Notes under the pieces: generated by a model
The model's input: the letters and a program-made list of their open reading frames with translations, nothing else
Databases searched by the model: none
Told to the model about the DNA's origin: nothing
Assembly: GCF_900129665.1 (NCBI RefSeq)
Contig: NZ_FQWL01000003.1
Span: 372,001-436,000, forward strand
DNA: 64,000 nt
Origin: Flagellimonas flava
GTDB taxonomy: Bacteria > Bacteroidota > Bacteroidia > Flavobacteriales > Flavobacteriaceae
Reading direction: 5' to 3'
Made by a program: the position numbers and the translations under genes
Part shown: piece by piece, positions 1 to 64,000 of the stretch
Position numbering within the stretch: position 1 is the stretch's first letter
Layout: every line of letters starts with the position of its first letter

Positions 1-1802
1 CGGATGTTCCCATTGGCGTATTTTTTGGTGAAGGATTTTGCATTCAGGTCAGACGGATAGATGGGCTTTAAGTCAAAGATGGATTCCGAAATCCCCATGG
101 GTGGCTGAATGGGTCTTTTGGGATTTGGGGCCGAGATGAATGGTTCCAAACGGTCGACATCTTGGTAATTCACCACCATGCGGCTCTCAAATAGATCATC
201 GTCCGGACTGAGCTGAAGTCCCATTTTGGAAAAACATACAATAAAGTTCTTATTCTTTTTTAACTGTGCTTGGGTTTTGGCATCCACAATGGACCTCATG
301 TTTTCGTAGAGCAAAGGAACATCGCTATAAAGGAATAAACTGGATTTGTTTTTGAACTTGGCATCAAAATCCTTAAAATCCTTTGATTGTTTCATAGTGT
401 TTCCTTTTTGGAAGTCATCTATGATTCCTTTTAAGGTGTTTGGATTATTACTGAAGATTACATAGTCAGCAACCTGCGTGAAATAGGGTTTGTCAAATTC
501 CTTAAATCGGTTCCCCAATAAAATTTTAAAGAAGCCCTTGATCGAAAGAAAATTGATTTCATAGCCCTTGTAGTCCACGGCCTTAAACTTTACCGGAGTC
601 TTCTTTTTAATTTGCTTAAGCACAAAATCCAAGTTCCTTTTGGCCTCCGAGGAATCTTTGGCCTTTAGCACCAAGGCCAGATCATTCTTCTTTTTGGATA
701 TACCCGTGTTGATTTGCAACAATGCAATTTCTTCCCCGATCCAATCGACAAAATTTTTCCTCACATCTATTTTAAGGAACTTTTCCACCTTCACTATCCC
801 AGATTTATATCCCTCAAACTGTTCTGGATTCTTTTGTTGGATGGTCTCAAAATTTTCATAAAACGTTTGAAAGGAATCGAATCCATAACTTATATAAAGG
901 GCAGTTCGGGCAGGGGCTATTTTAGGAATACTTCGTTTTGCCGTGCCCGACTTTTGAAGTGCCTTCAAATAGGTATGGTTGGTTGTGCTTATGTTGGTAT
1001 AGCCGTCCGCTGTGATAGTGCTGTTCTCATCCAAATCGATATGAAAGCCAGAAAACAAAAAGTTTTTGCTCGCACGATCTAACCATTCATTTTGCTGATC
1101 GGAAAAACGTGCATAATACTCATCCAAAAAATCGTATTGCAGGTACACGCGGAACAAATTCTCATATCCCACTCTGGAGTTGATTTCCAAAAAATCAAGG
1201 TTTCTTCCCAGTTTAGGTTCATCGTATTGATCTATGGAAGCCTCGACCAAGGTATGGGTATAGGAGGCCACCAGCTGGTTTTTGATAAAAGATAGATAAA
1301 GAGTCTCCTTATTTATGCGATCGAACACTTCCAAAATCTCGTGTTCATGATAAATACGCTTGCTCATCGTATAGTTCTCGTTGAGTAGTGTGTTCAGATA
1401 CGTTTTTAAGAGTTTTAGCTTGGCGATACGTTTTAGGTCAAGGACATAGAAAATGCCGTAGTCCTTTTTGCTGATCATGTGGATAGAAATAAAAAGGGAA
1501 CGACCATCAAAAAACTCGAACAACTTATGATTGTTGTTGAAGACCGTGTCCACCTTTTGTATGTTCTCTGTTAACTGGGCGAAGTAATCATTTTTTTGAA
1601 GATGTCGCCAAGCTTCGCTTTCACTTACCTTGGCCCAGCTGTCAACAGGCTTCTCAGATTCTATAATAAATACGGCATCTTCCGGAATTAGATAGATGGA
1701 TTGTAGATTGGTTTTGGGAGATAAAATAAAAATATAGGCCAGGTAGCATAGGTAAAGTACCAATAAGGCCAAAAGTCCAAGTAGAATTCTTTTTTTGGTC
1801 AT
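1..1802 (-). CDS. DUF3352-type membrane-anchored protein, C-terminus cut off by window edge
   Basis: The minus-strand frame opens at an ATG at 1802 and runs 600 codons to the left edge without a stop, so the C-terminus lies outside the window. The first ~25 residues (MTKKRILLGLLALLVLYLCY...) form one membrane anchor. The rest is a long soluble region starting ~35 residues in with IYLIPEDAVFIIESEKPV, typical of flavobacterial DUF3352 proteins, whose function is unknown. I see no catalytic motif. The gene is divergent from the amidohydrolase, with a 113-bp shared upstream region. The family call is from memory of the opening motif and architecture; that the gene is real is much surer than the family name. 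Confidence 0.8.
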   Translation of the reverse strand, partial: MTKKRILLGLLALLVLYLCYLAYIFILSPKTNLQSIYLIPEDAVFIIESEKPVDSWAKVSESEAWRHLQKNDYFAQLTENIQKVDTVFNNNHKLFEFFDGRSLFISIHMISKKDYGIFYVLDLKRIAKLKLLKTYLNTLLNENYTMSKRIYHEHEILEVFDRINKETLYLSFIKNQLVASYTHTLVEASIDQYDEPKLGRNLDFLEINSRVGYENLFRVYLQYDFLDEYYARFSDQQNEWLDRASKNFLFSGFHIDLDENSTITADGYTNISTTNHTYLKALQKSGTAKRSIPKIAPARTALYISYGFDSFQTFYENFETIQQKNPEQFEGYKSGIVKVEKFLKIDVRKNFVDWIGEEIALLQINTGISKKKNDLALVLKAKDSSEAKRNLDFVLKQIKKKTPVKFKAVDYKGYEINFLSIKGFFKILLGNRFKEFDKPYFTQVADYVIFSNNPNTLKGIIDDFQKGNTMKQSKDFKDFDAKFKNKSSLFLYSDVPLLYENMRSIVDAKTQAQLKKNKNFIVCFSKMGLQLSPDDDLFESRMVVNYQDVDRLEPFISAPNPKRPIQPPMGISESIFDLKPIYPSDLNAKSFTKKYANGNI

Positions 1803-1915
1803 GGTTCCCGAAGCTTCTTATACCAAAACGACGAAACCGAATTTTTAGTTCGCCGATTTACATTAAATTGATTTTAGCCAATGAATGGATTATTTTTACC
1901 CTTTAACTCTAACTC

Positions 1916-3355
1916 ATGAATACGCTTAAAAAACTGCTCAAGGGAATCACACTATTGGTAGTGCTACTTTTGCTTTTTGCTGTTGGGACACTATGGATAG
2001 ATGCTAACCGTACCTCCTACCTAGCTATTGATGAAAATCAGGAACTGGCGAACAACAACTATCTGATCACCAACGTAAACATCATCCCAATGACCAGCGA
2101 TACGGTATTGATGGGGAAAAATGTGTTGGTAAAACGAGGTCGCATAGCAGAAATAGGGGAGAATCTCCAAGCAGATGATGTCCCTCAAATTGATGGTGAA
2201 AATGGATATCTCACTCCTGGATTGACAGACATGCATGTACACCTTTGGGACCGTCAGGATCTAGGGGTCTATCTGGCAAATGGGGTAACCACTATTCGTA
2301 ACCTTCGTGGGTTCCCCATGCATCTAAGAATCAAAAGGGATATCGAAAATGAGAATATCATATCCCCGCAGCTCTTCACTTCTGGTCCTATCTTGACAGG
2401 CCCCAATGATCTGGGTGATGAAAAAATCCAGGTTGCAGATGTTTCAACTGCCCGTGAGTTGGTCAAAAGACAAAAAGATCAAGGTTATGATTGTATTAAA
2501 ACCTATGCGGGAATGCCCGAGGATATTTTCAATACAGTTTTACAACAAGCGGAAGCTTCCCAAATAGATGTAGTGGTTCACCCAAGTTTTGAGGTTCCTT
2601 ATGGGGCCAACTTTCATCGCCAGATAGCCAGTGTGGAGCATGCGGAGGATATTGTGCAACAGGCCTTGGAGTATCAATTGGACACCACCATCTTAAAAAG
2701 CGTAGTTGCCCAATATGGTGCATCCAGACAAACTTTTAGCCCAACGCTCACAGGGTATCACAAAATTGTGGAAATGCTTATCGATGATACTATTGAATCT
2801 TCGGAACAGATGGACTATATAAATCCGTTGGTCAAGAAAGTTGACAGCAAAATACAATTGGAACGCTGGTCAAATGAGAAAAAACATAATCCAGATATTG
2901 TCCAACAGGTGCAAGCCCAGCACAGATTTCATTTGGGGATTGTGAATCAACTCAACCTGACTGGGGTCAATATTATCTGCGGTACCGATGCTGGAATCGG
3001 GATCACCGCCCCAGGATTCTCCATTCATGAGGAATTGGGGTTCTACCGTGAAGCCGGAATGACAAACTACGGAGCTTTGAAAACTGCCACCATAAACCCA
3101 TCCAGAGCGCATCGGGAACTGCGAGATATTGGAACTGTGGAGATTGGAAATAGAGCAAACCTATTACTACTGGACAAAAATCCACTTCAGCAACTTGAAA
3201 CTTTAAAGAATCCCAAATGGGTGATGGTCAATGGAAGAAAACTAAATCCCGAACTGCTTCAGATGTTCAAGAACAAAGCCAAAAATCGCAAAGGAATTGT
3301 TGCCGCTGGACTCCGTTGGGCTGAATATTTACTTTTTGAAAAATGGATGTTATAG
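1916..3355 (+). CDS. Membrane-anchored amidohydrolase family protein
   Basis: This 479-residue protein has an N-terminal hydrophobic anchor (residues ~7-27), so the catalytic domain is probably periplasmic. Metal-binding residues of the amidohydrolase/imidazolonepropionase-like superfamily are visible: H107 and H109 (DMHVH), a lysine at K195 (CIKTY) that may be the carboxylated bridging residue, H222 (VHPSF), H242 (VEHAED) and D358 (CGTDAG). Substrate cannot be deduced; such proteins hydrolyse cyclic amides, ureides or peptides. Its last 6 bases overlap the end of the convergent gene at 3350-4009. I am confident of the superfamily and uncertain of the substrate. Confidence 0.88.
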   Translation: MNTLKKLLKGITLLVVLLLLFAVGTLWIDANRTSYLAIDENQELANNNYLITNVNIIPMTSDTVLMGKNVLVKRGRIAEIGENLQADDVPQIDGENGYLTPGLTDMHVHLWDRQDLGVYLANGVTTIRNLRGFPMHLRIKRDIENENIISPQLFTSGPILTGPNDLGDEKIQVADVSTARELVKRQKDQGYDCIKTYAGMPEDIFNTVLQQAEASQIDVVVHPSFEVPYGANFHRQIASVEHAEDIVQQALEYQLDTTILKSVVAQYGASRQTFSPTLTGYHKIVEMLIDDTIESSEQMDYINPLVKKVDSKIQLERWSNEKKHNPDIVQQVQAQHRFHLGIVNQLNLTGVNIICGTDAGIGITAPGFSIHEELGFYREAGMTNYGALKTATINPSRAHRELRDIGTVEIGNRANLLLLDKNPLQQLETLKNPKWVMVNGRKLNPELLQMFKNKAKNRKGIVAAGLRWAEYLLFEKWML

Positions 3356-4009
3356 TCCCTTTAAGTCTTTTATCGTTTTGAAAGCCACATCAACCTGGTC
3401 CTCGTTCACCAAGATGGTAAACTCGTTGGTAGTGGAAATTACCTCATACAAGATGATACCCTCCCAAGCCAAACGCTGAAAAATAAAATAATAGATTCCT
3501 GGAACGGAAACATTTTCAGCAGGAAGTTTAACCGTGATGGAAGATAGGTTTTCAGCTTTCTGGGTACAACGTTCATGCATAAAGTATTTTTCAACCACCC
3601 CGTCCATTAAACTGCTGATGACAATATTGATTTCGTTGACCCCTCGGGAGGAAGTATAAAAAACATCTTGATTGGCATTAACCTCTTCCAAAAGTTTGGC
3701 CTGTTGCCCTAAAATGGTCTCGGAGGCCAAAAAAGTATAATCCGTTAGTGAGGAGCGTACGGTAATCTCCCCAATATTCTTCAACACTTTTACAATTCTA
3801 TGGGTCGCCCTAAATTCCAAATCATCAGAAAGGCGTTTGAGCGCCATCACAATGGCCCCATCTTTTACATCCTTTCCCAAAGCCTCGGATATTTCGGGTT
3901 TGATTTGACGCGAAAGGGAAGTAAGGTTGATGATACCCTGGGCTAGGGCACTTTGTAAGAAGGGTTTCTTTTTAATGTAGTGTTCAACTACTGCAGATAT
4001 GGTTTTCAT
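3350..4009 (-). CDS. ACT-like conserved protein (often labelled aspartate kinase in flavobacteria)
   Basis: The 219-residue soluble protein has an N-terminal helical region (MKTISAVVEHYIKKKPFLQ) that resembles a winged-helix segment and two ACT-like stretches, near residues 75-140 (FRATHRIVKVL, VNEINIVISS) and 140-219 (ENLSSITVKLP, EFTILVNEDQ). It has no kinase domain, so the label 'aspartate kinase' sometimes given to such proteins is misleading. ACT pairs usually bind amino acids and a winged helix would suggest transcriptional control, but both points are inference. The stop overlaps the convergent amidohydrolase end by 6 bp. yraN lies 52 bp upstream on the same strand. Confidence 0.78.
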   Translation of the reverse strand: MKTISAVVEHYIKKKPFLQSALAQGIINLTSLSRQIKPEISEALGKDVKDGAIVMALKRLSDDLEFRATHRIVKVLKNIGEITVRSSLTDYTFLASETILGQQAKLLEEVNANQDVFYTSSRGVNEINIVISSLMDGVVEKYFMHERCTQKAENLSSITVKLPAENVSVPGIYYFIFQRLAWEGIILYEVISTTNEFTILVNEDQVDVAFKTIKDLKGL

Positions 4010-4061
4010 TTTTGCCTGGTTTAAAGCAAAAATAACATATTGTTACAAATAAAACAAATGG

Positions 4062-4421
4062 TTAGAAATGATAGAAGGCATTTTTCAAATGTTCCACTTT
4101 ATAGGTATCCTTAGTTTTAACGACCGTGATCAAATCGAAACGTACTTCCTCATCCAAATTATGTTCCTGAACAAAGAAATCTGCAGCGTTCACAAGAAGT
4201 CCGATTTTCTTTTGATTGACAACTTCGTTCAGGTTTGCCAAAAAACCGGATGTTCTTGATTTTACCTCAACAACGGCCAAAAATTCCTCCTTAATCGCAA
4301 GTATATCTATTTCCGCTTTTTGGTGCCGATAGTTTCGTGCCAAGATGGAATAACCATTGTCCATTAGAAAATCTACCGCGATTTGCTCTCCAAGCTTCCC
4401 AAATTCATTGTGTTTCCCCAT
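4062..4421 (-). CDS. YraN family (UPF0102) nuclease-fold protein
   Basis: The 119 residues match the YraN/UPF0102 family: GKHNEFGKLGEQIAVDFL at the N-terminus, then ILARNYRHQKAEIDIL and FLAVVEVKSR. The E-x-D...E-V-K pattern is the PD-(D/E)xK nuclease-like core. The family is structurally similar to Holliday-junction resolvases, but its activity is not established. Length is typical. The ATG at 4421 is immediately followed by the conserved GKHNEFGKLGE, which fixes the start. It probably shares a transcript with the downstream ACT-like gene. Confidence 0.9.
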   Translation of the reverse strand: MGKHNEFGKLGEQIAVDFLMDNGYSILARNYRHQKAEIDILAIKEEFLAVVEVKSRTSGFLANLNEVVNQKKIGLLVNAADFFVQEHNLDEEVRFDLITVVKTKDTYKVEHLKNAFYHF

Positions 4422-4590
4422 CGTTTTTGAAAAATATTAAAAAATATGTGCAGTTCATCGAAAAAATTGGTAGTTCACGGCCAAAACAGCGTTTAGATTG
4501 TAATTTGTTGGCTGAATTGAACCACACCCAACGTTAACTAAACATATAGTTGCCCCAAAACTATGGACCTATTTAACGCCAATCATTGCT

Positions 4591-6084
4591 ATGGAGTACT
4601 TTATCAATTGTAATTCCTCAACCTTGGCGCTGTACACTGATCCACTGGATGAGTTACGTGCGGCCCATTTGTACCGAAGGCTGGGTTTTAGCGCCTCTGT
4701 GCAAACAATTAATGCGGCAGTTGGACAAACTGCGGACACCCTTGTGGACAATTTAGTGGACCAGGCTCTTGCCACTCCTCCAATTCCTGCCCCAGCTTGG
4801 GCAGATTGGAACAACGCCAATTATCCAGCAGACGATGATCTGGCCCGGCAGTTGCGCAGAGCACAACAGGAAGAGTTTGCTACAGCTTATGGCAACGCCC
4901 TGCTGAACAATAACCTCTTGGATAGGTTAAGCTTTTTTTGGAGCAACCACTTTGTGACAGAAATCGACATATATAATTGTAATTCCTTCCTTTACTATTA
5001 TATCAACTGTCTTCAACGAAACGCCCTAGGTAATTTTAGAACATTCGTGAGCGAAATTGGTCTTACGAGCGCCATGCTATATTATCTGGATGGTGTCCGG
5101 AACCGGGGAAACAATCCAAACGAGAATTATGCCCGTGAGCTATATGAGCTTTTCACTTTGGGCGAGGGCAACAATTATACCGAGGAGGATATTATAGAAA
5201 CCTCCAAGGCAATTTCAGGATATACCAATCGCGGGGAAGAAGGATGTACGCAAGTGACCTTTGACGCTGAAGATTTCAACACCGAGAACAAGACCATTTT
5301 TGGCCAGACCGGGAATTGGAACTACGACGATGTCATCAATATCCTTTTTACAGAGAGACCAAATGAAATCGCTTGGTTCATCTGCAAGAAATTATACGAG
5401 TTTTTTGTGCATCCCGATTCGGACGATGAAGCTGGGAATGCCGCAGCCATTATCAATGGTATGTCGGCAACTTTCATCGCCAACAATTTTGAAATCGCTC
5501 CAGTCCTTAGACAGCTGTTCAAAAGTCAACACTTTTTTGATGAAGATGCCATTGGTGTCATTATTAAAAGTCCGTTCGACCTTTATATGAACCTGCTTAA
5601 GGAAACTGGTTTTACATATGACGACAGCACTGTCATCAACGTCATTGATGCTGCGGGAATGATCGGACAAAACTTGTTCGACCCATTTGATGTGGCTGGA
5701 TGGCAACGAGACAGGGAATGGATCAACACCAACTTTATTATTGGTCGTTGGTTGACTTTAGAGGTGTTTTTAGAACGATTCTTTCAAGACAATCCCGAAC
5801 AGTTTAGGGATTTTGCCTTGGCCTTGACAGGAAACGACGGGCTTACCAGTAACAACCCGGACCTTATTGCAAGACCAATTATTGATAAGATGTTACCAAA
5901 GGGTTTGCTTACCGATGCGGAATATGAAAAGGCATTGATTGCCTTTAGAAGCGACGTGGACGAAACGTATTATGAAGGTGGTGCCACACCAAGTTGGACA
6001 CTTGCTGTTTGGCCTTCAGCCCCTTCGCAGGTTTATCTACTGCTTAGACATCTATCAAGAGAACCCGAATTTCAACTAAAATAA
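4591..6084 (+). CDS. DUF1800 domain-containing protein
   Basis: This 497-residue protein shows the DUF1800 signature: RAAHLYRRLGFSAS (residues ~24-37), RLSFFWSNHFVTE (~113-125), ENYARELYELFTLGEGNNYTE (~178-198), and a conserved C-terminal half. No signal peptide is seen at the chosen ATG, and no in-frame upstream ATG adds one. DUF1800 genes are nearly always followed by a DUF1501 gene, as here with a 10-bp gap, so the two form an operon and probably a functional pair. The biochemical role is unknown. The family assignment is strong. Confidence 0.92.
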   Translation: MEYFINCNSSTLALYTDPLDELRAAHLYRRLGFSASVQTINAAVGQTADTLVDNLVDQALATPPIPAPAWADWNNANYPADDDLARQLRRAQQEEFATAYGNALLNNNLLDRLSFFWSNHFVTEIDIYNCNSFLYYYINCLQRNALGNFRTFVSEIGLTSAMLYYLDGVRNRGNNPNENYARELYELFTLGEGNNYTEEDIIETSKAISGYTNRGEEGCTQVTFDAEDFNTENKTIFGQTGNWNYDDVINILFTERPNEIAWFICKKLYEFFVHPDSDDEAGNAAAIINGMSATFIANNFEIAPVLRQLFKSQHFFDEDAIGVIIKSPFDLYMNLLKETGFTYDDSTVINVIDAAGMIGQNLFDPFDVAGWQRDREWINTNFIIGRWLTLEVFLERFFQDNPEQFRDFALALTGNDGLTSNNPDLIARPIIDKMLPKGLLTDAEYEKALIAFRSDVDETYYEGGATPSWTLAVWPSAPSQVYLLLRHLSREPEFQLK

Positions 6085-6094
6085 CCCCTACATC

Positions 6095-7807
6095 ATGTGC
6101 GATACTCACCACAATCACAATACATCACCACATAAAGGCCTGGAACACGATGGCCACGATTTAGAACACAAAACATGGAGCAGACGTTCCTTTATCCAAG
6201 CATTGGGTATAGCCGGCTCTGGGTCCATGTTTTTGGGAAGCAATATGCTTTCAGCTTCAGCTCCATCTCCCTTCACTTCTGCAATTGCAGATGCTGAAAC
6301 CGATAACATCCTGATTCTTATCAGACTTTCAGGAGGTAACGATGGACTGAGCACGGTTATTCCCATCCAACAATATGATACTTATGCTAACGCAAGACCT
6401 AACATTTACATCCCAGAAAGTAAGGTCCTAAAACTTACCGATGATTTTGGTATCCCTACCTATATGAATGCCGTGGAACCCATGTGGGGAGACGGACAGT
6501 TCAAGGCCGTACACGGGGTAGGTTACGAAAATCAAAGTTTGTCCCATTTTACAGGTTCGGATATCTATGCCAATACGGATTTGACCACGACAGGTTTTAC
6601 CGGATTGAATACAGGATGGATGGGCAGACATTTTGAACAATGTTACCCGGATTACCTGATCAATCCGCCTGAAGCGCCAGCGGCAATCCAAATCGGAAAT
6701 CTTTCCAACTTGGTTTTCCAAGGTGAAGAGACCAATTACGCTTTCGTGACCAACAATATTGATCAGTTGGAAGAAATTGCGGAAACAGGTTTCTTCTACG
6801 ATATTGAAAATGCGCCGTTTGGCGATTGTATGTATGGAGACCAGTTGCGCTTCTTGAGAGGTGTTGCCAACACCACTTACGAGTACGCAGGTAAAATACA
6901 CGATGCCTACGAAAGGGGTCAGAACCAAGTAGAGTACCAAGACAATGGCTTTGCCAGACAATTGGCTTTATTGGCCCGTTTGATAAAGGGAAATTTGGGC
7001 ACCAAAGTGTATATGATTTCTATGGGTGGATTTGACACCCACGGGAACCAGCCTTTGGCCCATGAGCGCTTGATGACCAATCTTTCCATAGCGGTGAACA
7101 ACTTCTATGAAGATTTGGCCTTTACAGAGCAAGATGATAAGGTATTAAGTATGACCTTCTCCGAGTTTGGGCGAAGAATTTTTGAAAATGGTTCCAACGG
7201 AACAGATCACGGAAAAGCGGCTCCTACCCTTTTCTTTGGTTCCGGTCTTAACGGAAGTGCCTTCGTTGGTGACCATCCAGCATTGGATAGCCCCAACAGT
7301 AGAGGTAACCTTGAATACACCATGGACTTTAGGGATTTATATGCCACGGTATTGGCAGAATGGCTTTGTGTCCCCATTCCTTTGGTAGAGCAACACTTAC
7401 TGGATCACCCTTACGCTCCAGTAGATCTTGGATTCAACTGTAGTGGGGTGGATTTCCCAGATATCGTTTATAGTGATGATCCGCCAACTTTGCCGGATAC
7501 ACCTCCTAGTCCTGATGGATCTGATCCCGATCCGGATGTCTTGAACACCATTGTGCACAGACCCTACTATCCTACAGAACGAACCCCACATATCTATTTA
7601 GAGATGCCTGTCGCGGCTCACGTGGACATTCAGTTGTATAATATTCTAGGGCAGAATGTGGGAACCGTTTTCAATGAGATGATGTTGGAGGGCTCCGCGG
7701 AGATCAACATTAGAGAGCGGATGCGCGATAGTTTGGCCACTGGAAAATACATCTATAGAATCCAAGTCGCCGATCAAAAGATGAGTAAATCGGTCATGAT
7801 CATGTAG
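6095..7807 (+). CDS. DUF1501 domain protein, Tat-type signal and T9SS-like C-terminal tail
   Basis: The 570-residue protein has a twin-arginine motif (SRRSFIQALG, residues ~29-38) followed by a hydrophobic stretch, so folded export is likely. The DUF1501 core is clear: ILIRLSGGNDGLSTVIP (~71-87), SMGGFDTHGNQ (~308-318) and TFSEFGRR (~352-359). This is the sulfatase/alkaline-phosphatase-like fold family. After a Pro/Asp-rich linker (~470-490) the last ~80 residues resemble a type A T9SS sorting domain (VDIQLYNILGQNVGTVF, then GKYIYRIQVADQKMSKSVMIM). This predicts surface or secreted localisation. It is co-transcribed with the DUF1800 gene 10 bp upstream. A strong terminator follows at 7837-7893. 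Confidence 0.92.
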   Translation: MCDTHHNHNTSPHKGLEHDGHDLEHKTWSRRSFIQALGIAGSGSMFLGSNMLSASAPSPFTSAIADAETDNILILIRLSGGNDGLSTVIPIQQYDTYANARPNIYIPESKVLKLTDDFGIPTYMNAVEPMWGDGQFKAVHGVGYENQSLSHFTGSDIYANTDLTTTGFTGLNTGWMGRHFEQCYPDYLINPPEAPAAIQIGNLSNLVFQGEETNYAFVTNNIDQLEEIAETGFFYDIENAPFGDCMYGDQLRFLRGVANTTYEYAGKIHDAYERGQNQVEYQDNGFARQLALLARLIKGNLGTKVYMISMGGFDTHGNQPLAHERLMTNLSIAVNNFYEDLAFTEQDDKVLSMTFSEFGRRIFENGSNGTDHGKAAPTLFFGSGLNGSAFVGDHPALDSPNSRGNLEYTMDFRDLYATVLAEWLCVPIPLVEQHLLDHPYAPVDLGFNCSGVDFPDIVYSDDPPTLPDTPPSPDGSDPDPDVLNTIVHRPYYPTERTPHIYLEMPVAAHVDIQLYNILGQNVGTVFNEMMLEGSAEINIRERMRDSLATGKYIYRIQVADQKMSKSVMIM

Positions 7808-7836
7808 ATCAGATTGTAACACATACATTCCAGAAT

Positions 7837-7893
7837 CCTCCGATAGTGCGACCCACACCCCAATCTGGTTGCACCTTCGGAGGTTCCTTTTTT
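7837..7893 (+). terminator. Long bipartite hairpin terminator after the DUF1800/DUF1501 operon
   Basis: The outer stem CCTCCGA (7837-7843) pairs with TCGGAGG (7877-7883). The inner stem GTGCGACC (7846-7853) pairs with GGTTGCAC (7867-7874) with one G-U pair. A T-rich tract follows to 7893. It lies 30 bp after the DUF1501 stop and overlaps the end of the convergent small gene. Confidence 0.72.
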
Positions 7894-8056
7894 AAGCCGG
7901 TTTGGGCTTATCCCTATCGGTCTTAAATGCCAACTCCTTTTTTACCTTGTGGTTTTTGTCCTTATGGACCCTGGATATTTCATCCTGTCCCTCTTCGTTC
8001 AAAACTGTTTTTAGTTTTTCAAGCTTCTTGAATTTCTTTGGATTGCCAATACTCAT
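7892..8056 (-). CDS. Small basic protein of unknown function (54 aa)
   Basis: I chose the ATG at 8056 (MSIGNPKKFKKLEKLK...) because GGAAAATT directly precedes it as a possible ribosome-binding sequence. An in-frame ATG 33 bases upstream (8089) would add 11 residues. The protein is lysine-rich, has no membrane segment and no cysteine, and ends in DKPKPA. Small 'GN-KKFKKL' basic proteins recur in flavobacteria without known function. The gene is isolated between two + strand genes. I can describe it but not assign a role. Confidence 0.55.
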   Translation of the reverse strand: MSIGNPKKFKKLEKLKTVLNEEGQDEISRVHKDKNHKVKKELAFKTDRDKPKPA

Positions 8057-8092
8057 AATTTTCCGATTTGTAGGTATATTCCTATACATAAC

Positions 8093-8132
8093 AAAAGTGC
8101 TGTACTTTTATTTTCCAGAAAGCACTTTTTTT
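8093..8132. terminator. Inverted repeat with flanking T/A tracts between small gene and metG
   Basis: AAAAGTGCT (8093-8101) pairs with AGCACTTTT (8121-8129), and the T-run extends to 8132. It resembles a terminator on the + strand, but the only gene between it and the upstream terminator is on the minus strand. It could block read-through into metG or sit in the leader of the small minus-strand gene. Confidence 0.4.
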
Positions 8133-8193
8133 GACGCTGAAACCTCTTAAAAATCCTATTGGAAAAGGATGGAAACACTCTAACGAAATTCAG

Positions 8194-8201
8194 TATTTTT
8201 G
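8194..8201 (+). promoter_or_regulatory. Bacteroidota -7 box (TATTTTTG) upstream of metG
   Basis: TATTTTTG matches TAnnTTTG exactly and ends 20 bp before the metG ATG at 8222. I see no good -33 TTG at 17-23 bp spacing, so the call rests on the -7 box and its position. Confidence 0.5.
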
Positions 8202-8221
8202 AGGCTTAATTAGAATTATAC

Positions 8222-10303
8222 ATGTCCGAGAGCAATTCTCCATCACGATATACCATTACCGCTGCCCTTCCCTACACCAATGGCCCCATTCATATTGGGC
8301 ATTTGGCGGGAGTCTATGTCCCAGCGGATATCTACTCCCGTTACCTTCGGTTACAAGGGCACGATGTTGCCTTTATATGCGGAAGCGACGAACATGGAGT
8401 GGCCATTCCCATGAAGGCCAAAAAAGAAGGGGTTTCCCCAAAGGAGATCATCGATAAGTACCATGGCATCATCAAACAGTCCTTTAAGGAATTTGGGATT
8501 TCGTTTAATAACTATTCCAGGACCTCTGCCGAAGTACATCATGAAACTGCCTCCGATTTCTTTAAAAAATTGTATGATCAAGGTGATTTCATAGAGGAGG
8601 TTACCGAACAACTCTATGATGAGGAGGCCAAGCAATTTTTGGCGGACCGTTTTGTTACCGGAACCTGTCCCCGATGTGGGTATGAGGAAGCCTATGGTGA
8701 TCAATGTGAGAACTGTGGTTCTTCCTTAAATGCAACGGACCTCATCAATCCAAAATCCACGATTACAGGGGGCGTGCCAACCCTGAAAAGTACCAAGCAC
8801 TGGTTTCTGCCCTTGGACCGCTATGAGGATTTCCTAAAGGAATGGATTTTAAAAGGCCACAAAGATGATTGGAAACCCAATGTGTACGGGCAATGCAAAT
8901 CTTGGATCGATGATGGCCTAAAACCACGCGCGGTGACGCGGGATTTGGACTGGGGTATCCCCGTGCCTGTTAAAGATGGTGAAGGAAAGGTGCTCTATGT
9001 TTGGTTTGATGCCCCAATAGGTTATATCTCTTCAACCAAGGAATGGGCCAAGCGAGAAGGAAAGGAATGGGAACCTTATTGGAAGGACAAAGACACTAAA
9101 CTGCTCCACTTTATCGGGAAGGACAATATTGTTTTTCACTGTATTATTTTCCCTAGCATGCTAAAAGCCCATGGTGATTTTGTGCTCCCGGAAAATGTAC
9201 CGGCCAATGAGTTCTTGAACTTGGAGGGCAACAAACTTTCCACCTCTAAAAACTGGGCGGTTTGGCTGCACGAATATTTGGAGGAGTTTCCGAACATGCA
9301 GGATGTACTCCGTTACGCCTTGACGGCTAACGCTCCTGAGACCAAAGACAACGATTTTACCTGGAAGGATTTTCAGGCCAGGAACAACAACGAGTTGGTG
9401 GCCATTTTTGGGAATTTTGTCAATCGCGTTTCAGTGTTAACCCATAAATACTACAATGGAATCGTACCGGAACCTGCCAACTTTACCGAAGTGGATCGGA
9501 ATACCTTAGAAGCCTTAAAAGAGTTTCCGAAAACCCTCAATAGCTCTTTAGACCGCTACCGATTTAGGGAAGCCAGTCAAGAGTTGATGAATCTGGCACG
9601 ATTGGGCAACAAATATTTGGCGGATGAAGAACCTTGGAAATTGATTAAAACTGATGAGGAAAGGGTAAAGACCATCATGTATGTGGCCCTCCAAATTGCA
9701 ACAGGATTGGCCGTCCTGAGTGAACCGTTCTTACCTTTTACCTGTGTTAAATTGAAGAACATTCTCAATATCGTTTCGAGTGATAGCGAGAAACCCCTAT
9801 CATGGGATGCAGTCAGTTCAAAGGAAACCTTGCTTGCCTCCGGACATCAAATCAACAAAAGTGAATTGCTATTCCGAAAAATAGAAGACGCCGAAATCGA
9901 TGCACAACTGGCCAAATTGGAAGCCACTAAAAAAGCCAACGAACAAATGGATAAGGAAACAGTGCCACAAAAGGAAACCATAACCTTTGACGACTTCACC
10001 AAACTGGATATGCGTGTAGGTACTATTCTTGAGGCAGAGAAAATGCCCAAAGCCAACAAACTGCTTGTATTAAAAGTGGATACGGGCTTGGATATCCGTA
10101 CCATAGTTTCCGGCATAGCCGAAAGTTTTAAGCCCGAAGATATTGTTGGAAAACAAGTCACTGTTCTGGTCAATTTAGCCCCAAGGAAATTGCGGGGAGT
10201 TGAAAGTGAGGGCATGATTTTGATGACTGAAAACGCGGAAGGGAAATTGGTTTTTGTAAATCCTGATGAGACGGAGGTGGATAATGGCGAAGGTATTAGT
10301 TGA
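8222..10303 (+). CDS. metG: Methionine--tRNA ligase
   Basis: This 693-residue class I aminoacyl-tRNA synthetase charges tRNA-Met in the cytoplasm. The HIGH motif is at residues 24-27 ([10 protein letters not shown]). A zinc knuckle follows near 149-167 ([18 protein letters not shown]). The KMSKS-equivalent loop is KLSTS, near residue 337. The C-terminal ~110 residues, from [17 protein letters not shown] (~592), form the EMAP-II-like tRNA-binding domain that promotes dimerisation. Length and order are those of the long bacterial MetG with appended tRNA-binding domain. The start is supported by the conserved [14 protein letters not shown] a few residues in and the -7 box upstream. Confidence 0.98.
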
Positions 10304-10379
10304 TGGTTCCATAAGACTTTCATAAATCCCAATCTCATTTAAAGGTTTCCATTCAGGAACAATTAAAAGGTAAAAGTCA

Positions 10380-12506
10380 ATGCAACTCATCCCCTACATC
10401 TTAAAGCACACACAACTTCCTGAGCAAAGTGTGGCCAATACCATCGCCCTTTTAAACGAAGACTGCACCATTCCCTTTATTGCCCGATATCGGAAGGAAA
10501 GAACGGGTAATCTGGATGAGGTTCAGCTTGGGTCCATCGTGCAGTTCAAAACCGCTTTTGAAGCTCTCGAAAAAAGAAAAGCAGCCATTTTAAAGGCCGT
10601 AGGGGAACAAGGTCTATTAACACCGGAATTGCAAACACGGTTCCAAAACTGCGAGGACCTTGCCACTCTGGAGGACCTCTACCTACCTTTCAAAAAGAGT
10701 AAAAAAACAAAGGCGGAGACGGCCCGTAAAAATGGGTTGGAGCCGCTGGCTAAAATCATCATGGCCCAGCGTAGCGATGCCATCGAGTTCATTGCTTCCA
10801 AATATCTAAATAATGCCATTCAAAATGAGGATGAGGCCTTGGAAGGTGCCCGACATATTATTGCTGAGTGGATCAACGAGCGTTCCGATATCCGAAATCA
10901 GTTGCGGAGCCAGCTAGAGCGTTTCGCACTGCTTTCGACCCAGGTCGTCAAAACCAAAAAAGAGGATGAAAAGGCTCAGAAATTCCGAGATTATTTTGAC
11001 TGGAACGAAGCGTTGAATCGTTGTCCCTCCCACCGATTTTTAGCCATTTCAAGAGCCGAAAAAGAAGGCTTCATTCGGGTTAAAGTTGAAATTGACGATG
11101 AGAGGGCCATCGAAAAAATTGAGAGACGGATCATTAAGTCGCATTCCGATTGTGCTTCGCAAATCAAATTGGCCATCGCAGATGCCTACAAAAGACTGTT
11201 ACTGCCATCCCTCTCCAACGAAATCCTAAAAAAGGCCAAGGAAAAAGCAGATACTGAGGCCATTCAAGTGTTTTCAAAGAATTTAAAACAACTTTTACTT
11301 GGAGCTCCCTTAGGTGAAAAACGGATTCTTGCTATTGATCCTGGGTTCAGAACGGGTTGCAAATTGGTCTGTCTGGATGCGCAAGGAGATCTAAAGCACA
11401 ACGAAACCATTTACCCGCATGCTCCTCAAAACGATAGCAAAGGCGCCCTGAAAAAAATAAGTTCCCTTGTAGATGCCTACAAGATTGAAGCGATAGCCAT
11501 TGGCAACGGAACGGCTTCCAGGGAAACCGAACGCTTGGTGAAACGAATTCCATTCAAAATCGATGTGGAGGTTTTTGTGGTGAGTGAGGCTGGGGCATCC
11601 ATCTATTCGGCTTCCAAAATAGCCAGGGAAGAATTTCCCAATTACGATGTTACCGTGAGAGGGGCGGTATCGATTGGGCGAAGATTGGCCGACCCCTTGG
11701 CCGAACTGGTAAAAATAGAGGCCAAATCCATAGGTGTTGGGCAGTATCAGCATGATGTTGACCAAAACAAGCTAAAAACCTCCTTGGATACCGTGGTGGA
11801 AAGTTGTGTGAACTCGGTTGGGGTGAATATCAATACAGCCAGTGTGCCCTTATTGAGCTATGTATCGGGAATTGGTCCGAAGTTAGCGGAAAACATCGTT
11901 GCCTATCGCAATACAAATGGTGCGTTTACCAATCGCGATCAAATTAAAAAAGTGCCTCGTTTGGGTGGAAAAGCTTTTGAGCAGGGTGCTGGATTTTTAC
12001 GCATTAAAGCGGGCGACAATCCCCTGGACGATTCGGCCGTGCATCCAGAAAGCTATGCCTTGGTGAAACAAATGGCCAAGGACAAGCAAGTACCGTTATC
12101 GGACCTGATCCGAAATAAAACCGTTTTGGAAGGTATCGATTTAAAAAAATACTGCACAGATACCATTGGCCTACCAACCTTAAAAGACATTTTGGAGGAA
12201 TTGGAAAAGCCAGGTTTGGACCGAAGGGAGAAGGCTAAAGTGTTCACCTTTGATCAAAACATCAAAGAAATTACCGATTTGCGACAGGGACAGTTATTAC
12301 CAGGCATAGTGAACAACATTACCAATTTCGGTTGCTTTGTGGACATAGGCATCAAGGAAAGCGGCTTGATCCATATTTCCAACCTCGCCAATACCTTCGT
12401 CAAGGATGTGAACGAGCATGTAAGCTTACACCAACAGGTCATTGTTAAGGTTCTCGATGTTGATATTCCGCGAAAACGAATTCAATTGGCTCTTAAGCAA
12501 AGTTGA
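10380..12506 (+). CDS. tex: Tex family RNA-binding transcription accessory protein
   Basis: The 708-residue protein has the Tex architecture: an N-terminal helical domain with CTIPFIARYRKERTGNLDEVQL (~residues 29-50), a YqgF/RNase-H-like domain beginning at ILAIDPGFRTGCK (~318), helix-hairpin-helix repeats (SYVSGIGPKLAENIV, ~492-506), and a C-terminal S1 RNA-binding domain (GQLLPGIVNNITNFGCFVDIG, ~637-657). Tex binds nucleic acids and affects transcription and rRNA or stress responses; its exact role is not settled. The HDAC-like gene begins 7 bp after its stop, so they are likely cotranscribed. Confidence 0.96.
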   Translation: MQLIPYILKHTQLPEQSVANTIALLNEDCTIPFIARYRKERTGNLDEVQLGSIVQFKTAFEALEKRKAAILKAVGEQGLLTPELQTRFQNCEDLATLEDLYLPFKKSKKTKAETARKNGLEPLAKIIMAQRSDAIEFIASKYLNNAIQNEDEALEGARHIIAEWINERSDIRNQLRSQLERFALLSTQVVKTKKEDEKAQKFRDYFDWNEALNRCPSHRFLAISRAEKEGFIRVKVEIDDERAIEKIERRIIKSHSDCASQIKLAIADAYKRLLLPSLSNEILKKAKEKADTEAIQVFSKNLKQLLLGAPLGEKRILAIDPGFRTGCKLVCLDAQGDLKHNETIYPHAPQNDSKGALKKISSLVDAYKIEAIAIGNGTASRETERLVKRIPFKIDVEVFVVSEAGASIYSASKIAREEFPNYDVTVRGAVSIGRRLADPLAELVKIEAKSIGVGQYQHDVDQNKLKTSLDTVVESCVNSVGVNINTASVPLLSYVSGIGPKLAENIVAYRNTNGAFTNRDQIKKVPRLGGKAFEQGAGFLRIKAGDNPLDDSAVHPESYALVKQMAKDKQVPLSDLIRNKTVLEGIDLKKYCTDTIGLPTLKDILEELEKPGLDRREKAKVFTFDQNIKEITDLRQGQLLPGIVNNITNFGCFVDIGIKESGLIHISNLANTFVKDVNEHVSLHQQVIVKVLDVDIPRKRIQLALKQS

Positions 12507-12513
12507 TTATTTG

Positions 12514-13416
12514 ATGCTGAAAATCGCCTATCATCCCATCTTCAAGCATCCACTCCCGGAAGGACATCGGTTCCCGATGGTCAAGTATGAGCTTTTGCCC
12601 CAACAGCTCCTCCATGAAGGTACCTGTACTTCGGAGAACTTTTATACGCCGGATTTCCCCCAAGACGAAGTCATTTTAGCGGCCCATGATAGTATCTATT
12701 ATGAAAATCTGGTTCAACTCAACCTAAAACCCAGTGAGGTTCGTAAAATTGGATTTCCCTTAAGCAAAGAGCTTGTTCAAAGAGAACGGATTATAGCCGA
12801 CGGGACCCTCAAAGGATGCGAATATGCCCTAAAGCATGGCATAGCCATGAATATAGCAGGAGGCACCCATCATGCCTATTCCAACAGGGGCGAGGCCTTT
12901 TGCATGTTGAACGACCAAGCCATCGGTGCACAATATCTAATTGACCATAAGGTGGGCAGTAAAATCTTGATTGTAGATTTAGATGTCCATCAAGGAAATG
13001 GAACCGCTGAAATCTTTCAGGAAAACGAAGCCGTATTTACATTCTCTATGCACGGAAGAGGAAACTATCCCTTCAAAAAAGAAACTTCTGATTTGGATAT
13101 CCCCTTGGAAAAAGGAACTTCGGACAAAGAATACCTATCCATCCTCAAAAAAACATTGCCCCAACTGCTGGAAAAAGTGCAGCCCCAATTTATATTCTAT
13201 TTGTGCGGAGTAGATGTTGTGGCAACGGACAAATTGGGCACCTTGGGCATGAGTTTGGAAGGTTGTAGGGAACGAGATCGCTTTGTGCTTCAGGCCTGTA
13301 GAGACAATAAGATTCCCGTACAATGCAGCATGGGGGGCGGCTATTCCCCCGATATTAAAACCATAGTGGAAGCACATGCCAATACCTTCCGTCTGGCCCA
13401 AGAAATTTATTTTTAA
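12514..13416 (+). CDS. Histone deacetylase family (AcuC/HDAC-like) hydrolase
   Basis: I place the start at the ATG at 12514 (MLKIAYHPIFKHPLPEGHRFPM), 7 bp after tex stops; an upstream in-frame ATG at 12442 would lie inside tex. The resulting 300-residue protein shows the zinc-dependent deacetylase core: GGTHHAYSNRGEAFCMLND (paired active-site histidines), ILIVDLDVHQGNGTAEIF (zinc ligands D and H), then YLCGVDVVATDKLGTLGMS (zinc Asp and substrate loop) and MGGGYS. Bacterial members deacetylate proteins (AcuC), polyamines or other acetylated amines; which applies here is unknown. Cytoplasmic. Confidence 0.9.
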   Translation: MLKIAYHPIFKHPLPEGHRFPMVKYELLPQQLLHEGTCTSENFYTPDFPQDEVILAAHDSIYYENLVQLNLKPSEVRKIGFPLSKELVQRERIIADGTLKGCEYALKHGIAMNIAGGTHHAYSNRGEAFCMLNDQAIGAQYLIDHKVGSKILIVDLDVHQGNGTAEIFQENEAVFTFSMHGRGNYPFKKETSDLDIPLEKGTSDKEYLSILKKTLPQLLEKVQPQFIFYLCGVDVVATDKLGTLGMSLEGCRERDRFVLQACRDNKIPVQCSMGGGYSPDIKTIVEAHANTFRLAQEIYF

Positions 13417-13446
13417 CTTTAATTCACAACCTAACGTTCTTCAGTC

Positions 13447-14286
13447 ATGAGATTATTCTGCTTTTGTTTGCTATTATGCTTCGCCCTACCCCTGCAAGGT
13501 CAAGATCAAATTTATTCCCAACGAAAGAATACTTGGCAAAACTTCACCTATGATATGGGGAATGTTTTTGGGGGTATAGGACACTCGTATTCTAGACCTT
13601 TTCATTGGAATGGAAACGATTGGGCCAACTTCGGTTATCTTTCGGCAGGAACCCTGGCCTTATTCTTTGTGGACGACGAATTTGACCATTGGGTAGGTGG
13701 TTTTGAAGATGATGTTCCCGACCTATTGGTAGACTACGGGAACGAATACGGAAGCCCCGAAAACAATTATATGATTACTGGGGGTGTATACCTTGTGGGC
13801 CTCTTTACGAAAAACGAAAAATTACGTCGCACAGGGGTACTGTTAATATCATCTGCGACCGCTGGAGGTTTTTTACAGCAGGTCAGTAAACGTATTATTG
13901 GACGGGCAAGACCTAGGAGTGGGGACAGCTCGAATGTATACGACCCCTTTCATATTGATAGGGTGCGCAATTACGATTCCTTCCCCTCGGGCCACGCCAT
14001 GTTGGCCTTCACCAATGCCTATGCCATTGCCAAACAGTTCAAGAATCCTTGGGTAAAAGCGGGAATTTACACCGTTGGACTCGTTCCTGGTTTTGCCCGT
14101 ATTGTAGATGGGTACCATTGGATTTCAGATGTGGCTTTTAGCACAGTATTGAGCATTTTCATTGTGGAATCCATAGATAAATATCTTGATTCCAAGTACA
14201 ATGAAAAATATAACAACCAAGCCAAAGCTGTGAGCTGGAACCTAAGTTTTGGACCTGGGACGATGGGGGTGGCTCTTCGGTTCTGA
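13447..14286 (+). CDS. PAP2 superfamily phosphatase, exported or membrane-associated
   Basis: The 279-residue protein begins with a signal peptide (MRLFCFCLLLCFALPLQGQD). The three acid-phosphatase/lipid-phosphatase motifs are present: KRIIGRARPR (~148-157), FPSGHAM (~179-185) and RIVDGYHWISD (~218-228, catalytic His and Asp). Substrates in the family include phosphatidate, phosphatidylglycerophosphate and undecaprenyl pyrophosphate; nothing here selects among them. The ending GVALRF is typical of an outer-membrane-exposed strand, so periplasmic or outer-membrane localisation is possible. It is separated from the HDAC gene by 30 bp. Confidence 0.9.
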   Translation: MRLFCFCLLLCFALPLQGQDQIYSQRKNTWQNFTYDMGNVFGGIGHSYSRPFHWNGNDWANFGYLSAGTLALFFVDDEFDHWVGGFEDDVPDLLVDYGNEYGSPENNYMITGGVYLVGLFTKNEKLRRTGVLLISSATAGGFLQQVSKRIIGRARPRSGDSSNVYDPFHIDRVRNYDSFPSGHAMLAFTNAYAIAKQFKNPWVKAGIYTVGLVPGFARIVDGYHWISDVAFSTVLSIFIVESIDKYLDSKYNEKYNNQAKAVSWNLSFGPGTMGVALRF

Positions 14287-14295
14287 AGGGTTTCG

Positions 14296-14303
14296 TAATT
14301 TTG
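14296..14303 (+). promoter_or_regulatory. -7 promoter box (TAATTTTG) upstream of ferritin
   Basis: TAATTTTG matches TAnnTTTG in full and lies 19 bp before the ferritin ATG, so ferritin probably has its own promoter despite the short 36-bp intergenic gap after the PAP2 gene. Confidence 0.55.
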
Positions 14304-14322
14304 TACCTCTTAAATCAAAGAC

Positions 14323-14844
14323 ATGTTATCTAAAAAACTTGAAAAAGCGCTCAATGAGCAAATTCGAATAGAAGCTGAATCGTCACAGGTGTATCTCTCC
14401 ATGGCATCATGGGCAGAGGTGAAGGGTCTGGAGGGCGTGGCCGGATTTATGTATGGCCATTCCGATGAAGAACGTATGCACATGCTCAAATTGGTCAAAT
14501 ATGTAAATGAGCGGGGCGGACATGCACATGTTTCGGAGCTTAAGGCACCAAAAACCGAATTTGGCTCGCTACAACAGATGTTTCAACAGCTCTACGACCA
14601 TGAGATTTTTGTTTCCCAAAGCATCAATGAACTGGTGCATGTTACCTTACAAGAAAAGGACTATGCCACACATAACTTTTTGCAATGGTACGTGGCTGAA
14701 CAATTAGAGGAGGAGGCATTGGCACGTACCGTACTCGATAAAATCAATCTTATAGGAAATGACAAGGGTGGACTTTATCTTTTTGATCGCGATATACAGC
14801 AAATCACTGTTGAAAGTGCCGCTTCGGACACCGCAGGGGAATAA
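14323..14844 (+). CDS. ftnA: Ferritin (non-haem iron storage)
   Basis: The 173-residue ferritin oxidises Fe(II) and stores the mineral in a 24-subunit cytoplasmic shell. Ferroxidase-centre ligands match the E. coli FtnA numbering: E17, E50, H53, E94, Q127 and E130 (IRIEAES, SDEERMH, YDHEI, AEQLEEE). The length is normal and there is no haem methionine pattern, which separates it from bacterioferritin. A -7 box sits just upstream (14296-14303). Confidence 0.96.
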   Translation: MLSKKLEKALNEQIRIEAESSQVYLSMASWAEVKGLEGVAGFMYGHSDEERMHMLKLVKYVNERGGHAHVSELKAPKTEFGSLQQMFQQLYDHEIFVSQSINELVHVTLQEKDYATHNFLQWYVAEQLEEEALARTVLDKINLIGNDKGGLYLFDRDIQQITVESAASDTAGE

Positions 14845-14883
14845 TTGTTGATAAATCTTTTATTTAGATTAAGTTAAAATAGT

Positions 14884-14891
14884 TATTTTTG
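14884..14891 (+). promoter_or_regulatory. -7 promoter box (TATTTTTG) for the small Cys-rich gene
   Basis: TATTTTTG matches the consensus exactly and ends 18 bp before the ATG at 14910. This placement favours 14910 over the earlier in-frame ATG at 14889, which would lie within the promoter box. Confidence 0.5.
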
Positions 14892-14909
14892 GCCCATCGA
14901 TTCTCGAAG

Positions 14910-15071
14910 ATGGGGAAAAAGAAAAAAGATTTAAAGAAGAATTCTAAGGCCTTATTAAGGGAACTTCCTTTGACCAATTGCAAGATTAAATGTTGCAAAA
15001 AGTATAAAAAGGGTGAAAATAAACGCTGTAAGCGATGCCCATGTTTTGACCTGCTGAAAAAAGTAGCATAA
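14910..15071 (+). CDS. Small lysine/cysteine-rich protein (53 aa)
   Basis: The ATG at 14910 gives MGKKKKDLKKNSKALLREL..., 53 residues. The C-terminal half has six cysteines: one in TNC, two in KCCKKYKK, then C-K-R-C and P-C in the segment KRCKRCPCF. This spacing could bind zinc or an Fe-S cluster. The positive charge suggests a nucleic-acid or ribosome partner, but that is inference. The gene has its own promoter box and terminator, which supports it being real and monocistronic. I do not recognise a named family. Confidence 0.7.
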   Translation: MGKKKKDLKKNSKALLRELPLTNCKIKCCKKYKKGENKRCKRCPCFDLLKKVA

Positions 15072-15072
15072 A

Positions 15073-15097
15073 AAAACCGCCATTAGGCGGTTTTTTT
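15073..15097. terminator. Bidirectional rho-independent terminator
   Basis: CCGCC (15077-15081) pairs with GGCGG (15086-15090) around an ATTA loop. The stem is extended by the A-run before and the T-run after, making a symmetrical A...T hairpin that can terminate both the Cys-rich gene (+) and the convergent gene ending at 15096 (-). Confidence 0.85.
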
Positions 15098-15521
15098 ATT
15101 GTTCCTTACCTTTCTTCTTTGGCAAATGTTGCACCACCTTGCTTTCCAACTGACCAAATAGGTCATCGTTATCTGATAGTGATAGGTACTCCCTTGCCTT
15201 TTCCAAATAGAGTGGGCTATGGATGCAAGAGCCGTCACAAGCTTGTATATGCTCTTGATAAGCTTGTTTTTTTACCCGCATATAGACCAGATAAGCGGAA
15301 AAATTAGCTTTGCCCAACTGCAGTTCATAATTGCGCTGGTCCAACCAGTAATCCAATTCGTCCTGGGCACTCAGATTATGAAGTCCTTGCTCGTAGTGGG
15401 CATCGCGTTCCGCAAGGTTTTCGTAGAACCGTAATCCCTGGACATGGGCTCTCTCCTGCGACCAAGCCGTTAGGCTTAAACCGCTGATCAAGAAAACCAA
15501 AAGGACACGGGCAGTTTTCAT
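15096..15521 (-). CDS. Exported protein of unknown function (141 aa)
   Basis: The signal peptide MKTARVLLVFLISGLSLTAWSQ suggests export. The mature part is helical and charged, with paired cysteines in IQACDGSCIHSP that could form a disulfide, and a lysine-rich end (LPKKKGKEQ). I see no enzymatic motif. It runs convergent with the Cys-rich gene and shares the terminator at 15073-15097. The family is not recognised. Confidence 0.7.
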   Translation of the reverse strand: MKTARVLLVFLISGLSLTAWSQERAHVQGLRFYENLAERDAHYEQGLHNLSAQDELDYWLDQRNYELQLGKANFSAYLVYMRVKKQAYQEHIQACDGSCIHSPLYLEKAREYLSLSDNDDLFGQLESKVVQHLPKKKGKEQ

Positions 15522-15658
15522 AGCAATACCTTCTTTTATATTGGACGCAACACCACCCCAGTCGTTGCACCTACTTTCATTAAGTTATTGTTAAAATTGA
15601 GCAAAAACAAAGAAAAGGGGCAAGAGCTCCCTTTTCATCGATTATCCGTAAAGTTGAA

Positions 15659-15991
15659 TTATTTACCCAACATTAAAAGTTCATTGCACTTAATCTCAGT
15701 AACATAGCGCTTTTCCCCCTCTTTGGTCTCATACGATCGATTGACCAACTTGCCCTCAATAGCCACTTCCTTGCCCTTTACAAGATAGTTTTCAGCAATC
15801 TCCGCGGTCTTGCCCCAGGCTACCACATTATGCCATTGGGTATCCGTAACCTTTTCGCCTTCAGCATTCTTGTAGGTCTCATTGGTGGCCACGGAAAATT
15901 TGGCCAATTTGCTACCGCTTTCCAAAATGACAACTTCTGGGTCGTTACCCAGGTTTCCAATCAATTGTACTTTGTTTCTTAGTGAATTCAT
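15659..15991 (-). CDS. ssb: Short single-stranded DNA-binding protein
   Basis: The 110 residues form one OB fold of the SSB family: NSLRNKVQLIGNLGNDPEV, KFSVATNETYKNAEGEKV, WHNVVAWGKTAEIAENYLVKG, and EVAIEGKLVNRSYETKEGEKRYVTEI. The protein stops straight after the fold (CNELLMLGK) and lacks the disordered linker and acidic tip that most replicative SSBs use to recruit partners. It may be a secondary SSB for competence, recombination or stress, or the main one of an unusual type. A full -7 box (TACGTTTG on the minus strand) lies at 16049-16056. Confidence 0.93.
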   Translation of the reverse strand: MNSLRNKVQLIGNLGNDPEVVILESGSKLAKFSVATNETYKNAEGEKVTDTQWHNVVAWGKTAEIAENYLVKGKEVAIEGKLVNRSYETKEGEKRYVTEIKCNELLMLGK

Positions 15992-16048
15992 GATAAAAAT
16001 TTAGGTGTTAAACAGTTCATACTATCGAGCTTCATTGCATCGACAGGG

Positions 16049-16056
16049 CAAACGTA
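16049..16056 (-). promoter_or_regulatory. -7 promoter box (TACGTTTG) for ssb
   Basis: On the minus strand TACGTTTG matches TAnnTTTG exactly and predicts a leader of about 50 nt before the ssb ATG. Palindromic AAACG/CGTTT elements lie 30-55 bp upstream. Confidence 0.5.
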
Positions 16057-16085
16057 TGGGAAGGAAAAAATGGGAATCGGTTGTT

Positions 16086-16110
16086 AAACGATTGCTTTCG
16101 TTTGTAAACG
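16086..16110. promoter_or_regulatory. Cluster of AAACG/CGTTT inverted repeats upstream of ssb
   Basis: AAACGA (16086-16091) is inverted as TCGTTT (16098-16103), and CGTTTGTAAACG (16099-16110) is a separate palindrome. The arrangement, just upstream of the ssb -7 box, looks like a regulator-binding site. No regulator can be named. Confidence 0.35.
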
Positions 16111-16178
16111 GATGTAGTCGGTTAAAAATGATAAATGTTACCGCCTACAGGGGTAAATCGCTTGATTCTTTTTCTGGT

Positions 16179-16292
16179 TCAGACGGGATTTTTCTTGGAT
16201 TGATATCTTCTGTAGATCCAAACGGCCAAAAGGGCAACTATTGTTAAGCTAGCGCTTGATACTATTGCTGTAATTTCGTTTTGGGGTTCCAT
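16179..16292 (-). CDS. Tiny single-span membrane protein (37 aa)
   Basis: An ATG at 16292 opens a 37-codon frame that starts MEPQNEITAIVSS, continues with one hydrophobic segment (ASLTIVALLAVWIY, residues ~14-27) and ends in a positive tail (RRYQSKKNPV). This is the classic layout of a small inner-membrane protein: acidic outside, basic inside. It fills an otherwise gene-poor stretch and has a 14-bp palindrome (16324-16337) 32 bp upstream of its start. No family is recognised. The charge pattern is the main evidence. Confidence 0.5.
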   Translation of the reverse strand: MEPQNEITAIVSSASLTIVALLAVWIYRRYQSKKNPV

Positions 16293-16636
16293 AATCAGGA
16301 AATGCGGATTTATACCCTGTAAGTTACAAATTTGTAATCGCTTTGTCCTACTCGATATATACCCCCTTATCGGTCTGTCCCTCTACTTTCCTTTCCAATT
16401 CTGGAAGAATTCTACAATAAGTATTCAAATCCCTCGTTTTGTAAGTGTATTCTTACTGGTTTAGTTAGGTTGATTTTGGGAAAGCAACTATAATAGAGTA
16501 CAAACAATTATACATAGGGATAAAGGTCGCCATGCCTTTATCCTTTTTTTTTGTGATGTTTAAGTAGGCTCCGTGAAAAAAATCATCCTGGGACCAAAGA
16601 AAACTTTGGAATTCCTATTTTTAGGGAAAAGAAAAA
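16293..16636. other. Gene-poor stretch with palindrome, orphan terminator and hairpins
   Basis: This 344-bp region holds no convincing reading frame. It contains the palindrome TTACAAATTTGTAA (16324-16337), a strong + strand terminator (16518-16552) with no + strand gene before it, and two small hairpins (CCAAAG-AAAA-CTTTGG and CCTA-TTTT-TAGG) just before the DUF1080 gene. TATTTTTA at 16616-16623 could be its -7 box (one mismatch). A small RNA ending at 16552 is possible. Confidence 0.5.
16518..16552 (+). terminator. Orphan rho-independent terminator
   Basis: GGATAAAGG (16518-16526) pairs perfectly with CCTTTATCC (16535-16543) and is followed by nine T residues. No + strand coding gene precedes it for more than 1.4 kb, so it either ends an unannotated RNA or forms an attenuator upstream of the DUF1080 gene. 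Confidence 0.8.
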
Positions 16637-17407
16637 ATGATTCGCCATTCCTTCCTGATTGTATTTCTGCTCCTAATTTGTTTGACTTCCTGCAAGACCG
16701 AAAAAAAAGAAAGCCAAACCTGGCAAACGAAAAAATTGGCCATCGAAAGCCAGGTCCATAATCAATTATTGGACATTGAAAAAGAGCAGGGCTGGTCACT
16801 ACTTTTTGATGGTGAAACCCTAAAGGGATGGCATCTTTATAATAATTCGGATTCTACCCAACTTTCGGCTTGGGAAGTAAGGGATGGTGCTCTTTTTTGC
16901 AACGCCACGGATGAAACCAGAGTTTTTGGTGATTTGGTGACCGATAGGGAATATGAAAACTACGAACTGGTATTTGACTGGCAAATGGCCCTTCGTGGAA
17001 ATGGCGGGGTTTTTATCAATGTACAGGAGTCTCCTGAATATACCGCCACCTATAAGACCGGACCAGAGTATCAATTGTTGGAACCCGCCCACATGGACAC
17101 CAAAACCCCTTTAAAACGGCCAGGATGTCTATGGGGTCTTTCTCCCCAGCTGAACCAAGTTGAAGCTAATCCCACAGGACAATGGAACACCACGAAAATT
17201 GTCCAAAAAAATGGAGAAATAGAATTTTATCTGAATGGAAAACTCACCGCCAAAGAAGATTTGACTTCGAATGAATGGAGGGAAAAAATCGCAGGGTCAA
17301 ATTTTAAGGATTCACCGGCATTTGGCAAGGCCACGAAGGGAAAAATTGCGCTCCAAAACTGGTATTTTGAGGCCTGGTTTCGAAACATGAAGATTCGCGA
17401 GCTTTAA
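16637..17407 (+). CDS. DUF1080 (3-keto-disaccharide hydrolase-like) lipoprotein
   Basis: The 256-residue protein has a lipoprotein signal with lipobox LTSC (Cys at residue ~19). The DUF1080 fold follows: WSLLFDGETLKGWHLYNN (~53-70), WEVRDGALFCN (~80-90), FDWQMALRGNGGVFINVQ (~113-130), GPEYQLLEP (~141-149) and a C-terminal FRNMKIREL. This concanavalin-like family includes enzymes acting on 3-ketoglycosides and is common in marine Bacteroidota. It is likely anchored facing the periplasm or cell surface. Substrate is unknown. Confidence 0.9.
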   Translation: MIRHSFLIVFLLLICLTSCKTEKKESQTWQTKKLAIESQVHNQLLDIEKEQGWSLLFDGETLKGWHLYNNSDSTQLSAWEVRDGALFCNATDETRVFGDLVTDREYENYELVFDWQMALRGNGGVFINVQESPEYTATYKTGPEYQLLEPAHMDTKTPLKRPGCLWGLSPQLNQVEANPTGQWNTTKIVQKNGEIEFYLNGKLTAKEDLTSNEWREKIAGSNFKDSPAFGKATKGKIALQNWYFEAWFRNMKIREL

Positions 17408-17427
17408 GAAAATAGAAACCTCTAAAG

Positions 17428-17865
17428 TCAGGTTGCCTTGCCACCTTGGCGATCGCTTGTCTTATACCGAACCTCAATTTCCGGGTTGATTCGCCTCAAA
17501 TGCTCAATCAATCCTGATTTATCCTTTGGAGATATTAAGATGTCCTTGTTTGCCCCGTAAACGACATTAAGTCGATCCAAGGACACGGCGGGACCGCTAA
17601 TCAGACTACTGGTTTCCGAAATCCTGATGATTGTACCAATATCTATTTTCTTACGAACCAAAAAACCACATTGGACATGCAACCAGTTTCCATCAATTGT
17701 ATAATGCGTAGTAGCAAAAAGGTATAAAATGAATATCAACACGGCCAAATTGATGCCTATAGCGGGCCATATTGGGGGTGATAGTACTGGAACCAAGGAA
17801 CCAATAAGTACCACCAGAATAAATCCCAGTAACCCAATTCCAATCTTTGAAGGATACTTTTTCAT
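17428..17865 (-). CDS. Bacterial PH-domain membrane protein
   Basis: With the start at 17865 (MKKYPSKIGIGLLGF...) the protein has 145 residues. Two hydrophobic segments (residues ~8-27 and ~32-52) are followed by a bPH_4-like domain: YTIDGNWLHVQCGFLVRKKIDIGTI and then DILISPKDKSGLIEHLRRINP. These domains are membrane-associated and of unknown ligand. An ATG 36 bases further upstream would add a basic stretch without changing the fold; the shorter start is preferred because the preceding residues are not family-like. The function is not known. Confidence 0.8.
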   Translation of the reverse strand: MKKYPSKIGIGLLGFILVVLIGSLVPVLSPPIWPAIGINLAVLIFILYLFATTHYTIDGNWLHVQCGFLVRKKIDIGTIIRISETSSLISGPAVSLDRLNVVYGANKDILISPKDKSGLIEHLRRINPEIEVRYKTSDRQGGKAT

Positions 17866-17939
17866 TTTTAGTCCATGTAGTTTGCGAAAGTTCCGGCGCA
17901 AACGAATACTACCGTACTTTAAAGTTACCTAAAAACGAA

Positions 17940-20129
17940 TTACAGTTGCCCCATAATCGGTAATTTCCTTAGTCGCTTTCCCGTAGCTGCGAAAATAGCG
18001 TTGGCCAAGGCGGGAATCGCTGGTGGCAACGGAGGCTCCCCCAAGCCCCGGGGCGGCAAATCGTTTTTAATGAACTCCACGTACACATCCGGTGCATCTT
18101 TCATTCTGATCCACGGATAGTTATGAAAGTTGGATTGCTCTGAAGCACCATCCTTAAAACTAATCTCCCCATACAACGCGGCACTAAGTCCCTCCAAAAT
18201 ACCACCTTCTACCTGCGCTTGCGCGCCTGAAGGATTCACCACGATTCCGCAATCCACCACGGCTTCGACTTTCAGTATTTTCAAATTATTGGTATCATCC
18301 ACTTCAACAGTAACCACTTCGGCTATAAAAGAACCTGCCCCCTTCCGGGCCGCAAATCCCCTGCCCTGTCCTTTGGGCAACGGAATATCCCAGTTGCTAT
18401 TTTGCCGCACCTTCTCAATCACATGGATAAACCGGGTAGCATCAAATTCGTAGTCCCCCACCACGGGAACCATTCGTGCCGGACCAATAAATTTTAAAAA
18501 ATAATCTATGGGGTCCATATTATGTGCATGGGCCAGTTCATCCAGAAAGCAGTGCACTGGAAAGGCATTCGCTGAAGCAGCTACGGCCCGCCATTGGCCC
18601 AAGGGAATATCGCTCAGCACATGACCATACTCCAGTTGAAGGTTGGGTACAAAACCTGCTGGGAAATCGTACTCATCAATTTCTGTGCCCGCAGGACCCC
18701 CTTCCCTACCCAAACTCGTTTTACGGGACGCATTGGCCAAAATATGCTGCCAACCTGTAACGCTTCCATCCGAATCCAAGGAAGCTGCCACTTTATGAAC
18801 ACTGCCTGGACGGTACCAATCGTGCATAATATCGTCTTCCCGTGTCCATGTGAGCTTAACCGGTTTTCCCATTTTTTTGGACAGAATCGCGGCATCCATT
18901 GCGTAGTCCACGTAATACCTTCTACCAAATCCACCCCCGATTCTTGGAATATGAATTTTGATTTGTTCAGGTTCCAATCCAAATAATTTGATCAATCCAT
19001 TTTGCAGTGCCTCCGGATTTTGGGTAGGTGCCCAAACCTCGCAAACATCCTCTCGAAAATAAACCGTACAATTCATGGGTTCCATGGTGACATGTGCCCA
19101 AAACGGAACTTCATAAATGGCTTCCTTGTGGGAAGCAGAATTTCTCTTCGCAGCTTTGATATCCCCATCTTTCCGCTCTATGGTTGTATCTAAAAGTTGG
19201 TTATGGAAACGCTGGAACAGCTCCTCTGAGTTTTCGTTCCTCAATCCTTCGTTGTCCCATTCCACCTCCAATCTTTCAGCTCCTTTAAAAGCTGCCCAGG
19301 TAGAATCGGCCACCACGGCAACCCCATTCACAAAATTGGGGCTGTTAGGAGCCAAAAGTCGGCCACCGTACTCCGCATTGTTCAGTTCAATGACCTCCAA
19401 TACTCCATGCATCCCCTTGGTGGCGGTAGCATCAAAATGTTTTACGCGGCCTTCAAAAACAGGGTTTTTTCGTACCGAAGCGTATACCATATTGGGTAAT
19501 TTTACATCGATTCCAAAAGTGGATGATCCCGTGACAATCTGGTCCAAGTCGGTTTGCGGGGTAGCCTTGCCTACAATATCATAGTCCTCCATGGATTTGA
19601 ATTCGACCTCTTCTGGCAATTCTACCAAAACGGCTTCTTTAAGCAAAGCTTTAAACGGAACGGAATCTCCCGATGCCTTATGAATAATCTTATTGTTTTT
19701 TGCGGTGAGTTCAGCTGCAGGTAGCTGCATTTGTTTTGAGGCCGCTTCAATGAGGGCATACCTTACCTGGGCACCGGCCTTCCGCATTAAATCCCAATTA
19801 AGGATGATGGCATAACTGCCACCGGCCCATTGTTCATCATACTTTTTGTCAAAATCGGCCTGATCTATCTTGACCTTGTTCCAATCGGCTCCCAATTCTT
19901 CAGCCAAAATCATGGGTAGGGATGTTTTTACACCCTGGCCAATCTCGGGGTTTTTAGCAATCAGAGTTACCCATCCATCGGTATCGATTTTAATAAGTGG
20001 CGAAAACTCATGGGACACAGCAGGCTCCTTTTCGGTAAGACAGGATTGCAATTGTACCCCAACAAGGAGGGCGCCACTTGCCGTTGCCGTTAGTTTGATG
20101 AAATTCCTGCGTTGCATTGTTACTTTCAT
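17940..20129 (-). CDS. Molybdenum hydroxylase large subunit (IorB-type, xanthine dehydrogenase family)
   Basis: I place the start at the ATG at 20129, whose first four bases overlap the stop of the upstream ASPIC/UnbV gene (ATGA), giving 729 residues. A twin-arginine-like leader (QRRNFIKLTATASGALLVG) predicts periplasmic export. Molybdopterin-binding features are visible: RIGGGFGRRYYVDYAMDAA, GQWRAVAASANAFPVHCFLDE, and near the C-terminus PRGLGEPPLPPAIPALANA, where the Glu of GLGEPP is the catalytic base. This resembles the beta subunit of isoquinoline 1-oxidoreductase and related aldehyde oxidases. The [2Fe-2S] alpha subunit (IorA), normally adjacent, is absent here. Its substrate is unknown. 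Confidence 0.92.
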   Translation of the reverse strand: MKVTMQRRNFIKLTATASGALLVGVQLQSCLTEKEPAVSHEFSPLIKIDTDGWVTLIAKNPEIGQGVKTSLPMILAEELGADWNKVKIDQADFDKKYDEQWAGGSYAIILNWDLMRKAGAQVRYALIEAASKQMQLPAAELTAKNNKIIHKASGDSVPFKALLKEAVLVELPEEVEFKSMEDYDIVGKATPQTDLDQIVTGSSTFGIDVKLPNMVYASVRKNPVFEGRVKHFDATATKGMHGVLEVIELNNAEYGGRLLAPNSPNFVNGVAVVADSTWAAFKGAERLEVEWDNEGLRNENSEELFQRFHNQLLDTTIERKDGDIKAAKRNSASHKEAIYEVPFWAHVTMEPMNCTVYFREDVCEVWAPTQNPEALQNGLIKLFGLEPEQIKIHIPRIGGGFGRRYYVDYAMDAAILSKKMGKPVKLTWTREDDIMHDWYRPGSVHKVAASLDSDGSVTGWQHILANASRKTSLGREGGPAGTEIDEYDFPAGFVPNLQLEYGHVLSDIPLGQWRAVAASANAFPVHCFLDELAHAHNMDPIDYFLKFIGPARMVPVVGDYEFDATRFIHVIEKVRQNSNWDIPLPKGQGRGFAARKGAGSFIAEVVTVEVDDTNNLKILKVEAVVDCGIVVNPSGAQAQVEGGILEGLSAALYGEISFKDGASEQSNFHNYPWIRMKDAPDVYVEFIKNDLPPRGLGEPPLPPAIPALANAIFAATGKRLRKLPIMGQL

Positions 20130-21643
20130 TGCTCTATTTTTTTGATTTCTTTGTTCTCTTCCAAGTAATAGATTGTATCTACATCCAAGTTTGAAAATGA
20201 TTGTTGCATGCCGGAGGGCCAATTAACCTCCAATCTCTCAATTTGCTTGCTGGTTGGAATCCCAAAATGGATTTCAGGAGCATTTTCACTGCCATATCCT
20301 GTTTCCCGAATTGCATATCGGGTCTGTTGACTTCCATTTTTTATGGTAAGGGTAAGCCAGCTGCCTATACCGAAGGTATTCGAGGCAGTTCCCCTCAGTC
20401 TAATTTTTATCCATTGATTGGATTGGTTTTGGTTGAGATAGTAGTCGTTGGGTTCTGCTTCCCCTCCCCAGTTACAGACATAGAAATCTAGATCACCGTC
20501 ATTGTCAAAGTCGCCATTGGCCGTTCCTGCGGAAATATGGGGGTCAACCGCTGGTAAAGGGTGGTACTCCCTTTGAAACGCTTCATTTGGAACTCCTGAA
20601 AACAAAAAATTCTGAATTTCTGGGTAGCCCTCCGTGCCATTGGCCACATATAGGTCCAAAAAGCCATCGTTATTAAAATCCCCCCAGGTTTGCCCCTTGG
20701 AAGGGCGATGGATTTCATAAGCAATGGCGTTGTCCGTTAGTTTTTTGAAAGTTCCATCGCCTTGGCTATGGTATAAGGCATTTTCGTCCTTAATCGATAC
20801 ATTGGTGACATAGATATCCAAATCGTGATCATAGTCATAGTCGACAAGTGACACACCATATGAAGCATTTAATTCTTCAACCCAAATCCCCTCTTTCTGT
20901 TCCGAGAAAGATTCCTTTCCAGAATTGAAATACAGGTAATTCCGATGCTTTGCAGTGACCCTCCCATTTTCCTTCGTAACAAAATTGGCCACGTACAGGT
21001 CGGGGCTACTGTCCCCGTTTAAGTCGCCCCATACGCACGACCTTCCATCCCCTTTATTGCCTATCCAAGGTCCTTTTAAAACACGTTTAAAGCCATTTTT
21101 ACCTAAATTCTGATAGAGCTGGTCATCTTCGCCATCCCTGTTTACCACAAAAACATCCATGTCTCCGTCCAAATCATAATCACACCAGCACGCGCCGGGT
21201 GAATTCGTCAAATCTGAGGTCAATTCCCCCGCATTGGATTTAGTGAAATTCCCTTTACCGTCATTCAGATAAAGTAAATTGGGTGTTCCGAATTGGGTAG
21301 TGAAAAACAGGTCTAAATCATAGTCGCCGTCCACATCAACGGTATGCACTGACTCGCTCCACGCCGCCACACTGTTTTCTGCGACAAACACTTGCTTAAA
21401 TCGATTCCCATAGTTGAAATGAATGGCATTTCCCAGGAGTTTCAGGGAATCAACCTGATTGGCCACCACAATGTCCAGGAAACCATTTCCGTCCAAATCG
21501 GCTACCGCAACCCCTCTTGATCCCTGTGGGATACTGTCCAAATTCTGTGAATTAAATTGGAACTCCTGCCCAGTTACTTCGCACAGAAAGAAACCTAAAA
21601 AACAGAGATAAATACAGGAAAGCCCATAACACCGTTTGCTCAT
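20126..21643 (-). CDS. CRTAC1-like ASPIC/UnbV and FG-GAP repeat protein
   Basis: The 505 residues start with a signal peptide and contain repeated Ca-binding-like FG-GAP/VCBS motifs (VAVADLDGNGFLDIVVANQ, VDVDGDYDLDLFFT, CDYDLDGDMDVFVVN, GDLNGDSSPDLYVAN, GDFNNDGFLDLYVAN, GDFDNDGDLDFYVCN), a seven-bladed propeller. The last ~100 residues (IKIRLRGTASNTFGIGSWL, then IERLEVNWPSGMQQSFSNL) are the ASPIC/UnbV domain. The protein is exported and may be surface-exposed. Its stop overlaps the downstream molybdenum hydroxylase start by 4 bp, so the two are translated together. Confidence 0.92.
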   Translation of the reverse strand: MSKRCYGLSCIYLCFLGFFLCEVTGQEFQFNSQNLDSIPQGSRGVAVADLDGNGFLDIVVANQVDSLKLLGNAIHFNYGNRFKQVFVAENSVAAWSESVHTVDVDGDYDLDLFFTTQFGTPNLLYLNDGKGNFTKSNAGELTSDLTNSPGACWCDYDLDGDMDVFVVNRDGEDDQLYQNLGKNGFKRVLKGPWIGNKGDGRSCVWGDLNGDSSPDLYVANFVTKENGRVTAKHRNYLYFNSGKESFSEQKEGIWVEELNASYGVSLVDYDYDHDLDIYVTNVSIKDENALYHSQGDGTFKKLTDNAIAYEIHRPSKGQTWGDFNNDGFLDLYVANGTEGYPEIQNFLFSGVPNEAFQREYHPLPAVDPHISAGTANGDFDNDGDLDFYVCNWGGEAEPNDYYLNQNQSNQWIKIRLRGTASNTFGIGSWLTLTIKNGSQQTRYAIRETGYGSENAPEIHFGIPTSKQIERLEVNWPSGMQQSFSNLDVDTIYYLEENKEIKKIEQ

Positions 21644-21774
21644 AACAGAGAAGGATAGATTGATGAATTATCTCGGTCAACTATGCCCGAAATCTTATCT
21701 CATAAACTTACCCAATACTTGAAAAGATGATGCACCCTTGCAGTAAACGGTCAGGGTTTTGATAGTGAATGGCG

Positions 21775-22530
21775 TTAATAGGTCCGGTCCTTGAAAAACC
21801 GCTTGACCTCCTTGATGTAATTTTTACTCACCCGTTTGCGGGTACCATCCTTCATGACCACCTCAAGCGTACTCCCATTTCCCCTTGCCAACTCGGAAAC
21901 TTGTTCCAAGTTGATGATGGTGGATCTATGGATTTTTTGAAAGGTCCGGTCGGGGAGCACCTCCAAAAATGATTTCAAGGGTCTTCGCATCACAAAAACC
22001 CCTTCGGAAGTAAAGAGTTTGGTATAATAGTTCTCGGCGGCCAAAAGGTGAATCTGTGAAGGTTCACAGAATACTGTATTTCCTCCCCTGGTGAGTTCCA
22101 ATAGCAAAGGAGGATCCTGTTTTTCATGCTCCGAAGTTTTAAGTTTATCAATGATAAACCATACCAGTCCCAGATCAATAAACGTCCAAAAGATGAAAAA
22201 ATAACGGTATACGCCAAATTTAGAGCCTTCCAAGTGCAAATAGGGACTTGCATTTGAACTCAACCAAAAGAACCATCCAAAATGAAGCACAATTAAGATT
22301 AAGCTGGCGGTTATCAGCAAGAAAAGGTTGTTTTTTATATTCCTACTCCACTTTTCCAACCCTTGCAATGCCATAAACCCTAACAACCAAGGCATCCAAA
22401 TGCCAACTTGCCAGAGTACCACCTGGTATACTTCCACCTGGTCCCTTGTGGCATATTCCCGCCAATAAATCAATAGTCCGAGGATAGAGGCAATGACAAT
22501 GATAAGACCTGTAAAATTTCTAATTTTCAT
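21775..22530 (-). CDS. LytTR DNA-binding regulator with N-terminal membrane domain
   Basis: The N-terminal ~130 residues of this 251-residue protein hold four hydrophobic segments (around residues 7-23, 38-56, 68-88 and 108-127). The C-terminal ~100 residues form a LytTR domain (VFCEPSQIHLLAAENYYTKLFT, VMRRPLKSFLEVLPDRTFQKIHRSTIINLEQV in two parts, RKRVSKNYIKEVKRFF). It is thus a membrane-bound transcription factor with no receiver domain, possibly sensing an envelope signal. Targets are unknown. It is divergent from the ada-like gene, with a 158-bp gap. Confidence 0.9.
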   Translation of the reverse strand: MKIRNFTGLIIVIASILGLLIYWREYATRDQVEVYQVVLWQVGIWMPWLLGFMALQGLEKWSRNIKNNLFLLITASLILIVLHFGWFFWLSSNASPYLHLEGSKFGVYRYFFIFWTFIDLGLVWFIIDKLKTSEHEKQDPPLLLELTRGGNTVFCEPSQIHLLAAENYYTKLFTSEGVFVMRRPLKSFLEVLPDRTFQKIHRSTIINLEQVSELARGNGSTLEVVMKDGTRKRVSKNYIKEVKRFFKDRTY

Positions 22531-22659
22531 CTGATGCCGAGCATTTGCATAAAGTTACTAAGTCCTTTTAATTTTTCCTCCTTTTTAGAATCCCTTGTTA
22601 AATTTACCATTGGGTATCATGTCCGCAAGAATCGGGTTTTAACTCCAGAATGGCCTTTA

Positions 22660-22667
22660 TAGTTTTG
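22660..22667 (+). promoter_or_regulatory. -7 promoter box (TAGTTTTG) for the alkylation-repair cluster
   Basis: TAGTTTTG matches TAnnTTTG exactly and lies 21 bp before the ATG at 22689. It overlaps an upstream in-frame ATG frame (22650), so the shorter start is preferred. Confidence 0.55.
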
Positions 22668-22688
22668 ACCCAGCAAAATGAGTACATC

Positions 22689-23528
22689 ATGAATGAACAG
22701 GAAAACATCAATTACGAACGAATCGCAAAGGCCATTGCCCATATCAAGGATAACTTCAAGGAACAACCTTCCTTGGATGAGATTGCCGAACAGGTGCATT
22801 TGAGCCCCTATCATTTTCAACGCATGTTCAAGGAGTGGGCTGGGGTTACCCCGAAACAGTTTCTAAAATATACAAGTGTACAGCATGCCAAATCCCTTTT
22901 GAAGGAAACCAACGCCACGCTTTTTGACACTGCCATGGAAACCGGACTCTCGGGTCCAAGCAGATTGCATGATCTATTTATATCGATAGAGGGCATGACG
23001 CCAGGGGAATACAAAAACGATGGCGAAAATTTGACCATTAATTACAGCTATGCCCAAAGTCCGTTTGGATTGGTCACAATTGCTTCTACTCCAAAAGGAC
23101 TCTGCCATATTGCCTTTATTGACGATGAGGAAAAAGGGCTGTACGAACTAAAACAACAGTTCCCTAGAGCTACCTATCACCAACGGGTAGACCAAACCCA
23201 GGTGAACGCGCTAATGATCTTTGCCAACGATTGGAGTCAGATTCCCAAGATTAAACTGCATTTGAAGGGGAGTGACTTTCAGATAAAAGTTTGGGAATCC
23301 CTCTTAAAAATCCCAAAAGGACAACTCTCAACCTACGGGGCCATTGCTAAGGAAATTGAGCAGCCCAAAGCTTCACGAGCCGTTGGCACCGCAATTGGAA
23401 ACAATCCTATTGCCTATTTAATTCCCTGTCATCGGGTAATCCAATCCTCAGGACAACTGGGAGGGTACCGCTGGCATCCCACGCGAAAAACGGCCATTAT
23501 AGGATGGGAGTCGGCCCAAACTCAATAA
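22689..23528 (+). CDS. AraC-type regulator fused to methylated-DNA--cysteine methyltransferase (Ada-like)
   Basis: The start at 22689 gives 279 residues. The N-terminal part (residues ~10-105) is an AraC helix-turn-helix domain (SLDEIAEQVHLSPYHFQRMF). The C-terminal part is an O6-alkylguanine-DNA methyltransferase with the acceptor cysteine C247 in IPCHRV and GTAIGNNPI just before it. Unlike E. coli Ada it lacks the N-terminal zinc methyl-phosphotriester domain; a separate gene for such a domain ends this operon. It likely repairs O6-methylguanine and activates alkylation-response genes. The oxygenase gene follows 7 bp after its stop. Confidence 0.95.
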   Translation: MNEQENINYERIAKAIAHIKDNFKEQPSLDEIAEQVHLSPYHFQRMFKEWAGVTPKQFLKYTSVQHAKSLLKETNATLFDTAMETGLSGPSRLHDLFISIEGMTPGEYKNDGENLTINYSYAQSPFGLVTIASTPKGLCHIAFIDDEEKGLYELKQQFPRATYHQRVDQTQVNALMIFANDWSQIPKIKLHLKGSDFQIKVWESLLKIPKGQLSTYGAIAKEIEQPKASRAVGTAIGNNPIAYLIPCHRVIQSSGQLGGYRWHPTRKTAIIGWESAQTQ

Positions 23529-23535
23529 GCAGGCT

Positions 23536-24237
23536 ATGGAATATATCAAGAAAAACGATTGGGACGAGCTACAAAATAGCTTGTCCCAAAAGGGGTATGC
23601 CCTCATGGAAAATGTTCTAACCCCTAATGCATGTGAGACCTTAATTAAGGATTTTGGGGTAGACCAGCTGTATCGTAAAACGGTAGAGATGGAGCGCTAT
23701 CGATTTGGATTGGGTACGTACCGGTATTACACCTATCCACTTCCAGATGTAATTGCAGCTATTCGCGAACAGGTCTACCCAAGACTTGTGCCCATAGCCA
23801 ACCAATGGATGCAGCAATTAAAAATGGGTGTTTCGTATCCAGAACAACTCATTAAACTAAAGCAGTTGTGCGAGGAAAAAGGACAAAATTTGGCCACTCC
23901 CTTAATCTTAAACTACGGAAAAGGCGGACATAACACACTACATCAAGATCTGTACGGGGAAGTCTATTTTCCCATGCAGGCCGTCCTTTTTTTGAATGAT
24001 CACAGTAAGGATTACCAAGGAGGAGAGTTTGTACTTACCCAACAAGTTCCCAGAGCCCAAAGCAAACCTATTGTCTTGCAACCGAAGCAAGGATCCATGC
24101 TGGTTTTCCCAACCAATTATAGACCGATATTGGGAAAAAAAGGGCACTATAGGGCTACCATGAGGCATGGTGTTAGTGAGGTTCATTCCGGTGAGCGTTT
24201 CACCTTGGGGATTATTTTTCATGATGCGGCTCAGTAA
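23536..24237 (+). CDS. 2OG-Fe(II) oxygenase in alkylation-repair cluster
   Basis: The 233-residue protein has the iron-binding triad of 2-oxoglutarate dioxygenases: H136 and D138 in LHQDLYG, H211 in MRHGVSEV, and a 2OG-binding R221 in GERFTLG. It is longer and otherwise unlike AlkB. Such genes recur beside ada-like genes, so a DNA- or nucleotide-demethylating role is inferred from the setting, not shown. It sits between the AraC-methyltransferase and the Ada zinc-domain gene, whose ATG begins one base after this stop. Confidence 0.88.
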   Translation: MEYIKKNDWDELQNSLSQKGYALMENVLTPNACETLIKDFGVDQLYRKTVEMERYRFGLGTYRYYTYPLPDVIAAIREQVYPRLVPIANQWMQQLKMGVSYPEQLIKLKQLCEEKGQNLATPLILNYGKGGHNTLHQDLYGEVYFPMQAVLFLNDHSKDYQGGEFVLTQQVPRAQSKPIVLQPKQGSMLVFPTNYRPILGKKGHYRATMRHGVSEVHSGERFTLGIIFHDAAQ

Positions 24238-24238
24238 A

Positions 24239-24484
24239 ATGTTTAGGCATGATCAGCTGTCCAAACCCGAATTGTTCCATTCCCTGAAACACAGAAAAAT
24301 CAAATGGGCAGGAAACCGAAAGCTCAAAATCTACGGGACTTTACAATGTGGGTCAGGAAAGCGAATGAAAATGGAAAACCGAGTGTTTTTTACTTCGGAA
24401 GAAGAAGCTATTCACAACGGATATAGGCCTTGTGGACATTGTATGCGTAAAGCATACCTATCATGGAAGAATACCAAGCTTTAG
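24239..24484 (+). CDS. Stand-alone Ada-type metal-binding domain protein
   Basis: The 81-residue protein (start MFRHDQLSKPELFH, one base after the oxygenase stop) carries the signature of the Ada N-terminal methyl-acceptor domain: KIYGTLQCGSGKRM, then ENRVFFTSEEEAIHNGYRPCGHC. In Ada four cysteines bind zinc and one accepts a methyl from a phosphotriester. Here only one Cys (in LQCGSGKRM) and the CGHC pair are evident, so one ligand is changed. An alternative start 15 bases upstream (24224) is possible. It probably works with the AraC-methyltransferase protein. Confidence 0.82.
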   Translation: MFRHDQLSKPELFHSLKHRKIKWAGNRKLKIYGTLQCGSGKRMKMENRVFFTSEEEAIHNGYRPCGHCMRKAYLSWKNTKL

Positions 24485-24564
24485 AACCTGATCATCCTGA
24501 ACCGCAAGATTCGGATTGCATACAGGTTGGGTTTGAACCAACTTGCCTTCTAAATCTGACCTTC

Positions 24565-24879
24565 ATGAAATTCTTTTTTGTTTTCCCTCTAATCCTATTT
24601 CATATGGGATACTGTCAACTCCCTGTTGCAGAACAACTACAACTAATCGAAACCTCAGAACACTTGGACGACCCCTATGATCTAATTGGGGAACTTCAAT
24701 TGTTACAAGCCCACGACAACCTAGCCTTAATCACCTTTTCCAAGGCTTCGGGGGAGTTGTTGGACTATTGCAACACCAATAAGGAATCTGTTTTGATAGA
24801 TTTACAAACAACTGGATTCCAAAAGCGTTTTTTTGTGGTGCTTGTTGACAAAAAGGCCATTTTCTATTTAGACAACTAG
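24565..24879 (+). CDS. Small exported protein of unknown function (104 aa)
   Basis: I choose the ATG at 24565 because it gives a signal peptide (MKFFFVFPLILFHMGYCQ). The mature part has an acidic N-terminus (EHLDDPYDLIGELQLLQ) and a core (LALITFSKASGELLDY, FFVVLVDKKAIFYL) of beta strands. It follows the Ada zinc-domain gene by 80 bp on the same strand and could be a fourth operon member, though nothing ties it to repair. No family recognised. Confidence 0.65.
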   Translation: MKFFFVFPLILFHMGYCQLPVAEQLQLIETSEHLDDPYDLIGELQLLQAHDNLALITFSKASGELLDYCNTNKESVLIDLQTTGFQKRFFVVLVDKKAIFYLDN

Positions 24880-24924
24880 TTCTCTTTTTAATCGAACAAA
24901 TGAAGGTTTAAAAAAGGATCATCC

Positions 24925-24932
24925 TATATTTG
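24925..24932 (+). promoter_or_regulatory. -7 promoter box (TATATTTG) for GNAT gene
   Basis: TATATTTG matches TAnnTTTG in full and lies 18 bp before the ATG at 24951, supporting that start over an upstream TTG at 24930, which falls within the box. Confidence 0.55.
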
Positions 24933-24950
24933 AACATAAAAGGCAAACAG

Positions 24951-25547
24951 ATGGAAACTTGGCTCGAACCACTCGAACTGGAAGGGAAATTAGTGAAGCT
25001 GATTCCTTTGCAAAAGTCACACAAAACAGACCTTTTAAAGGCAGCGACCGATGGGAAATTATGGGAATTATGGTACACATCGGTGCCTTCGGAAACTACC
25101 ATTGACAATTACATAGCAACGGCACTGGAAGATCAAAAAGCTGGCACTGCCCTTCCATTTTGCATTGTAGACAAAAGCACCAATACCATTGTGGGTTCCA
25201 CAAGATATTTGAATGGCGAAGCCCAAAATAGAAGAGTAGAAATCGGGGCAACCTGGTATGCCAAAAGCGTGCAGCGGTCGGGTATCAATACGGAATGCAA
25301 ATATCTTTTGCTGAGTCATGCCTTTGAAGAGCTCAACACCATAGCTGTGGAATTTAAGACCCATTTTTTCAATTTCCCATCGCGGAATGCCATCCTCCGC
25401 TTAGGGGCAAAACAGGAAGGAATTATAAGGAACCATAGGATTGATGCCAATGGAAAGTACCGGGATACCGTCATCTTTTCCATATTGGAAAGTGAGTGGC
25501 CCACAGTAAAACATTCCCTTGAGTATAAAATGAACAAAAGATACTAG
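24951..25547 (+). CDS. GNAT family N-acetyltransferase (RimJ/RimL-like)
   Basis: With the start at 24951 (METWLEPLELEGKLVKLIPL) the protein has 198 residues. The order is GNAT-like: GKLVKLIPLQKSH at the N-terminus, PFCIVDKSTNTIVGSTRYL, VEIGATWYAKSVQRSGINTECKYLLL in two parts (the acetyl-CoA pocket region), NAILRLGAKQEGIIRN and RDTVIFSILESEW. It is a paralogue of the gene at 28294-28887. Substrate is unknown. It ends 4 bp into the convergent glycerate kinase gene. Confidence 0.88.
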   Translation: METWLEPLELEGKLVKLIPLQKSHKTDLLKAATDGKLWELWYTSVPSETTIDNYIATALEDQKAGTALPFCIVDKSTNTIVGSTRYLNGEAQNRRVEIGATWYAKSVQRSGINTECKYLLLSHAFEELNTIAVEFKTHFFNFPSRNAILRLGAKQEGIIRNHRIDANGKYRDTVIFSILESEWPTVKHSLEYKMNKRY

Positions 25548-26680
25548 GCTTGACATTTCTTTAGAAGCTGCGCGAAGTTAAAACTGGCCTGTTCCAAGTT
25601 TTGAAAGCTTTTTGCCTTGGCCTGCTCCAATGAGCCTATTTGATTGAGAATTGAAACTGCATAACTAAGCCCAAGGCGCTGCATTTCTTGTACTGAAATG
25701 TCCACTGAACCACAGAGGGCCGCAACAGGAATATTTCGCTGCTTTGCCATTTTCAACACCCCATTAATAGTTTTCCCAGACAGGGTTTGTCCATCCAATT
25801 GCCCTTCTCCCGTGATTATCCAATCCGCATCCTGTAAAGCTTCTTGGAATTGGGCCATTTCCATAATCAAATCCACTCCTGAGGTAAGTTCTGCATCCAA
25901 AAAAACAACTGCCCCAGCACCCATGCCCCCTGCGGCGCCAGCCCCTGAAATTGACTGCATATCCATATCTGAAAATTCACGAATCACCTCAGCAAAATTG
26001 CGGAGTCCAGTATCCAGAAGTTCCACTTCCTTGGTCGAAGCTCCCTTTTGGGGACCGTATACATAAGCTGCCCCATTTTTCCCATATAGGGGGTTATTCA
26101 CATCGCAAGCCACTTTAATTTTTGCCGTTTTCAACTTGGGCAGAGCCTCAGAACCATCTATCCGAAATACCTTTTCCAAATTCCTCCCGATGGGATTCAG
26201 GGTATTTCCGTCTTTATCTTTAAAGACATAGCCTAAGGCAGATGCCATACCCATCCCGGCATCGTTGGTTGCGCTGCCCCCTATACCCAAAACGATTTCC
26301 TTGGCTCCCTTTTTAAGGGCGTCGGCGATCATCTCACCTGTGCCGACAGTAGTGGTATCCATGCAGTTCAACTCACTTTTGTCCAAAAGCTTATACCCAG
26401 ATGCTTCCGACATTTCAATGTAAGCGATTCCCTTGTGTTTGGAGAGCAAATAGCTGGCTTCGATTTCTCGAAACAATGGGTCTTTCACCTTGATGGTTTC
26501 TTTATTGGCGTCCAAGTATTCCTTGACCACCTCCAAGGTACCATCACCTCCATCTGCTAAAGGTTTTTTAATGATTTCCGATTTGGCGAAGACCATTTTT
26601 AGTCCATTTTCTACGGCCTCACAAAACTGGAAACCGGTTAATGAGCCTTTATATTTATCAGGAGCGACAACAAATTTCAT
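25544..26680 (-). CDS. Glycerate kinase (GlxK/GarK type)
   Basis: The 378-residue enzyme phosphorylates D-glycerate to 2- or 3-phosphoglycerate in the cytoplasm. Family features are MKFVVAPDKYKGSLTGFQFC at the start, KPLADGGDGTLEVV (~40-53), IGGSATNDAGMGMASALGY (~142-160) and ISGAGAAGGMGAGAVVFL (~244-261). It is the last gene of the minus-strand cluster that includes the symporter and the GH63-type hydrolase. Glycerate would be a direct product of hydrolysis of mannosyl- or glucosylglycerate, which gives this kinase a clear place in the pathway. It overlaps the end of the GNAT gene at 24951-25547 by 4 bp. Confidence 0.94.
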   Translation of the reverse strand: MKFVVAPDKYKGSLTGFQFCEAVENGLKMVFAKSEIIKKPLADGGDGTLEVVKEYLDANKETIKVKDPLFREIEASYLLSKHKGIAYIEMSEASGYKLLDKSELNCMDTTTVGTGEMIADALKKGAKEIVLGIGGSATNDAGMGMASALGYVFKDKDGNTLNPIGRNLEKVFRIDGSEALPKLKTAKIKVACDVNNPLYGKNGAAYVYGPQKGASTKEVELLDTGLRNFAEVIREFSDMDMQSISGAGAAGGMGAGAVVFLDAELTSGVDLIMEMAQFQEALQDADWIITGEGQLDGQTLSGKTINGVLKMAKQRNIPVAALCGSVDISVQEMQRLGLSYAVSILNQIGSLEQAKAKSFQNLEQASFNFAQLLKKCQA

Positions 26681-26692
26681 TCGAAAATGGCA

Positions 26693-28297
26693 TTAGCTAA
26701 AAAACTTGGGCAATCCAATGCTAAAGAGTATAATTAGCAGGAAAAAGCCAAGTAAAATATACAATTCCTTTCTTCCAGCGTAATATACCACTTCCAATCC
26801 TTTATTGGCCTTTCTTTTAATGATATGACTAAAAACAACAGCTACAAGTATTGTGACCAAACACCCAATGGCATTCCACCAGAACCAAAAAACTTCCGGA
26901 ACATAAAGCCATAGGTACATATTGAAAAGTACCCCCACCACGATTCCCAAATTGGCACCCAGGGCATGGGTTTTTTTGGTAAGAATTGCCAACACAAAGG
27001 CAGCTAATATAGGACCATAAAAGACGGAACTCACTTTATTGATCACTTCTATGACCGTCCCCTCGATATTTCCGGCAAAGAAGGCGAAGAACAAACAGAC
27101 CAATCCCCAAAATAGGGAAAGCAATCTGGATGTGAACACATACTTTTTATTGTCCATATCAGGTTTGAACCTCTTTACAAAATCCTCCATGGTAACGGCG
27201 GAAAGGGAGTTGACCGTTGAGCTTAAGGACGACATGGCCGCGGACATGATTGCTACGATCAGAATTCCAATAATACCATTAGGCAGGTAGTTGATGATAA
27301 AAACCGGCACCATCAGGTCGGCCTTTTTTCCTTCCAAAGAATCAATGTTTGCATTATATACTGCATCCATAGTTGCTTGAAAACCTGCATCTTGCAACAA
27401 TAACGTTCCAAGCACCAAACCCATGATACAATAGGTAAGGGTCAAGGGGAACCTAAAAAGACCGTTGGCCAACAATAGTTTCTTTATGGTGGGCATGCCT
27501 TTGGCCGAAAGCAATCGCTGTGATTGCGTTTGATCTGTTCCATAATAGGAAGCATACAGGAAAAAACCTCCAATCACCATGGGCCAAAACCCGAATTCAT
27601 CCTGCTTGTCGCCATTATTGAATCCCCATTTACCAAAATCAACGGCGGTAAGCCGTTCTTGATCCACATGAGTAAGGAAATTTTCAAAACCACCCAATTC
27701 GCTAATACCATAGGCAAGGCAAATCACGATCCCCAGGAACAAGATTACCATTTGAATGACATCCCCCCAAATCACGGCTTTCATTCCACCTTGAAAAGAG
27801 TACACCAAAGTAATTACCCCTATGATGAGGATGGAAATCCAAAAATCCACCCCAACGGTGGCCTGTAAAATCAGGGCCATGGTATAGACCATCACACCTG
27901 TTGCCACTGACCTACTCACCTGAAACACAAAACTGATCAGCAAGCGGGAAGAGGCATCGAATCGTTTTTCCAAATATTCATAGACGCTGACAATTCCGGA
28001 TTTATACAAGCTTGGAATAATCGCGATGAGTAAAAAGGCCATGGCCAAGGGCACCCCAAATTCATAGGTAAGCCATTGCAGTCCTCCTCCATCCTTTAAT
28101 CCCACAAAGGCCGGTGCGGAAATAAAACTGATGGCCGATAATTGGGTAGCCATGGTAGAAAGGCTCAAGGGCAACCAACCCATACTTCGTCCCCCTAAAA
28201 AGTAATCCCCGGAGCTTTTGTTTTCCTTGAAGAAATAGCCGATTCCCAAAAATCCAACCAAATAGACCACAATGATGATGTAATCGATGTAATTCAT
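26693..28297 (-). CDS. Sodium:solute symporter (SSS family)
   Basis: The 534-residue inner-membrane protein has about 14 hydrophobic segments. SSS family markers include FFLGGRSMGWLPLSLS-like DYFLGGRSM (~31-39), STMATQLSAISFISAPAF (~47-64), GGMKAVIWGDVIQM (~168-181), TVNSLSAVTMEDF and the Na+-binding serine/threonine region nearby (ASS...). Such proteins co-transport sugars, amino or organic acids with Na+. In this locus the likely cargo is the glycosylglycerate, the released hexose or glycerate, because the hydrolase has no signal peptide and hydrolysis would be cytoplasmic. Its start overlaps the upstream GNAT stop by 4 bp. Confidence 0.93.
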   Translation of the reverse strand: MNYIDYIIIVVYLVGFLGIGYFFKENKSSGDYFLGGRSMGWLPLSLSTMATQLSAISFISAPAFVGLKDGGGLQWLTYEFGVPLAMAFLLIAIIPSLYKSGIVSVYEYLEKRFDASSRLLISFVFQVSRSVATGVMVYTMALILQATVGVDFWISILIIGVITLVYSFQGGMKAVIWGDVIQMVILFLGIVICLAYGISELGGFENFLTHVDQERLTAVDFGKWGFNNGDKQDEFGFWPMVIGGFFLYASYYGTDQTQSQRLLSAKGMPTIKKLLLANGLFRFPLTLTYCIMGLVLGTLLLQDAGFQATMDAVYNANIDSLEGKKADLMVPVFIINYLPNGIIGILIVAIMSAAMSSLSSTVNSLSAVTMEDFVKRFKPDMDNKKYVFTSRLLSLFWGLVCLFFAFFAGNIEGTVIEVINKVSSVFYGPILAAFVLAILTKKTHALGANLGIVVGVLFNMYLWLYVPEVFWFWWNAIGCLVTILVAVVFSHIIKRKANKGLEVVYYAGRKELYILLGFFLLIILFSIGLPKFFS

Positions 28298-28887
28298 AAT
28301 CTATGCTTTAAGTTCTCTTTGACACCGGCGTGCCATTCCGATTTAAGTAATCCCAACAGTACCGCATCCGCCCTTCCAGGACCCTTGATGGAGGGAAAAA
28401 GATTACGTATCTTGCCTTCCCGTGTGCAGCCAACACTTTCCATGGCAGCGATGCTTATTTTGTTCTCGGCATGGGCACCCAGACCTACCCGTTCCACTCC
28501 AAGTTCCTCGAATGCAAACTGAAACATTAGGAACTTACAGTTTTTGTTCAACCCCGTGCCCCGGGATGTTTTGCCATACCAAGTGTACCCCAGTCGAATC
28601 GTGTTAAGGTCTTGCTGGTAATCAAAAAAACGAGTTGAGCCGATAAACTTCCCCTGCATCTTATCATAGACCGCAAAGGGGTATTCCTTATGTGCTTTTC
28701 GCGAGGCAATAGCATCTTCCACATAGTGCTGAAAATCCTCTCCTCCATCTGACCTCCCCAAAAAGTAGGTCCAAATGGCTTTTTCGGAGGCAATTTCTTT
28801 GAGTTCATCCAAATGTTCAGGCATCAAAGGCTCCAATCGGACCCGTTGGTTTTCCAGCACATAGGATTTGTCAAAGTCGATGGGCAT
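28294..28887 (-). CDS. GNAT family N-acetyltransferase inside the sugar-osmolyte operon
   Basis: The 197-residue GNAT protein shows RVRLEPLMPEHLDELKEI, FAVYDKMQGKFIGSTRFFD, LGYTWYGKTSRGTGLN and NKISIAAMESVGCTREGKIRNL in order, like RimJ/RimL-type enzymes. It resembles the GNAT at 24951-25547 throughout, so the two are paralogues. It overlaps the symporter start by 4 bp and lies 9 bp after the GH63-type gene, so it is embedded in the operon. Its link to the pathway is unexplained. Confidence 0.88.
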   Translation of the reverse strand: MPIDFDKSYVLENQRVRLEPLMPEHLDELKEIASEKAIWTYFLGRSDGGEDFQHYVEDAIASRKAHKEYPFAVYDKMQGKFIGSTRFFDYQQDLNTIRLGYTWYGKTSRGTGLNKNCKFLMFQFAFEELGVERVGLGAHAENKISIAAMESVGCTREGKIRNLFPSIKGPGRADAVLLGLLKSEWHAGVKENLKHRL

Positions 28888-28896
28888 ATTTAAATC

Positions 28897-30213
28897 TTAG
28901 GATTCATCTTTTAAAAAATCAATCAGCAAAGCTGCGCTCCAAGAAAAATTATCCCCTCCATAGCCGTTTTTTTCTGCATCGGGGTTGTCTTTTCTGGAAT
29001 CAAAATATTCGAAGAACCCATTATTATCTATGAGCTCCAGAGAGTCATTTTTTACACGTTGCGCCAAGTCTGTAAAACCATATCGCTTAAGCCCGTGATG
29101 TAGCATCCAGTTGAGATTTATCCATACCGGACCTCGCCAATACTTGCGTGGATTGAATCGTTCATGGGTTGGGTCAAATGAGGCACATAGATAGCGCCCT
29201 TCGTCCCCAAATTTATCCATTAAGGTGTTCACCAAAATTTTGGCCTGTTCTTGGGTTGGCGCACCCGCATAAAGTGGTGTGAAAGAAGAGGAGCAGACGT
29301 ACAGAAGCTGTTTGTTGTTTCGCAAATCGAAATGCACATAGGCCCCCAAGTCCTCATTGAACAATTTGCTATTGAGGCCAGCTATACTTTGCGCTTGCTT
29401 TTCCCCTAAAAATGAAATCTTGTCCTCATTCCCCCCCAAACGACCATACAACTTGATCAGGGCTTCATTAGATCGAATGAGCATGGCGTTAAAGAGCGGG
29501 TCCAGCACCAAAAATGGTGAATGTTCCGCGATTTTGGCATCGTCATAGTTGTATTTCTTGGCGATGTCGATAATATATAGGTAATGGTCGTACTCCCTTT
29601 TTGATGGTCTTTGGGCCGGGTCCACATGAGTGGTGTCCCTGCGTTCAAACTCGTATTCCGGGGGATCCATGGTGTCCCAAATATCATCCCATATGGGAGA
29701 ATTATCCGTACCAGACTCCCAGTTGTGGTAGATATATACCAAGCCATTCTTTTCCAAATCACGATGCGTATAGAAGTATTCATGATTGTGGTATACCTTG
29801 TCAATATGTTTTGCGATAAAGTCCAACATCTCATGACTTTCCCCCGAGATTTCCAGAAGTCTTTCCAAAATAAAACCGGTTACCGGAGGTTGGGTCATCC
29901 CCGTAGAGCGATACTTTTTTGAAGCTTGTGGATGCAAATGCGATTGATGAAAATCGGGACCAGGGAAATAGGAATCGCTATCGTTATGGAAAACAATATG
30001 CGGGATAAATCCATTTTCCCATTGGGCATCCATCAAGGTTTCTATTTCCCCCATGGCCTTTTTCAAATCGTAGTGGGCAAATCCCAAGGCTATAAAACCA
30101 GAATCCCATTTCCATTGAAATGGATATAATCCCTCGCTGGGGATGGTAAATCCCCCCTCTTGAAAATTCCTTTCCAAAACCTGAATTGCGTTGTCTATCA
30201 ATTTCTCTTTCAT
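28897..30213 (-). CDS. GH63/MGH1-like glycoside hydrolase (probable mannosyl/glucosylglycerate hydrolase)
   Basis: The start at 30213 (MKEKLIDNAIQVLERNF) gives 438 residues; an upstream ATG would add 13 non-family residues. There is no signal peptide, so it is cytoplasmic. The (alpha/alpha)6-barrel hallmarks are FQWKWDSGFIALGFAHYD (~32-49), HNWESGTDNSPIWDD (~163-177), RKYWRGPVWINLNWMLHHGL (near 363-382) and a C-terminal GFFEYFDS. The two presumed catalytic acids are D170 (ESGTD) and E402 (FFEYF); a spacing of about 230 residues fits characterised mannosyl- and glucosylglycerate hydrolases as I recall them. Presence with a glycerate kinase supports that substrate; trehalase-like specificity remains possible. 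Confidence 0.87.
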   Translation of the reverse strand: MKEKLIDNAIQVLERNFQEGGFTIPSEGLYPFQWKWDSGFIALGFAHYDLKKAMGEIETLMDAQWENGFIPHIVFHNDSDSYFPGPDFHQSHLHPQASKKYRSTGMTQPPVTGFILERLLEISGESHEMLDFIAKHIDKVYHNHEYFYTHRDLEKNGLVYIYHNWESGTDNSPIWDDIWDTMDPPEYEFERRDTTHVDPAQRPSKREYDHYLYIIDIAKKYNYDDAKIAEHSPFLVLDPLFNAMLIRSNEALIKLYGRLGGNEDKISFLGEKQAQSIAGLNSKLFNEDLGAYVHFDLRNNKQLLYVCSSSFTPLYAGAPTQEQAKILVNTLMDKFGDEGRYLCASFDPTHERFNPRKYWRGPVWINLNWMLHHGLKRYGFTDLAQRVKNDSLELIDNNGFFEYFDSRKDNPDAEKNGYGGDNFSWSAALLIDFLKDES

Positions 30214-30224
30214 AAACGTATGAT

Positions 30225-30256
30225 AAAACGTATTGGCGGTCCTTACCGCCAATACG
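30225..30256 (-). terminator. Strong intercistronic hairpin between receptor and hydrolase genes
   Basis: On the minus strand CGTATTGGCGG (30256-30246) pairs perfectly with CCGCCAATACG (30239-30229) around a six-base loop, and TTTT follows. It lies after the TonB-receptor stop and 16 nt before the hydrolase ATG. It may terminate part of the transcripts so that receptor and downstream genes are expressed at different levels, or stabilise the upstream mRNA. Confidence 0.7.
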
Positions 30257-30297
30257 CTACATGAACTAAAAAACTAACTTAAACTATTTTTAGCTGA

Positions 30298-32961
30298 CTA
30301 AAAATTGAACGTTGCCGTGAGGAAGAACCTTCTAGGTAAAATTGGACGTCCAAAGAAAAAATCCTGGTTTCCAGCTTCCCCGGCAACACCCGCCCTGGGG
30401 TTACCTTCGGTAATTCCGTCACTATCAAATAAATTAAATATAGAGAATCCCAATCGTACGGAGTTTTCATCATTGGTATTAAAGGTATACCCTGCTCCCA
30501 AACGGGCAATGGTAATGGCGTCCAGTTCCACATCGTTGATATCCGAAGTGAATTTTTTTCCAGTATGATTTAGAGAGAAAAGGGCGTCAAAAGCTCTATC
30601 GTCATAGTTCAATGCAATGCTTCCCAAAATGTTGGGTTGTCTCGCCAATTCATTTCCTTCGTTTGTAACTGTAGAACCACCATTAACCAAATCTTCTTGA
30701 ATATTTTTCGTGATTTCATGATTCTGATAAGTAGCAGTTCCTTGCAGGCTCAACACATCGGTAAAGCGATAATCCCAAGTGGCTTCAAGTCCAAAAGTGG
30801 AGGTGTTTTGCTCGCTTCGTGTTTGATCCACCAACAATCCACCTACAATGGCCTGGTTGATTCTTACCCTATCTTTTAGACTTACGTAATAGGCCGCAGC
30901 AGAACCTGAAAATTTGGAGGTCCCAAACTTGGCACCGGCTTCAAACTGGATAATGTTTTCTGCATCATAGTTGGATTCCGGTATTCCTGCCACGGGAGCA
31001 AAGCTTCTGATCTGCGGAAAAAAGAACCCTCTAGAAAAGTTGGCGTACAAATTGGTGCTTTCCGACAGTTCGTAAAGTCCCGCCAGGGATACCGCCCAAT
31101 CCGTCGCACTGATTCTGGCCCGGGTAAAGCTGCCATCCGCAAACTGTACATTCCGCAAATCATCGGTCAGCTCAGCATTGTCATAAACAGCGGATTCAAC
31201 CAGTCCCCCATTGCTAAAGTTTCCTTCTGTAGATTCCAATCTAAACCCAACATCAAATCGCCATCTATCAAAAACCATTTCATCCGTGATGTAGAATGCG
31301 GTGCGATTTTGATCTAGGAATCTGTTGGATGTCATTCCCACACGATTGGTGAGGCCTCCTTCAGAAAAAATTACGTTGGCCCCGCCGGCATCGGTATAGC
31401 TCAAGTTCACCAATCTTGGGTTGTTATTGAACTCGGAAAGCACGCGGTACTGGTAGTTAACATCTTCGGCCTCGGTCCTAGACAAGAAGGTACCCAAGGT
31501 GAAGTTGTGGAAGCCATCGTTGGACCTTAAGGTCAAAGACGCTTCTCCAGAATAATCGGTCATGGGTCGTAGTCGGTCCACATGAAGGTTGTCCACTACC
31601 AAATCCGAACCATTGATTTGTGCATCACCACCTCCTTGATAAGTAGCACTAAAACCAAGGTTTCCCGGAGCCACACTTTCTACATAGTTATTCAAAGAAA
31701 TTGGATTTCCGTTGGTTCCATTTCCACCCACGTAAAGGGCAAAATTGTGTTCGTAGTTGGCATAACGCACTTTGGATTTAAATCTGAGGTTATCAGAAAA
31801 ATTATAGGAGAAATCCCCCATGATATAGCCACCTTTGGTAAAGACCCCATCTTCTATAGGGCTTTCATAAACGCCACCCGCAGTCAGAAACGAGGTTTCT
31901 TCCAATTGCCCGGAAAGCAACTGCTGAACGGGTTCTCCATCATTTCCATTAATTCTTTCCCTATCGGCACTCAATGGCAAAGGCAAATAAAATTGAGCCC
32001 TATCATTAATAAATTGGGCATGTACGGTAAAAGTTCCCCGCTCAAAGCGTTTTTTGATATTTCCACGAAACTGCACCCCTCTGGTAGCAAGGCCAGTATC
32101 TAATGGGCCTTGATCTGTTCTTACAAAACCCGTAAAGGCATAAAAGGTATTGGAGTCCTCCCCGCCAAGTCGGCCTCCACTATAGAAGTCTGTTTTCAAA
32201 CGGTCGCCATCTCCCCATTCCACATTAATGGTGTTCCCAGGATTGGTGTCTCCTGTTTTACTGGTATAGTTTATAATTCCCGCAACTGAACCGGCACCAT
32301 ATAGGATAGCGGCACCACCACGTACAAATTCGACACCTTTGAATCCAATATCTGGTCTGGCATACACATCGTGCGCCGACGAGTTTAACCCAAAAGAGCT
32401 TATCAATGGCATACCATCATATTGCAAGGGATTAAACACATATTGTCCTCCCGAAGGGAGACCTCTTACAAATAAATTCGTGGCCGTTTCACCACCACCA
32501 CCTTCTGCGGTAATACCAGGAACGGTTCGTAAGATATCTGCCTGGCTATTGGCGGAGAGCTTGGTAATTTCAGCCATTTTCTTGGAACTGATCGACAGCG
32601 GTGCCTGCTTCTGTGACCTAAAGGTACTGGAGGCCGTAATCACCACTTCATCCAACTGTTGTCCGCTTTCTTGCAAAACGATATCCAATGTTATGGCAGA
32701 GCCATTTAATTCCACAGTATTTTCCACTGCGGTAAATCCCACAAAAGACACTCTTATGGTTTGGCTCCCGGTCAAATTGGTGGTCAATAGAAAATTGCCA
32801 TCAAAGTCCGTAGTGGTCCCCTCTGTGGAACCCATAATCAGCAAATTCGCCCCAAGAATTGGAACTCCGGCTTCATCCTTCACGTTGCCCGTAATCTCGG
32901 TTTGTGCGATGGCCGTCCCAAAACATAAAAGGGTAATTATCGCAAAGACTAATTTTTTCAT
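30298..32961 (-). CDS. TonB-dependent receptor with carboxypeptidase-like N-terminal domain
   Basis: The start at 32961 (MKKLVFAIITLLCFG...) gives 887 residues; an ATG two codons upstream (32967) is equally possible. After the signal peptide comes a CarboxypepD_reg-like domain (EITGNVKDEAGVPILGANLL, ~21-40, to ~100), then the plug (PGITAEGGGGETATNLFVRG, VEFVRGGAAILYGAGSVAGIIN) and a large beta-barrel ending in FFLTATFNF. There is no SusD partner in the locus. It probably imports the glycosylglycerate or related small solute through the outer membrane. It lies upstream in the same direction as the hydrolase, GNAT, symporter and kinase genes and is divergent from the LacI regulator. Confidence 0.95.
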   Translation of the reverse strand: MKKLVFAIITLLCFGTAIAQTEITGNVKDEAGVPILGANLLIMGSTEGTTTDFDGNFLLTTNLTGSQTIRVSFVGFTAVENTVELNGSAITLDIVLQESGQQLDEVVITASSTFRSQKQAPLSISSKKMAEITKLSANSQADILRTVPGITAEGGGGETATNLFVRGLPSGGQYVFNPLQYDGMPLISSFGLNSSAHDVYARPDIGFKGVEFVRGGAAILYGAGSVAGIINYTSKTGDTNPGNTINVEWGDGDRLKTDFYSGGRLGGEDSNTFYAFTGFVRTDQGPLDTGLATRGVQFRGNIKKRFERGTFTVHAQFINDRAQFYLPLPLSADRERINGNDGEPVQQLLSGQLEETSFLTAGGVYESPIEDGVFTKGGYIMGDFSYNFSDNLRFKSKVRYANYEHNFALYVGGNGTNGNPISLNNYVESVAPGNLGFSATYQGGGDAQINGSDLVVDNLHVDRLRPMTDYSGEASLTLRSNDGFHNFTLGTFLSRTEAEDVNYQYRVLSEFNNNPRLVNLSYTDAGGANVIFSEGGLTNRVGMTSNRFLDQNRTAFYITDEMVFDRWRFDVGFRLESTEGNFSNGGLVESAVYDNAELTDDLRNVQFADGSFTRARISATDWAVSLAGLYELSESTNLYANFSRGFFFPQIRSFAPVAGIPESNYDAENIIQFEAGAKFGTSKFSGSAAAYYVSLKDRVRINQAIVGGLLVDQTRSEQNTSTFGLEATWDYRFTDVLSLQGTATYQNHEITKNIQEDLVNGGSTVTNEGNELARQPNILGSIALNYDDRAFDALFSLNHTGKKFTSDINDVELDAITIARLGAGYTFNTNDENSVRLGFSIFNLFDSDGITEGNPRAGVAGEAGNQDFFFGRPILPRRFFLTATFNF

Positions 32962-33021
32962 AATCATTCAGTAATTAGTTAGACGTTTTTGAGTTATGTT
33001 ATGTTTTTGTCAACAACAGGC

Positions 33022-33029
33022 TAAAATTA
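33022..33029 (-). promoter_or_regulatory. Putative -7 box of the receptor operon (TAATTTTA)
   Basis: On the minus strand TAATTTTA differs from TAnnTTTG at the last base. A TTG lies 23 bp upstream of it on the same strand, giving TTG-N23-TAATTTTA. It is 61 bp from the ATG at 32961. The LacI operators lie about 45 bp upstream of it. Confidence 0.4.
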
Positions 33030-33074
33030 TTTGAATACCCTAATGATTTTACCAATTTTTTAGGAATTTGCTAT

Positions 33075-33099
33075 GCAAACGTTTGCGAAAACGTTTGCG
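33075..33099. promoter_or_regulatory. Two overlapping LacI-type operators
   Basis: GCAAACGTTTGC (33075-33086) is a perfect palindrome centred on CG. CGAAAACGTTTGCG (33086-33099) is a second, with one mismatch. Their centres are 12 bp apart, about one helical turn. Both have the AACGTT core typical of LacI/GalR-family sites. They lie between the receptor promoter and the divergent regulator gene, the expected position. Confidence 0.85.
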
Positions 33100-33114
33100 A
33101 ACCACTTTATTTTA

Positions 33115-33122
33115 TTATTTTG
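33115..33122 (+). promoter_or_regulatory. Putative -7 box of the LacI-family regulator gene
   Basis: TTATTTTG matches seven of eight positions of TAnnTTTG. A TTTG at 33094-33097, 17 bp upstream and inside the second operator, could serve as the -33 element. This makes autorepression likely if the promoter call holds. Confidence 0.35.
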
Positions 33123-33133
33123 GTTTTCCTTCG

Positions 33134-34171
33134 ATGTCAATCCACATGAAAAAGAAGCAAAACATCACGTTAAAAGCACTGGCGAAGACGCTAGACCTTT
33201 CCATATCCACGGTATCCCGAGCCCTTAATGACCATCCGGATATTAGCTGGGAAACTAAGGAACGGGTAAAGACCTTGGCCGATAAACACAATTATGTTCC
33301 CAATCTGTTCGCTAGTGGATTTAGAAGTCATAGGACACATATACTTGGAGTCATAGTTCCCAACATCTCCCATTACTTTACCACCACTATTTTAAAAGGG
33401 GTTTTGGAGGAAGGTGAGAATTTGGGCTATCGGGTAATTATCTCCGAATCCAAGAACGACGAAAAAAAGCAGTCAGAGATGCTACGGACCATGGTGCAGT
33501 TTGGGGTGGATGGGGTGTTGATGGCGTTGTCCCGGAAAACCAAATCCGTGGATGAAATTCTGAAGGTGATGAATCGTTTGCCATTGGTTATGTTCGATAA
33601 AGTTTCCGGGAAAATTCCCTGTACCGAGGTGGTTATCAATGAGGAGGAGGCCGCCTACAATGCGGTGGAGCATTTGATCAATACCGGAAAAAGGCGCATT
33701 GCCATTATCAAAGAAACCGAAGGGTCCTATAATTCTGAAAAGCGATATCAAGGGTACCTAAGAGCTCTAAAAGAGTACCATATTCCCGTCGACGAGAAAA
33801 TTGTGCTCAGCACAGAGGACATCTCATTGGCAAAAGGCCGGATGATGGCCAATATTCTTCTCAGTCTCAAAACGCGACCTGATGCCATCTTTGCCATCAC
33901 GGATAGTGCCGCCATTGGGGTGATCAAGGCCTTGAATAAATTCAAGGTAAAGATTCCGGAAGAAATTGCGGTGGTTGGTTTTAGCAATTCGGCCAGCTCC
34001 ACGATTATCAATCCGTCCCTCACTACAGTAGATCAACCCGGAAACAAAATCGGGAGGACTGCAGTCAAATATCTTATCGACGAAATTGAAAATCCCAAGG
34101 AAGACATGTTCTCCAAAACCATCGAGATCAAAACCAACCTTATTGTTCGCGATTCATCCTTTAAAGCGTAA
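33134..34171 (+). CDS. LacI family transcriptional regulator
   Basis: The start is set at the ATG at 33134 (or 33146); an upstream ATG at 33068 would run through the operators. The protein then has 345 residues. A LacI helix-turn-helix opens it: NITLKALAKTLDLSISTVSRALNDHP. It is followed by the periplasmic-binding-protein-like effector domain (THILGVIVPNISHYFTTTI, IPEEIAVVGFSNS, TTVDQPGNKIG). It is divergent from the TonB receptor and the hydrolase/symporter/kinase operon and likely regulates it, probably in response to the substrate or an intermediate. Confidence 0.94.
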   Translation: MSIHMKKKQNITLKALAKTLDLSISTVSRALNDHPDISWETKERVKTLADKHNYVPNLFASGFRSHRTHILGVIVPNISHYFTTTILKGVLEEGENLGYRVIISESKNDEKKQSEMLRTMVQFGVDGVLMALSRKTKSVDEILKVMNRLPLVMFDKVSGKIPCTEVVINEEEAAYNAVEHLINTGKRRIAIIKETEGSYNSEKRYQGYLRALKEYHIPVDEKIVLSTEDISLAKGRMMANILLSLKTRPDAIFAITDSAAIGVIKALNKFKVKIPEEIAVVGFSNSASSTIINPSLTTVDQPGNKIGRTAVKYLIDEIENPKEDMFSKTIEIKTNLIVRDSSFKA

Positions 34172-34210
34172 TTTTGGAATGGAAGTTGCAACCACATCTA
34201 AAAATATATC

Positions 34211-34912
34211 ATGAAAAAAACACTTATTCTATTATTATTTACGGCATTTACTATGACAACATATTCGCAATCCAAGAATTTTCTGGATATCCCCTATCTG
34301 GAAACATCAGCACGGGTAGACACCTTGGTGTCCCCGGATAAAATCTATTTGAACATCACCATCCAGGAAAAAGATTCCAAAGGGAAGAAATCCGTGGAAG
34401 AGCAAGAAAACAAGATGGCCAACAGTCTAAAGAATTTAGGTGTTGATTTGGAAAAGCAGTTGGTCATCAAAGACTTGAGCAGCAACTTTAAAAAGTATTT
34501 TCTTCGCCAAAAAGATGTGTTGAAAAGTAAACAATACTCGCTTTTGGTGTATTCCGGAAAAGAGGCCGGTGAAGTGTTGATGGCTTTGGAAAAATTGGGA
34601 ATAGCCAACACTTATTTGGAAAAAACAGAGTATTCCAAAATGGACGCCTTGGAATTGGAGCTGAAAACAAAAGCGGTGGCCAAGGCCAAAAAGAAAGCGG
34701 AGGCACTTACCTCTCCGTTAGGCCAAAAGGTTGGGGCGGCCATTCACATTTTGGATACCTCAACCCCCTATTACCCAAGATACAACCAAGCTCCTAGAAT
34801 GGAAATGAAGGCCATGTCTATGGATATGGCTGAGGCCGAGCCTTTGGATATTGGTTTTGAGAAAATAAAAGTGGAGACCTCTGTCAATATTAAGTTTGAA
34901 TTGTCCAAATAA
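34211..34912 (+). CDS. SIMPL domain (DUF541) exported protein
   Basis: The 233 residues start with a signal peptide (MKKTLILLLFTAFTMTTYSQ) and then the SIMPL/DUF541 pattern: YLETSARVDTLVSPDKIYL, ENKMANSLKNLGVD, VAKAKKKAEALTSPLGQKVG, ending with VETSVNIKFEL. Family members are periplasmic or outer-membrane associated and of unclear function. It follows the LacI gene by 39 bp on the same strand; cotranscription is possible but unrelated in function. Confidence 0.9.
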   Translation: MKKTLILLLFTAFTMTTYSQSKNFLDIPYLETSARVDTLVSPDKIYLNITIQEKDSKGKKSVEEQENKMANSLKNLGVDLEKQLVIKDLSSNFKKYFLRQKDVLKSKQYSLLVYSGKEAGEVLMALEKLGIANTYLEKTEYSKMDALELELKTKAVAKAKKKAEALTSPLGQKVGAAIHILDTSTPYYPRYNQAPRMEMKAMSMDMAEAEPLDIGFEKIKVETSVNIKFELSK

Positions 34913-34951
34913 GTCCCTTCCAATCGTCATTGAAAGAAAAGGGAATATCTT

Positions 34952-35443
34952 ATGAGAGCTTTTATTCTAATTTTTCTTTTCGGAAGTGGACTGCTTTGCG
35001 CACAACACACAAAACAACTTAAGGCCGGGGAGACTTCCCCGAATGCTTCCCTGGATGATCTGGGCTGGATTGAAGGGCATTGGCGCGGGGAGGCCTTGGG
35101 CGGAATTGCTGAAGAAATCTGGAGTCCTGCCTTGGGTGGCTCTATGATGTTCTCGTTTAAAATGGTGCATGAGGGCAAGGTGACCTTTTATGAACTTGGG
35201 CATATCCAGCAACAAGATTCCACGCTCATCTTGCAACTCAAACATTTCAATGGGAATCTAAAGGGGTGGGAAGCCAAAGAGGAGACGGTTGATTTTAAGC
35301 TGGTGGCCTTGGAGAAGGACAAGGTTTATTTTGAGGGGCTCACCATGGAAAAAATCAATGCGGACCAAATTCGGGTTTATGTTGTCATGAAAGACGACGA
35401 CAAAACGGAAGAATTGGTTTTCAACTATAAGAGGTACAACTAA
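34952..35443 (+). CDS. DUF6265 family exported protein
   Basis: This 163-residue protein has a signal peptide (MRAFILIFLFGSGLLCA) and the DUF6265 pattern LGWIEGHWRGEALGGIAEEIW, then a small beta-sandwich-like domain with GGSMMFSFKMVHEGKVTFYE and LEKDKVYFEGLTME. The domain is a lipocalin-like fold by appearance; ligand is unknown. It lies 39 bp after the SIMPL gene and ends 5 bp before the stop of the convergent TetR gene. Confidence 0.85.
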   Translation: MRAFILIFLFGSGLLCAQHTKQLKAGETSPNASLDDLGWIEGHWRGEALGGIAEEIWSPALGGSMMFSFKMVHEGKVTFYELGHIQQQDSTLILQLKHFNGNLKGWEAKEETVDFKLVALEKDKVYFEGLTMEKINADQIRVYVVMKDDDKTEELVFNYKRYN

Positions 35444-35448
35444 AATGA

Positions 35449-36027
35449 TCAGCCCAAGAGTGAAAGGGCAGCGTCAATCATTTTTTTCAACTTTTTTGGA
35501 TTTGGGTCCACCTTGGTCACCACCCGAAGTCCACTGTAAACGGTATAGAACAAACTTCCTAGACTACTGGCATCTTGTGTCGGTTGAATTTGACCCTCAT
35601 CAATTCCTTTTTGGATATAGGAAACAAACAGATTTTCAACGGCGGATTTATTCTCATTCAGAATATGTAGCAAGCTGTCGTCACCGGGAACCAATTCGGT
35701 GGTAGTGTTTACCACAAAACAACCTTTTCTGGGTTCTTCATGGGCTTCTTCAATTGCGGTGTGGAACAACTTTATAAATCCTGCCTTCACAGATTTTTCC
35801 TTGGCGAAGAGACTTTTAAGCCATTCTTGGGTTGACGCTCGATAACTGGCGAAAGCCCTGTTAAAGAGCTCTTCTTTCCCCCCGAAGGTATCGTAAAGGC
35901 TTGCCCTGTTTATACCTAGTTCAGTGACCAAATTTTGCATTGAAGTAGCATGGAACCCTTTTTCCCAAAAGAGTTCCATAGCCTTGTTCAATACTTCTTT
36001 TTCATCAAATTGTTTGGTCCTTGGCAT
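35449..36027 (-). CDS. TetR/AcrR family transcriptional regulator
   Basis: The 192 residues open with a TetR helix-turn-helix: KEVLNKAMELFWEKGFHATSM, then QNLVTELGINRASLYDTFGGKEELFNRAF. The C-terminal part is the ligand/dimer domain. It lies 36 bp after the SDR gene on the same strand, so the two are an operon, and the operator-like sites at 36830-36882 are upstream of both. It probably represses its own operon until a small electrophile or similar effector binds. Confidence 0.94.
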   Translation of the reverse strand: MPRTKQFDEKEVLNKAMELFWEKGFHATSMQNLVTELGINRASLYDTFGGKEELFNRAFASYRASTQEWLKSLFAKEKSVKAGFIKLFHTAIEEAHEEPRKGCFVVNTTTELVPGDDSLLHILNENKSAVENLFVSYIQKGIDEGQIQPTQDASSLGSLFYTVYSGLRVVTKVDPNPKKLKKMIDAALSLLG

Positions 36028-36063
36028 GGCAATGGAATCGATATTCCAAAAGTATCCAAAAAA

Positions 36064-36813
36064 CTACACTTGGGCCAGTCCGCCATCCACTGGAATTTCA
36101 GCACCAGTAATATAACTGCTGTCCGAAGACGCTAAGAAAAGGGCGGTGGATGCAATCTCTCCAGCATTGCCAAATCTCCCCAAGGAAACCAATGATGGAA
36201 AGGTTGAGGCCATAGCATCAATATTCTCCTGTGGCACATTGTGCTTTCCGTAAATAGGTGTGTCTATAGGACCGGGAGCAATCGCATTTACACGGATGCC
36301 TTTAGGCCCAAATTCCGCGGCCAATGTCCTGGTCAACGATCGTAAGGCCGCCTTGCTGGAGGAATAGGCTGCCATTCCTGCAAAGCCCTTTACGTTGACA
36401 ATGGAGGTGTTGAAAATAATGCTGGCCCCTTCGTTGAAATGGTCATACGCCTCTTTAATAGTAAAGACCGGACCTTTCACATTTACGTCGTGCACCTCAT
36501 CAAAAATCTCTTCGGTAAGGTCGTTGATGCCTTCTACCCTAAAAACACCTGCATTCAGGAAGAGTACATCAATTTTTCCAAATGCCTCCACGGTAGTTCT
36601 AATCAAGTTTTTGCTGTCTGAAATACTTGAAGCTTCGGCCTTTATCAAAAGATAGTCTCCTGAAAGTTCTTGTTTTAAGGCATTCAGTTTTTCTTCACTA
36701 CGTCCGGTCAAAACCACTTTGGCTCCTTCCGAGAGGTATTTTTTTGCGGTCGCAAGACCAATTCCACTTGTTGCGCCGGTTACTACGGCTACTTTGTTTT
36801 CTAGTTTTTTCAT
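36064..36813 (-). CDS. SDR family oxidoreductase
   Basis: Starting at the ATG at 36813 (MKKLENKVAVVTGATSGIG) the protein has 249 residues. The Rossmann glycine motif TGATSGIG and cofactor-binding region are followed by the catalytic Ser (FNTSIVN) and Tyr-x3-Lys (AAYSSSKAAL), and by FGPKGIRVNAIAPGPIDTP. It is an NAD(P)H-dependent reductase/dehydrogenase of the classical type. Its paired TetR gene downstream and the operator overlapping the promoter indicate inducible expression. An earlier in-frame ATG (36876) would lie in the promoter. Confidence 0.93.
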   Translation of the reverse strand: MKKLENKVAVVTGATSGIGLATAKKYLSEGAKVVLTGRSEEKLNALKQELSGDYLLIKAEASSISDSKNLIRTTVEAFGKIDVLFLNAGVFRVEGINDLTEEIFDEVHDVNVKGPVFTIKEAYDHFNEGASIIFNTSIVNVKGFAGMAAYSSSKAALRSLTRTLAAEFGPKGIRVNAIAPGPIDTPIYGKHNVPQENIDAMASTFPSLVSLGRFGNAGEIASTALFLASSDSSYITGAEIPVDGGLAQV

Positions 36814-36829
36814 CGTATCTATTTTTATA

Positions 36830-36882
36830 TTGGAACGTTCATTCTGAAACAAACTTATTACTTTTGGAACAATCATTCCAAA
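36830..36882 (-). promoter_or_regulatory. Promoter and operators of the SDR-TetR operon
   Basis: On the minus strand TTG (36881-36879) is followed after 21 bp by TAAGTTTG (36857-36850), a full Bacteroidota promoter. TTTGGAACAATCATTCCAAA, read on the + strand at 36863-36882, is an inverted repeat (TTTGGAA/TTCCAAA, 6-bp spacer) that covers the -33 side. A related element, TTGGAACGTTCATTCTGAA (36830-36848), shares 15 of 19 positions with the first and starts 34 bp away. The sites suit binding by the TetR protein encoded in the operon. Confidence 0.75.
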
Positions 36883-36959
36883 TAAAAATTGAAGTTTATT
36901 ATTTCCTTAACAATTTCATTCCGGTTTTGTATCTTCCCAAAAGCTAAATCAACTCCGTA

Positions 36960-39900
36960 ATGAAAGCAATTTCCTTCCTGTTCACCCTAGTACTTTTCAT
37001 CTCTTTTGACGGTTACACCCAACGCCGAAATAGAAAACCCGTTCCTCCCACGCAAGTGTTGAAAGATTCCACTTTTCATGGGCTAAAGTGGCGCAATATT
37101 GGTCCCTTTCGTGGGGGACGTAGTGTGGCCTCATCTGGTGTTGTGGGTCAACCCATGACCTATTATATGGGAACCACTGGCGGTGGAATCTGGAAAACTG
37201 TGGATGACGGGATTACCTGGAAAAATGTTTCTGACGGTTTCCTCAAGACTGGGACTGTTGGCGCCATTGCCGTTTCCGAAAGCAATCCGAATATTGTGGT
37301 GGCCGGGATGGGCGAACATGCCGCCCGAGGTGTCATGACCTCCATGGGTGATGGTGTATACAAATCCACAGATGGCGGCAAAACCTGGAAGCATATTGGC
37401 TTGGATGAAACCCGACATATTTCGGATGTGATCATTGACCCAACCCATCCAGATATCATTTTTGTGGCGGCTCAAGGAGCACAATATGGTCCCTCCACAC
37501 AACGGGGTATCTTCAGAAGCACTAACGGAGGGGATTCCTGGGAAAAAGTTCTCAGTGTTGACGAAAATACCGGAGCTTCATCCTTGTCCATGGATATGAC
37601 CAATCCCCTTATCCTCTACGCTGCCATGTGGCAACATCGAAGATACCCTTGGACCATGGAATCTGGTGGGGCATCCTCCGGGCTCTATAAATCCGTGGAT
37701 GGGGGCTCTACCTGGAAACCCATGAAGGAAGGTTTGCCCGAGGAATTTGGTAAAGCTGGCATCTCGGTATCCCGTGCCAATCCGGAGCGCGTTTTTGCCG
37801 TAATTGAAGCTGAAGGGAAAAAAGGTGGGGTGTACCGAAGTGATGATGCTGGGAAAAAGTGGACCCAGATCAACTCCAACCGAATCAATATTGCACGATC
37901 TTGGTATTATATGGAAATCTTTGCCGACCCGCAGAATGAGAACATCGTTTATGTGCTCAATGCTCCGGTGACCAAATCCATAGATGGAGGTAAATCCTTT
38001 ACGCCACTGCCCACCCCGCATGGGGACAACCATCACTTGTGGATCAATCCCAATGACAATTCCAAAATGATCAACTCCAATGATGGGGGTGCCAACGTTT
38101 CCAACAATGCCGGCAAAAGCTGGAGCAGCCAGAAAAACCAACCTACGTCACAATTTTATCGTGTAATCACAGATAATTTGGTACCCTACAATGTTTATGG
38201 GGGTCAACAAGACAATTCGGCCATCGCCATTGCCAGCAGAACCAATGATAATGGTATCGATTGGAAAGACTGGTATTCCGTAGCAGGCTGCGAAAGCGCC
38301 TATTTGGCCTTCGACCCAGATAATCCTGAAGTCGTTTTCGGTGGCTGTTACCAAGGCATTATTGAGAAGTGGGTGAAAGCATCCAACGAGGGAAAACCAA
38401 TCAAGGAATACCCAGAACTTGGCCTAGGCAAGGTTCCGAAAGACTTCAAATTCCGATATAATTGGAACGCACCGATTATTAGTTCTCCCCATGATCGGAA
38501 CACCATCTACCATGCAGGAAATGTTGTTTTTAGAACCTCGGATGCCGGACAAAGTTGGGAGGTCATAAGCCCAGATTTGACTCGGAACCAACTAGAAAAG
38601 CAAGGTCTCGGCGGGGGGCCTTACACCAATGAGGGTGCGGGTGGCGAAAACTATAATACCCTGATGTATCTTGTGGAGTCTCCCCATGAAAAAGGGGTTT
38701 TATATGCCGGAAGCGACGATGGACTGGTCCATATCACCAAGGACGGTGGACAAAACTGGGAAAATATTACCCCACCCAACCTTGCGGAAGGAATTATCAA
38801 CAGCATTGAGGTTTCCCCACACGATCCCGCCACAGCTTATATGGCGGTAATGCGCTATAAATTCATGGATTTGAAACCCTACGTTTTCAAAACCAATGAT
38901 TACGGACAAACCTGGACCAAAATCACCAACGGCTTTACCAACAAGCACACTTTTGTTCGTGCGGTACGGGAAGACAAAAAACAAAAAGGTCTCCTTTATG
39001 CCGGAACCGAAACCGGACTCTATATTTCTTTTGACGATGGCATGAACTGGCAACAATTTCAACTGAATCTTCCCGTAGTACCTATCAATGACCTTATGAT
39101 TCAGGACAACGACTTGGTGGTGGCCACCGCTGGCCGCTCCTTTTGGATTTTGGATGATCTGGGCGCTATTCAAGGCAGTAAAGGAGTTGGAAACGCACTA
39201 CATATTTTCAAACCGAAAAACACGTATAGGTTGTTCGGACAAAGTCCAGAAAAACTACCTCCGGGGTTGGGACAAAATCCCAAGCAAGGAGTCACTTTGG
39301 ATTACTTCCTACCCAAAAAAGCGGATTCCTTAAAGTTGACATTGGAAGTGCTTCAAAATGGCGAGGTCATTCGGACCTACACCAATTCCAAACCCAAGGA
39401 TTTTAAGACTTGGCCTGGTGGCCCGCCAAAACCTGCGGTGCTTCCTTCCAAAAAAGGATACAATCGCTTTACTTGGGATTTTAGGAAAGAAGCCATTCCG
39501 GCTATTGACAAGGTTTTTGTCTTTGGAAATTATAATGGAGCACGGGTAGCACCAGGAACCTATTCCCTGCGTATGACCTTGGAGAACGAAACTGTGGAAA
39601 CCGAGGTGATCATCCTTCCCAATCCCAAATTACAAGCTTCACAAGCCGCTTATATGGAACAGCAGCAGGTTTTGGGCCAAATTGAAGAAAGTCTTCATGG
39701 TATGCATGAGGCAGTCAACCAAATGCGTTCGGCAAAAGCACAATTGAAGGCATATGGGAAACTCTTAAAGGATAAGGCTGCTGCCGAAGAACTTGTTCAA
39801 CTGGGCGATTCTCTAGTGAAACGTATTAGCGCATGGGAAGAAAAATTGATTCAACCCAAGCAGAAGACCTTTCAGGATGTAATCAACTTCAATAACCAAC

Positions 39901-40106
39901 TGAATGCCGACTTTATGCACCTGAAAGGTTTTGTTGATGTGGCCGAACCTCAGGTGACCACCGGAGTGAAAGAGCGATTACGTGACCTTCTGGACCAATG
40001 GAAGACCTTTGAAAAAGAAAAGAACGCCTTGGTCCAAACGGAAATGACGAAGTACAATAACAAATACAAAGAACTTCAATTGCCAGCCATCCTATTGGAC
40101 GATTAG
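36960..40106 (+). CDS. Large exported WD40/BNR (VPS10/sortilin-like) propeller protein
   Basis: The 1048-residue protein starts with a signal peptide and contains many repeats of the BNR/Asp-box type, such as [65 protein letters not shown] and [15 protein letters not shown], filling roughly residues 40-720. This predicts one or two beta-propellers like those of sortilin/VPS10 and sialidases. The C-terminal ~300 residues hold a beta-sandwich-like stretch and helices. It is often labelled glycosyl hydrolase; I see no catalytic residues to support that. Probably surface or periplasmic. Confidence 0.9.
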
Positions 40107-40115
40107 TATTAAAAT

Positions 40116-40688
40116 ATGCACAAGCAGTTCATAGCGGACAAGAAATATAAAGGAGAGGATTATTCCCAAAATCCCCTTCCTAGGGCGGATTATGAAAACT
40201 GCGTGTTCACCAATTGTAATTTTGCGGGAGGGTTTTTGGACAACCAGAATTTTATGGAATGTGAGTTTGTCGACTGCGACCTTACCAACACCAATATCAA
40301 ACACACCATTTTTAAGGAAACTGTCTTTCGAGGAAGTAAATTGGTAGGCCTCCGCTTTGAAGATTGCAATGATCTACTACTATCGATGCGGTTTCAATCC
40401 TGCAATCTTACCTTGGCATCATTCTTTGGGCTTTCACTCCAGGGCACCCATGTAGTGGATTGCCTCTTGGTGGAAACCGACTTCTCCGAAGCAGATCTTT
40501 CTCAAGCGTTATTTGACCAGTGTAATCTGGAAAAAGCCCTGTTTCATCGCACCCTGTTGTACCAAACCGACTTTACCACTTCTTTTAATCTAGACATCGA
40601 CCCCGAACAAAATCAGCTTAAAAAGACTCAATTCAGCAAGGAAAACCTCATCGGTCTATTGAAAAAATACGATATTGTTGTAACCTAA
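40116..40688 (+). CDS. Pentapeptide repeat protein (Qnr-like fold)
   Basis: This 190-residue protein has tandem pentapeptide repeats (A/C-D/N-L/F-x-x): NCVFTNCNFAGGFLDNQNF, FVDCDLTNTNIKHTIFKETV, RFQSCNLTLASFFGLSLQG, ETDFSEADLSQALFDQCNL. These form a right-handed beta-helix. The architecture resembles Qnr and McbG proteins, which mimic DNA and protect gyrase, but the family also has other roles, so quinolone resistance cannot be inferred. It is shorter than Qnr (~218). It begins 10 bp after the sortilin-like gene. Confidence 0.88.
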   Translation: MHKQFIADKKYKGEDYSQNPLPRADYENCVFTNCNFAGGFLDNQNFMECEFVDCDLTNTNIKHTIFKETVFRGSKLVGLRFEDCNDLLLSMRFQSCNLTLASFFGLSLQGTHVVDCLLVETDFSEADLSQALFDQCNLEKALFHRTLLYQTDFTTSFNLDIDPEQNQLKKTQFSKENLIGLLKKYDIVVT

Positions 40689-40697
40689 CGATGAGGC

Positions 40698-41051
40698 ATG
40701 ACGGGAAAAAAGTGTTTGGAATGTGGAGACCCTTTGAAGGGAAGAATTGATAAAAAATACTGTTCTGACTATTGCAGAAACGCATATAACAACAGAATCA
40801 ACAAGGACAGTAAAAACTTGGTCCGCAATATCAATAACCGACTGCGTAAAAATTATCGTATTCTGGATAGTTTTCCCTTGAAAGACGGTAAAACAAAGAC
40901 CACCAAAATGCGGTTAGTGGACAAGGGTTTCGATTTTGAATACATTACCAATCTGTACACCACCAAAAAAGGAGCTACTTACTATTTTGTCTACGATTTA
41001 GGGTACCTACCCCTAGACCATGACCATTACATCATCGTAAAAAGGGAATAA
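40698..41051 (+). CDS. Zinc-ribbon protein of unknown function (117 aa)
   Basis: The N-terminus holds a treble-clef-like zinc ribbon: KKCLECGDPLKGRIDKKYCS, followed by DYCRNAYNNRIN, with four cysteines in C-x2-C...C-x3-C spacing. The rest is basic and ends with FVYDLGYLPLDHDHYIIVKRE. Conserved small proteins like this recur in flavobacteria without characterised function. It starts 10 bp after the pentapeptide gene, so both may be cotranscribed. Confidence 0.78.
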   Translation: MTGKKCLECGDPLKGRIDKKYCSDYCRNAYNNRINKDSKNLVRNINNRLRKNYRILDSFPLKDGKTKTTKMRLVDKGFDFEYITNLYTTKKGATYYFVYDLGYLPLDHDHYIIVKRE

Positions 41052-41068
41052 AAAGGAAATGAAAAAGG

Positions 41069-41539
41069 TTATTTCCAGTTCTGCGCACTCAGTTTAAGTG
41101 CTGCGATAACGATATCCTTTCGGCTAATCTGCCCTACCAGGATATCATTTTTCATCACCGGTAATCGTCTTCTATTGTGTTTATCGAACACACCTGCAGC
41201 ATCAAAGATGCTCATGTCGTGTGGAATGGTCTGGACATTTTTCGTCATAAATCGCTCCACACTTTTGTCCAAAATGGGCTGATTGAAATACCGACTTTGG
41301 GAAATTTGCTTCATAGCATCGGCTTCCGAAATGATTCCGACCAAGAAACCATTTTTGTCCATCACGGGGCCACCGGAAATATGGTGTTTGGCAAATGCTT
41401 CCATGACTTCCAGAATGGATTGTTCTGGCGAAAAAGTAATCAACTTTTTGGTCATATAGTCCTCTACCAGTATTGGAGCGTCATATTCCTTCTTCGATGC
41501 ATCTTTAGACCGAACGCCTTGAAAACTCTTGATTGCCAT
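41069..41539 (-). CDS. CBS domain protein
   Basis: The 156 residues hold two CBS domains: VEDYMTKKLITFSPEQSILEV-like segment (~residues 24-80, with ISGGPVMDKNGFLVGIISEAD) and a second (~90-150, with RFMTKNVQTIPHDMS, RRLPVMKNDILVGQISRKDI). Tandem CBS modules bind adenine nucleotides and signal energy state. No catalytic partner domain is attached. It is convergent with the zinc-ribbon gene. Confidence 0.93.
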   Translation of the reverse strand: MAIKSFQGVRSKDASKKEYDAPILVEDYMTKKLITFSPEQSILEVMEAFAKHHISGGPVMDKNGFLVGIISEADAMKQISQSRYFNQPILDKSVERFMTKNVQTIPHDMSIFDAAGVFDKHNRRRLPVMKNDILVGQISRKDIVIAALKLSAQNWK

Positions 41540-41660
41540 AACGTTACTTTTTGGGTTGATTAATAAATATATGATTTTTTAACGAATTATTTAAATAATT
41601 GACAATGAATATGCGAAGCTTTCGTAAATTCATATTTTTAGTTGCCAACTTAATCAAACA

Positions 41661-43940
41661 ATGAAACTTTCCAGAACAATAGCCCTTTTACTCGTCTTTT
41701 TCTCTGTCTATTGGAGCTACAAGGCACTTATGCCTGAATACAAAAACGATTCGGAAAAAGCCATGGGCCTTTTTTCCACCGATAGGGCACTTGAACACAT
41801 AAAAAATATCTCCAAGGAGCCCCATGCCGTTGGCTTTCCCGGACATGCCAAGGTACGGGGCTATCTTATTTCCGAGCTCAAAAAAATGGGCTTGGAAACC
41901 GAGATTCAAGAAGGGTATACTGCTGGAGATTGGGCCAATTTGAGCAAAGCCACAAATATTTTGGCAAGAATCAAGGGAACTTCGGAGGGTAAGGCGCTAA
42001 TGGTTTTGACACACTATGACAGCAGTCCACATTCCTCTTTGGGAGCCAGTGATGCCGGCAACGGTATCGGCACCATTTTAGAGGGCATCAGGGCATTCCT
42101 AGCGGAAGGAAGTGGTCCTAAGAACGATATCATTATCCTTTTTTCGGATGCTGAGGAACTCGGTCTTAACGGAGCAGATCTATTTGTAAACAGACACCCC
42201 TGGGCCAAAGAGGTGGGATTAGTTATCAATTTTGAGGCCAGAGGTAGCGGTGGCCCAAGTTATATGCTTATAGAAACCAATAGGGGCAATGGAAAGCTTA
42301 TTCAGGAATTCACTGAGGCCAATCCCAAATTCCCGGTCGCGAATTCGCTTGCCTATAGCATCTATAAAATGTTGCCCAACGACACCGATCTTACCGTTTT
42401 TAGAGAGGATGGGGATATCGAAGGCTTTAACCTTGCCTTTATAGATGACCACTACGACTACCATACGGTATTGGATTCCTATGAAAGGCTGGACAAAAAC
42501 TCATTAGCGCATCAAGGAAGTTATTTAATGCCGCTGCTCAAGCACTTTAGCCAAGCCGATTTGGGCAATCTCAAAAGCTTGGATGACTATATCTACTTTA
42601 ATCTACCCTTCTTCCGGTTGGTCTCCTATCCATTCGAATGGATTTGGCCCATGTTTGCATTAGCGGTGGTGTTATTTTTGGTTTTGTTGTTTTCAGGGTT
42701 CAAGAAGAAACGCCTTCATCCAAAGGAAGTTGCACTTGGTTTTGTCCCAATGCTTGTTACGCTTTTAATAAATGGCCTCATAGGATACCTTGGCTGGTCT
42801 GCCATAAAATTTTGGTACCCTGGATTCAACGATATGCTACATGGTTTTACTTACAACGGTCACACTTATATTTTGGTTTATGCGCTGCTTTCACTGGCCA
42901 TCTGTTTTTGGGTCTACCACCAGTTTAGAAAGACGGGTACCACAAATCTTCTTGTTGCGCCTCTGTTCCTTTGGCTTACCATCTGTGGTTTGGCAGGCAT
43001 ATATCTACAAGGAGCCAGTTTTTTTATTGTACCCTTGTTCGGAACGCTTGCAGCATTTATGGTGTTGATCAACCAGGAAGAACCAAATCCCTTTTTGCTT
43101 GTCTTTCTGGCCTTGCCGGCCATTTTCATCCATTCTCCATTCATTAAAATGTTTCCAGTGGGTCTTGGACTGAAAATGCTGGTCGCTGCCACGGTGTTTA
43201 CCACCCTATTGTTTTATCTGGTACTACCCTTTTTTGGTCAGCTCAAAAACAAGGATCGACTTGCTTATTTAACCCTTGTCCTTTTTGCTGCATTTAGTAT
43301 TTCCGGGCACATTAAATCTGATTTTAATGAGAACAGACCAAAACCAAGCAGTTTGCTCTATGTGTACAACACAGATTCGAATGCTACCATTTGGGCTACT
43401 TATGATCAGGAGCTTATTGGTTGGAACGCCCAGTTTTTGGGAACCGACAAGCGTGTTCCAGAAGCTGGGGAATTTAAAACCTTACCCAGCAAATACAGAA
43501 CGGACTTTACCTTTGTACAAGATGCCCCGAAAAAGGAGATTCAACCACCTTTAATCGACACGATCCATGACACGATAATTGGCAATGAACGTATTTTGGA
43601 ACTCTGCGTGACCTCAAAAAGAAAAGTCAATCGCCTCGATATCTACTCCAATCCCATTCGCCTGAATACTGCCAAGGTAAATGGCATTGTGTTGTCCGAT
43701 GATTTTCTGAAGCAAAGAAAAAGAAGATTAATGACCCATTACATCAGTAACAATGATTATACGGAACTGCAGTTGAGTTTCCCAAAGGATTCGATTCTGG
43801 AACTTACTTTTTATGAATCCTCAAACGATCTACTCTCCCATGAGGATTTTACAGTTCCCGCTCGACCAGAAAACAGTATCCCCATGCCTTTTGTGCTGAA
43901 CGATGCCATTTTGGTAACCAAAACCTTAAGATTTGAATAG
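41661..43940 (+). CDS. M28 family membrane metallopeptidase
   Basis: The 759-residue protein has an N-terminal anchor (~6-25), a zinc-peptidase domain and 8-9 membrane segments in the middle (~320-560), followed by an extracytoplasmic C-terminal domain. Zinc and catalytic residues fit M28: H118 (LTHYD), D131 (ASDAGNG), E165/E166 (DAEELGLNG), E192 (FEARGSGG) and H268 (HYDYHT). The layout resembles eukaryotic FXNA/ERMP1-type aminopeptidases, with an exposed peptidase domain on a multispan membrane body. Probably a periplasmic-facing aminopeptidase. It overlaps the downstream gene by 8 bp. Confidence 0.92.
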   Translation: MKLSRTIALLLVFFSVYWSYKALMPEYKNDSEKAMGLFSTDRALEHIKNISKEPHAVGFPGHAKVRGYLISELKKMGLETEIQEGYTAGDWANLSKATNILARIKGTSEGKALMVLTHYDSSPHSSLGASDAGNGIGTILEGIRAFLAEGSGPKNDIIILFSDAEELGLNGADLFVNRHPWAKEVGLVINFEARGSGGPSYMLIETNRGNGKLIQEFTEANPKFPVANSLAYSIYKMLPNDTDLTVFREDGDIEGFNLAFIDDHYDYHTVLDSYERLDKNSLAHQGSYLMPLLKHFSQADLGNLKSLDDYIYFNLPFFRLVSYPFEWIWPMFALAVVLFLVLLFSGFKKKRLHPKEVALGFVPMLVTLLINGLIGYLGWSAIKFWYPGFNDMLHGFTYNGHTYILVYALLSLAICFWVYHQFRKTGTTNLLVAPLFLWLTICGLAGIYLQGASFFIVPLFGTLAAFMVLINQEEPNPFLLVFLALPAIFIHSPFIKMFPVGLGLKMLVAATVFTTLLFYLVLPFFGQLKNKDRLAYLTLVLFAAFSISGHIKSDFNENRPKPSSLLYVYNTDSNATIWATYDQELIGWNAQFLGTDKRVPEAGEFKTLPSKYRTDFTFVQDAPKKEIQPPLIDTIHDTIIGNERILELCVTSKRKVNRLDIYSNPIRLNTAKVNGIVLSDDFLKQRKRRLMTHYISNNDYTELQLSFPKDSILELTFYESSNDLLSHEDFTVPARPENSIPMPFVLNDAILVTKTLRFE

Positions 43941-44742
43941 AAATATTGGTGTATTAGGTTGTGGTTGGTTGGGCCTGCCCTTGGCCAAAACCCTTGTGGA
44001 GCAATCCTATTTTGTAAAGGGCACCACGACCTCGCTTGAGAAACTCCCCATTCTAGAAGCGGAAGGAATCACCCCATTTCAAATATCCTTTTCACCTGTG
44101 GCAATTGTTGGGGACATCTCCGGCTTCCTTGCAGATTTGGACATTCTTATTGTCAATATCCCACCGAGACTTCGGAGTGGAAACCAGGAAAGCTATATTG
44201 ATAAAATGAAGCTGCTGTATGGCGCCATAAAAAAGAGCACTATTTCAAAGGTAGTTTTTGTAAGTAGCACATCCGTCTACGGTTCGGTGTTAGGCCTGGT
44301 TTCGGAAGAGACAGTAACAAATCCAACCACCGCTTCCGGAATTCAATTACTTCAATCTGAAAAGCTGTTCAGCAGCGACGATGATTTGGAAACTGCAATT
44401 GTCCGTTTTGGAGGGCTGATAGGTCCCAAACGGCACCCTGCTACCATGTTATCCGGCAGAAAAAACCTTACCAATGGTGATGACCCTATCAATTTGATTC
44501 ATCTGGACGATTGTATCCACCTAATTTCCACAATCATACGGTATGGCTATTGGGGAGAAATCTTTAATGGTGTTTTTCCTTCTCACCCCATAAAAAGGGA
44601 TTATTATACAAAAGAAGCCATTAAATTGGGCATAAAACCTCCTGATTATGTCGATAAAAAAGAACAAAAGCGCGGCAAAGTGATCCAGAGCAGGAGTTTT
44701 CTTAACAAAGGCCATGCTTTTCATACTCCCATAGACTCCTAG
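43933..44742 (+). CDS. NAD(P)-binding Rossmann-fold epimerase-like protein (TTG start)
   Basis: The 269-residue protein starts with the glycine motif NIGVLGCGWLGLPLAKTL and continues with VFVSSTSVYGSV (catalytic Ser/Tyr region), ETAIVRFGGLIGPKRHP and INLIHLDDCIHL, like extended-SDR epimerases of the YeeZ/Gfo-like group. No ATG precedes the motif in frame, so I take the TTG at 43933 as the start; it overlaps the M28 stop by 8 bp. The substrate is unknown. Confidence 0.85.
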   Translation: MNRNIGVLGCGWLGLPLAKTLVEQSYFVKGTTTSLEKLPILEAEGITPFQISFSPVAIVGDISGFLADLDILIVNIPPRLRSGNQESYIDKMKLLYGAIKKSTISKVVFVSSTSVYGSVLGLVSEETVTNPTTASGIQLLQSEKLFSSDDDLETAIVRFGGLIGPKRHPATMLSGRKNLTNGDDPINLIHLDDCIHLISTIIRYGYWGEIFNGVFPSHPIKRDYYTKEAIKLGIKPPDYVDKKEQKRGKVIQSRSFLNKGHAFHTPIDS

Positions 44743-44832
44743 TTGACAACATCCCAAGAACATTTCACAACAATTAAGATAATTTTAAGTTAATTAAATA
44801 TTTGATTTTTAATAAGTTATGAAGTCTCACGT

Positions 44833-44840
44833 TACCTTTG
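44833..44840 (+). promoter_or_regulatory. -7 promoter box (TACCTTTG)
   Basis: TACCTTTG is an exact TAnnTTTG match 23 bp before the ATG at 44864. The AT-rich stretch upstream supports a promoter. Confidence 0.55.
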
Positions 44841-44863
44841 TATACGAATAAGTTAGTAGTGTC

Positions 44864-45238
44864 ATGGGAAATTCAAGATTAACAACAAGAATCTTGATGG
44901 AGATGGAGAATTTGATTACAAAAAGTAGTACAAGGGAAAACATAACCTCAAGATTTAAGGAATTGCATCGGTCCATTCTAAGAAAACATTATAATGCTGC
45001 CGATGTTGAGATAGATTATCATCACCACCGCATAAAAATGGATGTGGTTTTGAATGATCAAGAATACGATCCAAAGACCATTAATATGGTCGTATCCACC
45101 ATGCCCGTAAATCTTTTCTACAAGGATTTATGTGGTTTTCTGAAATCTTGCCTAAGCAAGGATGTAAAAAGCTTGGCTTTTTATGCAACCTTGTTAAAAC
45201 AACATACAGATAAGGACATCAGCATGATGGCGTTATAA
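44864..45238 (+). CDS. Soluble protein of unknown function (124 aa)
   Basis: A soluble helical protein: MGNSRLTTRILMEMENLITK, then NITSRFKELHRSILRKHYNAAD, IDYHHHRIKMDVVLND and NMVVSTMPVNLFYKDLCGFLK. It has no signal peptide or membrane segment. A well-placed -7 box and a strong terminator flank it, so it is a monocistronic gene. I do not recognise a family. The alpha/beta pattern resembles small regulatory adaptors, but that is a guess. Confidence 0.75.
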   Translation: MGNSRLTTRILMEMENLITKSSTRENITSRFKELHRSILRKHYNAADVEIDYHHHRIKMDVVLNDQEYDPKTINMVVSTMPVNLFYKDLCGFLKSCLSKDVKSLAFYATLLKQHTDKDISMMAL

Positions 45239-45254
45239 AAAACTATTGCTATTG

Positions 45255-45282
45255 AAAAAGGTGCCAATGGGCATCTTTTTTT
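45255..45282 (+). terminator. Rho-independent terminator
   Basis: AAAAAGGTGCC (45255-45265) pairs with GGGCATCTTTTT (45269-45280, with one G-U) around an AAT loop and runs into seven T residues. It ends the preceding 124-aa gene. Confidence 0.85.
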
Positions 45283-45330
45283 GTTTATGGCATATAGTAT
45301 TCTTTAACAGCATTATACCGATTATTTTTT

Positions 45331-45338
45331 TAGTTTTG
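45331..45338 (+). promoter_or_regulatory. -7 promoter box (TAGTTTTG)
   Basis: TAGTTTTG is an exact consensus match 20 bp before the TPR gene ATG at 45359. Confidence 0.55.
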
Positions 45339-45358
45339 GCGCACGAAAATCTAGATAA

Positions 45359-46054
45359 ATGAAAAAGATTGTTTTGTTGTTGCTTTTGATGATGGGCATC
45401 AACGGTATAGCTCAGACCAAAAATGAGCTTTTGGACCACTACCAGGCTTACTACAAAGAAATGCGATTGCAAGGGGATGTAAGCGGGGTTATCGGAGCGC
45501 TTACCCATCTAAACGTTTTGGCTCCTTCTACGGAGCGAAGGGATACGCTCGCTTTTGTTTATATGAACAACAACCAGCACATGCAGGCCCTAAATACAAT
45601 TGGTATTGAGAAAAAGGGTGATGACTCCGATCTTGCGGTACAGGTAAAGGCCGTATCCTTGAAGGCCCTGAACCAACCAAAAAGAGCCTTGGAACATTTT
45701 CAGGTTCTTTTTGACCGCGTACCTTCAGCCTATTTGGCCTATGAGATTGCAGATTTAAAAATCCAAACGGGCGACAATGATGGCGCCATGTCTAGCATAG
45801 ATTATGGTATCACCAATTCACAGGACGACATGAAATATGCTTTTTATGAGCGTCAACAACCTTATGAAGTTCCGTTAAAAGCTGCCTTTTTCCATCTAAA
45901 GGGGTTGGTTACTTACAATAAGGACAAAAACAATATTGAAGCCGCCATAGCTGCCATTGATGAAGCCCTGAAGTTGGACCCAAATTTCAATTTGGCCAGT
46001 CTTAGCAAGCAAGCCTTACAATCAAGAAAGGAAAAGCCGGAGGGGGAAAACTAG
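45359..46054 (+). CDS. Exported TPR-repeat protein
   Basis: The 231 residues begin with a signal peptide (MKKIVLLLLLMMGINGIAQ). Helical pairs of TPR type follow: GDVSGVIGALTHLNVLAPST, VKAVSLKALNQPKRALEHFQ, YEIADLKIQTGDNDGAMSSI and IEAAIAAIDEALKLDPNFNLA. It is periplasmic and likely a protein-interaction scaffold. Partner unknown. Confidence 0.86.
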   Translation: MKKIVLLLLLMMGINGIAQTKNELLDHYQAYYKEMRLQGDVSGVIGALTHLNVLAPSTERRDTLAFVYMNNNQHMQALNTIGIEKKGDDSDLAVQVKAVSLKALNQPKRALEHFQVLFDRVPSAYLAYEIADLKIQTGDNDGAMSSIDYGITNSQDDMKYAFYERQQPYEVPLKAAFFHLKGLVTYNKDKNNIEAAIAAIDEALKLDPNFNLASLSKQALQSRKEKPEGEN

Positions 46055-46057
46055 GTA

Positions 46058-46555
46058 TTAGCGTTCTTTAAGTTGGAGCAGCAATAGGCTGTCCTTCTCT
46101 TTTTTGATTTCAATTAATTCGGTCACATTTTCATTTGGAACGGCTATTGAAAGCACATAATGGGCAATTCTCCATTGCCCATTTTCTTTTTTAAGTACCC
46201 CGGAACCTCTGCAAAGTTTCATTTGGGTATCCAAAAGCTCATCGAACCAGGCAAAATCTCCTTGGCCGTTGATATAAATATTTCGTTCCACTGCCGTGAA
46301 GCTCCAAGCTTTTCCCCGATCAAAATAAGGTTTTGAAAATGACCTGAACTCTTCATTTTGCCAATTCTCTGTGGCGTCGGTCCCGATGAAGACCCCATCC
46401 TTGGTCATTTTTCCAAAGTAACTTTCAAAATCAGCTTGGGCAGCCGCCAGATGCCAAGTATCCAATACACTATTAATTTCTTCCTTTTGACTTTTTTGCG
46501 CATTGGTCCAACAAAGCGATGCCAACATCAATAGGGCTGTAATCTTAACTTTCAT
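46058..46555 (-). CDS. Exported SnoaL/NTF2-like protein
   Basis: This 165-residue protein has a signal peptide (MKVKITALLMLASLCWTNAQ) and the NTF2/SnoaL_3 pattern: VLDTWHLAAAQADFESYFG, MTKDGVFIGTDATENW, DFAWFDELLDTQMKLCRGSG, VLKKENGQWRIAHYVLSIAVP. The cone-shaped fold binds small hydrophobic ligands in other proteins; no ligand is evident. It overlaps the upstream lipoprotein by 11 bp and is cotranscribed with it. Confidence 0.9.
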   Translation of the reverse strand: MKVKITALLMLASLCWTNAQKSQKEEINSVLDTWHLAAAQADFESYFGKMTKDGVFIGTDATENWQNEEFRSFSKPYFDRGKAWSFTAVERNIYINGQGDFAWFDELLDTQMKLCRGSGVLKKENGQWRIAHYVLSIAVPNENVTELIEIKKEKDSLLLLQLKER

Positions 46556-47042
46556 CTAAAATGAGTTTTTTATCCAGTTGACTGTTCACCAATACATTTA
46601 GCTGGGCCCTAAACGCATTATATGCTTTAATCATCTCAATGGTGGGTTCCGTGGTTTTTGTATTGTTGACTATACTAGCCTTTACTTTGAACAAATAGGT
46701 CTTTACCACTCGCTGCCTGCTCTTGATTTGAAATTCATCAAACGTTTCAGGGTATTCTGACTTGGCAAGCTCTTCTTCCTTTTTAATCAATTCGTCTATG
46801 GCCAAAACCAAATCTTCATTGTTCGTAGCCTTATAAAGCACGGTAAAGCTGGAATTAAAATCTTGAAATTCCGACCATTCATTTAATATCTCAGTGGCTT
46901 CAGGATTTATACCAGTCCTTTTGGGCATTTTTTGATAGTCGAATTCCAGAGTATCCAAACTGTTTTGGTCTGGGGATTGTTCTTTTTCCTTACAGCTAAA
47001 AAAGGTTAAAAAAAGCAAGAGGATGCATGACAATTTTCGCAT
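46545..47042 (-). CDS. Lipoprotein of unknown function (165 aa)
   Basis: The N-terminus (MRKLSCILLLFLTFFSCKEKEQ) ends in a lipobox-like FFSC followed by acidic/basic residues, as in flavobacterial surface lipoproteins. The remainder is charged and helical (ILNEWSEFQDFNSSFTVLYK, YPETFDEFQIKSRQRVVKTY). It is translated just before the SnoaL-like protein with an 11-bp overlap, suggesting they act together. The family is not recognised. Confidence 0.8.
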   Translation of the reverse strand: MRKLSCILLLFLTFFSCKEKEQSPDQNSLDTLEFDYQKMPKRTGINPEATEILNEWSEFQDFNSSFTVLYKATNNEDLVLAIDELIKKEEELAKSEYPETFDEFQIKSRQRVVKTYLFKVKASIVNNTKTTEPTIEMIKAYNAFRAQLNVLVNSQLDKKLILDES

Positions 47043-47106
47043 AAGCGAATGTACAAATTTTAATAAAGGCTATCTTTACGGCATAACGCAATTAACTTCA
47101 ATTTAA

Positions 47107-48057
47107 ATGCAAAAACCCATTCTTATTCTTGGTGCCTGTGGACAGATCGGTACCGAGTTAACCATGGAATTGAGGGCCAAGCACGGCGCAGAAACCGTTA
47201 TCGCCAGTGATATTAGGGAAGGTAGTGAAAGCTTAATGGATTCAGGTCCCTTTGAGCTATTGGACGCTACCAATTATGAGGCCATAGAGGATGTGGTAAT
47301 GCATTATGAAATTGATGAGGTCTACCTCATGGCCGCCATGTTGAGTGCCACCGCGGAGAAGTTTCCGATGCGCGCCTGGAATTTGAACATGAATTCCCTT
47401 TTCAACGTTTTGAACCTTGCGAAGGAACGAAAAATTGGGAAGATATTTTGGCCTAGTAGTATAGCTGTTTTTGGGCCCAACACGCCAACTGAAAACACTC
47501 CTCAGAACACCATTATGGAACCTAGCACCGTTTATGGCATCAGTAAACTTTCAGGGGAACGATGGTGCGAATACTACCATGAAAAATTTGGGGTTGATGT
47601 GCGAAGTGTTCGTTACCCAGGGCTGATCAGCTGGAAAACAATGCCCGGTGGAGGCACCACAGATTATGCCGTAGAAATTTATCACAAAGCACTTGAAGAT
47701 GGAACCTATGACTGTTTTTTGAAACCTAATACCAGACTTCCCATGATGTATATGGATGATGCCATAAGGGCCACCATAAATCTGATGGAGGTGGAGCCCA
47801 AAAAACTTAGTATTAGATCGTCTTACAATCTGGGCAGCATGAGCTTTTCTCCATCTGAAATGGCAGAAAGTATCAAACAGCACCTCCCAAATTTTGAGGT
47901 TGGCTATACCCCTGATTTTAGACAGCAAATAGCTGATTCGTGGCCCAGCAGTATTGATGACAGTGTGGCCAAAACAGATTGGGGATGGCAACCACAGTTC
48001 GATTTGGACAATACCACCAAGGCGATGCTCGGGAATTTAGGTCCCAAAAAAGAATGA
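47107..48057 (+). CDS. L-threonine 3-dehydrogenase, short-chain (extended SDR) type
   Basis: The 316-residue protein has LILGACGQIGTELTMEL (glycine motif), FWPSSIAVFGPNTPT (Ser), TVYGISKLSGERW (Tyr-x3-Lys) and RSVRYPGLISWKTMPGGGTTDY, which is characteristic of the short-chain threonine dehydrogenases of psychrophilic and marine bacteria. It oxidises L-threonine to 2-amino-3-ketobutyrate with NAD. The 2-amino-3-ketobutyrate ligase (kbl) is not in this window. It also resembles UDP-glucose epimerases, but the GGGTTDY motif favours TDH. Confidence 0.88.
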   Translation: MQKPILILGACGQIGTELTMELRAKHGAETVIASDIREGSESLMDSGPFELLDATNYEAIEDVVMHYEIDEVYLMAAMLSATAEKFPMRAWNLNMNSLFNVLNLAKERKIGKIFWPSSIAVFGPNTPTENTPQNTIMEPSTVYGISKLSGERWCEYYHEKFGVDVRSVRYPGLISWKTMPGGGTTDYAVEIYHKALEDGTYDCFLKPNTRLPMMYMDDAIRATINLMEVEPKKLSIRSSYNLGSMSFSPSEMAESIKQHLPNFEVGYTPDFRQQIADSWPSSIDDSVAKTDWGWQPQFDLDNTTKAMLGNLGPKKE

Positions 48058-48085
48058 TACAATTTCACTGGGCAGCAATATACGT

Positions 48086-48514
48086 TTACGTTCTGTTGAT
48101 ATCAGATTTGCCACCTGTCTTTTGCAGTAGTTTGATATGGTGAATTTCCACTCCCTTGTCAATGGGTTTTAGCATATCGTACATATTTAGCGCCACAATG
48201 CTGGCGCCATGCATCGCTTCCACTTCCACACCAGTTTTATAAAAGGTTTTAACCAAGATTTCCACAGTGATTTCCAGACCGTTTATTTTATAGTCAATAG
48301 TACAATGCTCTACGGGAAGTGGATGGCAATCTGGTAGCAAATCGGCAGTTTTTTTAACCCCTAAAAAGCCAGCAGCCTTACTCATGGCAAAGACATCCCC
48401 TTTGGGAACCTTACCCTCTTTGATTGCGGTTATGGTGTTTTCAGAACTTACCTTGACCACGGCTTGGGCAATAGCTGTTCTAAGTGTGGATTGTTTTTGG
48501 GTAATATCAACCAT
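48086..48514 (-). CDS. moaC: Cyclic pyranopterin monophosphate synthase
   Basis: The 142-residue MoaC converts the GTP-derived intermediate to cPMP, the first stable molybdopterin precursor. Motifs are MVDIT (residues 1-5), PDCHPLPV (~61-68), GVEVEAMHGASIVALNMYDM (~95-114) and the lysine pair around DMLKPIDK (~113-120). It is shorter than many MoaC proteins but has the conserved core. It forms an operon with moaE, 3 bp upstream. Molybdoenzyme genes occur elsewhere in this window (17.9 kb and 63.4 kb). Confidence 0.93.
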   Translation of the reverse strand: MVDITQKQSTLRTAIAQAVVKVSSENTITAIKEGKVPKGDVFAMSKAAGFLGVKKTADLLPDCHPLPVEHCTIDYKINGLEITVEILVKTFYKTGVEVEAMHGASIVALNMYDMLKPIDKGVEIHHIKLLQKTGGKSDINRT

Positions 48515-48517
48515 AAC

Positions 48518-48958
48518 CTACGTGTTAACCTTCCATTGATAGGAGTTATCTTCAAAAAGTTCTTTTCCAAAAACGGGCACTTGTGATTTTATTTCTTCAA
48601 CGACGAAACGGATTGCCTCAAAAGCAACTTTTCTATGCGGTGAGGAGACAAATACAAAAAGACAGAGCTGTCCAACAGCAACCTGACCAAGGCTGTGATA
48701 GATATGCATACAAGTAAGATCGAACTCGGCGAATGCACGCTCTCGAATTTCATGGAACTTAAGATTGGCCATTTCCTCGTATGCAGTATATTCTATGGCA
48801 CTGACCGTCCTACCCTCAATCTCATCTGCCCTAACCTGTCCCAGAAAAATATCATGGGCTCCAATTTGGGTCTTATGCTGATGATGTGCTATGGAATCTG
48901 CAATAAATGTGGGGCTTATGGCACCCTCGATAAATACATTTTTGATCTTCTTCTCCAT
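48518..48958 (-). CDS. moaE: Molybdopterin synthase catalytic subunit
   Basis: The 146-residue MoaE, with MoaD, inserts dithiolene sulfur into cPMP to give molybdopterin. Family pattern: IGAHDIFLGQVRADEIEGRT, YTAYEEMANLKFHEIRERAF, YHSLGQVAVGQLCLFVFVSS, HRKVAFEAIRFVVEEIKSQVPVFGKE, with an active-site lysine expected in KSQVPVFGKE. moaD is not adjacent. The stop is 3 bp before the moaC ATG. Confidence 0.93.
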   Translation of the reverse strand: MEKKIKNVFIEGAISPTFIADSIAHHQHKTQIGAHDIFLGQVRADEIEGRTVSAIEYTAYEEMANLKFHEIRERAFAEFDLTCMHIYHSLGQVAVGQLCLFVFVSSPHRKVAFEAIRFVVEEIKSQVPVFGKELFEDNSYQWKVNT

Positions 48959-49311
48959 TTGGGCCTCGTTTTATGCTAAGGTAACCAAGAAAAGTGAAAG
49001 AAAAAGTAGCTCCAATAAGAATCAAGCCTTTTCCTTGACCGATAATTTCGATTCATTTTGCCCATGGATTTGGTCTGTTAGTGGCATACCTAGGTTTTAT
49101 TTGAAAGATGACCCAAAGGTTTTGACAGCTTCCTAGCTTTCACTAAACCTAAGACCGATCATTTTAGTTCATGGATTATACATGTTTTGATACGTTAGCG
49201 ACCATAAAGCTTAAACAAAATACTATTTCTTCTACTTTATTTACCGAAGTCTTGAAATAATTTCTAATTTGAAAGGATTAATCCAATTACCAACCAAAGC
49301 TTTGACTTAGA
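48959..49311. other. Gene-free 353-bp stretch before the antiporter
   Basis: I see no supported coding frame or strong hairpin in this divergent region. Near 49295 AAGCTTTG is a one-mismatch -7 box, with a TTG 24 bp before it, which may be the antiporter promoter. Short frames on either strand lack a start signal and family-like sequence. Confidence 0.45.
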
Positions 49312-50568
49312 ATGGACTATTTCGTAATAACCAGCATTCTTGTCTTTCTATCCGCCGTTTTTGGATATGTGAATCTTAGGGTCTTTAAATTGCCAAATAC
49401 AATTGGCTTAACGCTGATCACCATTCTTTTCACTTTAGCGGTTTTTGCGCTTAGCTATTATGATGACACTCTTTTGAAAGCTGAGCGGTTTATTATTTCA
49501 AAAATAGATTTCAAGGTAGTTCTGCTCGATATTATGCTGAGCTTTCTCCTTTTCGCGGGAGCACTCCATACAGATCTTAATAAGTTAAAGGAACAACGTT
49601 GGCCCGTGTTGGTGTTTGCCACTTTTGGCGTATTGGTATCAACATTTTTGGTAGGAAGTGCAGTGTATTATTTATTGATTGCCTTGGGCCTCCATGTAAA
49701 ATTTGTCTATTGCCTGTTATTTGGGGCTTTGATTTCCCCTACCGACCCCATAGCTGTTTTGGGAATCTTAAAAAAAGCTGGGGCACCCAAAAAATTGGAA
49801 ATTAAAATCGTTGGGGAGTCTTTGTTCAATGATGGGGTTGGTGTAGTGGTATTCCTCACCATATTTGGCCTGGCCAGCGGGTCAACAAGTTTTTCATTGC
49901 ACGGGGTTCTTGAGCTTTTTGTGGTAGAGGTTTTTGGTGGATTGTTTCTGGGACTTATCCTTGGTTGGCTCACCTTTTATTTTCTCAAAAAGATTGATGA
50001 TTACAATATAGAAGTGATCATTACCTTGGCCACTGTTATGACGGGTACCGTCATCGCTACCCACTTGCATGTCTCCGCTCCTTTGGCCATGGTAGTAGCA
50101 GGACTTATGGTTGGAGGGAATAAAACACGCGAGCATGCCATGTCCGAATTGACCGAAGATTATGTGGACAAGTTTTGGGAGTTGATTGATATTCTCCTAA
50201 ACATGATATTGTTTGTATTGATCGGTATGGAAATGCTGGTTCTGGAATTCAACACCACTTATATTTATGCCGGACTGCTGGCCATACCCATTGCCTTGGC
50301 ATGCAGATACATCTCACTTATAGTTCCTGTCAAATTGTTTCAAAAACGGTTGGATTTTGTCCCCAATACAACATTGATCATGACCTGGGGCGGTTTGCGG
50401 GGAGCAATTTCCATAGCACTGGCCCTGGGCCTAACAGAGTCCATGGAGAGAGATCTTTTTCTAGTTGTCACCTATGTCATAGTCATATTCTCCATATTGG
50501 TTCAAGGGTTGACCATTGAAAAACTCATTGCTAAACTTAATCTCAATACCAGTGAAAAAGAAAATTGA
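49312..50568 (+). CDS. Sodium:proton antiporter (CPA1 family)
   Basis: The 418-residue inner-membrane protein has about 11-12 hydrophobic segments. CPA1 markers are FGALISPTDPIAVLGIL (~137-153), VGESLFNDGVGVVVFL (~165-180; the Asp of FND is the proposed ion-binding residue) and a C-terminal segment with TWGGLRGAISIALALGL. It exchanges Na+ (or K+) for H+ and suits a marine organism. It ends 70 bp before the efflux operon. Confidence 0.94.
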   Translation: MDYFVITSILVFLSAVFGYVNLRVFKLPNTIGLTLITILFTLAVFALSYYDDTLLKAERFIISKIDFKVVLLDIMLSFLLFAGALHTDLNKLKEQRWPVLVFATFGVLVSTFLVGSAVYYLLIALGLHVKFVYCLLFGALISPTDPIAVLGILKKAGAPKKLEIKIVGESLFNDGVGVVVFLTIFGLASGSTSFSLHGVLELFVVEVFGGLFLGLILGWLTFYFLKKIDDYNIEVIITLATVMTGTVIATHLHVSAPLAMVVAGLMVGGNKTREHAMSELTEDYVDKFWELIDILLNMILFVLIGMEMLVLEFNTTYIYAGLLAIPIALACRYISLIVPVKLFQKRLDFVPNTTLIMTWGGLRGAISIALALGLTESMERDLFLVVTYVIVIFSILVQGLTIEKLIAKLNLNTSEKEN

Positions 50569-50638
50569 TTTTCTGGCATATTCTAAAATACGTATCAACC
50601 TCCCAATGCATTTACCGCATTGAAATAGAAACCTTTGT

Positions 50639-52999
50639 ATGAAGTCCAACAAAATACTTTTTGTCCTTCTTTTTCTTTCGTTCGGCCTGCTATCGGGGTC
50701 TGCCCAGGAAAAGCGCACATATAAAATTGGAGTGCTCCTGGATCGTGTAACAGCGGAGCTGTCCCCATTAATTGAAAAGCTTCAAAACGAAATTACAGCT
50801 GTGGTTGGGGAAGATGCCATTATTGAGTTTTCTCCAGAAAACATCTTGGTCAACGATTTTAATCTGGAAAAAGCACGTAGTAACTACAATCAGCTTATCG
50901 CAGGCAATGCAGATATCATTTTGGCCTTCGGGGTGCTCAACAATGAGATTATCAGCCCTATGACTGTTCACAAGAAACCTACTATCCTTTTTGGAGCGGT
51001 AAATAGGGATGTACAACAACTGGACCTTTCCAAAACCAGTTCGGGAATTGAGAATTTCACCTATTTGATAGAATCGGAATCTTACCATGATGATTTGACA
51101 CGATTTAAGGAACTAAGTGATTTTAAGAACTTGGGAATTGCCATAGATGCTCCCATTGCCAACATTTTGCCCTTAAAGGAAATCTTTGATGCCGAATTGG
51201 CTACTCTGAATGCAGATTATCGGCTAATTCCTTTTGAGTCCGTGAATGATATCACCTCCAATCTTGATGGGATAGACGCACTTTACCTTGCCGGTGGTTT
51301 TTTCATGACCATCGAAGAAAAAAAGATCTTGGCCCAAGAACTTATAACTCGGAAAATGCCCTCTTTCTCCGTGAACGGTCCAAGCGATGTAAAGCTAGGT
51401 TTTTTGGCCACTTTACAGGCGGAGGAGAATCTCGACCAATTTTTTAGGCGAATAGCTTTAAATATCGAGGCCTATGTCACCGGAACACCCCTATCAGAGT
51501 TACCAATCTACATAGATTATAACCCAAGACTGACCATAAACTACAATACATCCGACGCCATCGGGTTTCCAATCAAGTACAGTTTAATTGGAGAAACAGA
51601 TTTTGTCGGTGAATTCAGAAATGTTTTATCTGAAAAGGAATATGACCTTCTAACGGTAATCAATCAGGCATTGGAACAGAATTTGTCCATTCAATCTGGT
51701 CAGAAAGATGTTGATTTAGCCTCTCAGGAAGTAAAAACAGCCACAAGCAATTATTTGCCATCGCTAACCGCTTCAGGGACCGCCTCCTATGTGGATCCTG
51801 ATCTAGCTGCAATCAGCAACGGACAAAACCCTGAATTTTCAACAGCTGGAAGCCTTACGTTAAATCAAACCATATTTTCGGAGGCGGCAAATGCCAATAT
51901 TGCCATTCAAAAGAAGCTACAGAAAGCCCAGCAGGAAGATTTTAATGCTTCCCAATTGGATTTGATTTTCGATTCCGCCAATGCGTATTTCAACGTGCTA
52001 ATACTAAAGGCAAACACGCAGATTCAAGTAAGGAATGTGGACTTAACAAAAACGAATTTGCAAATTTCCCAACAGAATTTTGAAGCCGGGCAGTCTGGAA
52101 AATCCGATATGCTACGTTTTCGAAGTGAAATGGCGCAGAACACCCAAGCCATGGTAGAGGCGATAAACCAATTGGAGCAAGGGTTTTTGGTGCTCAATCA
52201 ACTATTGAACAATCCTGCTAATCTAGAAATTGATGTTATCGATGCTGAGCTGGACGAGGGGGTTTTTGAGGATTATAATTATGATGAACTCTTTGGTCTT
52301 TTGGATAACCCGAGCTTACGCGAACCATTCATTGCTTTTTTAATTGAAGAGGCCTACAGGAATGCCCCGGAGTTAAAATCCCTAGGTTACAGTTTGGAGG
52401 CAACAGAACGTAATATTCGGCTTAATGGATATGGTCGTTTTTTACCTTCAGTAGCCTTACAGGGACAATATAATTCAACTTTTAACCGCTCCGGTGCAGG
52501 TAGCACGGTTCCCGAAGGTTTGGGATTTGGTTTGGTCGATAACTATTACACGGCGGGAGCTAGTATATCAATCCCCATTATCAATCAGAACTTGAACAAC
52601 ATTAACAGACAAACTGCAATTATCCAAAAGGATCAGTTGGACATCAATAAGGACAATTTGGAACTGGGCATTGCTGTGAACGTGAGAAATGGAGTATTGA
52701 ATCTTGTGAACCAAATGTCCAATATTCAATTGTCAAAAATATCCGAGGAAACGGCAGCAGAGGCTCTTGAGCTCACTCGCGCTTCCTATTCCGAAGGGGC
52801 AGTAAATATTGTCCAGTTGCTGGATGCCCAAAACAACTATTTGGATGCGCAATTGGCAAGGACCAATGCGGTATATAATTTTTTAATCAATGCCCTGCAA
52901 TTGGAGCGGTTTCTGGGCTATTATTTTCTGCTGAATACAGAGGAAAAAAATAACGAGTTCAGGCAACGATTTTTTGAATTCCTGAACAATCAAAATTAA
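50639..52999 (+). CDS. TolC-family outer-membrane efflux protein fused to a substrate-binding-protein-like domain
   Basis: The 786-residue protein has a signal peptide (~1-22), then about 310 residues resembling an ABC-type periplasmic binding protein (YKIGVLLDRVTAELSPL, NADIILAFGVLNNEIISP, KPTILFGAVNRDVQQLD, DALYLAGGFFMTIEEKKIL) and from ~335 a complete TolC domain (LLTVINQALEQNLSIQSGQK, NYLPSLTASGTASYVDP, ALELTRASYSEGAVNIVQLL, LLDAQNNYLDAQLARTNAVYN). A standard TolC is ~450 residues, so the N-terminal domain is an addition. It starts the RND operon; the adaptor gene begins 20 bp later. The extra domain may bind cargo at the periplasmic mouth or an adaptor; this is inference. Confidence 0.9.
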   Translation: MKSNKILFVLLFLSFGLLSGSAQEKRTYKIGVLLDRVTAELSPLIEKLQNEITAVVGEDAIIEFSPENILVNDFNLEKARSNYNQLIAGNADIILAFGVLNNEIISPMTVHKKPTILFGAVNRDVQQLDLSKTSSGIENFTYLIESESYHDDLTRFKELSDFKNLGIAIDAPIANILPLKEIFDAELATLNADYRLIPFESVNDITSNLDGIDALYLAGGFFMTIEEKKILAQELITRKMPSFSVNGPSDVKLGFLATLQAEENLDQFFRRIALNIEAYVTGTPLSELPIYIDYNPRLTINYNTSDAIGFPIKYSLIGETDFVGEFRNVLSEKEYDLLTVINQALEQNLSIQSGQKDVDLASQEVKTATSNYLPSLTASGTASYVDPDLAAISNGQNPEFSTAGSLTLNQTIFSEAANANIAIQKKLQKAQQEDFNASQLDLIFDSANAYFNVLILKANTQIQVRNVDLTKTNLQISQQNFEAGQSGKSDMLRFRSEMAQNTQAMVEAINQLEQGFLVLNQLLNNPANLEIDVIDAELDEGVFEDYNYDELFGLLDNPSLREPFIAFLIEEAYRNAPELKSLGYSLEATERNIRLNGYGRFLPSVALQGQYNSTFNRSGAGSTVPEGLGFGLVDNYYTAGASISIPIINQNLNNINRQTAIIQKDQLDINKDNLELGIAVNVRNGVLNLVNQMSNIQLSKISEETAAEALELTRASYSEGAVNIVQLLDAQNNYLDAQLARTNAVYNFLINALQLERFLGYYFLLNTEEKNNEFRQRFFEFLNNQN

Positions 53000-53019
53000 T
53001 TGACCAAAATATCTGGAAC

Positions 53020-54102
53020 ATGAAAAGAATACAACACTACGGTTATTTATTACTTAGTATACTTCTGTTTTCCTGTGGGGGCGAGGAAAAGAAAGAGGAA
53101 TCCGTATTGCGTCCGGTGAAGTATATGGAAATTGGTTTCTTGGGTGGTGGAGAATCCAGAACTTTTAGTGGTACCGCCAGAACGGATAAAATCATCAACC
53201 TCAGTTTTCGAAATTCGGGCATTATTACACAGTTCGATTTAAAGCTTGGTCAAAAAGTGAAAAAGGGTCAACTATTGGCAAAATTGGACAACGTGCAGGC
53301 CCGGTTGGCCTATGAGCAGTCCATTACCCAGTTGAACAGTGCCGCTTCACAAGTGAATACGGCTAAGTTGAGCCTTAATCGAGTACGAACGCTCTATGAA
53401 AAAGGGAGTACTTCCCTGAGTGACTTTGAAGCGGCCAAGAATTCGTTCAGAAATGCTGAGGAAAGTTATAAATCGGCCAAAAGAGGTGTTGAAATTCAAC
53501 AGGAACAGATTAATTATGGTTATATATATGCACCTGAAGATGGCACTATCGCTTCTGTTTCTGCGGAAATAGATGAAAATGTAAGTCCTGGGCAGGCTGT
53601 TGCTGTTTTAAATGCCGGAACGGACATGGAAATTACCTTGGGCATACCCGAAAGTATCATCAATGGCGTTCAACCCAATATGGATGTGGTCGTGGATTTC
53701 ACCTCTATCGAAGAAGACCAGTTCAAGGGTAAGGTATCAGAGGTGGCCCCTGCAGTGGATGCCAATACCTCTACCTATCCTGTGAGGGTTATAGTGACTA
53801 ATCCCAGTGACGCAATAAAGAGCGGAATGGCCGCTAATGTCACTTTTGATTTTGGGGATTATAAATCCACCAACAATGTTTTGGTCGTACCTGCCCATGC
53901 TGTTGGAGAAGATAGTAACGGACGTTTTGTTTTTCTCGTCGAAGGGGATGAGGAAACATCAAAAGTAAAAAAACAAGAAGTTCAATTAGGCAATTTAACC
54001 GCTCAAGGTTTTGAAGTTACCTCTGGACTTTCCTCTGGGCAAAGAATAGCAGTGGCAGGCTTGCAGACCCTTTTGGATGGGCAAGAAGTAAGGTTGCAAT
54101 AA
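53020..54102 (+). CDS. RND efflux adaptor (membrane fusion protein)
   Basis: The 360-residue protein has a lipoprotein signal (ILLFSCGGEEKKEES, Cys ~19), a biotinyl-lipoyl-like region (KLGQKVKKGQLLAKLDNVQA), a coiled hairpin (~100-160: NTAKLSLNRVRTLYEKGST, FEAAKNSFRNAEESYKSAKR) and a beta-barrel plus membrane-proximal domain (IYAPEDGTIASVSAEIDENV, VLVVPAHAVG). It links the RND pump to the TolC-type protein. The gene lies between them and is part of the same operon. Confidence 0.94.
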   Translation: MKRIQHYGYLLLSILLFSCGGEEKKEESVLRPVKYMEIGFLGGGESRTFSGTARTDKIINLSFRNSGIITQFDLKLGQKVKKGQLLAKLDNVQARLAYEQSITQLNSAASQVNTAKLSLNRVRTLYEKGSTSLSDFEAAKNSFRNAEESYKSAKRGVEIQQEQINYGYIYAPEDGTIASVSAEIDENVSPGQAVAVLNAGTDMEITLGIPESIINGVQPNMDVVVDFTSIEEDQFKGKVSEVAPAVDANTSTYPVRVIVTNPSDAIKSGMAANVTFDFGDYKSTNNVLVVPAHAVGEDSNGRFVFLVEGDEETSKVKKQEVQLGNLTAQGFEVTSGLSSGQRIAVAGLQTLLDGQEVRLQ

Positions 54103-54124
54103 CAACACCATAACCACTCAAACA

Positions 54125-57100
54125 ATGAATTTAGCAAAATTCTCCATCGATAAAAATCGTATCACCTTTATGGTGTTGGCCACTATCGTTCTATTGGGAA
54201 TCAGTATGTACTTCAATCTATCCCAAGATAGCATGCCCCCTTATACCGTTCGTGTGGCTACAGTTGTTTCCCAGTTTCCCGGCGCCGGTCCAGAGCGGGT
54301 TGAGCAGTTGGTCACCGATAAAATTGAAAAAGTGGCACAAGAGCTTCCGGAACTTAAGGAAGTGACCAGTACCTCGCGGACCGGGCTTTCTGTGGTTAGT
54401 GTTTCATTAAAAGATGAAGTTTCACCAGAAAAGCTCCAATCTGTTTGGGACCGATTGCGTAGAAAATTAAGCTCCATTCAAGGTCTTCCATCCGGGGTAA
54501 CTCCCAATTTGAACGATGATGGCATCGGCGATGTATATGGAATTGTTGTGGGACTCACTTCTGACGGGTTCAGCTATTCTGAAATGAAAGACTACGCTGA
54601 TGACATTAAGGATGATCTAATCAAACTCCCCGATGCTGCCAAAGTAGAACTTGGAGGGGTGCAGGATGAGCGTGTTTTTGTGGAGTTTGACAATACCAGA
54701 TTGAAGGAGTACGGATTATCAGCTTCCAAATTGCAACAGAGTATTGGAGCGACCAATATTTTAAGTTCTGGTGGGCAAATCAATGTAGGCGACGAACGTA
54801 TCATTTTGGAGCCTACAGGTAATTTCGATTCCATAGAGGATATTAAAAATATGCTCATTGCCGTCGGAGATGGGTCTCAATTGGTAAAGCTTGGAGACAT
54901 CACCACAGTTACCAAAGGTTATATTGATCCTCCAACACAAATTGTCAGTGTAGATGGGAAAGAAGCCATTACAATGCATATTAACCTCAAGGAAGATAAA
55001 AACATTGTTTATCTGGGAGAAGCCGTAGATCAAGTAGTGGGCCAATGGCAAAATCGTCTCCCAATTGGTTTGGAATTGACAAGGGTATCTTCATTGGATG
55101 ATTATATCAATATTAAGGTCAGCGATTTTATGGTCAACCTAATGCAGTCCATCAGTATTGTATTGTTGGTCATGCTACTCTTTTTGGGTTTTCGCACAGG
55201 ATTCGTTATCGCCAGTTTAATTCCGATTGTTACCATCATGACCTTGATGCTCATGGGCATTATCAATATGGGACTAAACCAGGTTACCCTTGCGGCGCTC
55301 ATTATGGCTTTGGGCATGTTGGTTGATAATGCTATTGTAGTGGCAGAAACCATTATGGTCAAACTGGAACAGGGCATGGAAAAGTACAAGGCCGCCATTG
55401 AGGCCTTTTCTGAACTCTGGATGCCATTGTTGATTTCAACTTTGACCACCTCGGCGGCATTCTTGGCCTTCTATCTATCCCCAACCACCATGGGGGATAT
55501 TGTTGGGCCCATTTTTGTGGTGATAACCATAGCATTAATGTCATCTTGGTTAATAGCACTCACAGTAATTACCATGTTTTGCTTTATGTTCTTAAAGGTA
55601 GCGCCCAGAGGGGAGAAAAAACCAAGCCTTATTGATCGCGTCATCAACTCGGCCAAACGCTATTACAAAGATTTGATATTACTGGCCCTAAGGCATAAAT
55701 ACAAAGTAATTGTGGGCATATTTTTGGCCTTCTTTCTTTCTTTATATGGATTTGGCTATATCCCTTTCATCTTCTTCCCGGATAGTGATCGTAACATGAT
55801 CACTATTGATATAAATCTTCCCGAAGGCAATAAAATAGAACGTACTACCGATGTGGTCAATCAAATAGAAGCCTTCATGACAGATTCCCTTAAGGTGAAC
55901 CCCGAAAGGGAGCAAGGGGTCGTAAGTTGGTCTTCCTATATCGGTGAAGGACCTGAATCCTATGATTTAGGGTACTCTCCGGATGAGGCCAACTCCAATT
56001 ATGCGCATATATTGGTTAACACTACCTCCTTTGAGGAGAATGCTGAAATGGTAAGGCGTTTAGATGGCTACGCCTTTCAAAATTTTCCAAACGCAGATAT
56101 TAAAGTAGGACTACTAGGTTCTGGTGGCGGGGGTACCCCGATAGAAATCAAAGTTTCTGGGCCGGAACCAGACCAATTGTCAAGCATAGCAGAAACCGTG
56201 AAGCAGAAGTTGTCTGGAGTGGCGTTCACTAAAAATGTTAAGGACGATTGGGGACCAAAAAGCAAAAAGTTCTTGATTGAAATCGATCAGAATCGAGCTC
56301 AAACTGCTGGAATCAGCAGTTCAGATATTGCCACATCGCTACAAACTGTTTTAGATGGTTTCCAAACCGGGGAGTATCGTGAAGACAATAAGTCCATCCC
56401 CATCGTTATGCGAAGTGGAGATAGCCAGCAACAAACATTGGCTTCTTTGGAAACCTTAAATATTTATTCGCAAAATAGCGGTAAAAGTGTGCCCTTATTG
56501 CAAGTTGCTTCCATTGTGCCAGCATGGCAATATGCCAAAATAAAACGCCTCGACTTAAGACGAACCATAAATATAAGCAGCGAATTACGTGATGGTGGGA
56601 ATGCCTCTGCGATTATGTCGGTAGTTACTCCTTGGTTGAATGAACAAGTGAGCGGTGTATGGCCGGAGGGTTACACCTACGAACTGGGAGGTGATGCCGA
56701 GCAAACGGCGGAAAATATGGGGCCAATTATTGGTTACCTCCCTATTTCTGGGTTTATTATCGTTTTGTTGTTGATTATTCAATTCAATTCGGTTCGAAAA
56801 ATGACCATGGTAGTACTCACCATTCCGTTAGGGGTAATCGGAGTAGTTGTTGGATTATTGGTTTTTCAGGAAGCCTTTGGTTTTATGCCCTTTTTAGGAG
56901 TTATATCTTTGGCGGGTATAGTGATCAATAATGCTATTGTCCTTATTGATCGGATGGAGGTAGAACTGGCCGCTGGACGAACTGATCAAGATTCGGTCAT
57001 TGCGGCATGTTTACAGCGGTTTAGACCTATATTGTTATCCACGTTCACCACAATCTTGGGCCTAGTTCCACTATACCTTTCCGGAGGAGAAATGTGGGAA

Positions 57101-57238
57101 GGAATGGCAATAAGTATTATGATAGGCCTTTTGTTCGGTACGGTAATTACCTTGCTTTTTATTCCATCTCTTTATAGTGCGCTCTTTAAGGTCAGTTATA
57201 AGGGATATGAGTTTGACGAAGCCTTATTGCATGCATAG
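54125..57238 (+). CDS. RND family efflux permease
   Basis: The 1037-residue inner-membrane pump has 12 membrane segments in two repeats and large periplasmic loops. Markers include GISMYFNLSQDSMPPYTVRV (residues ~25-44), ALIMALGMLVDNAIVVAETI with the conserved Asp (LVDNAI) and, in the second half, GVISLAGIVINNAIVLIDR. It uses the proton gradient to drive efflux of drugs, detergents or metabolites. Subtype (HAE or other) cannot be fixed. It follows the adaptor by 22 bp. Confidence 0.95.
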   Translation: MNLAKFSIDKNRITFMVLATIVLLGISMYFNLSQDSMPPYTVRVATVVSQFPGAGPERVEQLVTDKIEKVAQELPELKEVTSTSRTGLSVVSVSLKDEVSPEKLQSVWDRLRRKLSSIQGLPSGVTPNLNDDGIGDVYGIVVGLTSDGFSYSEMKDYADDIKDDLIKLPDAAKVELGGVQDERVFVEFDNTRLKEYGLSASKLQQSIGATNILSSGGQINVGDERIILEPTGNFDSIEDIKNMLIAVGDGSQLVKLGDITTVTKGYIDPPTQIVSVDGKEAITMHINLKEDKNIVYLGEAVDQVVGQWQNRLPIGLELTRVSSLDDYINIKVSDFMVNLMQSISIVLLVMLLFLGFRTGFVIASLIPIVTIMTLMLMGIINMGLNQVTLAALIMALGMLVDNAIVVAETIMVKLEQGMEKYKAAIEAFSELWMPLLISTLTTSAAFLAFYLSPTTMGDIVGPIFVVITIALMSSWLIALTVITMFCFMFLKVAPRGEKKPSLIDRVINSAKRYYKDLILLALRHKYKVIVGIFLAFFLSLYGFGYIPFIFFPDSDRNMITIDINLPEGNKIERTTDVVNQIEAFMTDSLKVNPEREQGVVSWSSYIGEGPESYDLGYSPDEANSNYAHILVNTTSFEENAEMVRRLDGYAFQNFPNADIKVGLLGSGGGGTPIEIKVSGPEPDQLSSIAETVKQKLSGVAFTKNVKDDWGPKSKKFLIEIDQNRAQTAGISSSDIATSLQTVLDGFQTGEYREDNKSIPIVMRSGDSQQQTLASLETLNIYSQNSGKSVPLLQVASIVPAWQYAKIKRLDLRRTINISSELRDGGNASAIMSVVTPWLNEQVSGVWPEGYTYELGGDAEQTAENMGPIIGYLPISGFIIVLLLIIQFNSVRKMTMVVLTIPLGVIGVVVGLLVFQEAFGFMPFLGVISLAGIVINNAIVLIDRMEVELAAGRTDQDSVIAACLQRFRPILLSTFTTILGLVPLYLSGGEMWEGMAISIMIGLLFGTVITLLFIPSLYSALFKVSYKGYEFDEALLHA

Positions 57239-57303
57239 CTAAGGGGCCACGGGGCGACAAGAATGGTAAAACTTTTTGGAAGGTATAGGCCAGAGAATTT
57301 CGT

Positions 57304-57324
57304 TTTCAAGCTTTCCGCTTGAAA
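57304..57324. terminator. Weak hairpin after the RND permease
   Basis: TTTCAAGC (57304-57311) pairs with GCTTGAAA (57317-57324) around TTTCC. It is followed by mixed, not T-rich, sequence, so it is a partial terminator or processing site between the efflux genes and the channel gene. Confidence 0.35.
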
Positions 57325-57369
57325 TCGTTTATCTCCATTGCCATAAACTGAACACTTTAAGTACAGCCA

Positions 57370-58032
57370 ATGTTTGATAAGTTGTATCATACCCGTTTTG
57401 AACTATTTCTATCCAGTCAAGTAGCTATTTTATTTGGTTCACTGATAGTACCCTCTGCCATTTTTGAAAATGTTTTGGAACCTATTTTGTTTTTGGTCAA
57501 CTTGTTCGCGGGCGTGGTTTTAATTTCCAAAAAACCCAAGTTAATGTGGTTTGGTATGGCCATGTTGTTTGTTAGTGCCGTGGTTTTTGCTATTTCAACC
57601 GGGTTGGCAATAAATTCCAGAGAGTTGGGATTTATCAGGATGACCGGGTACTTTTTATTCTATTTGGTGGTTACCTTAGAGATTTTGAAACAGGTTTGGT
57701 TCGCTGAACAGGTTAGCAAAAATGTCATTTTTGGACTGATCAGTGGGTACATCTCCCTTGGACTAATAGGTTTTTTTATTTGTCTTACCATTGAACTGGT
57801 TATTCCAGGATCTTTCATGGGAGGGGCATTGAGTGGACTGGGGAATAATGGGCTATTGGCCGAGGAGCTTATGTATTTTAGCTTTATCACCTTGATGACC
57901 ATTGGTTATGGGGATATATTGCCGGTCACTGGACTGGCCCAAAAAGCTACTATGTTTATTGGATTGACCGGACAGGTCTACCTGGTGATTATCACAGCCG
58001 TTGTTGTGGGTAAATTTTTACAGCAAAAATGA
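57370..58032 (+). CDS. Potassium channel family protein (voltage-gated-like)
   Basis: The 220-residue membrane protein has 6 hydrophobic segments; the pore loop carries the K+ filter TIGYGD at residues 177-182 and is followed by GLTGQVYLVIITAVVVGKF. An S4-like series of arginines is not clear, so voltage-gating is uncertain. The stop overlaps the start of the next gene by 4 bp (ATGA), making the two translationally coupled. Confidence 0.9.
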   Translation: MFDKLYHTRFELFLSSQVAILFGSLIVPSAIFENVLEPILFLVNLFAGVVLISKKPKLMWFGMAMLFVSAVVFAISTGLAINSRELGFIRMTGYFLFYLVVTLEILKQVWFAEQVSKNVIFGLISGYISLGLIGFFICLTIELVIPGSFMGGALSGLGNNGLLAEELMYFSFITLMTIGYGDILPVTGLAQKATMFIGLTGQVYLVIITAVVVGKFLQQK

Positions 58033-59051
58033 AGTTGTCATTTAAAAAAATATTCCTGTTCCTAGTAATAATTCCGGCCGTAAGCCTAGAAGCCCAAAAT
58101 GATTTTGATTTTAATAATTATTTGGTGCTTGGTGTGGAGTCTGCAGAAGAATTGGCATCTCTATATCTGGAACCCTTAAGTGAAGGCCTTCTTTATGGAT
58201 TAATCGGAGGATGGAACAACTCGGCTGAAGTCAAAAAAGCTTGGGAACTTGATATTTCCTTAGTGGCAAATGGGTCTTTTGTACCCAGTGAAAAATTGTC
58301 CAAGGAAATTGATATTTCATCAATAGATAATCTAGAGGTACTAGGAGGGGCAAACCGCGTTCGGATACCAACAATATTGGGAGCTACCGAATCGGAGGTC
58401 ACCTTCGTGGCAACTTTAAATGGAGAGGAGTTTGTGTTCGATGCTCCCACAGGCATAGGTCTGTTCTCAACGAATTTATTGCCTAATGCTTTTTTACAGG
58501 CAAGCTTGGGCCTACCCTTTAATTCAGAATTGAGTTTTAGGTTTTTTCCAAAATTGAAAGTGGAAGGAGTTGCGTTGGGAGTTTTTGGTTTCGGGCTGAA
58601 GCATGAGGTGACTAAAAGTGTCCAATCAATGGAAAAATGGCCATTGCACATTTCCCTTTTCGGCGCATTTACCCGATTGGACGCCGACTACGACTTTCAG
58701 GCTGACGGCTTTGTTACCGGGAATTCCCAAAAGGTTGATGTATACCTGAATTCTTGGTTGATGGAGACCTTGATTTCCACCAAATTTCCGGTTTGGAATG
58801 TCTATGGCAGTCTCGGATATGCAAATGGCAAATCAAACTATGCGCTTTTAGGAACCTACACGATAGTGACAGAACAAGAAACATTTAATTTTGTAGATCC
58901 TTTTGATGTTCAGGGAGAAATATCAGGTTTTAGGACCAGTCTAGGTACCACTGTACGATTAAACCGCTTTAAAATCAACTTGGACTATACCTTTCAGGGA
59001 TTTAATAATCTAGCATTGGGCATTAATTATAACATACTGAAAGCCAAATAG
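58029..59051 (+). CDS. DUF6588 family outer-membrane/envelope protein
   Basis: The 340 residues begin with a signal peptide (MKLSFKKIFLFLVIIPAVSL). The family pattern begins around EELASLYLEPLSEGLLYGLIGG, with a beta-rich middle (RVRIPTILGATESEVTFV, ELSFRFFPKLKVEGVALGVF) and a C-terminal strand series ending LALGINYNILKAK, typical of a small outer-membrane barrel. Function is unknown. It is coupled to the K+ channel gene. Confidence 0.84.
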   Translation: MKLSFKKIFLFLVIIPAVSLEAQNDFDFNNYLVLGVESAEELASLYLEPLSEGLLYGLIGGWNNSAEVKKAWELDISLVANGSFVPSEKLSKEIDISSIDNLEVLGGANRVRIPTILGATESEVTFVATLNGEEFVFDAPTGIGLFSTNLLPNAFLQASLGLPFNSELSFRFFPKLKVEGVALGVFGFGLKHEVTKSVQSMEKWPLHISLFGAFTRLDADYDFQADGFVTGNSQKVDVYLNSWLMETLISTKFPVWNVYGSLGYANGKSNYALLGTYTIVTEQETFNFVDPFDVQGEISGFRTSLGTTVRLNRFKINLDYTFQGFNNLALGINYNILKAK

Positions 59052-59059
59052 TAAGTTCA

Positions 59060-60676
59060 CTAATATTTTTTCCGATTCCCGAAGGGATAAACGGAATTGG
59101 TAAGCCCGGATTCAATGGTTTTGAACATATAATTTCCAAACCCTTTATAGGGCACCCGTTGATGCTCCATACTGGCCACCTTTATCTTACCGTTCTTGGG
59201 ATTTTGTTTTCGAACGGTAGCATTGGCCAACCAAGAAAAGGTTTTATTTTTCTTATGTCCTTTACGTTTTAATACGGTAGTGGTCAAATCAGTGTATAAC
59301 ATCACAAATTCACCGGATGCTCTCTCTGCATTCCCGGTTCCATTAAAATTGATACGCTGCACATGGCCCGATTCGAATTTTATGTTGGAAGTCGGGACCA
59401 TAATTGGATTAAAGGTTTCAAAGTGGAAAGGACCTGTAGAACCCTCAAACTGGAATAGGTCGCTTTGCATTGGCTTTGGAAACATAAAGTGTGCCCTAAC
59501 GGGAAAATCATAAAAAAACCGCCCTTGAATGGCAACTTCCATTGACTTTTCCTCTTGATTTTGGGATCTCACAGTCCCATGCCCAAGGTTTTCAATGGTC
59601 ACTTGCAGTTGATCAATCGGGATTTCAATCTCGTCAGTCTTGGCAACTTCAAAGTATTGTGTTTTTGCATCCTTGATCTGTACCCTTTCAATTGCAATAT
59701 TTTGTTTTTTGCTTCGCAGTAATTGTTGGGGCAAAGGAATGATTGTGTTCGTGTCCCAAGGTTTTGCAATATTTTTGATTATGGTAAAATGCGCATGGTC
59801 CAGAATTAGGCTGTCCGCAACAAAATTTCCATGTTTCAATAAACTGTCTGTTTGAATTCCAAAACATTCCATCACAGGAATATGGGCACTATTGACAGGT
59901 TTATTATACTTCTGATGTTTTGCAATTTGCCTTGACGAATCGGGGTTGCCAATTCGAAGGCTATCAAAACGGGCAAAGGAATTTTTGGCATTAAATTGAA
60001 AATTTGAGAGCATTAATTCTGTATTGCCCAATTTTCCAAAAAGGTTTGACGCATGTAAAGCCACCTTGGAAGGATTCAAAGAAAGTTGTCCTTCCCTAAG
60101 GGTTCTTTCAAAGGCAACCCCATTTATAGAAAAGTTTTCACCTTGTAACGTTGACAATGAATCCTTAAGGTCCGTGCTTAACTCTGTGATGAAATAGTCC
60201 CTGATCTCAATTGATTCAACAGTCAGCTTCTTTAATGGCTGCTTCTTTTTTTGCTTTGTATTTGATGATTTGTTTTGTTTTTGCCCATTACCTTTTCGGG
60301 TGCTATAGACCATTTCCAAATTATTCATATCGATTTTACCAATATTGAGGTGCCGATTAAATAACAGCGGTAAAATCTCAAAATCATGGGCCGTAATTGA
60401 AGCTATGGCCATATGTGGTTGTAAGCTTTTTCCATCTCTTGGAAGGCTGTCCGGCAAAACCATCACGTTCGTTAACCAAAAAGATTGTTTCAAAATTGAT
60501 ATGTCAAGCCCCTTGTAGCTGATTTGATAGGGAGACTGATTGCTTATCAGGACCAATTTGCTTTCAAAAGCTTCGGTTAGCAATCGTTCAGTCTGTTTCA
60601 GTGTCAAATAGCCCAAAAGAAAAACGAGTGCAGAAACTGCAACCAACAGTATTGATTTTTTTCTTGAAAGCATCAT
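59060..60676 (-). CDS. AsmA/DUF748-like membrane-anchored protein
   Basis: The 538-residue protein has an N-terminal anchor (SILLVAVSALVFLLGYLTL) followed by a long periplasmic beta-rich region (YKGLDISILKQSFWLTNVMVL, ASITAHDFEILPLLFNRHLNIG). The pattern of repeated beta strands with DUF748/AsmA-like spacing (NIGKIDMNNLEMVYSTRKG, KKLTVESIEIRDYFITELS) suggests a TamB/AsmA-family lipid-shuttle-like architecture. The middle holds a lysine/asparagine-rich stretch. Convergent with the DUF6588 gene. Confidence 0.75.
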   Translation of the reverse strand: MMLSRKKSILLVAVSALVFLLGYLTLKQTERLLTEAFESKLVLISNQSPYQISYKGLDISILKQSFWLTNVMVLPDSLPRDGKSLQPHMAIASITAHDFEILPLLFNRHLNIGKIDMNNLEMVYSTRKGNGQKQNKSSNTKQKKKQPLKKLTVESIEIRDYFITELSTDLKDSLSTLQGENFSINGVAFERTLREGQLSLNPSKVALHASNLFGKLGNTELMLSNFQFNAKNSFARFDSLRIGNPDSSRQIAKHQKYNKPVNSAHIPVMECFGIQTDSLLKHGNFVADSLILDHAHFTIIKNIAKPWDTNTIIPLPQQLLRSKKQNIAIERVQIKDAKTQYFEVAKTDEIEIPIDQLQVTIENLGHGTVRSQNQEEKSMEVAIQGRFFYDFPVRAHFMFPKPMQSDLFQFEGSTGPFHFETFNPIMVPTSNIKFESGHVQRINFNGTGNAERASGEFVMLYTDLTTTVLKRKGHKKNKTFSWLANATVRKQNPKNGKIKVASMEHQRVPYKGFGNYMFKTIESGLTNSVYPFGNRKKY

Positions 60677-60729
60677 TTTTCAGCACATTGTAACGGCATA
60701 TATATCACAATACAATCCATCTGCGATCG

Positions 60730-61368
60730 CTAATTGGACACACTGCTCTTTACAAGGGCACTGGTTAGGTCCTTTGCGTAGTTTTTAACCGTTTTCTCCA
60801 AACTACTGGGGTCTTTAACTTCAAAGCGCCCTACCCATTGCAGATTCTCACCCGGGTTTTCGTTTAACCGATAAAGCGTGCTTTCAAAAATAAATTTGGT
60901 TCCGGTTTTTAACTGGTCCGGTTCCCAAGTCGTGATAGGGTAATATGTGAGGTATCTTCCAAATCTACCTACACGTGTGGGTATGTAGGCCGTAGAACTC
61001 CCACCTGGTAAAACATCGGTATATTCTTCCGTATTAATAAGGTTGGTAACGAGTACACCATCATATTTCTTGGACACCAAACTTTTCTTTAAGGACACCA
61101 ATTCACTTTCCGAATACTTCTTGTTGATATTTATAATATTTTTTGTGGCATGGGAGGCAATGGCGTTGACTCCATTCGCCGCCAATTCATTGACCACATT
61201 ATTTTCAAATTTGATCCGTGCGGTTTTGTCCTTTGAACGACCAACAACCAATATTTTGTTGTAGCTGTTCTTGACTTTACCCACATTTTCCGAACTGGTC
61301 AAATAGGAGGAGCAGCTGGAAAGTAAAAACATTAAGGTCAATACGTTAAGGATGGCTGGTAATTTCAT
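60730..61368 (-). CDS. Lipoprotein of unknown function (212 aa)
   Basis: A lipoprotein signal (MKLPAILNVLTLMFLLSSCSS) is followed by an alpha/beta domain: YNKILVVGRSKDKTARIKFE, VNELAANGVNAIASHATKN, KKYDGVLVTNLINTEEYTDV and a C-terminal TVKNYAKDLTSALVKSSVS. The fold looks like a DUF4136-type envelope lipoprotein but the sequence is not diagnostic. It is 53 bp upstream of the AsmA-like gene on the same strand. Confidence 0.78.
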   Translation of the reverse strand: MKLPAILNVLTLMFLLSSCSSYLTSSENVGKVKNSYNKILVVGRSKDKTARIKFENNVVNELAANGVNAIASHATKNIININKKYSESELVSLKKSLVSKKYDGVLVTNLINTEEYTDVLPGGSSTAYIPTRVGRFGRYLTYYPITTWEPDQLKTGTKFIFESTLYRLNENPGENLQWVGRFEVKDPSSLEKTVKNYAKDLTSALVKSSVSN

Positions 61369-61456
61369 TTTAGATAGTGTTTAGATGTTAGATAACAAAC
61401 TGGATGTTTCTAAATTTACAAAATTAGCCGTTGCCATGAGGTTTAGTCTTCTGGTC

Positions 61457-61474
61457 GATAATAGCACTATTATC
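61457..61474. repeat. Near-perfect palindrome GATAATAG-CA-CTATTATC
   Basis: Eight-base arms separated by two bases sit within a 281-bp gene-free interval between the lipoprotein and tRNA-Arg genes. It could be an operator or a small RNA hairpin. No adjacent gene is oriented so as to decide. Confidence 0.35.
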
Positions 61475-61649
61475 TAATACCAAAGTAAAGCGGGACAATG
61501 ATGGTTGTTCGGAGGGTCCTTAAGGCAAAATCTGCTATTCTATTGTCAAATCAGATATGGTCTTATTCCAACAATTGGGAAGTTCTAAAGAATAGGTGAC
61601 AGTGTTGGTGATTGGCAAACCCATTGATTTGGAGTCAACCAAAGAAAAG

Positions 61650-61721
61650 TAGCCCCGGCAAGAATCGAACTTGCATCTAAAGTTTAGGAAACTTCTATTC
61701 TATCCATTGAACTACGGGGCC
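61650..61721 (-). tRNA. tRNA-Arg (anticodon CCT)
   Basis: On the minus strand the cloverleaf closes: acceptor GGCCCCG with CGGGGCT (one G-U pair) plus discriminator A, D stem GTTC/GAAT, anticodon stem GAAGT/ACTTT with loop TTCCTAA, variable loop AGAT and T stem GCAAG/CTTGC with TTCGATT loop. The anticodon CCT reads AGG. Length is 72 nt; no CCA is encoded. Confidence 0.95.
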
Positions 61722-61769
61722 ATTCTATATAAATGGATTGCAAAAATATGTTTTTTTGGACATCAATTA

Positions 61770-62183
61770 CTAATGGGGTAGCTTGGATTTTAACCCTCCG
61801 TAGGCAAGAGCTCCTAACAAGGCTCCAAAAATAACGATCAAAATAGGTAGGAATCCTGCACCCAGAAGCGTGTACATAGGTCCAGGACATGCGCCGGCCA
61901 AGGCCCATCCTAGGCCAAATAAAATACCACCCAGTGCATTGGACACAAAAGTCTTTTTTTTATCCGCAATCGTAATTGGGTTGCCGTCCAAGGATTTGGC
62001 CTTTGTTCTTTTTACCCACTGAACAAATCCCGCACCCAAAAGCACAGCAGACCCAATAATACCATACATGTGAAACGATTGAAATTGGAACATCTCATAG
62101 ATTCGGAACCAAGAGGCGGCTTCGGATTTATAGAGCACAATCCCAAAGAAAATCCCAATCATAAAATACCCTAGGTTCTTCAT
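61770..62183 (-). CDS. YeeE/YedE-family transporter half (C-terminal-type)
   Basis: Starting at 62183 (MKNLGYFMIGIFFG) the protein has 137 residues and four hydrophobic segments. The conserved cysteine motif is GACPGPMYTLLGAG (~95-108). Its start overlaps the stop of the partner gene by 4 bp (ATGA). YeeE/YedE proteins transport thiosulfate or related sulfur compounds; here the family unit is split in two, as in PmpA/PmpB-type pairs. A sulfur-related substrate is inferred from family and neighbours. Confidence 0.88.
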   Translation of the reverse strand: MKNLGYFMIGIFFGIVLYKSEAASWFRIYEMFQFQSFHMYGIIGSAVLLGAGFVQWVKRTKAKSLDGNPITIADKKKTFVSNALGGILFGLGWALAGACPGPMYTLLGAGFLPILIVIFGALLGALAYGGLKSKLPH

Positions 62184-62737
62184 GCACCAAAAATTAAAGG
62201 GAATAGTAAATGGACCATAATCAAGCCACCGACGAAAAAGCCCAAGACAGCAACTAAAGAAGGAAGCTGTAAGTTGCTCAAACCCGATATTGCGTGGCCA
62301 GAAGTGCACCCACCCGCGTAACGGGAACCAAAGCCCACCAAAAATCCTGCTACCAAAAGTAGAATCCAAACGGTAGGTTCGGTTAAGGCCTCAACGGAAA
62401 AAAGCTCTGTTGGTAAATAGGACGTTCCGGCACTATTGAATCCCAATTCTTGCAAAAGGGCAATGGACTTTGCAGAAATATCTACCTCGTCAGAATTGCT
62501 TAAGAAATTGGCTCCAAGAACCCCCCCTAGAACAACTCCGGCGATCACAACAAGATTCCATCTTTTTGCAGCCGTATCAATTTTAAAATGGTCCAGAAAC
62601 CTTCCAGCTCCTCCCAAGGTGCACAAGGTTTCCAAATTGGATGACATCCCCAGACGCTTTCCCATCAAGATGAGAATCGCCATTATTATGGCAATCAATG
62701 GGCCGGACACATACCATGGCCACGGCTCAAACAACAT
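62180..62737 (-). CDS. YeeE/YedE-family transporter half (N-terminal-type)
   Basis: The 185-residue protein has 5 hydrophobic segments and the family motif GFGSRYAGGCTSGHAISGL (~134-152), in which the cysteine is part of the proposed thiosulfate relay. It is followed directly by the second half with a 4-bp overlap, forming a translationally coupled pair. The pair lies downstream (in minus sense) of two small membrane-protein genes and beside a sulfite-oxidase-like gene. Confidence 0.9.
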   Translation of the reverse strand: MLFEPWPWYVSGPLIAIIMAILILMGKRLGMSSNLETLCTLGGAGRFLDHFKIDTAAKRWNLVVIAGVVLGGVLGANFLSNSDEVDISAKSIALLQELGFNSAGTSYLPTELFSVEALTEPTVWILLLVAGFLVGFGSRYAGGCTSGHAISGLSNLQLPSLVAVLGFFVGGLIMVHLLFPLIFGA

Positions 62738-62773
62738 AAGCTGTAAATTTAAAAGTTTGTCTTAGGGAAAAGC

Positions 62774-62899
62774 CTACTTCTTTCCGCTGTTCATCAACGC
62801 CAAAACAGAAAAAACAAGGACTACGACGACCACGGCGAAAACGCCAATCATCCAAACTCCGTTTTCCCAAGAAACTAAAGGAATGGTAAGTAATTTCAC
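62774..62899 (-). CDS. Tiny single-span membrane protein with GTG start (41 aa)
   Basis: The frame opens at GTG 62899 and encodes MKLLTIPLVSWENGVWMIGV followed by FAVVVVVLVFSVLALMNSGKK (first codon read as Met): one hydrophobic span and a short lysine tail. No upstream ATG exists before an in-frame stop. TACATTTG at 62929-62922 is an exact -7 box giving a short leader, which supports the GTG start. It precedes the YeeE/YedE pair by 36 bp and is probably cotranscribed. Confidence 0.62.
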   Translation of the reverse strand: MKLLTIPLVSWENGVWMIGVFAVVVVVLVFSVLALMNSGKK

Positions 62900-62921
62900 T
62901 TTTATTGGATTTAAATATATT

Positions 62922-62929
62922 CAAATGTA
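62922..62929 (-). promoter_or_regulatory. -7 promoter box (TACATTTG) of the YeeE/YedE operon
   Basis: On the minus strand TACATTTG matches TAnnTTTG exactly and lies 22 bp before the GTG of the small membrane gene, so transcription likely begins there and continues through both YeeE/YedE genes. Confidence 0.55.
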
Positions 62930-62978
62930 TCACGGGAGATTTTTAAATAGTATGACATTTCTCAAGTTAGCGAAAAGA

Positions 62979-63008
62979 TTAAAATAAACCCCAATCCATG
63001 GATTGGGG
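62979..63008 (-). terminator. Palindromic terminator of the DUF2892 gene
   Basis: CCCCAATCCATGGATTGGGG (62989-63008) is a perfect 20-bp palindrome that can fold into a hairpin with a minimal loop. On the minus strand TTTATTTTAATC follows it. It lies 26 bp after the DUF2892 stop. Confidence 0.72.
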
Positions 63009-63034
63009 CCTATTTAGAAACAACCGATCAAAAA

Positions 63035-63241
63035 CTATTTTTTGTTTTTTTGGGAACTCAGTCCAAAAAGTGCATATAATGGGCAAAAGCTGATGAACCC
63101 AGTAAGCGTAAAAATTGCTGCCAGTCCCAAAAGGACATAAGCCAGAGTGCCTTCAAGAATCTTGAAATAATATAGCACCACCACTACTAAGGCAACAAGT
63201 ATCCGGAAAACGCGGTCAAAACCGCTCATATTCTTCTTCAT
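63035..63241 (-). CDS. DUF2892 (YgaP-like) membrane protein
   Basis: The 68-residue protein (MKKNMSGFDRVFRILVALVV...) has two hydrophobic segments (~11-26 and ~33-50), with the family's R-x-x-R and FCPLYALFGL motif; in related proteins this domain accompanies rhodanese or sulfur-handling partners. It is between the YeeE/YedE operon and the sulfite-oxidase-like gene. Function is inferred only from context. Confidence 0.85.
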   Translation of the reverse strand: MKKNMSGFDRVFRILVALVVVVLYYFKILEGTLAYVLLGLAAIFTLTGFISFCPLYALFGLSSQKNKK

Positions 63242-63383
63242 CCCAACTGATTTTAAAAGGACTTCTGGAACTTAAGCCTACATCTGGCATCCATTACCCT
63301 TTGGTTAGCAACTTGATCAAAACTATGTTATATTCATATGGTTTTTGGTAACCTTGGTTACACAGCTGCCTAAAATTTTAATC

Positions 63384-63391
63384 TATTTTTG
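63384..63391 (+). promoter_or_regulatory. -7 promoter box (TATTTTTG) of the sulfite-oxidase-like gene
   Basis: TATTTTTG matches the consensus exactly and ends 19 bp before the ATG at 63411. Confidence 0.5.
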
Positions 63392-63410
63392 ATTTTGGTA
63401 TTCGTCGTAC

Positions 63411-64000
63411 ATGAAAAGAAGGGAATTTAACCAGAGGTTGTCTTTGGCTGCATTATCCGGCCTTTTGGGAACCCGTATCGTCTTTGGAAATAAAATGCCT
63501 TTGGGTTATATCCCACTTGGCCTTCAGGACCCCGACCCATTTGAACTGTTTCAAAAAAACAAGGAAATGGTGGTGTTGAACGATAAACCTTGGAACATGG
63601 AGGCTCAGGCCCATTTGTTGAACGACCGAGTAACCCCAAATGAATTCATGTTTATCCGAAACAACGGAAAAATACCGGAGAATATCAATCCAAAGACTTG
63701 GGAACTGGTTCTTGATGGGGAATCCATTCGAACCAAAAAGACGTATTCGCTCCAAGAACTTAAAACCAAATTTCCCCATTATACCTATCAATTAACCTTG
63801 GAATGCGGAGGGAATGGCAGGAGCGAATTTACCCCCCCTGCAAAAGGAAACCAATGGACCGTTGGGGCCGTCTCCAGCGCAAAATGGACAGGTGTCCGAC
63901 TTCGGGATATTTTGGAGGATGTGGGGTTTAAATCCGATACAGTTTACATTGGCTACCACGCAGCCGATACGCATCTAAGTGGTGACCCCAGCAAAGAACC
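63411..64000 (+). CDS. Sulfite-oxidase-like molybdoenzyme, C-terminus beyond window
   Basis: The frame begins at ATG 63411 and reads 196 codons to the right edge. A twin-arginine-like leader (KRREFNQRLSLAALSGLLG) predicts periplasmic export. The molybdopterin domain signature of the sulfite oxidase/SorA/SoxC family is clear: NEFMFIRNNGKIPENINP (~77-94), then TLECGGNGRS with the molybdenum-ligating C132. The dimerisation domain would lie outside the window. Neighbouring YeeE/YedE and DUF2892 genes favour sulfite or thiosulfate oxidation. moaC and moaE at 48 kb could help supply the cofactor. Confidence 0.9.
   Translation, partial: MKRREFNQRLSLAALSGLLGTRIVFGNKMPLGYIPLGLQDPDPFELFQKNKEMVVLNDKPWNMEAQAHLLNDRVTPNEFMFIRNNGKIPENINPKTWELVLDGESIRTKKTYSLQELKTKFPHYTYQLTLECGGNGRSEFTPPAKGNQWTVGAVSSAKWTGVRLRDILEDVGFKSDTVYIGYHAADTHLSGDPSKE

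Follow-up and report, generated by a model that had tools for sequence, protein, structure and literature searches.

The genes at 25544–34171 of the window—the whole stretch of 64,000 nucleotides of Flagellimonas flava DNA that was analysed—very probably encode an inducible pathway by which a glycosylglycerate is scavenged, as judged from sequence and model comparisons. The scavenged solute is most likely mannosylglycerate (digeneaside), and glucosylglycerate is probably also accepted. The locus comprises a divergent LacI gene and a minus-strand set encoding a TonB-dependent receptor, a GH63 hydrolase, a GNAT acetyltransferase, an SSS symporter and a glycerate kinase (Table 1). Both this six-gene arrangement and its interpretation as glycosylglycerate uptake and catabolism had been put forward in the initial annotation. 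The arrangement is borne out, with all six genes being open frames assigned to their families above the Pfam curated cut-offs (Gly_kinase 455, SSF 168, Acetyltransf_3 70, and MGH1-like_GH 310 bits), while the interpretation is favoured by the substrate-contact residues and nearest fold of the hydrolase, the conserved gene set, and the absence of a mannosyl-3-phosphoglycerate synthase (MpgS) family match in the genome. On the minus strand, 45 bp separate receptor and GH63, 9 bp GH63 and GNAT, and 12 bp symporter and kinase, and the GNAT and symporter frames overlap by 4 bp. An Rfam scan of the window at gathering thresholds matched tRNA only; scans for promoters and for terminators found 22 and 16 sites, respectively, versus 17.6 and 9.3 in shuffled sequence, and none of these was used in the interpretation.

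Table 1. Features of the putative glycosylglycerate locus (window positions)
Feature	Position	Strand	Basis
Glycerate kinase (TIGR00045)	25544..26680	-	436 bits, cut-off 168
Sodium:solute symporter (SSS/SLC5), proposed inner-membrane importer	26693..28297	-	TIGR00813 254 bits, cut-off 184
GNAT acetyltransferase (RimJ/RimL type), accessory	28294..28887	-	PF13302 70 bits
GH63 glycosylglycerate hydrolase (predicted)	28897..30252	-	PF22422 310 bits, phmmer, residue map, AlphaFold model
TonB-dependent outer-membrane receptor, carboxypeptidase-like N-terminal domain	30298..32967	-	PF00593, PF07715, PF13715
Tandem LacI-type operator GCAAACGTTTGC + GAAAACGTTTGC (predicted)	33075..33098	.	Between LacI and receptor
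LacI-family repressor	33146..34171	+	PF00356 + PF13377 (Peripla_BP_3) above cut-off

In the proposed pathway, LacI would bind the tandem operator and repress the locus when the solute is lacking, and the TonB receptor together with the sodium symporter would import the intact anionic solute. The cytoplasmic GH63 enzyme may then cleave the α-glycosidic bond with inversion—D183 acting as the acid and E415 as the base—to yield a hexose and D-glycerate, the latter of which would be phosphorylated by the kinase and enter lower glycolysis. For mannose, phosphorylation and isomerisation would fall to enzymes from outside the locus, for which a ManA-like gene (C7:4694-5656) and two ROK genes above cut-off are candidates in the same genome; the GNAT would be accessory to the pathway.

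The case for the substrate is carried by the hydrolase. Its longest frame starts from a TTG, with a likelier ATG (30213) lying 13 codons further in, and no signal peptide is seen by eye at the N-terminus, in line with the initial annotation. The acids named there, D170 and E402, become D183 and E415 when numbered from the TTG. The GH63/MGH1-like label is likewise correct as a family assignment, the PF22422 match (cut-off 27 bits) spanning model positions 1-356 of 356. However, this cut-off is likewise exceeded by two other proteins encoded in the genome, a YgjK-like protein (221 bits) and a trehalase (95 bits), so that family membership was dropped as proof of substrate, and the active-site residues have to carry the argument. 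The top phmmer matches are the Thermus thermophilus mannosylglycerate hydrolase MgH (2z07/4wva, 320 bits), followed by the Mycolicibacterium hassiacum glucosylglycerate hydrolase GgH (MhGgH, 218-226 bits); with the NCBIfam glucosylglycerate hydrolase equivalog NF047898, the protein scores 326 bits, below the cut-off of 550, and is thus not filed as that equivalog.

As a reference, the 19 substrate-contact positions of MhGgH given in the available text of PMC6608630 were used. Eighteen are identical in the window hydrolase, the exception being Gln434, which is replaced by Phe; Thermus MgH agrees with the window hydrolase at all 19, including this Phe. All 19 positions are invariant in the 80 relatives, in which the catalytic Asp and Glu are also kept throughout, and the glycerate-binding residues Tyr36, Trp40, Tyr88, Arg216 and Tyr375 (MhGgH numbers) are identical in the window hydrolase and in all 80. 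The two in-genome controls differ. In the YgjK-like protein, Tyr36, His78, Tyr88, Phe89, Gln115 and Arg216 are replaced by F, D, A, H, K and D, respectively, which alters three of the glycerate-binding five (Tyr36, Tyr88, Arg216), the alignment of distant paralogues being uncertain in the Arg216 region, where BLAST gives a gap for this protein. The trehalase is changed at Tyr36, Trp40, His78, Phe89, Arg216, Tyr222 and Tyr375, among them four of the five (Tyr36, Trp40, Arg216, Tyr375), and shows a gap in place of Asp182, while retaining Tyr88 and Gln115 in the residue alignment. Since both controls carry Phe at the position of Gln434, this residue was discarded as a mark of mannosylglycerate specificity. 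The AlphaFold model of the hydrolase (mean pLDDT 77.6) is closest in fold to 4wvc (E 2.8e-25, TMq 0.81), the order being Thermus MgH and then MhGgH, with far weaker matches to YgjK (3w7x, E 2.7e-11) and trehalase (5z6h, E 8.1e-9). In a GH63 tree built by a quick method, Thermus MgH, MhGgH and the outgroup rows sit on very long branches, and their placement was not interpreted.

The contact residues do not separate a mannosyl from a glucosyl substrate, which bears on the alternative that the pathway is the same and its main natural substrate is the glucosylglycerate of marine cyanobacteria. This is a variant within the scavenging interpretation, with which its odds overlap, and we consider it possible, though on the unlikely side. 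It agrees with the preference of MhGgH for glucosylglycerate and the similar efficiency of Thermus MgH on both substrates, as described in the accessible part of PMC6608630, and with glucosylglycerate being a main solute of Prochlorococcus according to the portion consulted of PMC11631117. On the other hand, the sugar-side accessory gene that is observed encodes mannose-6-phosphate isomerase, located directly after the kinase (-19 to +29 bp) in nine of the 80 loci, with a Pfam scan run on four of the nine, and not beside the kinase in the other 71. Further, no glucokinase was recognised among the neighbour families occurring in at least five loci (most judged by eye from the first 60 residues), and in three genomes outside the family the gene head to head with GH63 encodes a mannosyl synthase, MpgS. 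Of the two solutes named in the initial annotation, the mannosyl side is therefore the better supported and the glucosyl side less so, the isomerase in particular favouring mannosylglycerate, whose producers, as far as the accessible text of PMC8490865 and PMC8523428 goes, are red algae, mainly Ceramiales, and thermophiles.

That the locus serves to scavenge a glycosylglycerate is also suggested by its conservation. In the search of relatives called for in the initial annotation, clustering placed LacI, receptor, GH63, symporter and kinase together in 63 of 80 loci (direct BLAST in 64), including five loci of Zobellia species other than Z. galactanivorans and also Maribacter loci; the grouping is more than chance. 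Taken singly, the receptor is present in 68/80 loci, the symporter in 76/80 by clustering and 77/80 by BLAST, and a LacI homologue lies upstream on the opposite strand in 68/80 by clustering and 69/80 by BLAST. The nearest solved structures of the symporter are the Na/I symporter (194 bits), SMVT (174), SMCT1 (165) and SGLT1 (138). With 94 bits, the receptor falls far under the SusC/RagA cut-off of TIGR04056 (368), and no SusD was recognised by eye among the surrounding ORFs; the earlier statement that this is not a classical polysaccharide locus thus holds.

For LacI, the longest frame starts from TTG 33068 and overlaps the operator, ATG 33134 or 33146 being likelier from the sequence; its best NCBIfam match is RbsR, under the RbsR cut-off. 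The tandem operator is conserved in related loci: across 68 loci, the 16.3 kb that separate LacI from the receptor (or from GH63) contain 50 copies of GCAAACGTTTGC, versus four in the remaining 1.56 Mb of the 80. The only other perfect operator copy in the same genome (C6:76671) lies inside a reading frame and was set aside.

Receptor, symporter and divergent LacI suggest an external substrate, which speaks against recycling of the cell's own glycosylglycerate. Such a role is described in the available text of PMC6608630 for MhGgH, by which the mycobacterium mobilises its own glucosylglycerate after nitrogen starvation; it is consistent with the three head-to-head MpgS genes outside the family and with six loci (L013, L015, L024, L029, L060, L072) that are devoid of LacI and receptor despite the upstream sequence being present. 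For the F. flava locus we regard it as improbable, and uptake is favoured because, with the two synthase models searched, the genome has no match to PF09488 (the MpgS family) and reaches 64 bits at best with NF010496 (cut-off 262). An action of the hydrolase on another small α-glycoside (trehalose, glucosylglycerol or similar) is, if anything, a slightly slimmer prospect still: the family is near the GH37 trehalases and YgjK, PF22422 hits both in-genome controls, and the Pfam Trehalase model gives 56.5 bits with the hydrolase, but the glycerate contacts kept in the window hydrolase, its 80 relatives and Thermus MgH are partly lost in both controls, MhGgH is inactive on glucosylglycerol and glucosylglycolate as far as the accessible part of PMC6608630 states, and the genome encodes a separate trehalase (L083, 475 bits).

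Within the scavenging pathway, the GNAT is an optional accessory and a member of a wider family. It directly follows GH63 in 23/80 loci, and the neighbourhoods of four relatives outside the locus look unrelated by eye, which makes a core enzymatic role unlikely; in a distant family (L124), a GNAT occupies the same slot. Two further readings were rejected: a recent duplication of the adjacent GNAT2 (24930-25547), to which it is 32% identical while falling into a separate group in a quick tree, and a role as one half of a toxin-antitoxin pair (the closest GNATs of solved structure include 1yre, PA3270), for which the spacing of 9 bp and the 4-bp overlap leave no room for a partner gene. A PHROGs scan returned weak acetyltransferase matches alone.

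The glycerate kinase, whose nearest solved structure is 3cwc (284 bits) and which stays below the cut-offs of both the glycerate 2-kinase and 3-kinase equivalog models, is present in 77/80 related loci. It occurs in 43/43 GH63-positive versus 92/256 GH63-negative genomes of the family, counts that are not phylogenetically independent, and lies within 5 kb of GH63 in 37 of the 43. However, all 18 module-free genus relatives examined retain it in place, i.e., the kinase is resident in the genus, with the module or without it. While the gene reported in the initial annotation is confirmed, its presence alone is for this reason weak evidence for the pathway, and its co-occurrence with GH63 loses force as proof. 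The kinase tree implies at least six changes of module state; nearly identical kinases occur in G313, which lacks the module (L148), and in the source genome of L001, which carries it. A BLAST search of 13 outgroup stretches found the kinase in none. Tentatively, the interval between the kinase and the gene at 34211-34912 might be a fixed socket into which the genus repeatedly inserts, and from which it removes, the glycosylglycerate module via recombination in the conserved flanks, with the kinase as permanent receiver and different GH63 lineages having occupied the socket.

In contrast to polysaccharides, little was found in the literature searched on marine Bacteroidota feeding on small charged solutes. 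The locus offers one candidate per step, a testable operator, and a marker gene set for metagenomes, together with two natural comparisons, one between close genomes that differ in the presence of the module, the other between loci that differ in the presence of mannose-6-phosphate isomerase.

A regulated system that imports and hydrolyses 2-O-mannosyl-D-glycerate, as proposed here, is known from Escherichia coli (mng); unlike in the window locus, the solute enters there through the PTS and is hydrolysed in phosphorylated form by a GH38 enzyme. Digeneaside degradation genes of Z. galactanivorans were reportedly first presented in Barbeyron 2016. Such genes are reported for this organism, with homologues in Maribacter dokdonensis 62-1, in the accessible text of PMC8072126; digeneaside degradation has thus already been predicted for Zobellia and Maribacter, and the present locus is a well-formed example of a suspected pathway. 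A search by title and abstract, with subscription papers mostly outside its reach, found no experimental characterisation of the locus. Among characterised enzymes, Thermus MgH (2z07, 4wva-4wvc) has family, fold and the full contact set in common with the window hydrolase (42% identity over 407 aligned positions), the activity of the latter, unlike that of MgH, being predicted from sequence and model. M. hassiacum GgH (5ohc and related) shares both catalytic acids and all contacts except Gln434, at 33% identity over 415 positions.

All six genes that the initial annotation had placed at 25544-34171 were recovered as strong family matches by their profile scores, with the LacI gene divergent from a minus-strand set of five, whose consecutive spacings from the receptor to the kinase are 45, 9, -4 and 12 bp. 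We regard the locus as real, conserved and regulated, and as most likely devoted to the scavenging of mannosylglycerate.

Genes of the candidate mannosylglycerate locus
Feature	Position	Strand	Basis
LacI regulator	ends 34171	divergent from minus-strand genes	family match
TonB-dependent receptor	30298-32967	minus	family match
GH63 hydrolase	28897-30252	minus	family match
GNAT	28294-28887	minus	family match
SSS symporter	26693-28297	minus	family match
Glycerate kinase	25544-26680	minus	family match

In a search of solved structures, the closest relative of the hydrolase is the Thermus thermophilus mannosylglycerate hydrolase (320 bits), followed by the M. hassiacum glucosylglycerate hydrolase (MhGgH; 218-226 bits); YgjK, other GH63 enzymes and a trehalase score below 35 bits. 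Of the 19 positions which, in the consulted excerpt of PMC6608630, contact substrate or its analogues, 18 are identical to MhGgH, the exception being Phe in place of Gln434 (MhGgH numbering), and all 19 are invariant in 80/80 relatives (the best 80 of 149). Two proteins of the same genome served as controls, the YgjK-like L082 (PF21152 and PF22422) and the trehalase L083 (PF01204, 475 bits). In the alignment, which for such distant proteins is uncertain near Arg216 (BLAST gaps L082 at this position), L082 keeps both acids (D183 and E415 of the longest frame, the same residues as the D170 and E402 first reported), with Tyr36, His78, Tyr88, Phe89, Gln115 and Arg216 replaced; L083 retains Tyr88 and Gln115, differs at Tyr36, Trp40, His78, Phe89, Arg216, Tyr222 and Tyr375, and shows a gap opposite Asp182. 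Among 13 GH63 stretches of 10-20 kb, drawn from 11 of the 12 GH63-positive genomes outside the family, nine enzymes are identical to the window enzyme at all 19 positions and four (L125, L126, L127, L130) differ at one or two. The AlphaFold model (mean pLDDT 77.6, pTM 0.85, 12-row alignment) lies nearest to 4wvc (TMq 0.81) and then to MhGgH entries (TMq 0.80-0.83), far ahead of the YgjK and trehalase folds. Contact residues, read against the own-genome controls, together with the fold thus bear out the earlier proposal of a predicted glycosylglycerate hydrolase. The family name by itself is little proof, since the PF22422 cut-off is also passed by L082 (221 bits) and L083 (95 bits). Judged from residues and model, the predicted active site does not separate mannosyl from glucosyl substrates; position 434 is Phe in the Thermus enzyme too, and this residue was rejected as a mark of mannosylglycerate because both controls carry it as well.

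A link to mannose is offered by a homologous gene that, in 9/80 loci (Aquimarina, Algibacter, Winogradskyella, Spongiivirga, Lutibacter and Lacinutrix), begins -19 to +29 bp past the kinase in the same orientation; Pfam assigns it to type I mannose-6-phosphate isomerases in the four of nine scanned (L036, L056, L060, L069). This isomerase is required for mannose, not for glucose. The own genome has a ManA-like gene elsewhere (C7:4694-5656, 50% identity to that of L056) and two ROK genes over the cut-off, also away from the locus. In three genomes from outside the family (L128, L131, L132), a mannosyl-3-phosphoglycerate synthase stands head to head with GH63 (PF09488: 522, 522 and 518 bits), and a HAD phosphatase, identified by a Pfam scan of L128 alone, comes next. 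Two of the genomes possess two GH63 genes each, G370 (L128, L133) and G422 (L132, L129), only one of which adjoins the synthase. In G370, an RtcB RNA ligase with an intein-splicing domain adjoins GH63 (L128 10690-13656); the GH63 neighbours in L131 and L132 have a similar start but a length of 480 aa. In the own genome, searched for two synthase families, neither PF09488 nor, over its cut-off, the GpgS model found a match, so endogenous synthesis of the solute is unlikely.

As regards transport, SLC5 proteins for iodide, vitamins and monocarboxylates rank ahead of sugar carriers among the solved relatives of the symporter, a kinship that fits, but is no proof of, an anionic sugar acid as the predicted cargo. 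The absence of SusD was upheld, none being recognised near the locus, and the receptor scores far under the SusC cut-off.

The suggested search of relatives, a scan of species genomes that yielded 149 relatives, with the best 80 loci retained, found the five genes LacI, receptor, GH63, symporter and kinase together in 63/80 loci by clustering (GH63 80, kinase 77, symporter 76, LacI 68, receptor 68) and in 64/80 by direct BLAST (kinase 77, symporter 77, LacI 69, receptor 68). In the 69 loci with sequence reaching more than 5 kb upstream and 4.5 kb downstream of GH63, LacI is present in 63, the receptor in 61, the symporter in 67 and the kinase in 68. LacI and receptor are both absent from nine loci, three of which start less than 800 bases from GH63, at contig ends, and six do not. 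Receptors divide into identity classes of 67-94% and 44-49%, and symporters into classes of 79-93% and 51-59%; these classes mix across loci (e.g., L014, L019), as if transport parts had been exchanged while the enzyme was retained. The symporter genes of L065 and L072 (Frigoriflavimonas and Aureicoccus) are broken in frame, by decay or sequencing error, and in L005, L007, L013, L024 and L029 a homologous gene, an S66 LD-carboxypeptidase by Pfam in L007, separates symporter and kinase. GH63 itself is present in 43/299 genomes and 39/236 genera of the family sample (E <= 1e-60), in 13/71 genomes of the genus, and in 19/395 genomes of the phylum sample (E <= 1e-40), 12 of them outside the family.

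A GNAT immediately follows GH63 in 23/80 loci and in the distant L124. In a quick tree leaving out free-standing GNATs, the 25 locus GNATs (window and L124 included) form one group apart from 11 copies of GNAT2, a second GNAT at 24930-25547, which is transcribed towards the kinase and shares 32% identity with the GNAT of the locus. At E <= 1e-30, 41/299 family genomes hold a match, and in a by-eye comparison of positions five of the 41 adjoin GH63; four of the others were checked and have apparently unrelated neighbours. We read the locus GNAT as a putative accessory acetyltransferase. The window's order of receptor, GH63, GNAT and symporter recurs in L124 (G610, of a distant family), together with a nucleoside hydrolase; BLAST of the fetched stretch found no glycerate kinase near the GH63 of L124.

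The kinase has a history of its own. Among the 58 genus genomes lacking GH63, 18 module-free sites were inspected, a non-random choice of better-scoring matches with enough flanking contig. In 18/18, the kinase adjoins the counterpart of the 34211-34912 gene, at an alignment-based distance of 94-185 bp, with no module gene in between; GNAT2, part of the genus backbone, lies on the other side in 17/18. On the kinase tree, module carriers and non-carriers of the genus fall into a single clade (31 rows, 100/99); the module label changes seven times within it, at least six of them on well-supported branches, and the kinases of L001 (module) and L148 (no module) are almost identical. In a quick tree, the GH63 proteins of L013, L015, L024 and L029 cluster with Aureicoccus, Spongiivirga and Dokdonia, not with other genus members, whereas their kinases lie within the genus. 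On these comparisons the kinase is a resident gene of the genus, beside which, given the label changes and the mismatch of the trees, the module seems to have come and gone, by loss alone or by exchange; the kinase tree is here a stand-in for genome history, kinase exchange itself being possible. The kinase occurs in 43/43 GH63-positive vs 92/256 GH63-negative family genomes (Fisher 1.8e-17, uncorrected for relatedness), and in 37 of the 43 the two genes share a strand and lie within 5 kb of each other; as the kinase is resident, part of this co-occurrence is shared ancestry. By BLAST of the 13 outgroup stretches, the kinase is in none, while a symporter adjoins GH63 in three and a receptor adjoins it in two.

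GCAAACGTTTGC (33075-33086) and, directly after it, GAAAACGTTTGC (33087-33098) make up a putative tandem operator in the gap separating LacI from the receptor. The 12-mer has 50 copies in 16.3 kb of corresponding stretches from 68 relatives vs four in the remaining 1.56 Mb of sequence from all 80 loci, a count that, the loci being related, is not a probability. Palindromes that contain AACGTT and span 10 bases or more are found in 55/69 stretches, that of the window included, and are absent from 14. The operator core resembles sites bound by many regulators of the LacI family. The sole other perfect copy in the own genome sits within a reading frame, so the regulator looks local in action; eleven more one-mismatch sites occur, the tandem partner aside.

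In the consulted excerpts, mannosylglycerate is equated with digeneaside (PMC8490865), found in red algae, mainly Ceramiales (PMC8523428); homologues of the Zobellia digeneaside degradation genes, credited to Barbeyron 2016, are noted in Maribacter dokdonensis (PMC8072126), and digeneaside is among the candidate substrates of flavobacterial loci (PMC6298971). From the latter two statements, the outline of the idea is already in print. What the present analysis apparently adds is the residue-level test of the hydrolase with own-genome controls, the conserved tandem (putative) operator, the isomerase as a link to mannose, and the coming and going of the module at a resident kinase.
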